DNA of 46,140 nt, taken from contig CALWNX010000071.1 of the NCBI GenBank assembly GCA_944382925.1, forward strand, positions 1-46,140. The letters run 5' to 3'. The stretch is from an uncultured Clostridia bacterium. GTDB taxonomy: Bacteria > Bacillota > Clostridia > Peptostreptococcales > Anaerovoracaceae. Positions 1 to 46,140 of this stretch are shown here, one piece after another (within the stretch, counting starts at the first letter, position 1; the number at the start of each line of letters is the position of its first letter). The position numbers and the translations under genes were made by a program. The notes beneath the pieces are model-generated. The model was not told the DNA's origin, did no database searches, and was given only the letters and a program-made list of their open reading frames with translations.

Positions 1-185
1 GCCTCACGAACGAAAAGGACGTCCTCAAGACAGAGCTTGCGCTCATGCAGCGCATACCGCAGGAACGCTGGTCGCGCACGCACCACAGCCTCATCTTTCA
101 CGGCCGCCAGTGCTGCGAGGCCAGAAAGCCGAAATGCGACGCTTGTCCGCTCGTCGAATACTGCGACTACGTGAGCTCAAATTGA
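1..185 (+). CDS. nth: Endonuclease III, C-terminal end (partial)
   Basis: Only the last 60 codons are in the window; the reading frame starts at base 3 and the gene begins upstream. Endonuclease III is a base-excision-repair DNA glycosylase/AP lyase that removes oxidised pyrimidines. The fragment contains the family's C-terminal HGR motif followed by four cysteines spaced C-X6-C-X2-C-X5-C (ECC...KCDACPLVEYC region), the ligands of the [4Fe-4S] cluster that shapes the DNA-binding loop. The helix-hairpin-helix and catalytic Lys/Asp lie outside the window. Its last 19 bases overlap the end of the convergent gene on the other strand. MutY carries the same cluster type, but the short tail ending right after the cluster fits Nth better. 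Confidence 0.9.
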   Translation, partial: LTNEKDVLKTELALMQRIPQERWSRTHHSLIFHGRQCCEARKPKCDACPLVEYCDYVSSN

Positions 186-793
186 ACCAGGCCGCCCTTC
201 TTTTCAAAGCCTGTGTCCCACAGGCGCTCAAAGTCCAGCCAGACGAATTCGCCGTAAGAAACAGCCTTGACTTCGATGCGGCCTGCCCCGCTGCCTTCTG
301 TGCTTTCTTCTGCGCTCCGGCGCCAGCCCGTGAGCAGATACCAGTGCCATTCAAAATCGCTGAAGCTTTTGTCCTGATGATTCAAGGTCAGGCAGGGCAC
401 CGGCAGTCCGGCGCCGATCTGCTTCTCCACGGCCGCGGCCGCCGCCGTATAAGGCTCCGCGCCGTCAAGTCCCCGCAGAAAAACGCCCCTGGTGCCGGTA
501 TCATCAATATAGCGGGCAAAACCTTCCATATAGGCAGTCAGCGTGTCTATCCCCTGCCAGTGCGGATGCAGATAGTGCTTCATCACGCGGGCGAAATTCT
601 TATACTGCCGCGCGCTGATGAAAAGCGACGTGCTGAAGGGGCACAGCGCCTTTAGGCCCTTGTACTTGCTCAGGTAAATACAGCAGTCGCAGGCCGTGAC
701 CGCTCCGCAGCCGCCCAGCTTCATCAGGGGATCGGTGAATCTTTCCTGATCCCAGCCATACATATCATCTACCAGGAAATACTCAAGTTCCAT
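167..793 (-). CDS. Uncharacterised protein, possible C39-like cysteine-peptidase fold
   Basis: A 208-residue soluble protein that I do not recognise by name. It has no signal peptide or membrane segment. Near residues 27-35 there is a GGCGAVTAC stretch, and near residue 145 a WHWYLLTGW stretch followed about 30 residues later by YGEFVWLDF. A Cys in a G-C-G context, then a His in a strand ending in a small-residue turn, then a downstream Asp is the order seen in C39-like peptidase folds; this is an inference from spacing only. The ATG is preceded by AAGGA at 7 nt, and a promoter lies about 40 bp upstream. It converges on nth and overlaps it by 19 bp. Function unknown. Confidence 0.6.
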   Translation of the reverse strand: MELEYFLVDDMYGWDQERFTDPLMKLGGCGAVTACDCCIYLSKYKGLKALCPFSTSLFISARQYKNFARVMKHYLHPHWQGIDTLTAYMEGFARYIDDTGTRGVFLRGLDGAEPYTAAAAAVEKQIGAGLPVPCLTLNHQDKSFSDFEWHWYLLTGWRRSAEESTEGSGAGRIEVKAVSYGEFVWLDFERLWDTGFEKKGGLVQFELT

Positions 794-832
794 CGCGCTG
801 TCCTTTCTCGTCTCTTTCCTTGCTTTATTCCT

Positions 833-861
833 ATTATACCGCCGGCGCCGTAAAAATCAAA
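833..861 (-). promoter_or_regulatory. Promoter for the 793..167 gene
   Basis: On the minus strand a perfect TATAAT (838..833) follows TTGATT (860..855) with a 16-nt spacer. It lies about 40 nt before the ATG at 793 and back to back with the plus-strand promoter of the ABC operon. Confidence 0.5.
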
Positions 862-888
862 GCAAAATACCAAAGACGCAAAATGCTG

Positions 889-918
889 TTGCCAAAGCGG
901 CTCCGTTCGTCATATAAT
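889..918 (+). promoter_or_regulatory. Promoter of the ABC exporter operon, placed for a leaderless mRNA
   Basis: TTGCCA (889..894) and a perfect TATAAT (913..918) are separated by 18 nt. Only six bases (CAGCTT) separate the -10 box from the ATG at 925, so transcription would begin at or next to the start codon. No Shine-Dalgarno sequence precedes this ATG. Confidence 0.65.
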
Positions 919-924
919 CAGCTT

Positions 925-1806
925 ATGGACACTATCGTAATCAAAGAACTGACAAAGATATATCAAGACGGCAAGAAGGCGCTCGACTCCATCAGCCTCA
1001 GCCTGCCGGCCGGCGAAATCTACGGCTTTCTCGGTCCTAACGGCGCGGGCAAAACCACAACGGTCAAGCTGGCCTGCGGCATGCTTTTGCCAAGCGGCGG
1101 AAGCTGCCTGATAACGGGCGCTGATCCGGCCCGTGAGCCGCACAGGGTGCATGCCCGCTGCGGCGTTCTCACTGAGCACGCGCAGATGTACGACCAGCTG
1201 ACAGGTCTGGAAAACCTGCTCTTTTACGCTGCCCTCTTCGGCGTACCGCAGGATGAGGCCCGCCGCCGGGCGCAGCGCTGGCTTGCTGAGCTAGCGCTTA
1301 GCGACGCGGGCGAAAAAAAGCTCGCTTCCTATTCGACAGGCATGCGGCAGAAGCTGTCGCTGGCAAGAGTTCTCATCCACGAGCCTGAGGTACTCTTTCT
1401 CGATGAGCCGACTTCGGGCCTGGATCCGGAAAGCACGCAAAAAGTACACAACGTCATCCAGAGCCTCGCCCGGGAAAGCGGCGTGACAATCTTTCTCTGC
1501 ACTCATCAGCTCAAATACGCGCAGGAAATCTGCACGCGCTTCGGGCTGCTCGATAACGGCCGCCTCCTCGCAGACGGCACGCTTAAGGAACTGCGCGCGC
1601 GCATTTCTCCCGGCATCCGCGTCAGCATACAGACCGGCGCCGGCACCAGCGAATTCTCGCTTTCTGCGCGCGAAGAAATCCCTGCCCTCGTCAGCAGGCT
1701 GGTCTCTGAGGGCGCACAGATTTACGGCGTCAGCGCCACGCTGCCCTCGCTGGAAGACATATATTTTAAGCTCACAGAGGAAACCGCCGGGGAGGATAGA
1801 TCATGA
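925..1806 (+). CDS. ABC transporter ATP-binding protein (ABC-2 exporter type)
   Basis: A 293-residue cytoplasmic ATPase that should drive the membrane partner encoded next to it. Walker A is GPNGAGKTT, the signature reads YSTGMRQKLSLARVL, Walker B is VLFLDEPTSGLDP, and the switch His is in CTHQ. The roughly 80-residue C-terminal extension after the nucleotide-binding domain is typical of NatA/CcmA-like exporter ATPases. The reading frame stays open upstream to a TTG at 820 with another ATG at 883, but neither has a ribosome site and the promoter -10 box lies inside that extension, so 925 is chosen. The stop overlaps the permease start (ATGA), indicating translational coupling. The substrate cannot be told from sequence; sodium, drug or peptide export are all possible. 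Confidence 0.85.
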   Translation: MDTIVIKELTKIYQDGKKALDSISLSLPAGEIYGFLGPNGAGKTTTVKLACGMLLPSGGSCLITGADPAREPHRVHARCGVLTEHAQMYDQLTGLENLLFYAALFGVPQDEARRRAQRWLAELALSDAGEKKLASYSTGMRQKLSLARVLIHEPEVLFLDEPTSGLDPESTQKVHNVIQSLARESGVTIFLCTHQLKYAQEICTRFGLLDNGRLLADGTLKELRARISPGIRVSIQTGAGTSEFSLSAREEIPALVSRLVSEGAQIYGVSATLPSLEDIYFKLTEETAGEDRS

Positions 1807-2576
1807 AAGCAATAATCAAAAAAGACCTGCTCATGCTGGTCAAAAATCGCCGTCTGTTTTCTACCCTGCTGATCGTGCCGCTGGTGCTGACGGTGCTTCT
1901 GCCCTCAGTCATGCTGCTGGCCGTTTTCCTGGCCCCGGAGGAAGCAGCAGACTTTGGCCCGCTCCTGGACTTGCTGCCCGCTTCTTTAAAGGAAGCCGGC
2001 CTGCAGGCGATGATCGTCACCGCGATCGTCGATTATGTCCTGCCGGTGTTTTTTCTCCTCATCCCGGTGATGGCCTCCTCCGTGATGGCCGCCTCCTCCT
2101 TCACGGGTGAAAAAGAAAAGCGCACCCTGGAAACGCTGCTCTACTGCCCGCTGACGCTGCGGCAGATTTTCCGCGCCAAAGTGCTGGCTTCCTTCATCAT
2201 CAGCATGCTCGTTTCCCTGCTTTCTTTTTTGCTCATGCTCACCGCCGTGGAGCTGGAAACGTTCTTTCTCGCCGGCCGCCTGCTGATACCGGGCGTAAGC
2301 TGGCTGCTGGTGATGCTGCTGCTTGCGCCGGCAATTTCGCTGATCGCAATCACCCTGATCGTGCGCGTTTCCGCCAAGTCACAGAGCATGGAAGAAGCAC
2401 AGCAGAAAGCCGTCTTTCTGATCCTGCCGCTCATCCTCCTGATAGTCGCTCAGTTCACCGGCCTGGTCCTGCTCGACCCGCTCCTGCTGCTGATCCTGGG
2501 CGCGCTCCTCGCCCTGCTGGCCTTTGCCCTCTTAAAGCGCGCTCTCGGCCGCCTCAGCTACGAGCGCCTGCTTTAG
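1803..2576 (+). CDS. ABC-2 type transporter permease
   Basis: A 257-residue integral membrane protein with about six hydrophobic segments: near residues 20-40, 75-95, 120-145, 165-190, 205-220 and 222-240. A cytoplasmic stretch after the second segment contains SFTGEKEKRTLETLLYCPL, the conserved coupling-helix motif of ABC-2 permeases of the NatB/YhaP type. It starts four bases inside the ATPase gene and forms a two-gene operon with it, so the pair probably assembles as an exporter with two copies of each subunit. No regulator or accessory gene accompanies them. Confidence 0.85.
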   Translation: MKAIIKKDLLMLVKNRRLFSTLLIVPLVLTVLLPSVMLLAVFLAPEEAADFGPLLDLLPASLKEAGLQAMIVTAIVDYVLPVFFLLIPVMASSVMAASSFTGEKEKRTLETLLYCPLTLRQIFRAKVLASFIISMLVSLLSFLLMLTAVELETFFLAGRLLIPGVSWLLVMLLLAPAISLIAITLIVRVSAKSQSMEEAQQKAVFLILPLILLIVAQFTGLVLLDPLLLLILGALLALLAFALLKRALGRLSYERLL

Positions 2577-2599
2577 CGCAAAATCCCTTAAATAAATGT

Positions 2600-2628
2600 T
2601 TGCATTCTGCCGCGACATGTAGTATAAT
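2600..2628 (+). promoter_or_regulatory. Promoter of tRNA-Thr
   Basis: TTGCAT (2600..2605), a 17-nt spacer, then a perfect TATAAT (2623..2628). The tRNA begins 39 nt after the -10 box, leaving a short 5' leader for RNase P removal. Confidence 0.75.
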
Positions 2629-2666
2629 ATGTTCGTTATCGCCCCGCTGCATAAAAAAACAACTGC

Positions 2667-2741
2667 GCTAGTGTGGCTCAATGGCAGAGCAGCTCATTCG
2701 TAATGAGCAGGTTGGGGGTTCGATTCCCTTCACTAGCTCCA
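2667..2741 (+). tRNA. tRNA-Thr (anticodon CGU)
   Basis: The 75-nt cloverleaf can be drawn by hand. The acceptor stem is GCTAGTG/CACTAGC with discriminator T and an encoded CCA. The D-stem is GCTC/GAGC. The anticodon stem is GCTCA/TGAGC around loop TTCGTAA, giving anticodon CGT, which reads ACG. The T-loop is TTCGATT on a GGGGG/CCCTT stem with two G-U pairs. Confidence 0.95.
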
Positions 2742-2744
2742 AGG

Positions 2745-2772
2745 AAAAAGCGTCCTTCTGGGCGCTTTTTTC
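2745..2772 (+). terminator. Rho-independent terminator of tRNA-Thr
   Basis: AAGCGTCC, loop TTCT, GGGCGCTT (one G-U pair) followed by a run of T. It begins four bases after the tRNA. Confidence 0.8.
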
Positions 2773-2787
2773 TTGCACATAAGTCCC

Positions 2788-2881
2788 AAGGGAATCGAAC
2801 CCGCGAGGGCAGCGGCGCCAGCGAGTCAGTCCGGTGGACTGACGAGCAGCCGCTGGTTCGAGCAGGCAGAAAAATGCCTGC
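2788..2881 (+). repeat. Post-tRNA module with inverted copy of the tRNA T-arm
   Basis: AAGGGAATCGAACCC (2788..2802) is a perfect 15-bp inverted copy of tRNA-Thr bases 2716..2730. It continues into CGCGAGGGC, then a hairpin GTCAGTCC/GGACTGAC (2825..2843), then a second hairpin GCAGGCA/TGCCTGC (2862..2881). A related module with the core TCGAACCCG-N-GAGGGC and its own hairpin follows tRNA-Ala at 35648. No coding potential is seen; the open frames here are antisense shadows of the tRNA. Confidence 0.6.
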
Positions 2882-2903
2882 GAGAAGGCGCTGGAATTGG
2901 TAG

Positions 2904-3173
2904 ATTCTCGCTTTTTCAAAATTACCACCATTTCCAAGAGAATTTTTGACCGGGAAATTCTCGCTAATTCGCAAAACCACCGATCGCCAAGAGAATCAAG
3001 CGTTTTCTCGCCTGTTTTTTCTTCCAAAACACCCATTTACAGGCCAGAAAAGGCACCCAGTCCATGGCATAATTTCCCATTTTCTCTTTAGCTGGCAGGG
3101 ATAAAACAAAAGGCGAGACTTTTGCGGTCTGAAATTCTCTTTTAGCCAGCTTCAAATCACAATAAGCGAGATT
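2904..3173. repeat. Array of 40-bp inverted-end elements, family I (4 clear copies)
   Basis: Four 40-bp units start at 2904, 2957, 3081 and 3134. Each begins with ATTCTC or a one-base variant and ends with its complement GAGAAT/GAGACT/GAGATT exactly 34 bases later. The spacing 2904 to 2957 and 3081 to 3134 is 53 bp in both cases. Units 1 and 2 read ATTCTCGC...CCAAGAGAAT. Units 3 and 4 are in the opposite orientation, TTCTCTTT...GCGAGA. The interiors differ in sequence but not in length. The 124-bp step between units 2 and 3 holds only degenerate traces. This array and the tandem repeat after it fill most of the gene-free stretch 2773-3337. Five further copies lie at 22915-23195. Confidence 0.75.
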
Positions 3174-3175
3174 TT

Positions 3176-3250
3176 CCGGGTTACAACAAACCCGGTCGCA
3201 ACAAACCCGGTTGCAAAAAACCGGTTGCAACAAACCCGGTTGCAGCAAAA
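3176..3250. repeat. Tandem 14-16 bp repeat, five units
   Basis: Five head-to-tail copies of CCGGTTGCAACAAAC or close variants start at 3176, 3192, 3207, 3221 and 3236. Neighbouring units can pair (AACCCG with CGGGTT), so short hairpins are possible. The array ends about 85 bp before the rubredoxin-fusion gene and may overlap its promoter region, for which I see no convincing -35/-10 pair. Confidence 0.75.
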
Positions 3251-3337
3251 TAACGGTTGTATTTTAGCGCGCTTAATGGTACGCTCAAAGCATAAAGAAA
3301 AGCGCAAATGCTCATTCTACAGATAAGGAGGAACGCT

Positions 3338-4780
3338 ATGAAGAAATACCGTTGTCTGATGTGCGGACACATATACGACGAGGCGGCCGAAGGAAAGCCG
3401 TTTGCAGAGCTTCCGAACAGCTGGACCTGCCCGATGTGCGGCGTGCCTAAGTCCATGTTTCAGGAAGTAGAAGAAGAAAGCCCGGCCGTTGCGGCAGAGA
3501 CGCCGGCCGCCGCGACTGCCAAAACAGAGACGCCGGCCGCTGCGGCAGGCGAGGCAGACACATACCTCAGCGAATACGCCCGGCCGGCAGATGAAAAGGA
3601 AATCTACATGGCCGACATTCACGAAATGGCCAAAAGCGGCCGCAGCATCATCGCGCCCATGAGCACCGCCAAGCCTTTGCCTTCCTGGGACGACATCCTC
3701 ATCAGCGGCAACCAGCTCGACCCGCCGCCGCTTCTGGAAAGCGAAGAAGTATCGCTGCGGACGGTGATCGGCAAAAAAGCACAAAAGCCGCTGGTCATCG
3801 AATCGCCGGTCTATATTACGCATATGTCGTTTGGCGCGCTTTCCAAAAGCGCCAAGATCGCGCTGGCACGCGGCAGTGCGGCGGCAAAGACGGCTATGGC
3901 CAGCGGTGAAGGCGGCATTCTGCCGGAAGAAAAAGCAGCCGCCTACAAATATATCTTTGAAATCATCCCTAACATGTACAGCGTCAGCGACGAAAACCTG
4001 CGCGCAGCAGACGCCATCGAGATCAAGATCGGCCAGGGTACCAAGCCCGGCATGGGCGGCCACCTGCCGGGAGCCAAGGTCACAAAGGAAATCGCCGCCG
4101 TGCGCGGTAAACAGCCGGGTGAAGACATTATCAGCCCTTCAAAGTTTCCTGAGATAAATACGAAAGAAGATCTGAAGGCCTTCGTCGCTGAGCTGCGGGA
4201 AAGAAGTCAGGGCCGTCCTGTAGGCATCAAGCTGGCTGCCGGGCGCATCGAAGCCGACATGGCCTTTGCCGTCTATGCTGAGCCTGATTTCATCACCATC
4301 GACGGACGCGGCGGCGCTACCGGCGCAAGTCCGAAATATATCCGCGATTCCACCTCTGTGCCGACCATATATGCGCTCTACCGGGCCAGAAAATATCTCG
4401 ACGAGCATGCGCCGGACATCGACCTGGTGATCACCGGCGGCTTCCGCGTTTCCGGCGATATTGCCAAGGCGCTGGCCATGGGCGCCTGCGCAGTCGCCAT
4501 CGGTACCGCGGCGATGATCGCTATCGCCTGCCAGCAGTACAGGATCTGTCAGAGCGGTCGCTGCCCTGTCGGTGTCGCCACGCAGGATCCGGAGCTTGAA
4601 AAACGTCTGGATATAGAAAAGTCAGCCCGTAGGCTGACTAACTATCTGACGGTGATCAACGATGAGCTGGCGACCTTTGCCCGCATCACCGGTCATCACG
4701 ATATTCACCAGCTGAGCAAAAAAGATATTTTTACCACCAGCCGGGAGATTTCTGAGTACACGGACATCCCTCACGCCTAG
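3338..4780 (+). CDS. Rubredoxin / FMN-binding glutamate-synthase-domain fusion protein
   Basis: A 480-residue protein. Residues 1-40 form a rubredoxin-like iron site (Cys6, Cys9, Cys31, Cys34 in CLMCG...CPMCG). A low-complexity Ala/Glu/Pro/Thr linker with repeated ETPAA follows. From about residue 95 the protein matches the FMN-binding synthase domain of glutamate synthase large subunits: SFGALSKSA, GEGG, IKIGQGTKPGMGGHLPG, a Lys in VGIKLAAG, DGRGGATGASP, GGFRVSGDIAKALAMGA. Near the C-terminus CQQYRICQSGRC has the C-X5-C-X4-C spacing of the [3Fe-4S] site. The glutaminase domain and a GltD partner are absent, so the electron acceptor/donor role is uncertain. ATG 3338 is chosen because AAGGAGG lies 6 nt upstream; longer upstream in-frame starts lack one. 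Confidence 0.88.
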   Translation: MKKYRCLMCGHIYDEAAEGKPFAELPNSWTCPMCGVPKSMFQEVEEESPAVAAETPAAATAKTETPAAAAGEADTYLSEYARPADEKEIYMADIHEMAKSGRSIIAPMSTAKPLPSWDDILISGNQLDPPPLLESEEVSLRTVIGKKAQKPLVIESPVYITHMSFGALSKSAKIALARGSAAAKTAMASGEGGILPEEKAAAYKYIFEIIPNMYSVSDENLRAADAIEIKIGQGTKPGMGGHLPGAKVTKEIAAVRGKQPGEDIISPSKFPEINTKEDLKAFVAELRERSQGRPVGIKLAAGRIEADMAFAVYAEPDFITIDGRGGATGASPKYIRDSTSVPTIYALYRARKYLDEHAPDIDLVITGGFRVSGDIAKALAMGACAVAIGTAAMIAIACQQYRICQSGRCPVGVATQDPELEKRLDIEKSARRLTNYLTVINDELATFARITGHHDIHQLSKKDIFTTSREISEYTDIPHA

Positions 4781-4800
4781 AGCCCCGGCTCTGGACGCAC

Positions 4801-5532
4801 CTAGTCCCTGTCAAGATCGCGCAGGTTGGCGTCGAGCTTCTTTTCGTAATCGCTGATCTTTTTGAGGTTGTTCATCCTCTCATCGAGCTCGGCGCTGATC
4901 TGCGCGCAGTGATACAGCTCATCGGCCATCTCGTCGGTGAAATCGTTGTCCTTCTTATAGCGCAGCTGGTGCTCCAAAGACGCCCATGAATCCATGGCGA
5001 TGGTGCGGAGCTGGATCTCCACCTTCATGCGTCTCTTCTCGTTAGCCAGAAAAATCGGCACGGTGACGATGAGGTGAAGGCTGCGGTAGCCGTTAGGCTT
5101 GGGGTTTGCTATGTAGTCCTTCTTGATCAGCAGCTGAATATCATCCTGCCGCAGCAGCGTGTCCGCCACCATGTAGACGTCCTCCACAAAGGAACAGATC
5201 ACGCGCACGCCGGCCACATCGTTGAGGTTTTCTTCCATCGATTCGAGCGTGAGCGGAAAGTCGTCGCGCTCCAGCTTTTCCACGATGCTTTCCAGCTTCT
5301 TGAGCCTGGTCTGGATGCCGGTGATCGGATTGCGGTCGTACTGCAGCGAGTATTCCTCGTTGAGCACGTTGAGCTTGGTCTCCATTTCCATGATCGCGCA
5401 CTTATAATACGCCATCAGTTTATTGTAGTTTTCAATGATCGGTCTGGTCTTTTTCATGAAGAGCGAAGGCAGCAGCGTGCCGCCCTTGCGCCCCTTTCTG
5501 GGTTTTGCTTTCTCCCCTGTCCTGTTAAACAT
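4801..5532 (-). CDS. Small alarmone synthetase, RelA/SpoT domain (RelQ/RelP type)
   Basis: A 243-residue single-domain (p)ppGpp synthetase. It should transfer pyrophosphate from ATP to GDP or GTP and lacks the hydrolase, TGS and ACT domains of long Rel proteins. Family motifs are visible in order: an N-terminal helix with MAYYKCAIMEMETKL, VAGVRVICSFVEDVY, DYIANPKPNGYRSLHLIV, VEIQLRTIAMDSWASLEHQL. The R-V-I-C, GYRSLH and EIQLRT elements form the synthetase active site. The protein has a basic N-terminal extension (residues 1-25) beyond the usual start; an alternative ATG is at MKKTRP, but GGAAAGGAAG before the first ATG supports 5532. It follows the CAT-like gene by 34 bp on the same strand. 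Confidence 0.9.
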   Translation of the reverse strand: MFNRTGEKAKPRKGRKGGTLLPSLFMKKTRPIIENYNKLMAYYKCAIMEMETKLNVLNEEYSLQYDRNPITGIQTRLKKLESIVEKLERDDFPLTLESMEENLNDVAGVRVICSFVEDVYMVADTLLRQDDIQLLIKKDYIANPKPNGYRSLHLIVTVPIFLANEKRRMKVEIQLRTIAMDSWASLEHQLRYKKDNDFTDEMADELYHCAQISAELDERMNNLKKISDYEKKLDANLRDLDRD

Positions 5533-5541
5533 TTTTCTTCC

Positions 5542-5575
5542 TTTCCCGATTACAGCGCTTTCCCGATTACAGCGC
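5542..5575. repeat. Perfect 17-bp tandem duplication across a stop codon
   Basis: TTTCCCGATTACAGCGC occurs twice head to tail (5542..5558, 5559..5575). Read on the minus strand, the first copy holds the last codons and stop of the CAT-like gene, and the second copy runs into the Shine-Dalgarno of the alarmone synthetase. Confidence 0.9.
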
Positions 5576-6208
5576 CTCGATCATCTCCGTCAGCGCCTGA
5601 TGGAACCTGCCGATGTGGATGCCGTCGATAAAGCGATGGTTGACCTCGATGGAAATGCACAGCTGCTTGCGCCCGCCGGCCGTTTCCTCATAGCGGCCCC
5701 AGGCTATGTGCGGAATCGACTCATCCCGCGCCTGCGGCGCAGAAAGGTCTCTCTCGTTGGTCAGCGCCGTCATCACCACCCACGGAGCGCAGGAAAAATA
5801 GATCAGATTGTCGCCCTCGCTCTCATGGCGGATGAAAACCTCCTGCGCAGCGCTTGTTTCCGCAGCCCGGCGGCAGAATTCAAGAAGGCTTCCGCCCGCC
5901 TCCATGGTCACGATGTGAAAGAGCTCAGACCCCTTCTTCAGATCGGTAAAGCTGGGAATCCTTTCGTCCAGGCGGAAGATCTTTTCACCCTCCACCGCAT
6001 ACGAAAAGGCCTCGACGCTGTTGACGGCCCTGGTGCACAGGTACACGAGCGCATAATAAAATGATATGCCATGCTTCTTTGTATAAGCATATAAATTTGT
6101 CACGTCCTGCTTAAATGTCAGCATATAAAAAGGATCGGACACCGAAGAGAAGAAATCAAAGATTTCCCTTCTGTCCCATCCTTCTTTAACTATCTGTGTT
6201 TTGTTCAT
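5567..6208 (-). CDS. Chloramphenicol acetyltransferase-like (CatA family) O-acyltransferase
   Basis: A 213-residue protein of CatA size. CAT enzymes are trimeric and transfer acetyl from acetyl-CoA to a hydroxyl. The C-terminal active-site block reads EVNHRFIDGIHIGRF, matching the HHxxxDGFH region of CAT: the catalytic His and the structural Asp are kept, while the preceding His is Asn. N-terminal landmarks include the W-x-R-x-x-x-F-x-F opening and the FYYALVYL segment. The start at 6208 is chosen because GGAG lies 9 nt upstream; the longer frame to 6334 runs through a tandem repeat. Chloramphenicol resistance cannot be inferred, since many chromosomal members act on other or unknown acceptors. 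Divergent from the GntR regulator. Confidence 0.8.
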   Translation of the reverse strand: MNKTQIVKEGWDRREIFDFFSSVSDPFYMLTFKQDVTNLYAYTKKHGISFYYALVYLCTRAVNSVEAFSYAVEGEKIFRLDERIPSFTDLKKGSELFHIVTMEAGGSLLEFCRRAAETSAAQEVFIRHESEGDNLIYFSCAPWVVMTALTNERDLSAPQARDESIPHIAWGRYEETAGGRKQLCISIEVNHRFIDGIHIGRFHQALTEMIEAL

Positions 6209-6300
6209 AGCATTTCTCCATTTACGTTTATATTTTATCAAACTAATTTGTAGATCTTGTAAAGATTTACGAAAAAGTCCTAAATAATTTACGGGCGCCT

Positions 6301-6351
6301 GACGCTGAGACTTGACGCTGAGACTTGGCGCCAAGACTTGACGCCGGCGCC
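6301..6351. repeat. 13-bp tandem repeat (3-4 units)
   Basis: GACGCTGAGACTT at 6301 and 6314, GGCGCCAAGACTT at 6327 and a partial GACGCC at 6340. It lies between the CAT-like gene and the GntR operator. Confidence 0.85.
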
Positions 6352-6362
6352 GGCCAGTGTTA

Positions 6363-6378
6363 AAATTGTATACAATTT
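6363..6378. promoter_or_regulatory. Likely GntR/FCD operator
   Basis: A perfect 16-bp palindrome AAATTGTATACAATTT lies 54 bp before the gntR ATG. Operators of the FadR/FCD branch of GntR regulators commonly have a TTGTATACAA-like core, so autoregulation is likely. The site could also control the divergent CAT-like gene. Confidence 0.6.
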
Positions 6379-6432
6379 AAACTGGACTGCCGGACGCTGC
6401 CGCGCCCGCCCGCAGCAAAAAAGGAGGCTCCC

Positions 6433-7092
6433 ATGGTCACGCTTGATTTTCTCAGCAACGATTATAAGGAAAAGAAAACGACGGCGCAGCTCGTCGAGGA
6501 AAAGATCGAGATCGACATCATCAGCGGCAGGCTGGCGCCCGGCAAGCGCATCAACGAGCGCGACCTGTGCGAAAAATACGGCCTCAGCCGCACGCCGATC
6601 AGAGAAATTCTGCGCCGCATCGAAGGAAACGGTCTGGTGCGTTCAATCCCAAACCGCGGCGTCTTTGCCGTCGGCCTCAGTCCGCAGGCCGTCGACGACC
6701 TCTACTACCTGAAAAGCATCCTCGAAGTCCAGTGCGTGCGCTGGGCCATCGAACGCATAGAGGAGCATCAGATGGAGATGCTGACCGAGACCTTTGATTT
6801 TATGCAGTTTTATACGCTCAGCAACGACCTTGGCAAGATCCTGCGCATAAACGACGGCTTCGACGCCATCATCTACGACGCGGCCCACAACCGCGAGCTG
6901 GAAGCCAGACTGAGAAGATACAGCTTTCTGCTCAAATATGCAAGCTCCGACATCAGTTATCCGCTCAATTACCTGCCGACAGTGCTGGAAGAACACCGCG
7001 CCATCTACGAAGCCTTCGTGGCCGGCGACGCCCAGGCCGGAGCCGAGGCTGCCGAAATCCATCTTTACAAGACCATGCTGCGGCGAAAATAG
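6433..7092 (+). CDS. GntR family transcriptional regulator (FadR/FCD subfamily)
   Basis: A 219-residue DNA-binding regulator. Residues 14-80 form the winged helix: INERDLCEKYGLSRTPIREILRRIEGNGLV is the classical GntR helix-turn-helix plus following helix, and NRGVFAV the wing. Residues 88-219 match the all-helical FCD ligand-binding domain, with metal/ligand residues likely in NDGFDAIIYDAAHN, LEEHRAIYEAF and the late EIHLYKTM (His) helix. The ligand is unknown; FCD members usually bind small organic acids. GGAGG precedes ATG 6433. The gene's end overlaps the convergent MATE gene by 28 bp. No metabolic operon lies next to it on the same strand, so the target is its own promoter and/or the divergent CAT-like gene. 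Confidence 0.88.
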   Translation: MVTLDFLSNDYKEKKTTAQLVEEKIEIDIISGRLAPGKRINERDLCEKYGLSRTPIREILRRIEGNGLVRSIPNRGVFAVGLSPQAVDDLYYLKSILEVQCVRWAIERIEEHQMEMLTETFDFMQFYTLSNDLGKILRINDGFDAIIYDAAHNRELEARLRRYSFLLKYASSDISYPLNYLPTVLEEHRAIYEAFVAGDAQAGAEAAEIHLYKTMLRRK

Positions 7093-8414
7093 AAGCGGAA
7101 AATGGCGAGACAAATCAGAGCCGAGAGCAGCGAGCCGGCTGCCGTAGCAAGTCCCATCGGCAGCAGCGTGTGCGGAAACAGCTGCGAAGTCAGATATGCG
7201 CCCGGCACGCGCACCAAAAGGATGGCGGCAATGTTATGCAGGAAGGAAAACAGCGACTTGCCGCAGGCGCAGAAATAGCCGCTGAAGCTGAAATGGATGC
7301 CGGCAAAGATGCAGTCGAAAACATAACCGCGCAGATACTGGCCGCCAAGCAGCACGACCATGGCTCCGCCCGCCTCGCTTTCGTCCGTAAAGGCCGCTAC
7401 GATCGGTTCGGCATACAGCCAGCATATCACGGTCGCAAGCACGCCGAAGCCGATGGCGATCAGGCAGGCGTAATAAAGCGTGCGCTTCGCCCTGTCGGCC
7501 TTTCCTGCGCCGATGTTCTGCGCGCCCAGCGCCGAAACTGTAGACAGCATCGAAGAAGGCACCAGAAAGAGAAAGCTGATGAACTTCTCCACGATGCCCA
7601 CCGCGGCCGCGTCGTTAAGTCCCCTCATGTTGGCGATCACCGTAATGATCATGAACGACACCTGAATAAAACCGTCCTGCACGGCGATCGGCGCGCCGAT
7701 CCGAAGCAGCCTGCCCATCACCGCTTTCTGCGGCCTCAGATCGCTTTTGCCAAGCGAAATACCGCTCTTTCTCCCCAGGATCACCGCCAGAGCGATCGCC
7801 GCACTCAGAGCCTGCGCCAGCGTCGTCGCCAGCGCCGCCCCCGCCGCTCCCATGCCGAGCGCGCCGATAAAGAGATAGTCGAGCGCTATATTGGCCAGGC
7901 AGGCAGCTGCTATAAAATACAGCGGGCTCTGCGAATCCCCCAGGCCGCGAAAGATCGAGCTGATGATGTTGTATGCCGTTATAAAAGGAATGCCCAAAAA
8001 GCAGATGGTCAGATAGCTGACAGTGTCGCTGACAGCCTCCGCCGGCGTAGCGATCAGCGCCGTCAGCGGTCTGACAAAAAGAAGCAAAAGAAACGTCAGC
8101 ACTGCCGACAGAGCGAGAAAAAGAAGCGCCGTATTGCCAATGCTGGCAGAAACGCCTTTTCTGTCGCCGGCGCCGACGGCCTGACCGATCGAAACCGTCG
8201 AGCCCATCGAAAGACCGACGATGATCACCGTCAGCATGTGCATGACCTGCGAGCCCACGGAGACGGCGGTCGTGCTGGCCACGCCTTCAAACTGACCGAT
8301 AATGAAAAGATCTGCCATACCGTAGAGCGTCTGCAGAAAATACGACAAAAGGTATGGCAGAGAAAAAACGATTATATTGTGAAAAACGCTGCCCTGCGTA
8401 AGATTTCTCTCCAA
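7065..8414 (-). CDS. MATE family efflux transporter
   Basis: A 449-residue inner-membrane protein with about 12 hydrophobic helices arranged as two homologous halves. The opening segment (LPYLLSYFLQTLYGMADLFIIG) and the middle-half equivalent (RIGAPIAVQDGFIQVSFMIIT) are typical MATE helix-1/helix-7 regions. MATE pumps extrude drugs or metabolites using Na+ or H+. The start is TTG at 8414, supported by GGAGGTG 7 nt upstream; no nearby ATG has a ribosome site. It follows mntP by 26 bp on the same strand, so the two exporters are probably co-transcribed from the mntP promoter. Substrate not predictable. Confidence 0.9.
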   Translation of the reverse strand: MERNLTQGSVFHNIIVFSLPYLLSYFLQTLYGMADLFIIGQFEGVASTTAVSVGSQVMHMLTVIIVGLSMGSTVSIGQAVGAGDRKGVSASIGNTALLFLALSAVLTFLLLLFVRPLTALIATPAEAVSDTVSYLTICFLGIPFITAYNIISSIFRGLGDSQSPLYFIAAACLANIALDYLFIGALGMGAAGAALATTLAQALSAAIALAVILGRKSGISLGKSDLRPQKAVMGRLLRIGAPIAVQDGFIQVSFMIITVIANMRGLNDAAAVGIVEKFISFLFLVPSSMLSTVSALGAQNIGAGKADRAKRTLYYACLIAIGFGVLATVICWLYAEPIVAAFTDESEAGGAMVVLLGGQYLRGYVFDCIFAGIHFSFSGYFCACGKSLFSFLHNIAAILLVRVPGAYLTSQLFPHTLLPMGLATAAGSLLSALICLAIFRFYFRRSMVL

Positions 8415-8440
8415 GTCGCTTCACCTCCGCCGCCGTAAGC

Positions 8441-9016
8441 TCAGGCGATAATGCCCAGATGCTCCAGCAATATCTTGGTCCCGATCAGGATCAGGATTAC
8501 GCCGCCCGCCAGGGTGGCTTTATTTTTATAGCGCGCGCCGAAGCGGTGACCGATCACCACGCCCAGAGCAGAAAGCAGCAGCGTGGTCAAGCCGATCGTC
8601 GCCACGGCCGAAATGATCTCGACCTTGAGAAAAGCAAAGGAAATTCCCACCGCCAAAGCGTCGATGCTGGTCGCAAGAGCCAGCATGAGGATCTCGCGCA
8701 GCCTGAGCCTGTCCTCCTTGACCGCACTTTCCTCCTCGCCCCCGTCTCTGACCACGTCGGCGATCATCTTGCCGCCGATGAAGGCCAGGAGCGCAAAGGC
8801 GATCCAGTGGTCGACAGAAACTATGTAATCCTCAAACTGTTTGCCCAGGAAATATCCTATCAGCGGCATCAGTGCCTGAAAGCCGCCGAAAAAGACGCCG
8901 ATCAGAAGAATATTTTCTGCGCTGGCCCTTCTCATGCTCAGTCCCTTGCAGACAGAAGCGGCAAAGGCGTCCATGGAAAGGCCGACGCCGATCATCAAAA
9001 CTTCAAAAAAACTCAT
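8441..9016 (-). CDS. mntP: Manganese efflux pump MntP
   Basis: A 191-residue protein with six hydrophobic helices, the size of E. coli MntP. The two repeat halves each carry the conserved membrane acidic motif: GVGLSMDAFAASV near residue 10-20 and ALATSIDALAVGISF near residue 115-130. MntP exports Mn2+ and protects from manganese excess. GGAGG lies 5 nt before ATG 9016, so this start is preferred over the one 27 bases upstream. The upstream region has a promoter, but I do not find the conserved core of a yybP-ykoY manganese riboswitch, which often precedes mntP. Confidence 0.9.
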   Translation of the reverse strand: MSFFEVLMIGVGLSMDAFAASVCKGLSMRRASAENILLIGVFFGGFQALMPLIGYFLGKQFEDYIVSVDHWIAFALLAFIGGKMIADVVRDGGEEESAVKEDRLRLREILMLALATSIDALAVGISFAFLKVEIISAVATIGLTTLLLSALGVVIGHRFGARYKNKATLAGGVILILIGTKILLEHLGIIA

Positions 9017-9054
9017 GTTGCCTCCAAAGTCCGTATGCTGCAAAATACCATTTA

Positions 9055-9083
9055 ATTTTACAACATTACAGACCCGGAGGCAA
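9055..9083 (-). promoter_or_regulatory. Promoter of mntP-MATE
   Basis: TTGCCT (9083..9078), a 17-nt spacer and TAAAAT (9060..9055) on the minus strand, about 40 nt before the mntP ATG. Confidence 0.55.
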
Positions 9084-9121
9084 CCGTTTATTGTTCTCTG
9101 TGCAAAATGTGCGCAGGACCG

Positions 9122-11713
<2,592 letters not shown>

Positions 11714-11743
11714 AAAATCACCCCTTCCAGTGCTTACAGGTAT

Positions 11744-11771
11744 ATTATACACCTGCAGAGGCAAATGTAAA
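11744..11771 (-). promoter_or_regulatory. clpB promoter
   Basis: TTTACA (11771..11766), a 16-nt spacer and a perfect TATAAT (11749..11744), about 30 nt before the clpB ATG. Confidence 0.7.
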
Positions 11772-11779
11772 CAACTTTT

Positions 11780-11806
11780 TTAGCACTCGACGTGTTAGAG
11801 TGCTGA
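11780..11806 (-). promoter_or_regulatory. CIRCE operator (HrcA site)
   Basis: TTAGCACTC, nine bases, GAGTGCTGA: 17 of 18 positions match the CIRCE inverted repeat TTAGCACTC-N9-GAGTGCTAA bound by the heat-shock repressor HrcA. It lies just upstream of the -35 box rather than between promoter and start codon. Confidence 0.93.
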
Positions 11807-11847
11807 TAATTTTATGCACGGCGCCGTGTTGCTGCGTTTCCCTCCCC

Positions 11848-11967
11848 CTGCGCTGCAGTGCCCCGGTGCTGCGATGTCGCGGTCCCCCTGCTAAACAATG
11901 TATTTTATCAAGTTTAGCAGGAGCGCTGCGACACAGGGCCCTGCGGCACAAGGTCACTGCAGCGCAG
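11848..11967. repeat. Long imperfect hairpin enclosing a family II 39-bp element
   Basis: The outer arms CTGCGCTGCAGTG (11848..11860) and CACTGCAGCGCAG (11955..11967) are a perfect 13-bp inverted repeat. At the centre is CCCCTGCTAAAC (11885..11896), 15 bases, GTTTAGCAGGAG (11912..11923), a 39-bp member of the element family found again at 35118-35413. The region between is GC-rich and partly self-complementary. It occupies the gap between clpB and the peptidase gene. Confidence 0.75.
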
Positions 11968-11986
11968 CACAGGGGTGCTGCGGCTC

Positions 11987-12703
11987 CTACAGCAGCAGAT
12001 CAGCGAAGAACAGCACTGCCGGAGTGAGGATTCTGCTCGTCACGTTGAAGATGATCAGCACCATGAGGATGTAGAAGCCGTTGCGGTACAGCGGATAGTA
12101 CCACGAATAGCGGTCCAGCCTGAAGATCTGCGTGATGATGCCGAAGCCGTCCAGCGGCGGCACCGGCAGAAGATTAAAGACCATCAGCACCAGATTGATC
12201 GTCATCATGTATTCGAGGATGTAAAAAAGTATCTCCATGCCCCCGGACATGAAGCCGTAGGTCGCTTGGAAAATCAGTCTGAGGCCGGCGGCAGAAAGAG
12301 CAGCGATGATGAAATTGGTCACCACGCCCGCCAGAGAGACCAGCAGTTCGTCAATGCGGCGGTGTTTATAATACGAAGGATTTATCTGCACGGGCTCGCC
12401 CCAGCCGAAGCCGGCAAAGAACAGAGCCAGAAAGCCGATCGGATCGATATGGCGCAGCGGATTGAGCGAAAGCCTGCCCTGCAGCTTGGGCGTCGGGTCG
12501 CCCAGCCAGTAAGAGACGAAGCCGTGCGCCGCCTCGTGAAAGGTCAGGCCGATCAGGATTCCCGGCAGCGAGAGAAGCTGCATCATCAGCCAGTCGCTCA
12601 GACTTCTGTGCGAAGAAAGCATGTTATTCACCAGCAGCACGAGGATGATTATCAAGATCGCCGGATTGACGTTGCGGAACATTCTGCGAAAATTTTCTTT
12701 CAT
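11987..12703 (-). CDS. Site-2 protease family membrane peptidase (M50, Rip/YwhC-like)
   Basis: A 238-residue membrane metalloprotease with five to six hydrophobic segments. The zinc-binding HEAAH (HExxH) sits in the segment GILIGLTFHEAAHGFVSYWLG, and the second ligand motif NLLPVPPLDG (third zinc ligand Asp) in a later segment. The size and motif spacing match the short M50 clade without a PDZ domain. Such enzymes cleave peptide bonds inside the membrane; the substrate is unknown. ATG 12703 (MKENF) has AGAGGA 6 nt upstream and is preferred to the codon nine residues earlier. It is divergent from the LysM gene, with an AT-rich 110-bp gap between them. Confidence 0.9.
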   Translation of the reverse strand: MKENFRRMFRNVNPAILIIILVLLVNNMLSSHRSLSDWLMMQLLSLPGILIGLTFHEAAHGFVSYWLGDPTPKLQGRLSLNPLRHIDPIGFLALFFAGFGWGEPVQINPSYYKHRRIDELLVSLAGVVTNFIIAALSAAGLRLIFQATYGFMSGGMEILFYILEYMMTINLVLMVFNLLPVPPLDGFGIITQIFRLDRYSWYYPLYRNGFYILMVLIIFNVTSRILTPAVLFFADLLL

Positions 12704-12813
12704 GTTTGGTCCTCTTTTTTTATTGATCACAATATTTTAGCACATTTTTCTAAACTGAAAATAATATATAGTAAGAAAAAAGGCTCCTTTGCCTGACTGA
12801 AAGGTGGTTTTTT

Positions 12814-13167
12814 ATGGATACATCTCTGGTTTGCATTGACGTTTATACGGTAAACGAAGGCGATACCCTGCACTCGATCGCAGAAAAATACGATCTGCCC
12901 GTCAGTCTGCTGATGCGCGTAAACGGTATCGACAATCCGTACAATTTGCAGATCGGCCTGCGCCTGTGCATACCCGGCACCGAGGATCAGCTGCCGGCGC
13001 CGGCACAGCAGCAAAGCCGCGGCCGCACGCACAGGGTGGCGGCCGGCGATACTCTCTACTTAATCGCCAAGAATTACCGCATCAAGCTCGATGATCTCAT
13101 GCGCGCCAATCCGCAGATCGATCCTTACAATCTGCTCATCGGCACCGAGCTCAACATCCCCTCGTAA
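12814..13167 (+). CDS. Double LysM-domain protein
   Basis: A 117-residue protein consisting almost only of two LysM modules, residues 9-53 (YTVNEGDTLHSIAEKY...GLRLCIP) and 72-116 (HRVAAGDTLYLIAKNY...GTELNIP), joined by a Gln/Ala/Pro linker. LysM binds N-acetylglucosamine glycans such as peptidoglycan. There is no signal peptide, so the protein either stays inside or reaches the wall by a non-Sec route; in a spore-former a coat or cortex protein assembled in the mother cell is plausible but not shown. GAAAGGTGG precedes the ATG. It stands alone, facing the 13-20 kb operon. Confidence 0.8.
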   Translation: MDTSLVCIDVYTVNEGDTLHSIAEKYDLPVSLLMRVNGIDNPYNLQIGLRLCIPGTEDQLPAPAQQQSRGRTHRVAAGDTLYLIAKNYRIKLDDLMRANPQIDPYNLLIGTELNIPS

Positions 13168-13176
13168 ACCGCAAAA

Positions 13177-13195
13177 GCCGGCCGGAAAGGCCGGC
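13177..13195. terminator. Convergent hairpin between LysM gene and gatD1
   Basis: GCCGGCC, loop GGAAA, GGCCGGC. Read on the minus strand it is followed by TTTTGC, so it may end the gatD1 operon; on the plus strand no T-run follows. Confidence 0.45.
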
Positions 13196-13221
13196 CGGCG
13201 CACCTTTGTACATATGAAGGG

Positions 13222-14010
13222 TTAATACGTGAAGCCGGTATTGGGGTCGGAATACTCCTTAAGCCGCGTCAGGTAGGCGTCCATGGCGGCTTCTTCGTAG
13301 GCCAGCTCTGTGCCGGTCTTTCCCAGCACATGCGCAATGAACCAGCGCGTAAAAGGCGGGTTGAGGATCAGAAACGGACCGATGATATAAGTGAAAAAGA
13401 GGTTGCCGCGTCTGATTCCTTCGTACTTGACGTCGGGATTCATGGCGTAGCCGCGCTCTGTCGTAAACAGAGCCTGGTCGGCCAGATCGCCGTAGCCGAA
13501 GCCGAACACCGTCTTAAAGCCTACGATTTTAAGAGGCTCACTGCCGCTCGCGCCGGCAGCGTTCTCGCCGGCAGCGTTCTCGCCGGCAGCGCTCGCGCCC
13601 TCGGGCGGAATAAACTCGCCCAGATACAGCGAATTGTAGCGCTTGCGCGCCTTTCTGCGGGCGGAAAAATCAAGCAGGCAAAGCCCATCCGCTACTTTCT
13701 CGCCTTCCTCAACGATTTCGCGGGCAAAGATCTCGCCGGCGTTACCGGTCAGGAGAAAATTCACTCCCTCCTCGATCGCCGCCTCAAGCATCTCCCGGTA
13801 CGGCCGCAGGGCCTCAATCGCCAGCAGCTGGCCGCGCTCGGTCGTCGTGCCCATGTAGATGAGATCCGGCCTTTCCCTGGCGAAGAGCGGCTCGTCTTTG
13901 AGGCTCGTCTCAACGATCTCCGCCTCTGGCAGACAGGCCTTGAGATAGCGCACGTTGGCCAGATCTCCGTAGAGATTGCAGATCTCCGGAAAAAGAACTT
14001 CTATCTTCAT
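13222..14010 (-). CDS. GatD-like protein 1, glutaminase residues missing
   Basis: A 262-residue protein aligning by eye with GatD, the class-I glutamine amidotransferase partner of MurT: LFPEICNLYGDLANVRYL at the start, DLIYMGTTTERGQ, AIEEGVNFLLTGNAGEIF, GLCLLDF, and IIGPFLILNP near residue 210. In active GatD the third block reads ICGGYQFLG with the nucleophile Cys; here that position is Gly89. The catalytic His of the HGP motif is Ile210. So hydrolysis of glutamine is not expected. Residues 140-155 contain three AAGEN-like repeats encoded by a 15-bp minisatellite. It overlaps murT1 by 4 bp (ATGA) and is last in the operon. Likely a structural partner of the neighbouring ligase; role inferred. 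Confidence 0.8.
   Translation of the reverse strand: MKIEVLFPEICNLYGDLANVRYLKACLPEAEIVETSLKDEPLFARERPDLIYMGTTTERGQLLAIEALRPYREMLEAAIEEGVNFLLTGNAGEIFAREIVEEGEKVADGLCLLDFSARRKARKRYNSLYLGEFIPPEGASAAGENAAGENAAGASGSEPLKIVGFKTVFGFGYGDLADQALFTTERGYAMNPDVKYEGIRRGNLFFTYIIGPFLILNPPFTRWFIAHVLGKTGTELAYEEAAMDAYLTRLKEYSDPNTGFTY
13551..13595. repeat. 15-bp minisatellite inside gatD1
   Basis: Three head-to-tail copies of CGCCGGCAGCGTTCT, the last with two changes. The unit length is a multiple of three, so it adds five-residue AAGEN repeats without breaking the frame. Confidence 0.9.
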
Positions 14011-15389
14011 GCCCTCTCACCTCTCTCCCTGATCTCATTTTCAATCCTTGCCGCCACCTGATTGCACAAGGTGATAGAGTCGGTGCCGTAAAGGATGTAA
14101 ATGTCCGTCTTGCCGGCAAGCTTCAGCTTCCCTGGCGCATCCAGCTCATGCTCGGCAAACGAGATGCGGCTGTCGTCGATGCCGGCCATCTTCAGACGCA
14201 GATAATAATCCTTGGCCCGCGGTCCGGTCACGACGATGTTTTTGATGTTTTCACGATTGAGGAATTCAAAATCAGCGTCGTAGAGCCAGCAGACGTTTTC
14301 CGACCAGTGACGGCTGTCGGAAAGGTTGTTCATCATCAGGATCAGCTCCTTGTCGCCCGGCCGGCCGGACACGTAATCGAAAGCGCGCGAGGTGCCCAGA
14401 GAATTTCTGTCCTTGGACATCTGCTTGATGATGCGAAAATCGCCCAGCTCCTTAACGTCAAAGCGGCTCTTGACGATCTCGATCTTTTGCAGCAGCTCGG
14501 CAATCCTTTCGCGGCTGTAGCAGAGCTCGCGGAAAAGCGCCACGATCGCCACCACGTTGTATATGTTGAAAACGCTGTCGTTGAGCAGGCGGTAGCAAAA
14601 GACGCTGCCATCGCGCTCGGCTATCTCGATCGTCATCTGCTCAAGATCGGCGTTCTGCCCTTCGTAATCGCACTGCGGAGACTTGAAACCGCACGTCGGG
14701 CAGTAAGCCTTGCCGATGTGATGGTAACGGCGCTGCGTATACTTTAACAGACTGCTGCAGCGCGGGCAGATGCGCAGGTCGTTGACCAGGTTGATGCAGT
14801 CGGTCACGTCGGTGTCAAGGCTCTTGATGCCGAAATACTTCCTTTCGTTGTCAGGCGCGATGCTGCTGGCGATCAGATCGTCGCCGTTGAGCAGCAGCTT
14901 AGTGGCGGAAGGCATCTCCTCCGTCAGGATGCGGGCGATGTACTCAGGATGCCCGTTTCTCATGATCGAATCCCGGGTCAGATTGTTGATCAAAAGCCAG
15001 TCAGGCTTTATAGCCGGGAAAGTGAGCGGCGCCGATCTTTCGTCCATTTCCAGCACAGCCGTATCGTATTTGAGGCCGCCGAAAATCCCCGTCCCCAGCA
15101 CAAATGAAGTAGCCAGGCCGGTGTGGATATTGGAGCCGAGACTGTTGTTGAGGACGGCGATGCCGTCTGCCTTGAACATATCGATGGCCAGATTGCAGAC
15201 CGTGGTCTTGCCGTTGGTGCCGGTAATACCGATGACGCGGGCCGGCTTTTTTACCTGCCAGAGAAAATCGGGACATATTTTGAGCGCCACGATACCGGGA
15301 AAATTCGTGCCGTTGTGCCTGGTTATCTTCAAGGCGATGATGGACAGCTTGGCCGCCCACAGCGCCAGATAAAATCTCAGTCTTTTCAT
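14007..15389 (-). CDS. murT: MurT-like Mur ligase (copy 1)
   Basis: A 460-residue Mur-ligase-family enzyme. Residues 57-63 GTNGKTT form the ATP-binding loop. Cys208, Cys211, Cys230 and Cys233 (CPRC...CPTCGF) form the zinc ribbon inserted in the middle domain of MurT. The C-terminal DUF1727-type domain carries WLYDADFEFLN. Canonical MurT, together with GatD, amidates the D-glutamate of lipid II. Here the GatD partner lacks glutaminase residues, so the nucleophile may be free ammonia or something else. SD GAAGGA lies 9 nt before the ATG. It follows the ATP-grasp gene by 5 bp and overlaps gatD1 by 4 bp. About 35-40 % similar by eye to the second MurT at 17106. Confidence 0.85.
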   Translation of the reverse strand: MKRLRFYLALWAAKLSIIALKITRHNGTNFPGIVALKICPDFLWQVKKPARVIGITGTNGKTTVCNLAIDMFKADGIAVLNNSLGSNIHTGLATSFVLGTGIFGGLKYDTAVLEMDERSAPLTFPAIKPDWLLINNLTRDSIMRNGHPEYIARILTEEMPSATKLLLNGDDLIASSIAPDNERKYFGIKSLDTDVTDCINLVNDLRICPRCSSLLKYTQRRYHHIGKAYCPTCGFKSPQCDYEGQNADLEQMTIEIAERDGSVFCYRLLNDSVFNIYNVVAIVALFRELCYSRERIAELLQKIEIVKSRFDVKELGDFRIIKQMSKDRNSLGTSRAFDYVSGRPGDKELILMMNNLSDSRHWSENVCWLYDADFEFLNRENIKNIVVTGPRAKDYYLRLKMAGIDDSRISFAEHELDAPGKLKLAGKTDIYILYGTDSITLCNQVAARIENEIRERGERA

Positions 15390-15394
15390 ATTAT

Positions 15395-16393
15395 CTATTC
15401 CTTCATTGCTGCCAGCATCGCCCCGTAGGTGCCGAGGTTAAGCTTCGGATACTGCGAAAGGTCCTGTCCCGGGTAGCTGTTTCCCTCGATCAGCAAAGGT
15501 CCCTGCTCGCGGTCAAGGGCAATGTCCCAGGCCACATACCTGATCTGCGGCACCACTCTGGCAGCCTCGTCTATCATGGCGCTGATTTCATCCCACAGCG
15601 GAATCTTAAAGCCCTTGATCTTGGTACCCGTCTCCGGATGACACTCATAATTGTCTCTGAACTTATCATAGCCGTCCGAGGCGACAGTACCAGTCTTTAC
15701 GTCAAGGATCCCCGAAATGCCTCCATGGTTAAAATTATCCACGACGTTCTTGCCACGTCCCATGCGCAGACAGCCAGCGGCAAAGTTTACCTTATCGCCG
15801 CAGAGGATGGTGACGATCCTGACGGTGTTGACCGAGCCCGGGAAAAGAGCCTTCATCTCGTCGCTCTGCTCAACGACCTCTTCCACCAGAAAGGCCTTCT
15901 GCGCCAGCAGCTGCTCAAAAAGCTGCCGTGGCTCATGATCCTTCATGTAATAGATGTCGATACCCTTGCCGCAGGAAAGATCAAGCGGTTTGGCAATGAG
16001 CTTTTCCTTATCGGCGATGAATTTTTCAAATTCAGAAAAATTATCCTCTTTTAGCAGCAGCCAGTCTCGCTTGACAAATTTAGCGAATTTTTCGTTAAAA
16101 ACAGCCTTATCCTCAAAATAGAAGGCGTAGCTCTGATCGTTAAGCATTTTGACCAGATCGTTGTTCTTGGAAATCGTCAGTACGTTGGCGCGCTCGGCAG
16201 CGTTCATGTCGTACATCGCAAAGGTCTCGTAATCAATGTAGCCGGACCCGTATTTTGCCGAGCAGACCAGGCAGTCGGCCAGTACCAGCGGCCAGGGCTT
16301 GCCGTTTACCTTGCTCACGCGCTTGGCAGACTCCTTAAAACCTCCGTAATTGATATTTTTCATCCTTTTGAGAACAAACTTTAAATTGATCAT
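15395..16393 (-). CDS. ATP-grasp protein (sugar-transfer-associated type)
   Basis: A 332-residue soluble protein. Features of the ATP-grasp fold: IAKPLDLSCGKGIDIY (phosphate-binding lysine and glycine-rich loop, near residue 135), FLVEEVVEQ (adenine-binding strand), NTVRIVTI, and YVAWDIALD...LLIEGNSYPG near the C-terminus with the metal-binding Glu/Asn. This order resembles the ATPgrasp_ST family seen in surface-polysaccharide clusters. ATP-grasp enzymes form amide or thioester bonds through an acyl-phosphate. Placed between two MurT/GatD-like pairs (14 bp and 5 bp gaps), it likely adds an amino acid or amine to the same envelope precursor; this is inference. SD GGGAGAGAT before ATG. Confidence 0.8.
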   Translation of the reverse strand: MINLKFVLKRMKNINYGGFKESAKRVSKVNGKPWPLVLADCLVCSAKYGSGYIDYETFAMYDMNAAERANVLTISKNNDLVKMLNDQSYAFYFEDKAVFNEKFAKFVKRDWLLLKEDNFSEFEKFIADKEKLIAKPLDLSCGKGIDIYYMKDHEPRQLFEQLLAQKAFLVEEVVEQSDEMKALFPGSVNTVRIVTILCGDKVNFAAGCLRMGRGKNVVDNFNHGGISGILDVKTGTVASDGYDKFRDNYECHPETGTKIKGFKIPLWDEISAMIDEAARVVPQIRYVAWDIALDREQGPLLIEGNSYPGQDLSQYPKLNLGTYGAMLAAMKE

Positions 16394-16407
16394 ATCTCTC
16401 CCACCCC

Positions 16408-17109
16408 CTACTTCATTGTTCTTTTCAGCTCGGCCAATCTGTATTCATAAGCCTCGATTGCTTCTTTTTCAAAGCAGAGCCGCTCTTCCAGCCCCAGTCT
16501 GGCAAGCAGCTCCTTGGTAAAGTACGGATTGAGAATCAGGAACGGTCCCAGCGAATAGGTGGCAAAGAAGTTGTGCACATGGATGCCTTCTCGCATGGTC
16601 TTCGGATTCATGCCGATCCCCTTCTGTACTTCGATAAAGCAGTCGTCAAAGTCGCCGTAGGCAAAGGAAAACTGACTCTTATGCCCCAGCATCGCAAGTC
16701 CGTTATAAGTGCCGATCATCTGCGAATTGTGCCGGTCCCTGTCCATGTATCTTTCGGCATAAAAGTCAAAAAGTCCCAGCGCTTCTATCTCGCGCTCTCC
16801 GTCTCGAATGTAACAGCCGAAGATCTCAAGCGCATTGCCCGTCACCAGAAAGATGACATCGCCTTCGATCAGCTCGCGGATTCTCTCTTTATATGGCCTG
16901 AGGATATTGATGATCTGCTCCTGCTTGCGCTCCGTCGTCGCTCCCAGATAGATCATATCGACGTCGCTGTGGACAAACGCAGGCTCGGTATGATTATCAG
17001 TCCTGATGATCTCAAGCTGCTCCGGCGCACAGCGGCGCAGATACTCTATGTTGTAGGCTTCCCCGTAAATATTGCAGAAATCAGGAAAAAGCACTTCTAT
17101 TCGCTTCAT
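16408..17109 (-). CDS. GatD-like protein 2, glutaminase residues missing
   Basis: A 233-residue paralogue of the protein at 13222. Shared blocks: RIEVLFPDFCNIYGEAYNI, DMIYLGATTERKQ, VIFLVTGNALEIFG, LGLFDFYAER, and SLGPFLILNP. The position of the GatD nucleophile Cys is Gly91 and the catalytic His of HGP is Leu187. Both paralogues keep the same TGNA and GPFLILNP replacements, so the loss is an old, selected state and not random decay. It overlaps murT2 by 4 bp (ATGA) and is followed after 14 bp by the ATP-grasp gene. It lacks the minisatellite found in copy 1. Probably a non-catalytic subunit of the MurT2 ligase. Confidence 0.8.
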   Translation of the reverse strand: MKRIEVLFPDFCNIYGEAYNIEYLRRCAPEQLEIIRTDNHTEPAFVHSDVDMIYLGATTERKQEQIINILRPYKERIRELIEGDVIFLVTGNALEIFGCYIRDGEREIEALGLFDFYAERYMDRDRHNSQMIGTYNGLAMLGHKSQFSFAYGDFDDCFIEVQKGIGMNPKTMREGIHVHNFFATYSLGPFLILNPYFTKELLARLGLEERLCFEKEAIEAYEYRLAELKRTMK

Positions 17110-18479
17110 TTTGCGGCCTCCTCCTTTGCCCGTTCTACGATGCTGTCGCGCAGCCTTCTGGCCTTGCTGACAAAATCGATCTCAAACAGCACGTAAACCT
17201 TTTCGATGCCCTCGCGGTCGACATGCTCCACAATATCAGCCTCGTCCTCGACACAGACTATCTTTTCCGGCGGAATTCCCGCAAGAAGCAGTCTCAGCCT
17301 GTGGTTGAGATACATGTGACCGCCGACAATAATCTTTCTGATGTTGGGGCTGTTCAGAAACTCAAAGTCTGTCTCATAAAGCCATGTCAACGTTTCCGGC
17401 GGATGATTCTTATCCTGCAGCTCGTCCATCAGCAGCACTACATCCTTTGTCGACGGTTCCTTGGCCATATATTCAAACACCGTGGAGGCAGCGCTGACGT
17501 TCTGGCTTTTGGCTCCGTACGTATAGTACTTGATGCCGTTGAACTCCACGCACGTTTCTCTGATCTTCGTCACCTGCTGAGTCCTGAGAAAGTCTGCCAG
17601 CTCCGCAGCCGGCCTGCCCAGCTCTCTCATCAGCGCCACAAAGCCGAGGACATTATACACGTTATAGACGGCATCGGAGATCAAAGGATATTGCTGCCAT
17701 GCGCCCTCCTCGTTTACAGTCATCGTTCTAGCGGCAAGGTCAACCTCCGTAGCCTCATAGCGGGCCGGCGGCGTCTTAAAGCCGCAGTTCGGGCAGTAAA
17801 AATCACCGATATGGCGGTAAAGCCGGTAGTTATATTCGATGCGCGCGCCGCAATAAGGGCACACCTCGATGTCGCGGACTATATTTTCAAAGGGCTGCGG
17901 GCCGAAATCAGCGACCGAATAATATACCCTTTCGTTGTTCTGAGCCAGCTGCGAGCTGATCGGGTCGTTGGCATTGAGGACAGCCTTGGTCTTTTTACCA
18001 AGCATGTTAAAGGTTCGCTCCACAATATCGAAAATGTACTCAGGGTGGCCGTTGCGGCGCAGAGAATCCTTGCAGATATTGGTAACAAGAATATAATCAG
18101 GCTCTATCTGCCCCATGGAAACATCCAGCGTGCGCTCGTCGGCCTCCAGAACAGAAGCGTCGTAGCGGCAGCCGTTGAAGATATTGACACAGCGCATGAG
18201 ATTGAGGGCAAAGCCGGCGTAAAGATTGGCTCCCCAGTCGTTGAAGGAAACCCGCAGGCCTTCTGCCACCAGCTTGTTGTTGATCAGGGCGGAGGTTGTC
18301 GATTTACCGTTCGTGCCGGTGATCGCGATCACCAGCGGCGGCTTTTTGATCCTCCTGAGAAAGTCCGGGCAAAGCTTTATCGCCAGCAGTCCCGGCCGGT
18401 CGTCGCGCTCTCTTCCTCTCAGCTTGTACACCCACATGGCAAGCTTGGCAAGCCAGAGCGTGATCATAAATCTGACCAT
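17106..18479 (-). CDS. murT: MurT-like Mur ligase (copy 2)
   Basis: A 457-residue MurT family member. Residues 55-61 GTNGKST are the ATP loop, Cys207, Cys210, Cys229 and Cys232 (CPYC...CPNCGF) the zinc ribbon, and the C-terminal domain has VVLLMDELQD and WLYETDFEFLN. Compared with copy 1 the acidic stretch of that last motif differs (ETDFE versus DADFE). GGAGGT precedes ATG 18479, 10 bp after cls. Each MurT copy is translationally coupled to its own GatD-like gene, so two distinct complexes are likely. Whether either performs classical lipid II D-Glu amidation cannot be decided without knowing if a canonical murT/gatD pair exists elsewhere in the genome. Confidence 0.85.
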   Translation of the reverse strand: MVRFMITLWLAKLAMWVYKLRGRERDDRPGLLAIKLCPDFLRRIKKPPLVIAITGTNGKSTTSALINNKLVAEGLRVSFNDWGANLYAGFALNLMRCVNIFNGCRYDASVLEADERTLDVSMGQIEPDYILVTNICKDSLRRNGHPEYIFDIVERTFNMLGKKTKAVLNANDPISSQLAQNNERVYYSVADFGPQPFENIVRDIEVCPYCGARIEYNYRLYRHIGDFYCPNCGFKTPPARYEATEVDLAARTMTVNEEGAWQQYPLISDAVYNVYNVLGFVALMRELGRPAAELADFLRTQQVTKIRETCVEFNGIKYYTYGAKSQNVSAASTVFEYMAKEPSTKDVVLLMDELQDKNHPPETLTWLYETDFEFLNSPNIRKIIVGGHMYLNHRLRLLLAGIPPEKIVCVEDEADIVEHVDREGIEKVYVLFEIDFVSKARRLRDSIVERAKEEAAK

Positions 18480-18489
18480 TTGATACCTC

Positions 18490-19953
18490 CTATAATATAT
18501 CAGTCAGCAGCCTGGAAAGGACTTCCTTGAGCCGGATGATGAGGCTGCGTCTGTTGTAAGCCTCAAGCGTCAGCTCGTGGCTCAGCTTCATGTCGTTTTC
18601 AAAGGTTTCCTCCATCTGGCGGGCAAAATCGCTGTCGTAGATAAAAGCATTGGTCTCGAAATTGAGGCGGAAGCTCCTGTTATCAAAGTTCGTCGAACCG
18701 ACGCTGGCCACCTCGCCGTCCACTACCAGCGTCTTGGCGTGCAGAAAGCCGTTGTCGTAAATCCAGGCGCGCGCCCCTGAACGCAAAAGCTCGCCGATAT
18801 AAGCGTATGTAGCCCAGTAGACGAAAGGATGGTCGGGCATGCAGGGAATCATGATGCGCACGTCGGCGCCCGACTGCGCCGCCATCTTCAGCGATTCGAT
18901 GATGCTCTGATCGGGAACGAAATAAGGCGTCTGCACGTAGACGTTCTTTTCGGCGAAGGTGATCATGCGCATAAAGCCGCGCTTAACCTCCTCCTTGGGA
19001 TCCTCAGGACCGCAGGAAACGATCTGTACGCCGCTCGTGCCCGGCGCCGCCGCGCTGTCAGTTTCGGGCTTTACCACCAGCTTTTCCTTCGTGGCAAAGC
19101 GCCAGTCCAACACGAAGCGGGCGTTGAGCGCGTGGACGCTGCTGCCCCTAACCTTGATATGAGTATCGCGCCAGTAGCCGAATTTTTTCTTCTTGCCGAC
19201 GTATTCCTTGGCGATGTTATAGCCGCCCGTATAGGCGATTTCATCGTCGATGACCGTGATTTTGCGGTGATTACGGTAATTGAGCTTCAGGCCGATGAAG
19301 ATCAGCTTCGGTTTGAAATAATAGCCGACCTTGCCGCCGGCGGCCAGATAATCCTTGAGCACGCCCCTGGTCATGTAGCGGCTGCCCAGAGCGTCCATCA
19401 GCAGGCGCACCTCCACTCCCTGACGCGCCTTTTCCGTGAGAACGTCTATGAAAGCTCTGCCGACCTTGTCGCGCTTGATGATAAAGAATTCCACGTTGAC
19501 GCTCTTTTGAGCGCGGCGAATATCCGCAGTCAGCATCTCCATCAGGCGGCTGCCGTCGGTTATCAGTTCGATCTTGTTGTCCTGAGTATAATATGAGCTG
19601 GCGTAGACGTGATTGAGCTTGATCAGATGCGTCCACTTTTCTGTGCTCGCGCAGCTGAACTCGTATTCGCCTCTGTCCATCTGCTCCATCTGTCTGGTGA
19701 TCGCCTGATTGAAAATCTGCTCCTCGTTTTCGGTCATGCGGTTGATCTTCCGGCGCGAAATGTTCTGGTTCATCACCAGATAAAGCACGAAGCCCAGCAC
19801 CGGAATAAAGGTCATGACCATGATCCAGGCCAGGATCGCCGAGGCTGATTTTCTTTCGTTAAAGATCACCGTCAGGATCAGCAGGGTATTGACCACATAC
19901 AGCGTGATCGGCGTCGTAAACAGGTCAACGATAAAATTCCAGATAGTCTCCAT
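18490..19953 (-). CDS. cls: Cardiolipin synthase (phospholipase D type)
   Basis: A 487-residue membrane enzyme that joins two phosphatidylglycerols to cardiolipin plus glycerol. The N-terminus has two transmembrane helices (residues 12-30 and 38-60). Two HKD motifs are present: HRKITVIDDEIAYTGGYN near residue 230 and HAKTLVVDGEVASVGSTN near 405. Length and motif spacing match bacterial ClsA/YwnE. AGAGG lies 4 nt before the ATG. It is first in the operon that continues into murT2/gatD2/ATP-grasp/murT1/gatD1, only 10 bp from murT2, so lipid and wall-precursor chemistry are co-expressed. Confidence 0.93.
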   Translation of the reverse strand: METIWNFIVDLFTTPITLYVVNTLLILTVIFNERKSASAILAWIMVMTFIPVLGFVLYLVMNQNISRRKINRMTENEEQIFNQAITRQMEQMDRGEYEFSCASTEKWTHLIKLNHVYASSYYTQDNKIELITDGSRLMEMLTADIRRAQKSVNVEFFIIKRDKVGRAFIDVLTEKARQGVEVRLLMDALGSRYMTRGVLKDYLAAGGKVGYYFKPKLIFIGLKLNYRNHRKITVIDDEIAYTGGYNIAKEYVGKKKKFGYWRDTHIKVRGSSVHALNARFVLDWRFATKEKLVVKPETDSAAAPGTSGVQIVSCGPEDPKEEVKRGFMRMITFAEKNVYVQTPYFVPDQSIIESLKMAAQSGADVRIMIPCMPDHPFVYWATYAYIGELLRSGARAWIYDNGFLHAKTLVVDGEVASVGSTNFDNRSFRLNFETNAFIYDSDFARQMEETFENDMKLSHELTLEAYNRRSLIIRLKEVLSRLLTDIL

Positions 19954-19997
19954 ACTGCCTCTTTTTTCTGTCTTTACTCTGATTTTAATCAGAAAAT

Positions 19998-20006
19998 ATT
20001 ATATCA
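19998..20006 (-). promoter_or_regulatory. Extended -10 promoter for the cls-murT/gatD operon
   Basis: TGATATAAT on the minus strand, about 45 nt before the cls ATG, is an extended -10 (TG-N-TATAAT). No good -35 is seen, as expected for this promoter type. It overlaps the end of the MFS gene. Confidence 0.45.
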
Positions 20007-21233
20007 TGTTTTTCGCCTCAGCGCCACAAAAATTCCCAGAAAGCAGAGGGCGGCAAAGATATAAAAGCAGAGCCTTAGCGTCTGCATCAGCTGCTGCGGC
20101 TCCGCCTCATCAAGCTGCAGTGCGCCCAGCTTAAGCGCCGCTGCCGCCGTCACGACCGCCATGCACAGCGAATGTCCCAGCGAACGCATCGCCGCCAGCA
20201 CCGAGGTGGCCAGGCCATGGATGCTCTTATCCACAGCTGCCAGCGCCGCGTTGGTATTCGGCGTCGAAAAAAGCGCTGCGCCAAGTCCGCAGCCGGCCAG
20301 CAGCACGATGACCAGGAGCAGCTTGCTCTCCTGGCCGAGAAAAGAAAAAGCCGCCGTCACCACCGCACAGACGGCCATACCCAGGGCCGAAAGCTTCTGC
20401 GGCATGAGCCTGTCCGACAGCTTGCCGCACCAGGGCGAAAAAAGGGCCAGCACCAGGGGCGAGGCGATCAGCACCAGCCCTGCTTTCTGCGCCGGCAGGC
20501 CGCAGACGATCTGCAGATAAAGCGACAGCAGATAGCCGGCGGCATATACCGCCCCGTAATTGATCAGCGCCGCCAGAGCAGCGCAGGTAAACGAGGCGTT
20601 ATGGCAAAGCTGCCCAAGCGGCCGCGCCTGTTTTTCCTTATTTCCCTGGGCGAGATTCTTTTCTGCGGGCGGCAGCTTTTTCAGCGCAGCAAAAAAAGCG
20701 GCGCCGGAAACAACCGCAGCCGCGATAAATATCGCCCGCCAGCCAAGATAATGCGAACAGAGGCCGCCCAGCAACGGGCCGGCCGCCAGTCCCAGATAAT
20801 TGGCGCACACCGTATAGCCGAGCACCCTGCCGCGCTTTTCCGCCGCAAAAACAGTGGTGAGAATGGCGATGTTAGTTGCGAATATCATCGCCGCCCCCAC
20901 TCCCTGCACGGCTCTGAGAGCAAGCAACAGCCACATGCTGCCGACAAAGGCAGCTCCAAGCGCAGAGACGGTAAAGACGCCGATCCCTGCCCTGAGGATC
21001 AAGGTCCTTGACAGGCGGTCGGCGAGCAGTCCAAAGGGTATGGCAAGCAGCGCGCATGTCAGCATGTAGACAGTGGCGATCCAGCTCACGAAGGAGGCGC
21101 TGACCGCAAATTCCCGGCCGATTGCCGGCACCGAAAGGTTGAGCGCGCTGCCCAGAAAGGTCGTGATAAACGATGTCAGAAGCGAAACCAGCAGGCAGGC
21201 CCGCTGGCCGAAAGCACTTTTTTTCTTTTCCAT
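20004..21233 (-). CDS. MFS drug-efflux-type transporter (DHA family)
   Basis: A 409-residue protein with about 12 hydrophobic helices. The loop between helices 2 and 3 reads GLLADRLSRTLILRAG, the MFS motif A, and helix 5 carries GPLLGGL, the antiporter motif C; both point to a proton-coupled exporter of the EmrB/QacA-like family. The ATG at 21233 is preceded by TATAAT and six bases, with no Shine-Dalgarno, so the mRNA is probably leaderless. The frame extends to 21461 but that part overlaps the end of spoIVA. Substrate unknown. Confidence 0.87.
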   Translation of the reverse strand: MEKKKSAFGQRACLLVSLLTSFITTFLGSALNLSVPAIGREFAVSASFVSWIATVYMLTCALLAIPFGLLADRLSRTLILRAGIGVFTVSALGAAFVGSMWLLLALRAVQGVGAAMIFATNIAILTTVFAAEKRGRVLGYTVCANYLGLAAGPLLGGLCSHYLGWRAIFIAAAVVSGAAFFAALKKLPPAEKNLAQGNKEKQARPLGQLCHNASFTCAALAALINYGAVYAAGYLLSLYLQIVCGLPAQKAGLVLIASPLVLALFSPWCGKLSDRLMPQKLSALGMAVCAVVTAAFSFLGQESKLLLVIVLLAGCGLGAALFSTPNTNAALAAVDKSIHGLATSVLAAMRSLGHSLCMAVVTAAAALKLGALQLDEAEPQQLMQTLRLCFYIFAALCFLGIFVALRRKT

Positions 21234-21239
21234 ACTGCT

Positions 21240-21245
21240 ATTATA
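21240..21245 (-). promoter_or_regulatory. -10 box of the MFS gene, leaderless arrangement
   Basis: A perfect TATAAT on the minus strand ends six bases (AGCAGT) before the ATG. The -35 region is weak (TTGCTT at a short 14-nt spacing), so an activator or a different sigma factor may be needed. Confidence 0.45.
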
Positions 21246-21276
21246 AGCAGTTTGGCAAAAAGCAATCCCGTTTTTA

Positions 21277-22755
21277 TCAGATAATGATGCAGATAAAATA
21301 ATCCTTGCCTTCGTCGCTGATCTTCTGCAGCGATCTTTGCACCTTGCCTCTGAGAGCTTCCGGCACGTCGCTGAGCTTGCTTTCCATCTGCTCGGTAACC
21401 ATCTCCCGCAGCGATTTGCCAAAAAGATTGGTCTCCCAGATGTCCTCTCCTCCGGCTTCAAACTGTTCTCTAAGCGAACGCGCCAGGTCCTCGGACTGGC
21501 TTTCGCTGCCCACCAGCGGCGAGACCTCCGTGGAAATATCAGTCCTGATGATGTGCAGGCACGGGGCGGTGGCTTTCATGCGCACGCCGTATTTGTTACC
21601 CTGCTTAAACACCTCCGGCTTTTGCAGCACCATCTCCGAAAGCTTCGGCGCCACGATGCCGTAATCGGCCCTCCAGGCCTGCTCAAGAGCGTCCTTGATG
21701 TTGTCGTAGGAAGCTTTGGCGCTGGCGTATTCCTTCAGCAGTCCGAAAAGCTGTCTGTCGTTTTCGACCGGCGCATCCATCAGCTCTGCGATCACTTTGT
21801 AATAAAGCGCCGGGTCCAGGCGCGGCTCGAGCACGATCAGGCCGCTGGCCATATCAGCCCTGACGACCCTGACCTCTCTGATTACCCGCCCGTCGGCGAT
21901 CATGGCGCAGCTTGCCAGCACCTGACCGATCGTCTCAAAGCCGGCCATCCATTCTTTGACGCGAGCGATGATCGTCGCCTTGATCCAGTGCTCCGGCGGG
22001 ATCGCGTCCATGTAGCCGGGCAGCCTGAACTGGATTTCGCAGGCCGGAAACTGATTGATGAGCAGCGCAAAGAGCTCTTCAAAGTCTTCTTCTGACATGC
22101 GCTGGCAGCTGGCCAGCATCACCGGCACCTCGTAGCGCTCGCTCAGCTGATCGGCCAGCTCACGGCTTTTTTCGCTCTGCGGCGTGGCGGAATTGAGGAT
22201 CACCACAAAAGGCTTGTGCAGCGCTTTCAGCTGCTCGATGGTCTTTTCCTCGGCCTCGGCAAAGCTGCTGCGCGGAAGCTCGCCGAAGCTGCCGTCCGCA
22301 GTCACCACCACCGACACCACCGAATGGTCGCGCACCACCTTTTCCGTGCCTATCTCCGCCGCCCTGCTGAAAGGAATCTTTTCCTCCGACCACGGCGTAG
22401 CCACCAGCCGCTCGCGCCCTTCTTCCTTGTCGCCCAAAACGCCCGGTACCATGTAGCCTACGCAGTCCACCAGCCGCACGTTGAAGCATGCCCCGCCGGC
22501 AGTCGTGATTTTCACAGCCTCAGGCGGAATAAACTTGGGCTCCGTCGTGGTGATCGTCTTGCCCTCTCCGCTCTGCGGCAGCTCATCCATGATTCTGGTC
22601 TTTTCATAGGGGCTTACCATATTGGGAAAAACCAGAATGTCCATGAATCTCTTGATAAACGTGGATTTGCCAGTCCTCACCGGGCCCACGACGCCTATGT
22701 ATATATCTCCGCCCGCTCTGGTTGCAATGTCGCGATAAATATCATGATCTGTCAT
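21277..22755 (-). CDS. spoIVA: Spore coat assembly ATPase SpoIVA
   Basis: A 492-residue sporulation protein, full family length. It polymerises on the forespore outer membrane in the mother cell, hydrolysing ATP, and is the base of the spore coat. Residues 25-32 hold the Walker A GPVRTGKST; RLVDCVGYMVPGVLG is the following switch-like region, and the C-terminus ends in the hydrophobic FICIII that targets the membrane surface. GGAGGGG lies 5 nt before ATG 22755; the frame stays open another 98 codons upstream but that part is repeat-rich and has no start signal. Presence of this gene is the best evidence that the organism forms endospores. A sigma-E promoter is expected upstream, but I cannot place one with confidence. 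Confidence 0.97.
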   Translation of the reverse strand: MTDHDIYRDIATRAGGDIYIGVVGPVRTGKSTFIKRFMDILVFPNMVSPYEKTRIMDELPQSGEGKTITTTEPKFIPPEAVKITTAGGACFNVRLVDCVGYMVPGVLGDKEEGRERLVATPWSEEKIPFSRAAEIGTEKVVRDHSVVSVVVTADGSFGELPRSSFAEAEEKTIEQLKALHKPFVVILNSATPQSEKSRELADQLSERYEVPVMLASCQRMSEEDFEELFALLINQFPACEIQFRLPGYMDAIPPEHWIKATIIARVKEWMAGFETIGQVLASCAMIADGRVIREVRVVRADMASGLIVLEPRLDPALYYKVIAELMDAPVENDRQLFGLLKEYASAKASYDNIKDALEQAWRADYGIVAPKLSEMVLQKPEVFKQGNKYGVRMKATAPCLHIIRTDISTEVSPLVGSESQSEDLARSLREQFEAGGEDIWETNLFGKSLREMVTEQMESKLSDVPEALRGKVQRSLQKISDEGKDYFICIII

Positions 22756-22914
22756 TTGATCCCCTCCGCTTATTCTTACTGCTTTTACTGCTATAAAAAT
22801 ATATTGCCGCCGGCGGGGATTATGCAGGGTTTGCGCAAATTTCCGCTTTGCGCGCGGGTTTTCTTTTGAGGCAGGCGCGGCCGGAGCAGCCGGCAGGCGC
22901 GGCCAACACGCCAT

Positions 22915-23195
22915 ATTCTCGCTTTTCGCCAAACTCCCCTGCTGCCAAGAGAATTTCAGGAGGCAAAATTCTCTCATATTTGCATATGCCGCGGCGGCAA
23001 AGAGAATGAGCAAAATTCGGCGGGCAAAAAGTCTCTCATTACCCGGCAAAGCTGCCGCAGAAAGAGACTCTCAGGGGCTTTAAATCGTTGTGATCTACGC
23101 AGATTCTCTTTTCATCCGGCTCCCAGCGCGATTGGCGAGATTTTTCCGGTCAGAAATTCTCTTGGCGGCAACTCGATTTGCAAAAAGGCGAGAAT
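22915..23195. repeat. Array of 40-bp inverted-end elements, family I (5 copies)
   Basis: Units start at 22915, 22968, 23030, 23103 and 23156. In every unit the right arm begins exactly 34 bases after the left. Steps between units are 53, 62, 73 and 53 bp. Arms are ATTCTC/GAGAAT, except unit 3 with AGTCTC/GAGACT (a compensated pair) and unit 4 with ATTCTC/GAGATT. Orientation changes: unit 1 is GC...CCAA inside the arms, units 4 and 5 are TT...GGC. The array occupies the 499-bp gap between miaB and spoIVA, together with a 13-bp direct repeat GGCAGGCGCGGCC (22870, 22892). No gene is seen in the gap. Confidence 0.78.
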
Positions 23196-23254
23196 TTCAA
23201 AGAAAGAGGAGGGTCATACCCCTCCCCGCGCTATGGCAACAACTATGACGACAG

Positions 23255-24598
23255 CTATTCCACCATTTCCCCTTTGAGGCTGAAGGTGTTTGCGTCGGTG
23301 ATCTTCACCCTGACGATGCGCCCCACCGGCGAGCACGCCGCAAGATCTGCAGGCGCAGTAAAATTGACCAGCTTGAAGCTGTCCGTCCTGCCCTCGTAGG
23401 CGCAGTCGCTGCTGCGGCTTTTCCCGTCTGTGAGCACCGCGACCGTGCGGCCCACATAGGCCGCATTCTTTGCAGCCGCAGACTTGTTGATCACATCCAC
23501 GAGACGGTTAAAGCGCTCGTGCTTGACTTCCTCCGGCACTTGATCTGTGCGGGCGGCAGCCGGCGTGCCGGGCCGGATGGAATATAAAAACGTAAAGGCC
23601 GAATCGTAGCCCACGCGCTCTGCCAGCGCCAGCGTAGCGGCAAAATCCTCTTCTGTCTCTCCCGGAAAGCCGACGATGATGTCAGTCGAAAGAGATATGT
23701 CCGGACAGGCCGCGCGCAGCTTGTCCACCAGTCTCAGATAGGAGCTCTGAGTATAGCGGCGGTTCATGTCCCTAAGAACCTTGTCGGAACCGGCCTGCAC
23801 CGGCAGGTGAAAGTGTTTGCAGAGCTTGTCGCAGCGGGAAAAGGCTTCGATCAGCTTATCTGACAAATCCTTGGGGTGGCTGGTCATAAAGCGGATGCGC
23901 AGGAGTCCCTCGATCTCCGCCAGCATGTAGATCAGGTCGGTAAAATCCGTTTCCGCCCCAGGCGCGCGGTAAGAGTTGACGTTCTGCCCCAGCAGCGTGA
24001 TCTCCCTAACGCCGTCCCTGACCAGAGCGCGCACCTCGCGCACGATGTCCTCAGGACTGCGGCTGCGTTCCCGTCCTCTGGTATAAGGTACGATACAGTA
24101 GCTGCAGAAATTATTGCAGCCATACATTATGTTGACGAAGCTCTTATGAGCGTAAAGCCGCTGAGCCGGCAGATCCTCAACGATTCCCGCCGCTTCGGGC
24201 CAGACCTCGAGCTGCTTTTTCTTTTCCTGATAAAGCTTGTCCAAAAGCTCCGGCAGGCGGTAGAGGTTGTGCGTGCCGTAGACCACATCGACCCACGGGT
24301 ACTTGGCCTTGAGCTTGTCGACGATGTGCTGCTGCTGCATCATGCAGCCGCAGACGCAGACCGTAAAGGCGTCTCCCTCGCGCATCTTGCGCCGCTTGAG
24401 CTGTCCCAGCGTACCGAAAAACCGCTTGTCAGCGTTTTCACGGATGCTGCAGGTATTGAAAATCACGATGTCTGCATCTTCCCTGCTCGCCGCCTGGGCG
24501 TAGCCTTTTTTCAGCAGCAGTCCGGCCATGATCTCCGAATCGTGCTCGTTCATCTGGCAGCCGAAGGTCGTGATATGAAATGTCTTCTTTTCCGTCAC
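23255..24598 (-). CDS. miaB: tRNA methylthiotransferase MiaB
   Basis: A 447-residue radical SAM enzyme that adds the 2-methylthio group to N6-isopentenyl-A37 of tRNAs reading UNN codons. The N-terminal domain has TFGCQMNEHDSE with the first auxiliary-cluster Cys, then FNTCSIRENA and CVCGCMMQQ with the other two. The radical SAM motif is CNNFCSYCIVPYTRGRERSR. A C-terminal TRAM domain follows. The start is GTG at 24598 with GGAGA about 9 nt upstream. It follows gpsA by 6 bp, an insertion into the common clostridial order gpsA-spoIVA. Confidence 0.96.
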   Translation of the reverse strand: MTEKKTFHITTFGCQMNEHDSEIMAGLLLKKGYAQAASREDADIVIFNTCSIRENADKRFFGTLGQLKRRKMREGDAFTVCVCGCMMQQQHIVDKLKAKYPWVDVVYGTHNLYRLPELLDKLYQEKKKQLEVWPEAAGIVEDLPAQRLYAHKSFVNIMYGCNNFCSYCIVPYTRGRERSRSPEDIVREVRALVRDGVREITLLGQNVNSYRAPGAETDFTDLIYMLAEIEGLLRIRFMTSHPKDLSDKLIEAFSRCDKLCKHFHLPVQAGSDKVLRDMNRRYTQSSYLRLVDKLRAACPDISLSTDIIVGFPGETEEDFAATLALAERVGYDSAFTFLYSIRPGTPAAARTDQVPEEVKHERFNRLVDVINKSAAAKNAAYVGRTVAVLTDGKSRSSDCAYEGRTDSFKLVNFTAPADLAACSPVGRIVRVKITDANTFSLKGEMVE

Positions 24599-24604
24599 CT
24601 TACA

Positions 24605-25603
24605 TTATCTCCATTCGTTCTTAGTCTTGCGGCCCATGAGAAAATCGACCGCGCTCAGGGCGTCAATCTGGCCGTTGACGAGCCTGTAGATGCACTCGGT
24701 CAGAGGCATTTCCACGCCCAGACGGCAGGCCAGCTGATAAGCAGCCTCCGCGGTGGAAATTCCTTCGACGACCATGCCGATCTGGCTGATCGCTTGCGCA
24801 GGCTCCACGCCCTGACCGATAAGGATGCCGCAGCGCCTGTTGCGCGAGTGCATGCTGGTGCAGGTGACGATCAGATCGCCGATGCCTGAAAGGCCCGAGA
24901 AGGTATGCGCATCAGCGCCCATGGCCTCGCCCAGACGACGCATCTCCGCAATGCCGCGGGTCATGATCGCCGCCTTGGCATTGTCGCCGAAGCCGATGCC
25001 GTCCGAAATGCCCGCGCCAAGAGCGATGATGTTCTTGAGCGCGCCGCCCAGCTCCACACCGGTCACGTCGTCGTTGGTGTAGACCCGAAAGCGATCGGTA
25101 TTGAAAATTTCCTGCACGCTCAGCGCCAGCTCCTCGCTGGCAGCGGCCACAGTTACCGTCGTCGGCAGCTGCCGCGCCACCTCTTCGGCATGCGAAGGCC
25201 CGGAAAGCACCGCATAAGCGTGCTCCGGCGCCACCTCGCGGGCGACCTGCGAAAGCGTCAGCAGGCTCCCCTTTTCGATGCCCTTGGCGACATTGACCAG
25301 CGGCGCCTTGGGCAAAATCAGCGGCCGGGCAGCCTGCAGCACCACGCGAAAGCTCTGCGCCGGAACGGCGAAAACCACCAGCTGCGCTCCTGCCAGCGCA
25401 CATGACATATCATCTGTCAGGGCCAGCTTTTCCGGCAGCTTTATGCCCGGCAGATAATGAGGATTTTCCTTCGTATCCTTCATCAGCGCGATCTGGCTGC
25501 TCTTGCGGCCCCAGAGAGTCACCGCATGTCCCTTGTCTGTCAGCAGCGCGGCCAGCGCCGTTCCGAAGCTGCCGGCGCCGATGACAGTTATCTTTTTTTC
25601 CAT
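24605..25603 (-). CDS. gpsA: Glycerol-3-phosphate dehydrogenase [NAD(P)+]
   Basis: A 332-residue soluble enzyme reducing dihydroxyacetone phosphate to sn-glycerol 3-phosphate, the phospholipid backbone. The N-terminal nucleotide site reads VIGAGSFGTALAALL; further markers are VNVAKGIEKGSL, LSGPSHAEEVA and the catalytic Lys region GVELGGALKNIIALGAGISDG. ATG 25603 is chosen (GAGGG 7 nt upstream); a GTG lies directly before it. Twenty base pairs separate it from plsY, with which it supplies and acylates the same backbone. Confidence 0.96.
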   Translation of the reverse strand: MEKKITVIGAGSFGTALAALLTDKGHAVTLWGRKSSQIALMKDTKENPHYLPGIKLPEKLALTDDMSCALAGAQLVVFAVPAQSFRVVLQAARPLILPKAPLVNVAKGIEKGSLLTLSQVAREVAPEHAYAVLSGPSHAEEVARQLPTTVTVAAASEELALSVQEIFNTDRFRVYTNDDVTGVELGGALKNIIALGAGISDGIGFGDNAKAAIMTRGIAEMRRLGEAMGADAHTFSGLSGIGDLIVTCTSMHSRNRRCGILIGQGVEPAQAISQIGMVVEGISTAEAAYQLACRLGVEMPLTECIYRLVNGQIDALSAVDFLMGRKTKNEWR

Positions 25604-25623
25604 CACGATCCCTCAGCCTCCGC

Positions 25624-26202
25624 TTAAAACATTTTCGGCTCCTGCCCTTTGAGCAGGCGCATGATGTTGGCCCGGTGCTTGATGATCACGATCAGCGCCA
25701 TCGCCGAGCCCACGTAGATGAAATCCGGCTCCATGAACCAGCAGCAGAGCGGAAAAGTCAGCGCCCCCAGCAGAGAGCCAAACGACATCCTCCGCGTCAG
25801 CAAAAGACCGGCCGCCACGATCGCCAGCGCCGTCAGCGCCAGCGTCCAGTTCAGCGCCAGCAACGCGCCAAAAGCCGTGGCGACACCCTTGCCGCCCTTG
25901 AAATTGTATAAGCAGGGCCAGATGTGGCCGCAGAAAACCGCCAGCGCGCAGAACATGCCGATCGTCTCGTTGCCGAAGCGCAGTCCCAGCCACACGGCCA
26001 GCGCGCCCTTGCCGATGTCGATCACCAGCGTGATCAGCGCCGCTTTCTTGCCCAGCACCCGCAGAGCGTTGGTGGTGCCGGCATTGCCGCTGCCCTCTTT
26101 CTTGATGTCCACGCCCATGGCCTTGCCCAGCAGGATGGACGGAGAAATATTTCCTATGAAGTAGGCTGCCGCCACAAAGAGGATAAATTCCACAACTACC
26201 AT
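25624..26202 (-). CDS. plsY: Acyl-phosphate glycerol-3-phosphate acyltransferase
   Basis: A 192-residue membrane protein with five hydrophobic segments. PlsY transfers the acyl chain from acyl-phosphate (made by PlsX, encoded at 32756 in this window) to glycerol 3-phosphate. Conserved loops are visible: SGNAGTTNALRVLG (motif 1), FKGGKGVATAFG (motif 2, phosphate binding) and the C-terminal IIKHRANIMRLLKGQEPKM (motif 3). A Shine-Dalgarno GGAGGCAAGG precedes the ATG. Confidence 0.96.
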   Translation of the reverse strand: MVVVEFILFVAAAYFIGNISPSILLGKAMGVDIKKEGSGNAGTTNALRVLGKKAALITLVIDIGKGALAVWLGLRFGNETIGMFCALAVFCGHIWPCLYNFKGGKGVATAFGALLALNWTLALTALAIVAAGLLLTRRMSFGSLLGALTFPLCCWFMEPDFIYVGSAMALIVIIKHRANIMRLLKGQEPKMF

Positions 26203-26231
26203 TTCTTTTTCCTTGCCTCCACAGCTTTGAA

Positions 26232-27557
26232 CTAATCGGCCTTCTCGCCCTTCGCGCGAAAGACGAATTTGAGCGAGGTTCCTTCAAAGCCAAAGCTTTC
26301 TCTTATCTTATTCTCCAAATATCTGGAATATGAAAAATGCACCAGCTCGCGGTCGTTGACCTGGAAGCTGAACAGAGGCGGCTTGACGCCGACCTGCGTT
26401 ACATAGTATATCTTCAGCCGGCGACCCTTATCAGACGGCGGCTGCTTCATCATCATCGCGTCCATGATCAGGCTGTTGAGCTGTCCTGTCGGCACCCGCA
26501 TGGCCCTGTTTTCGGCCACCGCCTTGCAGGAAGCGAGCACCTGCTCGATGCGCTGTTTCTCTGCAACAGAGATGAAGATTATCGGCGCATAGGACATGAA
26601 CTGCAGCTCCGCCTCCAGCGCGCGGCGAAAATCGCGCATGGTATTGGTCTCCTTGACGATGAGATCCCACTTGTTGACGGCTACGACGATGCCCTTGCCG
26701 GCTTCGTGCGCCACGCCGGCAATCTTCTTGTCCTGCTCGGTCAGGCCCTCAGACGCGTCGATCATCAGCAGGCAGACGTCGCATCTTTCGATCGCGGCCA
26801 CCGCCCTGATCACGCTATAGCGCTCGATGTCCTCGCTGACCTTGCTGCGGCGGCGGATGCCGGCCGTGTCGATGAGCATATATTTTTCGCCGTCCTTTTC
26901 AAACGGCGTATCGATCGAATCTCTGGTCGTACCGGCTATCGGCGAGACGATCACGCGCTTTTCACCCAGCAGGCAGTTGACCAGCGAGGATTTGCCCACG
27001 TTGGGCTTGCCGATGACGGCGATCTTGATGTCGTCTTCTTCCTCGCTGCCGACGTCTTTGGGAAAGCTCTGCACGATCTCATCGAGCACATCGCCGAAAT
27101 TGAGCATATTGGCGGCCGAAATGGCGATCGGCTCGCCCAGGCCGAGCTCGTAAAAGTCATAGAAATCATCCGGCAGCTTGTGCGGCGCATCGATCTTGTT
27201 GACCACAAGGATCACCTTCTTGCCGGTTCTCAGCAGCATCATCGCCACCTCTCTGTCGGCCGTGGTCAGACCCTCTTTTCCGTCGGTGATGAAGAGGATG
27301 ACGTCGGCCATATCCATGGCCACCTGCGCCTGCTCTCTCATCTGTGCCAGGATCACGTCCTGACTGGCCGGCTCGATGCCGCCCGTATCGATGAGCGCAA
27401 AGTGTACGCCGTTCCATTCGGCTTCGGCGTAGATGCGATCGCGTGTCACGCCGGGAGTATCCTCCACGATGGAGACGCGGCGGCCGATTATCTTGTTGAA
27501 GAAGGTAGATTTGCCCACGTTAGGCCGCCCGACGATGGCGACTATCGGTTTACTCAT
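26232..27557 (-). CDS. der: Ribosome biogenesis GTPase Der (EngA)
   Basis: A 441-residue essential GTPase for 50S assembly. It has two tandem G domains ([18 protein letters not shown] in the first; [18 protein letters not shown] in the second) and a C-terminal KH-like domain ending in a basic tail. TAGGAGG precedes the ATG. Its start overlaps the end of ftsY by 8 bp. Confidence 0.97.
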
Positions 27558-28452
27558 CGAAAATACCTCCTATAAATTCCTGCGGCACAAATTCTTTCAG
27601 GTCATCTATGCCTTCGCCTACGCCGATGAACTTGATCGGCATGTCAAACTGATCGGCCACTGTCACGGCGATGCCGCCCTTGGCCGTGCCGTCGAGCTTG
27701 GTGATGACGATGCCGGTGATATTGGCGACGCTGCCAAACTCCTGCGCCTGCGAAACGGCGTTCTTGCCGGTCGTGGCGTCGAGCACCAGCAGGTTTTCTC
27801 TGGCGGCCTGAGGAAATTCGCGGTCGATCACGCGGTTCATCTTGGCCAGCTCGTCCATGAGATTCTTTTTGTTTTGCAGGCGTCCGGCCGTATCGCAGAT
27901 CAGCACGTCGATATTCTTGGCCTTGGCTGACTGGATCGCGTCAAAGATCACCGCCGAAGGGTCGGCACCCTCCTGATGTCTGACGACGTTAACGCCGTTG
28001 CGCTCCCCCCAGATCGCAAGCTGCTCGGCTGCCGCGGCTCTGAAAGTGTCCGCCGCCGCCAGCATCACGCTCCTGCCCTCTTTTTTAAGCCTGTGCGCCA
28101 GCTTGCCGATGGTCGTCGTCTTGCCGCCGCCGTTGACGCCGATGACGAGGATGATCAGCGGACTGTCTGCGCACAGCTCCTGCCGCTGTCCCTTGTCGAC
28201 CAGCGCAATCATGATCTCCTTGAGCGCGCCGGTAACGCCGGCCGGTTCGGTGATATTCCGGCTCTTGATCTTCTCGCGCAGGCCTTCCATGATGTTCATG
28301 GTGGTTTCCATGCCTATATCCGAGGTTATGAGAATTTCTTCCAGCTCGTCCATCAGATCTTCGTCGACGCTGGCGCGCGCCATCACGGCGTCGGCGATCT
28401 TTTCCGACAGACGGCCGAAGAAGGATTTCTTTTCTTTGGCAAATAGTGACAT
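27550..28452 (-). CDS. ftsY: Signal recognition particle receptor FtsY
   Basis: A 300-residue SRP GTPase that docks ribosome-nascent-chain complexes at the membrane. It has the N domain (residues 1-85) followed by the G domain with [41 protein letters not shown] and the closing [14 protein letters not shown]. The long acidic A domain of enterobacterial FtsY is absent, as usual in Firmicutes. The start has AAGGGGA upstream. It lies 44 bp after smc; ylxM and ffh, often next in Firmicutes, are not here. Confidence 0.97.
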
Positions 28453-28496
28453 CTCCTGTTCCCCTTTCTGCTTGTTCCTGTCCTTGCCGCGGCAAA

Positions 28497-31400
28497 TTAC
28501 AGCTCGAAATCGTCGCCCAGCCGCAGCGAAAGCACCTTGGAAATGCCTCTTTCAGGCATGGTCACGCCGTACAGCACGTCGGCATATTCCATGGTCGCCT
28601 TCTGGTGAGTGATGACGGCAAACTGTATGTCGCGGAAGCTGCGCAGGTATTTGGCGAAGCGTTCTATGTTCATATCGTCGAGCGCGGCCTCCACCTCGTC
28701 GAGGATGCAGAACGGCGTCGGCGTCGTCTTCAGCACCGCGAACATCAGAGCGATGGCGGTCATCGTCTTTTCGCCGCCCGACATGAGGTTGATGTTCTGC
28801 AGCTTCTTGCCCGGCGGCTGCGCGATGATCTCGATGCCGGCAGAAAGCGGATCGTCCTCGTTGTCAAGCCGCAGCTCGGCATGTCCGCCGCCGAACATGG
28901 CCTTGAAGATATGCTCGAAATTCTCCACCACCTGATCGAAGTTGCTCTTGAACTTGCTCTTGATGGTCTTTTCCATGTCCGCGATGATCTCCTCAAGCTG
29001 CTCCATGGCGCTGGTGATGTCGCTGCGCTGAGCGGTGAGAAATTCGTAACGCTCGCTGACCTTTTCGTATTCCTCGATCGCGCCGACGTTGACGTCCCCC
29101 AGCTCGCGCAGACGGTTTCTGATCTCCCGGCTCTCGCGCTGGGCCGCGGACATGACGAAATCCTCCTTGCGGTAGTCGAGCGCCGCCAGATAGGAAATCT
29201 CAAAATCCTCCCACAGCTTCTCCTTGAGCGAATCGAGCTGGGCTTCGTTCTTGGCCTGCCTGATCTCCTCGCGGTACTTCTGATCCTGGCAGGAATTGAG
29301 CCTCTCAAGCGCCTCCGCCTGACGGGCGCTGAGCGCTTCCAGCCTGGCCGAAAGCTCCGTGCGCTCTTCAGTCAGACCGGCGATATATTCCTCCAGCGCC
29401 GTCTTTTCTTCCTGTTTGTTTCTGATCTTTTCCTCAGCATTTTCAGATCCGGAGATAAGCTGCTGCTTCTCGCTGCCCAGAGCCGAAAGCTCCAGCTCTC
29501 TGGCTTCTCTCTGCGCTGTCAGGTCGCCGGCGGCAGCTTCTATCCTTTCGATCATCTGCGTCATGCTCATAAGTCTTTCGTCGAGGCTGTTCTTCTCGAT
29601 GCGCACGCCGATGATCTTTTCTGCCGCTTCTTCTGTCTGCTGTTTGATGTGCTCCTGCTTTTCGAGCAGCGCTGCAATCGCCTTTTCCAGCTCCCGGCCC
29701 TGCTCGCGGCATTTCCCGGCCTGCTGCTCAAGCTCCTTCGTCATGCGCTCGGCATTGGCGTAATCTTCATCCACGGCCGCAAGCTGCCGGCTGCGGCTGA
29801 GCGAACCGGCGCCGAGCTCCTCGTTCAGCTCCCGGGCCGCTTCGATGCGCGAATCGAGCCCGCGCAGACTGAGCGCAAGCTCTCTTTCTGCCGTCTCCTG
29901 TTCTGCGAGCAGGCGGCTGTCTTCTGCCAGCGTGCGGCCCAGCTCTTCCTGCTCCTTCTGGCAGGCCATGAGCTCCGCTTCGAGCCCTTTGAGCTTGTCC
30001 GCCAGCTTGTCGATCTCTCCTCTTCTCTCCAGCAGGTTGGCCGTCGCGTTCTTATAGCGGCCGCCGGTGATAGCGCCGCTGGCGTTGACGACCTCGCCCT
30101 CCAGCGTGACGAAGCGCACGCCGGAGCCGGCCTTCTTGGAAAGAGCGATAGCGTCCTGCATGGTCTTAACGATCGCCGTCCGGCCGAGTAGATAATCGAA
30201 GACGCCCTTGTATCTTGCCTCAAATTCTATCAGCTCGCAAGCCAGCCCTTCATAGCCGGCGTCCGCAGTCACGGCAGCCGGCAGCTGCGCCCGGCTTCCC
30301 CTGATCGATTCAACCGGCAGGAAGGTCAGTCGTCCGGCTCTGTTTTCCTTTAAGACGCTGACGGCCTTCTTGGCGTCCTCGTCGCGGCGGCAGACGATGT
30401 TCTGCATCGCCGCTCCCAGCGCCGTCTCCACCGCCGTCTCCAGACCGCGCGGCACCTTCATGAGATCGGCCGCCACGCCTTCTATGCCGGCCAGGCCGCT
30501 CTTCATGATAAATCTGACGGCCCCGTTATAGCCTTCGTAATTGGCCTCCATCTCTTCGATCGTCTTCTTGCGCCCCGAAAGCTGGCTGATCTGTATCTGC
30601 AGGCGGCCGCGTTCAGTCTCCAGCTCGCGCCGCCGCGCCTTTGCTTTTTCCACGCTCTCCCTCAGCGTCTGCGCCGAAGCAGCGGCAGATGCAAGCTGCC
30701 CGTTAAGCTCCTCTTTCTCCGCTTCGTGTCTGGCCAGCTCGCTTTGGGCTGCCTCTTCATTTTCGCGGAAGCGCTGTTCTTCGGCCAGCAGCTGCTCTTT
30801 TCTCTGCTGCAGAGATTCCTTATAGCTCTCCATGCTCCTGGCCTCGCTGGTCTTGGCCGCGCTCTCATTATAGAGGGCGTACATCCTGTTGCGGCTGTCG
30901 TCGGCTTCCTCCGCCGCCCGGGCCGCCTCCACGGTGATCTGCTCGTATGCGGCGATGCAATCGTCCAGCTTTTTCTGTATCTCGGCCAGCTCCTTTTCCG
31001 CTTCGCCGCGGCCCGTCTTGAGCTCGGCGGCGTTAGTCAGCTCGCGCTCCTCGCGTTCCTTATAGGAAACGATTTCTTCCTGCAGCCTGGCCAGGTCCTT
31101 GTCGATGGAGCTGAGCCTTTCGGCATCGACGCTGCTCTTGCTGGTGAGCGTGTTGATCTCCTCCACGCTGGCCAGCAGCCGGTTGCGCGCCTCGTCGGAA
31201 AGCCGTCCCAGCTCGTCGGCCCTGCTGCGGCCGCCGGCGGCCTCTTCGTCGAGCGCCTTCTTCTCTGCCGTCAGCTTCTCTATCTGCACGGACAGCTCGC
31301 CTATATCGTCACAGGCCGTTTTGCCGGCCTCCTCCAGTTTTTCGATATTGCGCAGGGTGATATTGATCTCCAGCTCCTTGAAGCGGTCTCGAAGCCCGAT

Positions 31401-32045
31401 GTATTCGCGGGCTTTGACGCTGTCCTCTCTGAGGCCGTCGATGCGGCCTTCGATCTCGCTGATGATGTCATTGACCCTCTCCAGATTGGCGGAGGCCGAA
31501 GCAAGCTTGCGCTCCGATTCAGCCTTTCTGCTCTTGTACATGACGACGCCGGCTGCTTCCTCGAAGATCTCTCTTCTGCTTTCCGGTTTGCTGCCCACGA
31601 TGTCGGCGATCTTGCCCTGTCCGATGATCGAATAGCCGTCGACGCCGATGCCGGTGTCCATGATCAGCTCTCTGATGTCGCGCAGGCGGCACTGATTGTT
31701 GTTGATCAGGTATTCGCTCTCGCCGGAGCGGTACATGCGCCTGGTGATGGCCACCTCATTGTAGTCTATGGGCAGCGTGCCCTCGGAGTTGTCGATCACC
31801 AGCGTCACCTCAGCCATGCCGCGCGATTTGCGGCTGGCCGTACCGGCAAAGATCACTTCTTCCATCTTACCTCCGCGCAGCATCTTGGGACTCTGCTCGC
31901 CCAAAACCCAGCGGATGGCGTCGCTGATATTGCTCTTGCCGCTGCCGTTTGGGCCCACTATACAGGTCACGCCTTCGTGAAACTCGATCACCGCCGGTTC
32001 GGCGAAGGACTTAAACCCGTGCATTTCCAGTCTTTTAAAGTACAT
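28497..32045 (-). CDS. smc: Chromosome segregation ATPase SMC
   Basis: A 1182-residue condensin subunit. Residues 31-39 are Walker A (GPNGSGKSN), then long coiled coil, a hinge around residues 500-650 ([20 protein letters not shown]), the returning coiled coil, and the C-terminal head with signature [14 protein letters not shown] and Walker [14 protein letters not shown]. With ScpA and ScpB it compacts and helps segregate the chromosome. The signature carries Met-Ser-Gly-Gly-Glu-Lys-Thr where LSGGERALTA is more usual, a mild variation. Its start overlaps rnc by 11 bp. Confidence 0.97.
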
Positions 32046-32769
32046 CTATTTCTTTTCTCCTCTTCAGAGTTTCTATCGCGGCTCTGGCCGCGTTCTGTTC
32101 GGCTTCCTTCTTGCTCTTGACGCTGCCGCGTCCCAGCAGCTCCTGCCGGCAGGAAAGGCTCACGTAAAAGGTCTTGTCGTGCGCCGGCCCTTCTTCTCTT
32201 TCGATGCTGTAAATCAGCTCGGCATGCCTGTCCAGCTTCTGCATCAGCTCCTGCACCTCCGACTTGTAATCGGAAAAAAGCTGGCCTGCCTCTGCCTTCT
32301 TCAGGAGCTGGGCAAAGGAGCGCAGCACGAAAGCTCTGGCCGCGTCGTAGCCGGCGTCGAGGAACATCGCCCCGATCACGGCCTCCAGAGCGTCGGCCAG
32401 AATAGACGGCTTTTGCCTCCCTCCGGCCAGCTCTTCGCCGTGCCCCAAATACAGGTAGTCGCCCAAATCGCAGGCGGCCGCCACCGCAGCCAGCGAGCGT
32501 TCGCAGACCACCAGCGCTCTCGTCTTGGTAAGCCTGCCCTCCGTGCCCTGCGGCAGACGGCGGAAAAGCTCTTCGCCCACGATGGCGTCGAGCAGCGCGT
32601 CGCCGAGAAACTCAAGCCGCTCGTTGTCCTGATGACGTGTATTCTTTTCCTTGTTGTAGGAGCTGTGCGTGAGGGCCATTTCCAGCAGACTGCCGTCCCG
32701 GAAATGATAGCCCAGCTTTTCTTCCAATGCGTCTAATGCGCGGAAATTTTCTTCCTTAAAATTTGTCAT
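32035..32769 (-). CDS. rnc: Ribonuclease III
   Basis: A 244-residue double-strand-specific RNase that processes rRNA and mRNA. The nuclease domain has the signature NERLEFLGDALLD (near residue 47) and the second metal site in ADALEAVIGAMFLD. The double-stranded-RNA-binding domain covers about residues 168-240, ending in SKKEAEQNAARAAIETL. The start overlaps plsX by 14 bp and has no strong Shine-Dalgarno, so translation is probably coupled. Confidence 0.96.
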   Translation of the reverse strand: MTNFKEENFRALDALEEKLGYHFRDGSLLEMALTHSSYNKEKNTRHQDNERLEFLGDALLDAIVGEELFRRLPQGTEGRLTKTRALVVCERSLAAVAAACDLGDYLYLGHGEELAGGRQKPSILADALEAVIGAMFLDAGYDAARAFVLRSFAQLLKKAEAGQLFSDYKSEVQELMQKLDRHAELIYSIEREEGPAHDKTFYVSLSCRQELLGRGSVKSKKEAEQNAARAAIETLKRRKEIDVL

Positions 32770-33781
32770 TTTCGCTCAAAGTGATCTCTTCGATTTCCAG
32801 GACAGAATTCTGGATGATGTCTACGACCTTTTCCTCTGCATAAGGTACGGCCTTGATGATAGTATTTTTGACAGCGTTGGCATTGGAGGAGCCGTGCATC
32901 TTGACGATCGGCCCTCTCACTCCGAGAATCGGCGCGCCGCCGTATTCTGAATAGTCGAATTCCTGCTTCATTTCTCTGATCTTGTCAAGAAGCAGAGCCG
33001 CTCCCAGCTTGGCCTTGACGCCGGCTGTAAATCTGGCCTTGAGCGTCTTCATCATCTGCAGGGCCATGCCCTCGGTCAGCTTGAGCAGCACATTGCCCGA
33101 AAAGCCGTCCGTCACGATGACGTCGCAGGCTCCGGCCGGCACGTCCCGGCCCTCGACATTGCCGATGAAGTTCATATCGCTCTGCTCGAGCAGGCTGTAG
33201 GCGGCCTTGGTCAGCGTCGAGCCCTTGGAAGCCTCCGCGCCGATGTTGACCAGTCCGACCGTCGGGTTCTTACGCCCGAGGACCTTTTCCATGTAGATGT
33301 TGCCCATGATGCCGAATTCGAGCAGATTGTTCGGTTTACAGTCGGAATTGGCGCCGGCGTCCACCAGAAGCGAGGCGCGGCCGCCGATGATCGGATAGAC
33401 GGATGCCAGCGCCGGTCTGTCTATGCCCGGGATTCTTCCAAGAATGAACAGCCCGCCGGCCAGCAGCGCTCCCGTGCTGCCCGCCGAAACGAAGATGTCG
33501 CCTTCGCCGTTTTTAACCATGTTGATGCCCTTGACGATCGAAGAGTCCTTCTTTGATCTGACCGCTCTGACGGGCGCTTCCTCGTTGGAAATCACCTCCG
33601 TCGCATCGATGATGCTGATCTTCTCTGCCTCATAGCTGTGCTTTTTCAGCTCTGCCGCAAGAAGCTCTTCTTTTCCTATCAGTGCTATGTGATGCGGTAT
33701 GGCTCTGCTGGCCAGCACTGCGCCCTCGACTACTGCGGCCGGCGCATTGTCTCCGCCCATTCCGTCTACGATGATCTTCAT
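32756..33781 (-). CDS. plsX: Phosphate acyltransferase PlsX
   Basis: A 341-residue peripheral membrane enzyme converting acyl-ACP and phosphate to acyl-phosphate for PlsY. Family features: IIVDGMGGDNAP at the start, VSAGSTGALLAGG, DAGANSDCKP, GRDVPAGACDVIVTDGFSGN and GVRGPIVKMHGSSN. AAAGGAGG lies before ATG 33781, so the 25 extra upstream codons are rejected. It leads the plsX-rnc-smc-ftsY-der-plsY-gpsA-miaB run. The fab genes and acpP that often sit between plsX and rnc are absent here. Confidence 0.96.
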   Translation of the reverse strand: MKIIVDGMGGDNAPAAVVEGAVLASRAIPHHIALIGKEELLAAELKKHSYEAEKISIIDATEVISNEEAPVRAVRSKKDSSIVKGINMVKNGEGDIFVSAGSTGALLAGGLFILGRIPGIDRPALASVYPIIGGRASLLVDAGANSDCKPNNLLEFGIMGNIYMEKVLGRKNPTVGLVNIGAEASKGSTLTKAAYSLLEQSDMNFIGNVEGRDVPAGACDVIVTDGFSGNVLLKLTEGMALQMMKTLKARFTAGVKAKLGAALLLDKIREMKQEFDYSEYGGAPILGVRGPIVKMHGSSNANAVKNTIIKAVPYAEEKVVDIIQNSVLEIEEITLSENDKF

Positions 33782-33934
33782 CTTATGTCCTCCTTTGCTG
33801 CCGCTCAGGACTTTTGCCGGGCACGGGCAGCCGGCCGGCCTGTCGTCTGAGCGCAAGACATATTTATAGTTATTTTATAATAACACAAAAACATAAAAAA
33901 GCCAAGACATATAGCAGTCCGGCTTTAATTCGTG

Positions 33935-33940
33935 TATAAT
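33935..33940 (+). promoter_or_regulatory. Probable -10 of the azlCD promoter
   Basis: A perfect TATAAT lies 37 nt before the azlC TTG start. A matching -35 is not evident, which suggests a regulator-dependent promoter. The 195-bp gap to divergent plsX contains nothing else that I can name. Confidence 0.4.
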
Positions 33941-33976
33941 ATTACGGCAAACCTTGCGCACAAGGAGGATAGGACT

Positions 33977-34708
33977 TTGCAGACAAAACGAAGCAAATAC
34001 CTGCCGGCGCTGGCGGCGGCTTTTCCCTATACGCTGCCGATCTTTGCCGGTTTCTGGTTTCTCGGCCTTACATACGGCATCTATATGAACGTCAGCGGCT
34101 TTTCTTTCTGGTATCCGATGCTGATGAGCCTGACCATTTTCGCCGGCTCCGTCGAATTCGTGACCGTCAACCTGCTGATGGGCTCCTTCAACCCCCTGCA
34201 GGCTCTGGTGATGACGCTGATGATCAACGCCCGCCATCTTTTTTACGGTCTCTCGATGCTGGACAAGTTTAAAGGACTGGGTGCCAAGAGGTTCTATCTC
34301 ATCTTCGGCATGTGCGACGAAACCTTTTCCATCAATTACACGGCCGCCATTCCCAAGGACATAGACCGCGGCGCTTTCATGTTCTGGGTGACTTTTCTCA
34401 ATCACATGTACTGGTTCACCGGCTCCACGCTGGGCGGCCTCTTGGGCTCGCTCCTGACCTTCGACACCGAAGGGCTCGAATTCGTGATGACCGCCATGTT
34501 CACCGTCATTTTTCTGGAGCAGTGGCTCAAGGACCGCGACCACACCAGCGCGCTCCTGGGGCTGACGCTTTCGGCGCTCTGCCTTTTCGCCTTCGGCGCC
34601 GAGAGCTTTATCATCCCGGCCATGCTGGCGATTCTGGCCGCGCTGACACTTCTGCGCCGGCCGCTGGAAAGAAAGGAGGCACAGGATGACTTCTCTGACC
34701 ATAACTGA
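33977..34708 (+). CDS. azlC: Branched-chain amino acid exporter, large subunit AzlC
   Basis: A 243-residue membrane protein with seven to eight helices. The AzlC family forms a two-subunit exporter with AzlD (also called BrnFE) for leucine, isoleucine, valine and analogues. Family landmarks: [41 protein letters not shown] and FGMCDETFS. The start is TTG at 33977, supported by AAGGAGG 8 nt upstream. It overlaps azlD by 23 bp. No AzlB-type regulator is adjacent. Confidence 0.92.
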
Positions 34709-35021
34709 GCAGATCATCACCGTGGCAATGGTCGTGCTGGGCACGATGATCACACGCTTTCTGCCCTTCCTCATCTTTCCCACGGATAAAACGCCGCCCC
34801 GCTACGTTCAGTATCTGGGCCGCTTTCTGCCGGCGGCGGTCTTCGGCCTGCTGGTCGTCTACTGTCTGCGCAACGTGAACTTTCTGGCCGGCAGCCACGG
34901 CCTGCCGGAGCTGATCTGCATCGCCTTCGTCGTGCTTTTGCACCTCTGGAAGCGGCAGATGCTCTTATCCATCGCCGGCGGCACGGTCCTCTACATGCTG
35001 CTTTTGCAGCTCGTGTTCTGA
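34686..35021 (+). CDS. azlD: Branched-chain amino acid exporter, small subunit AzlD
   Basis: A 111-residue protein with four hydrophobic segments, the usual AzlD size, including [10 protein letters not shown] near residue 23. It is encoded 23 bp inside azlC with its own GGAGG, so the two subunits are made together. With the liv uptake operon and ilvE nearby it forms a second branched-chain amino acid locus in the window. Confidence 0.92.
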
Positions 35022-35070
35022 CAGCCGGCAGCGCCGGAGCCCGGCGTTCTGATGCTGATCTGCTGATCCC

Positions 35071-35095
35071 GCGCCGGGGCCGGAGGCCCCGGCGC
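35071..35095. other. Strong GC hairpin after azlD
   Basis: GCGCCGGGGCC, loop GGA, GGCCCCGGCGC: an 11-bp perfect stem 50 bp after the azlD stop. No T-run follows on either strand, so it is a possible RNA-stabilising or Rho-assisted end and not a classical terminator. Confidence 0.6.
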
Positions 35096-35117
35096 AGTCA
35101 CAGCCAAGAGCTATTCT

Positions 35118-35413
35118 ACCCTGCTAAATCGTCTAAATCACGCCTCGCGGCAGGGGCGCCCCCTACCAAACAGGCGTTTTGCCAGTGGTTTAGCAGGGGC
35201 AGCCCCTACCAAACAGCTTATATTCATGTACTTTAGCAGGGGGCGTTCCGCATAAAAACACCGATTATACGATGAAAGTACGTTCAAATTCACCGAAATG
35301 GCGCTCTATTGCCTCATTTTCACATTTGCTGCCCCTGCTAAACGTGCTTTGAGATGTGGGTTTAGCAGGGTTTGCCCCTGCTAAAATTTCTTAAACAGAT
35401 GCCCTGGCAGGTG
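35118..35413. repeat. Array of 39-40 bp inverted-end elements, family II (5 copies)
   Basis: Units at 35118..35156, 35160..35199, 35203..35242, 35332..35371 and a decayed one at 35375..35413. Left arms are CCCCTGCTAAAC or CCCCTACCAAAC, right arms GTTTAGCAGGGG or near variants, and the interior is always 15-16 bases of unrelated sequence. Adjacent units are separated by exactly 3 bases (43-bp period). The 89 bases 35243..35331 have no recognisable unit. A sixth, single copy is upstream of clpB (11885..11923). This array fills most of the gap between azlD and tRNA-Ala; no gene is seen. Confidence 0.78.
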
Positions 35414-35472
35414 AAGGCAAATTGCCTCGTCCTGATTCAGCTTTACTTTAACGCACTTTTTTAAAAAACTGC

Positions 35473-35501
35473 TTGCGCTTTACTTTCCAATATGATATAA
35501 T
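35473..35501 (+). promoter_or_regulatory. Promoter of tRNA-Ala
   Basis: TTGCGC (35473..35478), 17 nt, TATAAT (35496..35501), 13 nt before the mature tRNA. Confidence 0.7.
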
Positions 35502-35513
35502 GCTATTCGTCGC

Positions 35514-35589
35514 GGGGCATTAGCGCAGCTGGGAGCGCGTTTGACTGGCAGTCAAGAGGTCAGGGGTTCGAGCCCCCTATGCTCCACCA
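35514..35589 (+). tRNA. tRNA-Ala (anticodon GGC)
   Basis: A 76-nt cloverleaf. The acceptor stem is GGGGCAT/ATGCTCC with discriminator A and encoded CCA; the third pair is G-U, the main identity element of tRNA-Ala. The D-stem is GCGC/GCGC. The anticodon loop CTGGCAG gives GGC, reading GCC (and GCU). The T-arm is AGGGG TTCGAGC CCCCT. Confidence 0.95.
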
Positions 35590-35597
35590 CAACAAAC

Positions 35598-35634
35598 AAG
35601 AGACGGTTTTTCGCCGTCTCTTTCTCGTTTTTGT
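35598..35634 (+). terminator. Terminator of tRNA-Ala
   Basis: GAGACGG, a T-rich loop, CCGTCTC, then TTTCTCGTTTTT. Confidence 0.75.
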
Positions 35635-35647
35635 AAGCGCCCCGGGC

Positions 35648-35700
35648 TCGAACCCGAGAGGGCGCGAGCGTCCGCGATAAGCTCCGGGGGAGCTTATCGC
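35648..35700. repeat. Post-tRNA module after tRNA-Ala
   Basis: TCGAACCCGAGAGGGC shares TCGAACCCG-N-GAGGGC with the module after tRNA-Thr. GGGCTCGAACCC (35644..35655) is an inverted copy of this tRNA's T-arm core. A 12-bp perfect hairpin GCGATAAGCTCC/GGAGCTTATCGC with loop GGG follows (35674..35700), then AGCGAGCGGTCCGC. Confidence 0.6.
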
Positions 35701-35785
35701 AGCGAGCGGTCCGCAGCCGAGCGAAGCGAGGCAAGGACGCAGCCTGCGAGCAGATCATATTTTAAAAAGCGAAGCAGGCGGTCGT

Positions 35786-35833
35786 GCCCCCTATGCTCCA
35801 CCACAACAAACAAGAGACGGTTTTCGCCGTCTC
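35786..35833 (+). repeat. Second copy of the tRNA-Ala 3' end and terminator
   Basis: Bases 35786..35833 repeat 35572..35620 (T-arm 3' half, acceptor end, CCA, spacer and terminator) with a single one-base deletion in the T-run. The copies are 214 bp apart, with the post-tRNA module between them. There is no 5' half, so this is not a second tRNA gene. It could be an att-type footprint or the remains of a tRNA tandem duplication. Confidence 0.85.
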
Positions 35834-36299
35834 AGATTGTAGACAAACCTCAGACAATTTCACAAATGAAGTTGTCTTTGGGTTTTCGATTGCGGCGGAC
35901 TTATTATATATCTGATGCGCAATGTGTAATGTGCAATGGGCAATGGGCATTACGCTTCCTTTCTCAACTTTTTTCAAATTCAGCACGTTTCAAGTTGAAT
36001 TTTGCAAAAAAATTCTCCGCTTTCATGCCAATAAGAGCATCAGCCAGTTGAAAAAAGGAGTATTTTGCCGAGGCGAGCTGCCTGATGGTGCTTTTTCTTT
36101 AACACGATTATGGTTTGATTATGCCTAAGAGGCACCTTTCAACTTGCGGACCGGCCAGATTGCAGAAAAGAGAAGAAAATTCCTGCAAAATTCATCTTAC
36201 GCCATGCGTTTTTTTCAACATAGCGGTGAAAGCTAAAAATCGCAGACAGCGGGCTGTCTGCGGCGAGATTTGTTTGCAGCGGAGTTTGTCTACAGTCTG
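35833..36299. mobile_element. 467-bp AT-rich segment bounded by 16-bp inverted repeats (possible MITE)
   Basis: CAGATTGTAGACAAAC (35833..35848) and GTTTGTCTACAGTCTG (36284..36299) are inverted repeats with 15 of 16 matches. The segment between them is clearly more AT-rich than its surroundings. Near the left end is a further palindrome AGACAATTTC/GAAGTTGTCT, near the right end GCAGACAGC/GCTGTCTGC. It also holds four 7-bp repeats AATG(T/G)G(T/C) near 35920. The open frames inside have no start signal or family resemblance. No target-site duplication is evident, so mobility is a guess. Confidence 0.35.
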
Positions 36300-36332
36300 A
36301 AGGGTTTTGCGGCTCGCGCCGCAAAACCCTTC
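36299..36332. terminator. Hairpin after sstT
   Basis: GAAGGGTTTTGCGGC, loop TCGC, GCCGCAAAACCCTTC: a perfect 15-bp stem 26 bp beyond the sstT stop. There is no T-run, so termination efficiency is uncertain, but its position ends the long liv operon. Confidence 0.5.
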
Positions 36333-36358
36333 TGCGTGCTGCAGGGATAATATTATAT

Positions 36359-37579
36359 TTACCGCGCCTGCTTTCTTCTGGCGCCAAAATCGGCTGCCGC
36401 CGTGAACAGCACATCCGTCGAGGAATTGATCGCAGTCTCGCAAGAATCCTGGATCACGCCGATAATAAAGCCTACGCCTACCACCTGCATGGCCAGGTCG
36501 TTGGAAATGCCAAACAGCGAGCAGGCCAGCGGGATGAGCAGCAGCGAACCGCCAGCCACGCCGGAAGCGCCGCAGGCGCAGATCGCCGAAGTAAGACACA
36601 GCACCAGCGCCATGCCCAGGTCAACGGAAATGCCGAGAGTGTTGGCAGCCGCCAGGGTGAGCACGGAGATGGTGATGGCTGCGCCGCCCATGTTGATCGT
36701 CGCTCCCAGCGGGATAGAAATCGAATATGTATCCTCGTCAAGCCCCAGCTCCTCGCAGAGCTTCATGTTGACAGGAATATTGGCCGCCGAGCTTCTGGTA
36801 AAAAATGCGGTGATGCCGCTGTCCTTGAGGCATTTGAGCACCAGCGGATAAGGGTTGCGGCGGATCTTGATGTAGACCAGCAGCGGGTTGATCACCAGCG
36901 CGTCAACCAGCATAGTGCCGACCAGAAGCAGAATCAGCTTGCCATAGCCCAGCAGCGTCGAAAGACCGCTGGTCGCAATAGAGTTGAAGACCAGGCCCAT
37001 AACGCCCAGCGGCGCCAGCCTGATTACCCACCTGACCGCTTTGGACACAGCCTCAGAAATATCGGCAAGCACGTCCTTCGTGCTCTCTGAAGCGTGACGC
37101 AGAGCGATGCCAAGCACGATTGCCCAGGCCAGAATGCCGATATAGTTGGCGTTTAACAGAGCGTCGATCGGATTGGCGACGATGCTGAAGATCAGCGTAT
37201 GCAGTACGTCGCCGATGCCGCCCGGAGGCGCGGTTTCCGCCGCCCCTGCTTCCGGCAGCACCATATCCAGCTTGAAGATGAAGCTGGCAATCACCGCCAG
37301 CGTTCCCGCCAGAAAGGTCCCCAAAAGATAGAGAACGATGATCGACTTCATGTTTGTTTTCTGCCCTGCCTTATGGCGCGAAATCGCTGCCATGACCAGG
37401 AAAAACACCAACACCGGCGCTACGGCCTTCAGGGCCGATACGAACAGATCCCCCAGGATCGTTATTCCCGAAAGCTGGGTCGGAAACGCCAGCGCCAGAA
37501 TGATACCGATGATCAGGCCAATAATGATCTGCTTGACGAGGCTCACCTTGTTCCAGGCGGCCAGGATTTTTTTCAACAT
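36359..37579 (-). CDS. sstT: Serine/threonine:Na+ symporter SstT
   Basis: A 406-residue transporter of the dicarboxylate/amino acid:cation symporter fold. It imports serine and threonine with sodium. Hydrophobic helices run throughout; conserved parts include the re-entrant hairpin [14 protein letters not shown], the sodium-site segment [16 protein letters not shown], and [20 protein letters not shown] at the C-terminus. ATG 37579 (MLKKI) has AAGGAAGG upstream and shares one base with the stop of the preceding reductase gene (TAATG); the 41 upstream codons in this frame belong to that reductase's sequence. Confidence 0.93.
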
Positions 37580-38610
37580 TATCCACTTACCTTCCTTTCT
37601 CCTGCGATTATCTTCTGATAATCCGCATAGTTCTTCCGCAAAAGCTGCGGAATTTTCAGCTCGTACGGACACTTGCTCATGCACGTGCCGCACTCCACAC
37701 ACTTCTCGATCTTCTGCATCTCTGCCTGCCAGTGCTCGCCCAGAAAATCAGCCGCAGGCGAACGACGCACCATCAGCGACATCCGCGCGCACTGATTAAT
37801 GACGATGCCCTGCGGGCAAGGCATGCAGTAGCCGCAGCCGCGGCAGAAATCGCCGTCAAGCTCTCTGCGGTCCGCTTCGATCAGAGCGGAAAGCTCTTTG
37901 TCCAGCGCCGGCGCTTCCTTCATGCAGGAAAGCCACTGCGCCAGCTCCTCCTCGCGCTGGATGCCCCAGATCGGCAGTACGTTGTCAAACTGCGCGATAA
38001 AAGCATAAGCGGCGCGATAGTTGTTGATCAGCCCGCCGGCCAGAGCCTTCATGGCGATAAAGCCGACGCCTTTTTCTGCGCAGGCCGCCACCAGCCGGCG
38101 CTCTCTGTCCCCGGACAGGTAGCTGAAAGGAAACTGCAGCGTCGCATAGAGGCCGGAAGCCACGCATTCCTCCGCCACACCGATCTTGTGGCAGGTGATG
38201 CCGATATTCCTGATCATGCCCTGACGCTTAAAGTCCTCCATCAGCTCATACATGCCGCTGCCATCCCCCGGCGCGATGCACCTGTCTGCCAGATGAAACT
38301 GGTAGAGATCAACGTGATCGGTACGGAGGTTTTTCAGCGAGGTTTCAAGCTGCTCCTTCATTTCTTCAGTGTTCTTGGCCATGGTCTTGGTGGCGATGAA
38401 GATCTTTTCCCGCACGTCGGAAAGCGCCAGGCCGATCTTTTCCTCGCTGTCGGAATAAGCGCGCGCCGTATCAAAAAAGGTCATTCCGCCCTCATAGGCC
38501 GTGCGCAGTATCCGCACCGCCGTTTCCCTGTCGCGCCTCTGGACCGGCAGGGCGCCGAAAGCGTTCTGTGGCGTAATGATGCCCGTTTTGCCTAAAGCTA
38601 TCATTCTCAT
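37579..38610 (-). CDS. Aldo/keto reductase with C-terminal ferredoxin-type Fe-S clusters
   Basis: A 343-residue oxidoreductase. Residues 1-260 are an AKR barrel: the catalytic tetrad can be read as Asp and Tyr in [16 protein letters not shown], Lys in FIATKT and His in YQFHLAD. From residue 265 there are two cysteine clusters, [13 protein letters not shown] plus CARM, and [15 protein letters not shown], so one or two [4Fe-4S] centres are likely. AKRs of this branch occur in anaerobes and may couple to ferredoxin instead of NADPH. ATG 38610 (MRMIAL) is placed 7 nt after GGGGAGG. Its substrate is unknown; in this operon a 2-oxo acid or aldehyde from amino acid fermentation is possible. Confidence 0.88.
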
Positions 38611-38624
38611 GCTCATTCCTCCCC

Positions 38625-39710
38625 TTACCATAGACCTAAAAGATGCTGCACTAAAAGGCTGATCCCGGTGATGCCCACCCAGCAGCAGGCGCCCATCAAA
38701 AGCGGCTTGCCGCCGGTTTTAACCAGCTTGACAATATCGGTGTTGAGACCGATAGCCGCCATCGCCATGACGATGAAAAACTTGCTCAGCTCCTTGAGCG
38801 GCGCAAAGACGGCAGTCTCAACTCCCGCAGCAGCCACTGCAGTCGTGATCAGCGAAGCCGCTATAAAATACAGTATAAAGAAAGGAAAGATTTTTTTCAA
38901 GCTTAACTTCTGTGCAAGCTGCGCATCCTGCGAGCCGGCCGCAGCGCAAGCCGCGCATCCAGCCCCGCCGGCTACGTTCTGTCCCCGGCGCGCCACTATC
39001 AGCGCCAGTATCAGCGTGATCGGGATGATAGCCAGCGTCCTGGTCAGCTTGACGGTCACCGCCTTGTCCAGCGTCTCGCTGCCCAAGGCCCACATGCTGT
39101 CCCAGGTCGAAGCAGCCGCCGTCACCGAAGAGGTGTCGTTGACCGCCGTCCCGGCAAAGATGCCAAAGGCTTCGCCCGAGCCGGTGTCAAAGCCGATCGC
39201 CGCGCCGAAAGCCGGAAAGATTACCGCCGCCAGCACGTTGAAGAAAAAGATCACCGAGATAGCCTGCGCCACCTCTTCGTCATCGGCACCGATCACCGGC
39301 GCCGTGGCCGCAATGGCGCTGCCGCCACAGATCGAAGAGCCCACACCCACCAGCGTCGAGGTGTTGGCCGGAATCTTCAGCCACTTATGCAGGGCAAAGG
39401 CGATCAAAAGCGCAGCGCCGATCGTGCAGACGATGATCGGCAGCGACTGCCGCCCGGTATCGAGCACCACGGTCAGATCGAGCCCGAAGCCCAAAAGGAC
39501 CACGGCCCACTGCAGAATCTTCTTGGCGGTGAACTGAATGCCGGCTGCAAAGACGCCCTTTTCCTTAAAAAAGAGCGTGATCAGCATACCCAGCAGTATC
39601 GCGATCACCGGACCGCCGATAACAGGCCAAAGCCGGCCTAAAAGCCAGGCCGGCAGAGCGATCATAAAGCACAATAAAATTCCCTGATAATTCTTTCTGA
39701 TAAAAGTCAT
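38625..39710 (-). CDS. YeiH/YadS-type putative sulfate exporter family membrane protein
   Basis: A 361-residue protein with about ten hydrophobic helices of the PF03601 type. Recognisable blocks: [51 protein letters not shown], and [17 protein letters not shown]. The family is annotated as putative sulfate exporter on weak grounds. A hydrophilic loop near residue 250 contains GCAACAAAG, two extra cysteines of unknown use. The start MTFIRK overlaps the stop of the preceding kinase-like gene (ATGA), 14 bp before the reductase. Confidence 0.88.
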
Positions 39711-40318
39711 TCTTCCACTATCCTGATATAATCCTTGATGATGCGCACGCACTGCTCGATGCTCACCACGCTGGTGTTGAGACACAGATCGTAGTTGCGC
39801 GCGTCGTTCCATTCGCGTCCCGTAAAATACTTGTTGTACTGCGCACGCTCCTTGTCAATCTTTTCGATCATGCGCCGCGCCTGGTCAGCCTCGACTCCGT
39901 CGTGCTCCTTGACCCTCTCGATGCACTGCTGCATGTCGGCATAGACGAAAACCTTGACCACGTCGCGCTGATCTCTGAGCACGTAGTGCGCGCAGCGGCC
40001 CACGATGATGCAGGGCGCTTCCTTGTCGTGCAGCTCGCGGATGATCTTGGCCTGCAGATTGAACAGGTTCTCGCGCGAGAGAAAATCGCTGCTGTCGGGC
40101 GAGGCGATTTCCTGCGAATTGTAGCGGTGAAACAGCCGCCCCTTGTGGGTCTCGTCCGCCAGATTGAACAGCGCCTCGTTTATGCCGCTGTCCTCAGAAG
40201 CCTTGCGTATCAGCTCGCGGTCGTAATATTTGATGCCCAGCTCGGCTGCCAGCGCCTTGGCGACAGTCTTGCCGCCGCTGCCGTAGCCTCTTGATATGGT
40301 GATAACGTAATTTTTCAT
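39707..40318 (-). CDS. Cytidylate-kinase-like family protein
   Basis: A 203-residue P-loop protein. The N-terminus reads [17 protein letters not shown], a nucleotide-binding loop of the G-x-G-S-G-G-K form, followed by YYDRELI and [12 protein letters not shown], which define the cytidylate-kinase-like family (PF13189). These proteins resemble Cmk but their nucleotide substrate is mostly untested. It is embedded between livF (2 bp away) and the yeiH-like gene (4-bp overlap), so it is co-expressed with transport genes; members of this family often sit beside transporters. GGGAGAG precedes the ATG. Confidence 0.87.
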
Positions 40319-40320
40319 TT

Positions 40321-41031
40321 TTACTCTCCCAGATAAGCCTTCTTGACAGAATCATCGTTCATCAGCTCTTTGGCGTTGCCGCGCAGAGTGATCCGGCCCG
40401 TCTCCAGCACGTAAGCCCGGTCTGCTATTTCCAGCGCCTTCTTGGCGTTCTGCTCCACCAGCAGCACCGTCGTGCCGCCGGCCTTGATGTCCCTGATGAT
40501 GCGAAAGACCTCTTCTACCAGCAGCGGCGACAGCCCCATCGAGGGCTCGTCCATGAGGATGATCTTGGGATCGGACATCAGCGCCCGCCCCATGGCCAGC
40601 ATCTGCTGCTCGCCGCCGGACAGAGTGCCGGCGATCTGGCGCTTTCTTTCTTCCAGACGCGGAAATCTCTCGTACACCCTGGCCAGCGATTCCTCCACGC
40701 CCTTCTTGTCCTTGCGCGTAAAGGCGCCCAGCGTGAGGTTCTTGTACACCGAAAGCTGCTGAAATATCCGCCTTCCCTCTGGCACGTGAGCCATGCCCAT
40801 CTGTACTATCTTGTGCGGCGGCAGCTTGATGATGTCCTTGCCCATGAACATCACGCTGCCGGCCCTGGCCTTGTGCAGGCCGGTTATCGTATGCAGGGTG
40901 GTCGTCTTGCCCGCGCCGTTGGCGCCGATCAGCGCGATGACCTCGCCCTCGTTTACGTCGAAGGAGATCTTCTTGATAGCGTTGATCGCGCCGTAATTGA
41001 CCTCCAGGTCTCTTATTTCGAGCATCGCCAT
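40321..41031 (-). CDS. livF: Branched-chain amino acid ABC transporter ATPase LivF
   Basis: A 236-residue ATPase, one of the two that drive LivHM. Walker A GANGAGKTTTLHTI, signature LSGGEQQMLAMGRAL, Walker B IILMDEPSMGLSP, switch LVEQNA. The C-terminus ends in KKAYLGE, usual for LivF. AAGGAG lies 9 nt before the ATG; 18 bp after livG. Confidence 0.95.
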   Translation of the reverse strand: MAMLEIRDLEVNYGAINAIKKISFDVNEGEVIALIGANGAGKTTTLHTITGLHKARAGSVMFMGKDIIKLPPHKIVQMGMAHVPEGRRIFQQLSVYKNLTLGAFTRKDKKGVEESLARVYERFPRLEERKRQIAGTLSGGEQQMLAMGRALMSDPKIILMDEPSMGLSPLLVEEVFRIIRDIKAGGTTVLLVEQNAKKALEIADRAYVLETGRITLRGNAKELMNDDSVKKAYLGE

Positions 41032-41049
41032 TTTGCGTATCTCCTTTCC

Positions 41050-41811
41050 TTATTCGCCCAGATAGGCCTTGATGACCTCCGGATCCTTCAGCACCTTGGC
41101 GGTCGGCCCCTGCGCCAGCACGGTACCGAAGTTGAGCACGGTCAGCTCCTCGCAGATTCCCGCAACCAGCCGCATGTCGTGCTCGATCAGGAGGATCGTC
41201 ATGTCGAAGTGGTCGCGCACGAATCTGATCGTCTCCATCAGCTCCTGCGTCTCGTTCGGGTTCATACCCGCCGCCGGTTCATCCAGAAGCAGCAGCTTGG
41301 GCGCGGTGGCCAGCGCTCTGGCGATTTCCAGCTTGCGCTGCTTGCCGTAAGGCAGGTTCGAGGAAAGATAGTCCTTTTCCGCCGCCAGGCCGAAGACCTC
41401 CAGAAGCTCCAGCGCTTTTTCGTTCATGGCCTTTTCCGTGCGGAAATAGGCCGGCAGCCGGAAGACGCCCGTCGCAGCCGCATATCTGTAATCATTATGC
41501 AGTCCCACCTTGACGTTGTCAAGCACGCTCAGCTGCGAAAAGAGCCTGATGTTCTGGAAAGTACGGGCGATGCCCTTCTTGTTGATCTCGATGGTGCTGC
41601 AGCCCGTCAGCTTTTCTCCGTCGAGGAAGAAATTGCCGCTGGTCGGCTTATATACGCCCGTCAGGAGGTTGAAGACCGTGGTCTTGCCCGCTCCGTTAGG
41701 GCCGATCATGCCGTAAAGCTGCCCCTTTTCGATGGTGAGGCTGAGCCCGTCGACAGCCTTTAGACCGCCGAAGGAAATTCCCAGGTTCTTGGTTTCAAGC
41801 ATCGCTGTCAT
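41050..41811 (-). CDS. livG: Branched-chain amino acid ABC transporter ATPase LivG
   Basis: A 253-residue ATPase with Walker A GPNGAGKTTVFNLL, the family's unusual signature LPYGKQRKLEIARAL, Walker B LLLLDEPAAGMNP and switch LIEHDM. It also has the LivG-type insertion between Walker A and signature (VFRLPAYFRTEKAMNEKA). AGGAGG lies 8 nt before the ATG; only one base separates it from livM. Confidence 0.95.
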   Translation of the reverse strand: MTAMLETKNLGISFGGLKAVDGLSLTIEKGQLYGMIGPNGAGKTTVFNLLTGVYKPTSGNFFLDGEKLTGCSTIEINKKGIARTFQNIRLFSQLSVLDNVKVGLHNDYRYAAATGVFRLPAYFRTEKAMNEKALELLEVFGLAAEKDYLSSNLPYGKQRKLEIARALATAPKLLLLDEPAAGMNPNETQELMETIRFVRDHFDMTILLIEHDMRLVAGICEELTVLNFGTVLAQGPTAKVLKDPEVIKAYLGE

Positions 41812-41812
41812 C

Positions 41813-42904
41813 TCAGCTCACCTCCTTCTGCTTTCTGCTACGGCCGGAAAGCTGGGCGCTCAGACCGCCGAAAAGCTTGTTCTTGTAATAGCTCAGCTGC
41901 TCGTTGTTGTTGACCAGCATCATCACGATGAGGATGATCGCGTAGATCAGCATCCTGTAGCTGTCCAGGCCTCTGAGAAGCTCCGGCAGCGCCGTGAGGA
42001 TCACCGCCGCGATCACCGAGCCGCGCATGCTGCCGATGCCGCCCAGCACTACGAACACCAGGATCAGGATCGAATAGTTGTAGTCGAACTTGATCGCCGA
42101 CAGCGAAGCCAGGTTATGCGAATAGAGCGCGCCTGCCACGCCGGCAAAGAAAGCCGAGAGCGCAAAGGCGATCAGCTTGTACTTGGTGATGTTGATGCCG
42201 GTCGCTTCCGCGGCGATGCGGTTGTCCCTGATCGCCATGATCGCCCGGCCCGTCCGCGAGTTGACGAGATTCTGCACCACGATCAGGGTGATGAAGATCA
42301 GCACGAAGCCGATGATATAAGTCGAATCCTTCGGCGTGCCGGTGATGCCCATGGCTCCGTTGATGTAGACTTCGCTGCTTGCCGCGTCTATTTCCATCGC
42401 GTTGTAGGCATCCACGCCCAGCGCCACATGCAGGCCGCCTGCGTCCGTCACCACGTAGAGATTGTTGACGATATTCTTGATGATTTCGCCGAAAGCCAGC
42501 GTCACGATCGCCAGATAGTCTCCCCTCAGTCTCAGCACCGGAATGCCGACGAGAATGCCGACGATCCCGGCCGCCACGCCGCCGAGCAGAAGCGCGAGCG
42601 GAAAGCGCAGCAGGGCCGCATCCATCGAAGCTGCCGTCATCACCGAAAAGAGGCTGCCGACAAAAGCGCCCACGCACATAAAGCCCGCATGTCCCAGGCT
42701 CAGCTCGCCAAGGATGCCGACCGTCAGATTGAGGGAGACCGCCAGGATCACGTTGACGCAGATCGGTACCAGGATGCCCTGAAAGAGATTTGAGGCCATG
42801 CCCGTCTCCGTATAGACGATGCAGAAAACGAACATCAGCGCCACTATGATATAGGTCACGGTGTTGTTCCGTGTAGCCTTGTTAAGCTCCTTGAATTTTT
42901 TCAT
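41813..42904 (-). CDS. livM: Branched-chain amino acid ABC transporter permease LivM
   Basis: A 363-residue membrane protein with eight to ten helices. Family blocks are visible: LSLNLTVGILGELSLGHAGFMCVGAF, LRGDYLAIVTLAFGEI, and RTGRAIMAIRDNRIAAEATGIN, the coupling helix contacting the ATPase. ATG 42904 has TAGGTGG 5 nt upstream; a GTG three codons earlier directly after the livH stop is the alternative start. It pairs with LivH to form the channel. Confidence 0.94.
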   Translation of the reverse strand: MKKFKELNKATRNNTVTYIIVALMFVFCIVYTETGMASNLFQGILVPICVNVILAVSLNLTVGILGELSLGHAGFMCVGAFVGSLFSVMTAASMDAALLRFPLALLLGGVAAGIVGILVGIPVLRLRGDYLAIVTLAFGEIIKNIVNNLYVVTDAGGLHVALGVDAYNAMEIDAASSEVYINGAMGITGTPKDSTYIIGFVLIFITLIVVQNLVNSRTGRAIMAIRDNRIAAEATGINITKYKLIAFALSAFFAGVAGALYSHNLASLSAIKFDYNYSILILVFVVLGGIGSMRGSVIAAVILTALPELLRGLDSYRMLIYAIILIVMMLVNNNEQLSYYKNKLFGGLSAQLSGRSRKQKEVS

Positions 42905-42913
42905 CGCCGCCAC

Positions 42914-43792
42914 CTACACTTTCTCCGCCATCTTGCGGCCCAGGATGCCCGTCGGCTTGATGAGCAGGACGAGGATGAGCACGCCGAAGACGATCGCATC
43001 GGAAAGCTGCGAAGAGATATACGCCTTGCTGAGGTTCTCTATCACACCCAGCAGGATGCCGCCGATCATCGCTCCCGGTATCGAACCGATACCGCCGAAG
43101 ACTGCGGCCACGAAAGCCTTGATGCCCGGCATCGCGCCCGTATACGGGCTGATCTGCGGATAGGCTGAGCAGAGCAGCAGGCTGGCTACCGCCGCCAGTG
43201 CCGAGCCGATGGCAAAGGTCAGCGAAATCGTGCTGTTGACGCTGACGCCCATCAGCTGCGCCGCTCCTCTGTCCTCAGCCACAGCCTGCATGGCTGCGCC
43301 CGGCTTGGTATAGCGCATGAAGAGCATCAGGGCGATCATGATCACGATCGTCACGCATATGGTTACCAGCGTCACGCCGGTGACCGTCAGTCCTTCCGTG
43401 ATCTCCCAGTCCGGCACCTCAATCAGAACCGGAAAGCTCTGCGCCGCCGAGCCGAAGATCAGCAGAGCCGCATTCTGCAGCAGATAGCTCACGCCGATCG
43501 CCGTGATCAGCACCGCCAGCGGCGTCGCGTTTCTCAGCGGCTTATAGGCGACCTTCTCGATCACCACGCCCAGCACGGTGCAGACGATGATGCCGCAGAC
43601 GATCGCCACCAGCGGCGAAGTGCCCGCCGAGCTGACAGCTGTGAACATGACGAAGCCGCCGATCATGATAACGTCGCCATGCGCGAAATTCAGCATCTTG
43701 GCAATGCCGTACACCATCGTATAGCCCAGCGCTATCAGGGCATAGACGCTGCCGAGACTGATCCCGCTTATCAAATATGACAGAAAATTCAT
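42914..43792 (-). CDS. livH: Branched-chain amino acid ABC transporter permease LivH
   Basis: A 292-residue membrane protein with about eight helices. It begins with LISGISLGSVYALIALGYTMVYGIAKMLNFAHGD, the hallmark N-terminus of LivH, and carries the coupling segment TKPGAAMQAVAEDRGAAQLMGV. GAGGT precedes ATG 43792, which is preferred to the codon six residues earlier. Two hairpins separate it from livJ. Confidence 0.95.
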   Translation of the reverse strand: MNFLSYLISGISLGSVYALIALGYTMVYGIAKMLNFAHGDVIMIGGFVMFTAVSSAGTSPLVAIVCGIIVCTVLGVVIEKVAYKPLRNATPLAVLITAIGVSYLLQNAALLIFGSAAQSFPVLIEVPDWEITEGLTVTGVTLVTICVTIVIMIALMLFMRYTKPGAAMQAVAEDRGAAQLMGVSVNSTISLTFAIGSALAAVASLLLCSAYPQISPYTGAMPGIKAFVAAVFGGIGSIPGAMIGGILLGVIENLSKAYISSQLSDAIVFGVLILVLLIKPTGILGRKMAEKV

Positions 43793-43817
43793 AACTGATA
43801 CCTCGTTCAAATTCTAT

Positions 43818-43869
43818 GCGGCGACAAAGACGCCGCAAGAGGGCCGCTATGCTGAATGCCGGCCCTCTT
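43818..43869. other. Two hairpins between livJ and livH
   Basis: GCGGCG/CGCCGC (43818..43836) and AAGAGGGCCG/CGGCCCTCTT (43837..43869). Neither is followed by a T-run in the direction of transcription. Such structures between a binding-protein gene and its permease commonly stabilise the upstream mRNA, giving more binding protein. Confidence 0.6.
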
Positions 43870-43891
43870 TAGCTTTTAAAATCTATACTGC

Positions 43892-45070
43892 CTATACTGC
43901 GGAATAAGCGCCGTCCTTGATAACCATGGCCTTAGGCTCCTTGGTCGGTTCGCCGGAAGCGTCCCAGGTCATGCTGCCGGTCACGCCGTCTACGGTGATC
44001 TCGGTCATCGCTACCTTCAGAGCTTCGCACAGATCGCTGACGCTCATATCAGGAGTGGCGTCTGCATGCTCGATGGCCGCCTTGATGATATAAATAGCGT
44101 CATAGGCGTCAGCCGCAAACTGCGTCGGTACCAGTCCGTCGTAGGCGGCCTCGTAATTCTCGGTAAAGGTCTTTGACTTTTCTTCTTCCGAATCAGGGGC
44201 GAACGGTGTCAGCAGCATCACGCCTTCTGCCAGGTCAGCGCTGTCGCCCAGCTGCGGAATAACTCCGTCCAGACCGTCGCAGCCGAAGAAGGTAACGTCA
44301 AGACCGATCTGGTCAGCCTGCGTGAGAATCAGCGCGGCCGGTTCGTAATATACAGGCATGAAGAGGATGTCAGCACCGCTCTCCTTGATCTTCTGCAGCT
44401 GTACGGTAAAGTCCGTCTTGGCATCCTTGGTGAAAGCCTCGGCGGCTACCACTTCAACGTCCTTGGCTTCTGCCTCGGCGGCAAACTTCTCATAGATGCC
44501 GGCCGAATAAACGTCGGACGAGTCGTAAATCGCCGCTACCGTCTGACCGGCGAAGTTTTCAGCCATGTAGTCGGCTGCGCCGATGCCCTGGTTAGGATCG
44601 CTGAAGCATACTCTGAAAGCATTGTCCCCGGCGATCGATTCCACCGCCGAGCCGGATGGCGTCAGCTGGAACATGTTGTCTCTGCTGGTCTCCGCCACTA
44701 CAGCCGCACAAGGCTGGCTGGTAACGGTGCCCATCAGGATCTGGATGTCCTTGTCCTTGAGTGCGTTATAGGCGTTAACGGCCTTCTCAACGTCGCCTTC
44801 GTCATCCTGCCACTCGAATCTGATCGGTACGCCGTTGATGCCGCCGGCCTCGTTGATCTCCTTCACCGCCAGCTCCGCGCCGTTCTTTACGGACTGGCCG
44901 TATGTAGCGTTGGTGCCGGTCGTCGGCCCGATACCGCCGATGACGAATTCTTCTCCGTTGCCGGCGCTGCTGCTCTTATCGTCGCCGCCGCAGCCGGTCA
45001 GCGCCATGGCGGCCATCAGCACCACCATGGCTGAAACAGCAAATTTTTTCAGCAAGCTTCTCTTCTTCAT
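43892..45070 (-). CDS. livJ: Branched-chain amino acid ABC transporter substrate-binding lipoprotein
   Basis: A 392-residue secreted lipoprotein. The N-terminus is a signal peptide with positive KKRSLLKK, a hydrophobic core and lipobox LTGC, so Cys27 should be lipid-modified. The rest is a type-I periplasmic-binding fold: FVIGGIGPTTGTNATYGQSV, PIRFEWQDDEGD, and SQPCAAVVAETSRDN. A very strong GAGGAGG lies 6 nt before the ATG. It is preceded by a terminator-like hairpin and a small Ile/Val-rich ORF, suggesting attenuation. Ligands are probably Leu/Ile/Val, but related proteins bind other amino acids or amides. Confidence 0.93.
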   Translation of the reverse strand: MKKRSLLKKFAVSAMVVLMAAMALTGCGGDDKSSSAGNGEEFVIGGIGPTTGTNATYGQSVKNGAELAVKEINEAGGINGVPIRFEWQDDEGDVEKAVNAYNALKDKDIQILMGTVTSQPCAAVVAETSRDNMFQLTPSGSAVESIAGDNAFRVCFSDPNQGIGAADYMAENFAGQTVAAIYDSSDVYSAGIYEKFAAEAEAKDVEVVAAEAFTKDAKTDFTVQLQKIKESGADILFMPVYYEPAALILTQADQIGLDVTFFGCDGLDGVIPQLGDSADLAEGVMLLTPFAPDSEEEKSKTFTENYEAAYDGLVPTQFAADAYDAIYIIKAAIEHADATPDMSVSDLCEALKVAMTEITVDGVTGSMTWDASGEPTKEPKAMVIKDGAYSAV

Positions 45071-45085
45071 TTTTTCTCCTCCTCA

Positions 45086-45116
45086 TAACAAAAGCCTGCG
45101 ATCTGGTCGCAGGCTA
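45086..45116 (-). terminator. Terminator/attenuator hairpin in the livJ leader
   Basis: Read on the minus strand: GCCTGCGA, loop CCAGA, TCGCAGGC, then TTTTGTT. It lies between the small ORF and the livJ ribosome site. A second hairpin CCGGC/GCCGG (45133..45150) precedes it and could be an alternative structure. Confidence 0.65.
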
Positions 45117-45165
45117 TCTTTTAGGCACACTTCCGGCTCTTCTTGGCCGGTACTGAGGGAAAATG

Positions 45166-45288
45166 TCATGCGCTCTTCTTGTGCTCGCCTGCAACCAAAT
45201 AAGCATTATCGCTAATGACACCCGCCACCGTAATGACGGCTGTGATAATGCTAATGACCGCTAGGCTGATGATCGCATAAAAGCTCAT
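45166..45288 (-). CDS. Small Ile/Val-rich ORF upstream of livJ (leader peptide or small membrane protein)
   Basis: A 40-residue ORF starting MSFYAIISLAVISIITAV. Fourteen of 40 residues are Ile, Val or Leu, including Ile-Ile pairs at residues 6-7 and 14-15, and the protein ends hydrophilic (GEHKKSA). AAGGA lies 9 nt before the ATG, and a TTGACA promoter about 30 nt upstream. The order promoter - small ORF rich in the transported amino acids - hairpins - terminator - livJ is that of ribosome-mediated attenuation. The alternative is a genuine single-pass membrane protein, since the hydrophobic part is long enough to span the membrane. Confidence 0.55.
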   Translation of the reverse strand: MSFYAIISLAVISIITAVITVAGVISDNAYLVAGEHKKSA

Positions 45289-45320
45289 GACAGCAGTTCC
45301 TTTCTTAATGTGATAGTACG

Positions 45321-45350
45321 ATATTACCACACGCACGCAGAGGCTGTCAA
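45321..45350 (-). promoter_or_regulatory. Promoter of the liv operon
   Basis: A perfect TTGACA (45350..45345), 18 nt, TAATAT (45326..45321) on the minus strand. It would drive the small ORF and everything down to sstT. Confidence 0.7.
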
Positions 45351-45535
45351 CACAATTTTTGTATTTTATCAAAAAACTCGTTTATTTTTTGTTTTTGTGC
45401 ACAACGGCGGGCGGGAGGCGCGGGAAGGCGGCAGGTCGACTCCCCGCGCCTGCGGCGCCGAAAGCGCGGGGAGGCGCGGGGTTGCGCGGGTTGCGTCGGC
45501 GCGGGAAGGCGGCCGCGCGAGGTGCGATTCGGCCG

Positions 45536-45710
45536 ATGTTGGCTTTTTGCCAGCAGGATACAGAAACAGACAACGATTTTGGAGAAATCTGTTGTCTGAA
45601 ATCACATATTGCTTTCAAAAAGCCAACATCGGCCCCCATATGACCGAAAAATGGATGAAAATGGAAGGAAATGTTGGCTTTTTGCGGCGCCAAAGCCAAA
45701 ACAGACAACG
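45536..45710. repeat. Three 40-bp elements of family IV and a 19-bp perfect inverted repeat
   Basis: ATGTTGGCTTTTTG, 17 variable bases, CAGACAAC(G/A): 45536..45575 (+), 45590..45629 (-) and 45671..45710 (+). All three are exactly 40 bp. Because the first two face each other, they create a 104-bp hairpin with perfect arms GGCCGATGTTGGCTTTTTG (45531..45549) and its complement (45616..45634) and an inner CAGACAAC/GTTGTCTG pair. The stretch 45373-45530 before it is very GC-rich, low-complexity DNA with no gene that I can support. Confidence 0.8.
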
Positions 45711-45735
45711 CCGGCTGCCAATGCCATTTCGCACT

Positions 45736-45900
45736 ATGTTGTAATTAAAGAGCGAACTTGCTTTTTATTACAACATTTTCGCGCTGAACCGCACCCACAC
45801 AGGCAGCAAAAACAGCCGATGTTGTATTTTTCAAAGAAAGCTGCACTGGTTACAACATTTTGGTTGTAATTACGTCAGGAATTGCAAGACATTACAACAT
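45736..45900. repeat. Three 40-41 bp elements of family III
   Basis: ATGTTGTAAT, 20-21 variable bases, ATTACAACAT, or close variants: 45736..45776 (10-bp perfect arms), 45819..45858 and 45861..45900 (8-bp perfect arms). The last two are 2 bases apart. The arms share ATGTTG...CAAC with family IV beside it. No gene is seen from 45901 to the ilvE terminator. Confidence 0.78.
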
Positions 45901-45972
45901 TCACCTTTAACCGAAGCGTAAGCCGGCAGCCAAACAGACAGCCATGAAATTGCCCGGGTTTGCAGGCAGTAT

Positions 45973-46016
45973 AAAAGGAGCCGCGGGCGATGCGATTTGC
46001 ACGTGCCCGCGGCTCC
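45973..46016 (-). terminator. Terminator of ilvE
   Basis: GGAGCCGCGGGC, a 16-nt loop, GCCCGCGGCTCC, then TTTTAT in the minus direction (12-bp stem). Another 12-bp hairpin, CGCGCCCGCGGG/CCCGCGGGCGCG (46026..46055), lies between it and the stop codon. Confidence 0.75.
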
Positions 46017-46060
46017 TCTGTTGCGCGCGCCCGCGGGTATCCGCCCGCGGGCGCGGCGTG

Positions 46061-46140
46061 CTACTCGACCGGTACTACCCAGCCGCGCTTGTCCTCGACT
46101 GCGCCGGTCTGGATGCCGTACAGCTCGTCATACAGCTTCT
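46061..46140 (-). CDS. ilvE: Branched-chain amino acid aminotransferase, C-terminal end (partial)
   Basis: The last 26 codons, ending in LYDELYGIQTGAVEDKRGW and then VVPVE before TAG. The GIQ-x-G-x-x-x-D-x-x-GW pattern is the characteristic C-terminus of class-IV branched-chain aminotransferases, which interconvert Leu/Ile/Val and their 2-oxo acids using pyridoxal phosphate. The active-site Lys is outside the window. It lies upstream of the liv operon on the same strand, separated by its own terminators and the element arrays. Confidence 0.75.
   Translation of the reverse strand, partial: KLYDELYGIQTGAVEDKRGWVVPVE

Follow-up and report, generated by a model that had tools for sequence, protein, structure and literature searches.

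Triad-less MurT/GatD pairs of Clostridia as candidate amino-acid ligases of peptidoglycan precursors

Two MurT/GatD pairs encoded in a single clostridial operon lack the whole split triad of this enzyme, namely Cys94 and His189 of GatD and Asp349 of MurT. We propose, with a probability of roughly 0.6, that such pairs, referred to as MurT/GatD*, are ATP-dependent ligases acting on the D-Glu alpha-carboxyl of a peptidoglycan precursor, to which they would add an amino acid that is probably of the diamino type. The evidence comes from the operon itself, which lies within the 46,140-nucleotide stretch of DNA analysed here (the window), and from its relatives in other Clostridia.

A six-gene operon with two MurT/GatD* pairs

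All six genes are carried by the minus strand. The run is headed by cls (18490..19953), which encodes a cardiolipin synthase of the PLD superfamily. It continues with murT-A (17106..18479), the Mur-ligase ATPase/ligase half of pair A; gatD*-A (16408..17109), the pseudo-glutaminase of that pair; a gene for an ATP-grasp carboxylate-amine ligase of family PF14397 (ATPgrasp_ST; 15395..16393); murT-B (14007..15389), the second Mur-ligase half; and gatD*-B (13222..14010), the second pseudo-glutaminase. Counted from cls, the genes are spaced by 10 bp, a 4-bp overlap, 14 bp, 5 bp and a 4-bp overlap, the tight spacing that a sequence-only reading of this DNA had described. A candidate intrinsic terminator (13177..13199, minus strand), consisting of a 9-bp GC stem followed by TTTT, stands directly after gatD*-B (MFE z-score -2.5). 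Promoter matches were no more frequent in our scan than in shuffled sequence. Identical gene order was found in related genomes (G004, G005, L023 and L026), some of which possibly represent one species sampled in two collections. Mobilibacterium timonense also has pairs A and B and the ATP-grasp gene. Since the order is kept in relatives, the six-gene arrangement is not due to chance. At the level of gene order, this confirmed that the predicted operon is real and conserved. A scan of viral_contigs found no relatives. Our search of the open literature turned up no published pathway of this composition, and the earlier reading knew of none either. The gene spoIVA adjoins the operon, and no tie to sporulation was seen beyond it.

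Both window MurTs contain MurT_C (PF08353; 68.6 and 85.4 bits, cut-off 25). GatD-A matched GATase_3 (35 bits, cut-off 27), and GatD-B fell under the Pfam cut-off and was linked to S. aureus GatD by phmmer (8e-10). NCBIfam equivalog scores were far under their cut-offs for both subunits (GatD 49-64 versus 450; MurT 142-178 versus 800). MurT-A keeps the P-loop, with Ser replacing one Thr of GTNGKT, together with E108, N267 and the four Cys of the zinc ribbon; its Asp349 is replaced by Thr and its R348 by Glu. MurT-B likewise keeps the ATPase residues (GTNGKT, E108, N267) and the Cys4 zinc ribbon, and has Asn for Asp349 and Glu for R348. On the GatD side (Cys94, Asn95, Glu98 and His189 follow S. 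aureus GatD numbering), GatD*-A shows C94 to G and H189 to L with the motif TGNALE, and GatD*-B shows C94 to G and H189 to I with the motif TGNAGE, and one loop of GatD*-B holds a repetitive Ala/Gly/Glu/Asn insert. The fold predicted for GatD*-A is that of GatD (pLDDT 96), the best PDB match being S. aureus GatD (6gs2_A, TM 0.85).

The window pairs resemble the MurT/GatD isoglutaminyl synthases of S. aureus (6gs2), S. pneumoniae (6fqb) and S. pyogenes (9sq9) in gene order, gene coupling, Mur-ligase ATPase residues, zinc ribbon, MurT_C and GatD fold. They differ from them in the missing triad, in Glu at position 348, in TGNxxE replacing CGGYQ, and in the presence of two paralogous pairs within one operon. 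From its conserved residues, MurT is predicted to bind ATP and activate a carboxylate, and loss of the whole split triad indicates that GatD* would be a folded GatD partner no longer able to hydrolyse glutamine.

The sequence-only reading had treated the pairs as functional MurT/GatD and had not noticed that the three residues are missing. Taken literally, it describes two glutamine-dependent amidotransferases and an ATP-grasp enzyme forming amides stepwise on one carrier, a view that Pfam family membership and the tight operon favour. Absence of GatD Cys94 and His189 and of MurT Asp349 makes glutamine-dependent amidation very unlikely, and C94G and C94S each abolish such activity, all of it being lost in S. 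aureus GatD C94G (PMC3266927). We consider this literal version scarcely credible. Of the stepwise scheme, what stands is the set of three ATP-dependent C-N ligases, with the stem peptide as a likely target given murE and diamino-acid supply genes in relatives; what falls is amidation driven by glutamine. The three ligases most likely act together on the peptidoglycan stem peptide.

Triad loss and its maintenance across Clostridia

Cys94 and His189 were both gone in 168 of 226 distinct GatD-like sequences collected, which are spread across Clostridia. Position 94 is Gly in 160 of these 168, position 95 is Asn in 132 and position 98 is Glu in 122, and a conserved TGNxxE motif is usual among them. 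The MurT partners differ in parallel: Asp349 is present in 40/40 canonical partners versus 10/113 partners of TGN-type GatDs. At least 111 of the 113 TGN-type MurTs retain G58, K59, E108, N267 and the zinc Cys4, and Thr60 is Ser in 8 and Gly or Ala in 5. A missing Cys is by itself no diagnostic mark, since some otherwise canonical GatDs from another family (f49) lack Cys but retain His.

Triad-less pairs generally stand in place of a canonical one. No canonical-strength GatD was detected in 64 genomes with triad-less pairs, and second GatD copies fetched from triad-less genomes were all triad-less too. Similarly, the 93%-complete window genome contains no other MurT and no canonical GatD. One Eubacteriaceae genome (G766) has one canonical and one triad-less GatD together.

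Synonymous divergence (dS) was saturated, and pN was compared with pS in place of dN/dS. The value of pN was ~0.2 against a saturated pS, and MurT/GatD* genes are therefore maintained, under strong purifying selection. The catalytic residues being gone, GatD* could be a regulator or a relic, with MurT acting without it or the pair decaying. We regard this as very improbable in view of the purifying selection, the high-confidence predicted fold, 15 invariant GatD* positions (N92 and E95 among them) in 44 divergent sequences, and coupling of the two genes at 73 of 80 loci. Moreover, S. aureus MurT is inactive without GatD, and the MurT/GatD-C94G complex still ligates free NH3 to lipid II at pH 8.5 (PMC3266927). 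Since MurT needs GatD and the C94G complex remains competent with NH3, a Cys-less GatD can still be required.

This NH3 activity also speaks for an ammonia-dependent isoglutaminyl synthase, which would make D-isoglutamine from the free NH3 of an ammonia-rich gut or rumen with GatD* as scaffold only; many of the GatD* carriers are indeed gut or rumen MAGs. We find this rather unlikely. The S. aureus complex had no NH3 activity at pH 7.5 (PMC3266927), and the old active site bears a new, near-invariant motif, not the marks of decay. Ammonia use would also leave unexplained the EctB and ornithine-racemase operons described below, the two paralogues per genome and the loss in Acetobacterium.

Diamino-acid supply genes and group B peptidoglycan

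Of 80 loci, 7 have an EctB-type diaminobutyrate transaminase gene directly adjoining MurT/GatD*; they fall at three separate places in the tree and show two gene orders. The other 73 loci have no adjoining EctB. Full-length EctB is rare (8/391 sampled genomes). It adjoins murE in 3 other genomes and PF14397 in 2 genomes. Ectoine biosynthesis (EctABC), with ectA and ectC beside ectB, was considered as a reason for the presence of EctB; the EctB neighbours, judged by eye and by clustering, were MurT/GatD*, murE, PF14397, and NRPS-like or housekeeping genes. One further apparent EctB (L030) was rejected as an ArgD-type enzyme. Two members of the window's family carry murE-murT-gatD*-orr operons, orr being of the ornithine racemase family. 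Mere presence of an orr gene was rejected as evidence, since homologues occur in 57/61 relatives and only operon adjacency counts; those of the window genome lie at unrelated loci, beside OraE-like or greA/lysS-like genes. These murE-ectB and murE-murT-gatD*-orr operons join MurT/GatD* or PF14397 to diamino-acid supply, unlike the window operon, which itself contains no supply gene; EctB is absent from the window genome as a whole (best match 7.6e-24).

Catalogues of cell walls have listed group B, in which D-Glu takes part in the cross-link, since the 1970s; this group occurs in Eubacterium, Acetobacterium and Microbacteriaceae. We know of no gene assigned to the D-Glu bond of its cross-bridge. 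Acetobacterium woodii reportedly has a type B wall, as described by Kandler and Schoberth in 1979. In A. woodii (100% CarD match) the sole MurT/GatD pair is triad-less and single-copy, and a triad-less pair is the only one in 27 other Eubacteriaceae genomes. The family reached through L090, in a comparison aimed at Erysipelotrichaceae, appears to be f198, which is clostridial. Eubacterium is tabulated with B2-alpha peptidoglycan, in which a diamino acid is attached to the D-Glu alpha-carboxyl (PMC11382707). The likeness to group B cross-bridge formation lies in the predicted chemistry, where the D-Glu-2 alpha-carboxyl receives an amino acid, and in the pairs themselves, Acetobacterium and Eubacterium-like genomes having none but triad-less ones. 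The window species is uncultured and represented by a MAG.

The pairs might instead act on a carrier other than peptidoglycan, such as a glycolipid, teichoic or capsule precursor, with PF14397 and cls in the same envelope pathway. PF14397 is named for its association with sugar transfer, and cls heads the operon. However, in the 64 genomes scored MurT/GatD* stands instead of the canonical pair and not alongside it, and murE operons together with glmM-like genes adjoining triad-less pairs in Eubacteriaceae point to peptidoglycan precursors. With cls present at only 8 of the 80 named MurT/GatD* loci, we found no evidence of a functional tie between cls and the ligases, and we consider a non-peptidoglycan carrier improbable.

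Proposed reaction and accessory enzymes

In the amino-acid ligase reading, the acceptor would be the D-Glu-2 alpha-carboxyl of a lipid-linked or nucleotide-linked peptidoglycan precursor. As nucleophile, an amino acid or diamine would be used whole; it would sit at the former glutaminase site, which has TGNxxE in place of CGGYQ, with GatD* serving as an amine-binding scaffold. Diaminobutyrate is the candidate amine where EctB is in the operon, and ornithine in murE-murT-gatD*-orr operons and in Acetobacterium. Diamines are possible as the amine; a Negativicutes diamine (cadaverine/putrescine) transferase was dropped as the main reading, the nearest named relatives being Mobilibacterium, Mogibacterium and Baileyella, not Negativicutes. 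This would give a substituted D-Glu at which a branch or cross-bridge is anchored, in the manner of group B peptidoglycan. The two pairs may add two different residues, or residues in sequence.

We give even odds to a broader view, in which triad-less MurT/GatD* forms a large, mostly clostridial family that puts amino or diamino acids on D-Glu and includes the missing group B ligase, the window operon being a two-pair version with an ATP-grasp enzyme for a longer or mixed branch. The family provides a candidate for the D-Glu cross-link ligase of group B walls, with A. woodii as a cultured reference. If this is right, hundreds of 'lipid II isoglutaminyl synthase' annotations in gut Clostridia would be wrong. 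GatD* carriers would then present host muropeptide sensors with a different D-Glu position, and GATase pseudo-enzymes would have exchanged ammonia delivery for that of amino acids.

In the least certain step, the ATP-grasp enzyme may acylate an amine on the branch and thereby extend it. The enzyme matched PF14397 at 170 bits (cut-off 31.4), and no solved structure matches it by sequence. Structural neighbours were the amino-acid ligases RimK, Ddl and LysX/ArgX, the likeness being one of fold and carboxylate-amine ligase class; unlike these, window-type PF14397 is repeatedly found beside MurT/GatD* and EctB. Finally, the cls product scored 518 bits against the TIGR04265 cardiolipin synthase model, above the equivalog cut-off of 290, and HxK...D motifs are present in its translation.

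Loss of the glutaminase half

The six ORFs claimed by the sequence-only reading (cls, murT, gatD, ATP-grasp, murT and gatD, minus strand, 19953 to 13222) were borne out in coordinates and order, with gaps of 10, -4, 14, 5 and -4 bp, and the family names given to them were upheld; all are gene families already known. At the 3′ end of the run lies a GC hairpin followed by a short stretch of T.

In Staphylococcus aureus, the glutaminase triad is split over two proteins, C94 and H189 lying in GatD and D349 in MurT; glutamine-dependent amidation is lost in GatD C94S or C94G and severely reduced in MurT D349N (PMC6113224; PMC3266927). Both window GatDs carry Gly at C94 and Leu or Ile at H189, and the window MurTs carry Thr or Asn at D349. 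Judged by these residues, the GatD halves are predicted pseudo-glutaminases. Compared with MurT/GatD isoglutaminyl synthase, the window pairs fail three of its defining features and should not be filed under that name.

Both C94 and H189 were missing in 168/226 distinct GatD-like sequences, both kept in 50 and one kept in 8, in a sample gathered mostly with queries of triad-less GatD (GatD*), so that these counts are not population frequencies. Asp at MurT position 349 was present in 40/40 canonical partners versus 10/113 partners of TGN-type GatD* (with a TGNxxE motif), and R348 was replaced by Glu in 97/113 of the latter. TGN-type MurTs keep the ATPase residues and the zinc ribbon, with Thr60 being Ser, Gly or Ala in 13 of them. 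The ligase half is conserved; what was lost, as one unit, is the glutaminase half.

At the old active site of GatD*, TGNxxE replaces ICGGYQ, and N92 and E95 (GatD-A numbering) are invariant across 44 divergent sequences. Among solved structures, the AlphaFold model of GatD-A (pLDDT 96) matches S. aureus GatD best (TM 0.85). This new conserved motif, the modelled fold, and a pN of about 0.2 against saturated pS, found for all six genes, argue that GatD* is not decaying. On sequence grounds, MurT/GatD* combines an intact ATP-dependent ligase with a dead glutaminase that is kept, under constraint, as its partner. An open-literature search, with subscription journals largely outside it, found no account of such triad-less MurT/GatD pairs.

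Several variants were seen separately. A GatD* match at G914:C8:24197-24865 (locus L382) has a stop-riddled frame (7 TAA, 6 TAG and 1 TGA in the stretch listed), suggesting that the copy is either decayed or frame-shifted. GatDs of family f49 (L124, L127, L138, L148) have Gly for Cys94 and keep His189 (IGLGFQ...HGP), possibly a separate route to losing glutaminase activity. Short near-identical DNA repeats at 13545-13605 encode an AAGEN-like repeat in a loop of GatD*-B, where a homologue in genome G009 (L202) has a long acidic/alanine insert.

Replacement of canonical GatD and a variable cassette

In the tree, 109 sequences form one GatD* clade (SH-aLRT 99), and a branch with support 84 has the canonical sequences on one side. 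A subclade of 28 rows holds the window's pair A, and another of 26 rows the orthologues of its pair B, which makes A and B old paralogues. Among named organisms, Mobilibacterium timonense (70%), Baileyella and Mogibacterium have the closest relatives of GatD-A, which puts the window within or close to Anaerovoracaceae. Carriers commonly have two pairs per genome; MurT-bearing bacteria were mostly single-copy in a 2025 pangenomic study (PMC11915815). Every second copy examined was also triad-less (e.g., in Mobilibacterium, Baileyella, a Mogibacterium MAG and Lachnospiraceae genomes), and GatD of canonical strength, scored with the canonical-GatD model, occurred in 0 of 64 genomes carrying triad-less pairs. 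The canonical murT/gatD that the sequence-only reading proposed to seek elsewhere was absent from the window genome, a 93%-complete assembly of 1.7 Mb in 134 contigs whose only MurTs are the two of the run. GatD* replaces canonical GatD in the carriers scored, an exception elsewhere being G766, which carries both.

The same gene order was sought in relatives. Within the window's genus, the spot spoIVA-mfs-cls-[cassette]-LysM-M50-clpB varies in content: A+ATP-grasp+B in the window genome and in G004 and G005, ATP-grasp+B in G001, A alone in G002, and a third triad-less pair in G003, as also at this spot in G033, of the same family. Different triad-less cassettes between these flanks (window 12800-22800; related species, L232, L234, L238 and L239) make the spot look like an exchangeable wall-chemistry cassette.

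Diamino acids and type-B walls

An EctB-type diaminobutyrate transaminase directly adjoins MurT/GatD* in an operon, up- or downstream, at 7/80 named loci (picked by similarity to GatD-A; many loci overall are MAGs), which fall in three separate tree parts. Neighbours judged by eye and clustering included no ectA or ectC. Full-length EctB occurred in 8/391 sampled Clostridia genomes. In two of these, EctB lies beside a gene of the window's own ATP-grasp family, PF14397, and in three directly beside murE (L243:4344-7121, L244:4384-7117, L245:4675-7435), which suggests diaminobutyrate in the stem peptide of those Clostridia. In two (G637 and G509; L180, L182, L250) it sits within NRPS-like clusters, where it probably provides diaminobutyrate for a peptide product.

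A murE-murT-gatD*-orr operon with a third triad-less type occurs in two members of the window's family (L235:2-4191 and L236:4119-8849). The ornithine racemase-family gene orr reaches 394 and 339 bits, short of the cut-off of 480, which leaves its substrate uncertain. Together, EctB and murE-orr operons tie MurT/GatD* to stem-peptide synthesis and diamino acids, adjacency being association rather than substrate. EctB is absent from the window genome, where ornithine racemase homologues occur at unrelated loci only; two lie in tandem beside greA- and lysS-like genes (L326, G000:C27, 1729-3855).

The sole MurT/GatD of Acetobacterium woodii, whose genome was recognised by 100% identity to the solved A. 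woodii CarD protein, is triad-less (TGTTIS, LGP; MurT N349). Of 40 Eubacteriaceae genomes searched, 28, including A. woodii, match this type over the full length, each with a single pair lacking both C and H. A. woodii murein is reportedly of group B with ornithine. In group B, the D-Glu alpha-carboxyl carries an amino acid, and canonical MurT/GatD amidates that very group. A published tabulation lists Eubacterium under B2-alpha peptidoglycan (PMC11382707), and the bridge between D-Glu and D-Ala in Clavibacter is D-diaminobutyrate (PMC9603630). The correlation of triad-less pairs with type-B walls comes from this one family, Eubacteriaceae.

A candidate mechanism

At pH 8.5, S. aureus MurT paired with GatD C94G retains the ability to ligate NH3, and MurT requires GatD (PMC3266927); a Cys-less GatD can therefore support ligation of a nucleophile that is not glutamine nitrogen. 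In MurT/GatD*, an amino acid would bind at the old glutaminase site and attack the MurT-activated D-Glu alpha-carboxyl. Pairs A and B may add different or successive residues, and the ATP-grasp ligase, of RimK/Ddl/LysX-like fold, might acylate an amine of the branch. Elsewhere in the window, 3308-4780 encodes a protein that resembles glutamate synthase and has a rubredoxin domain at its N terminus.
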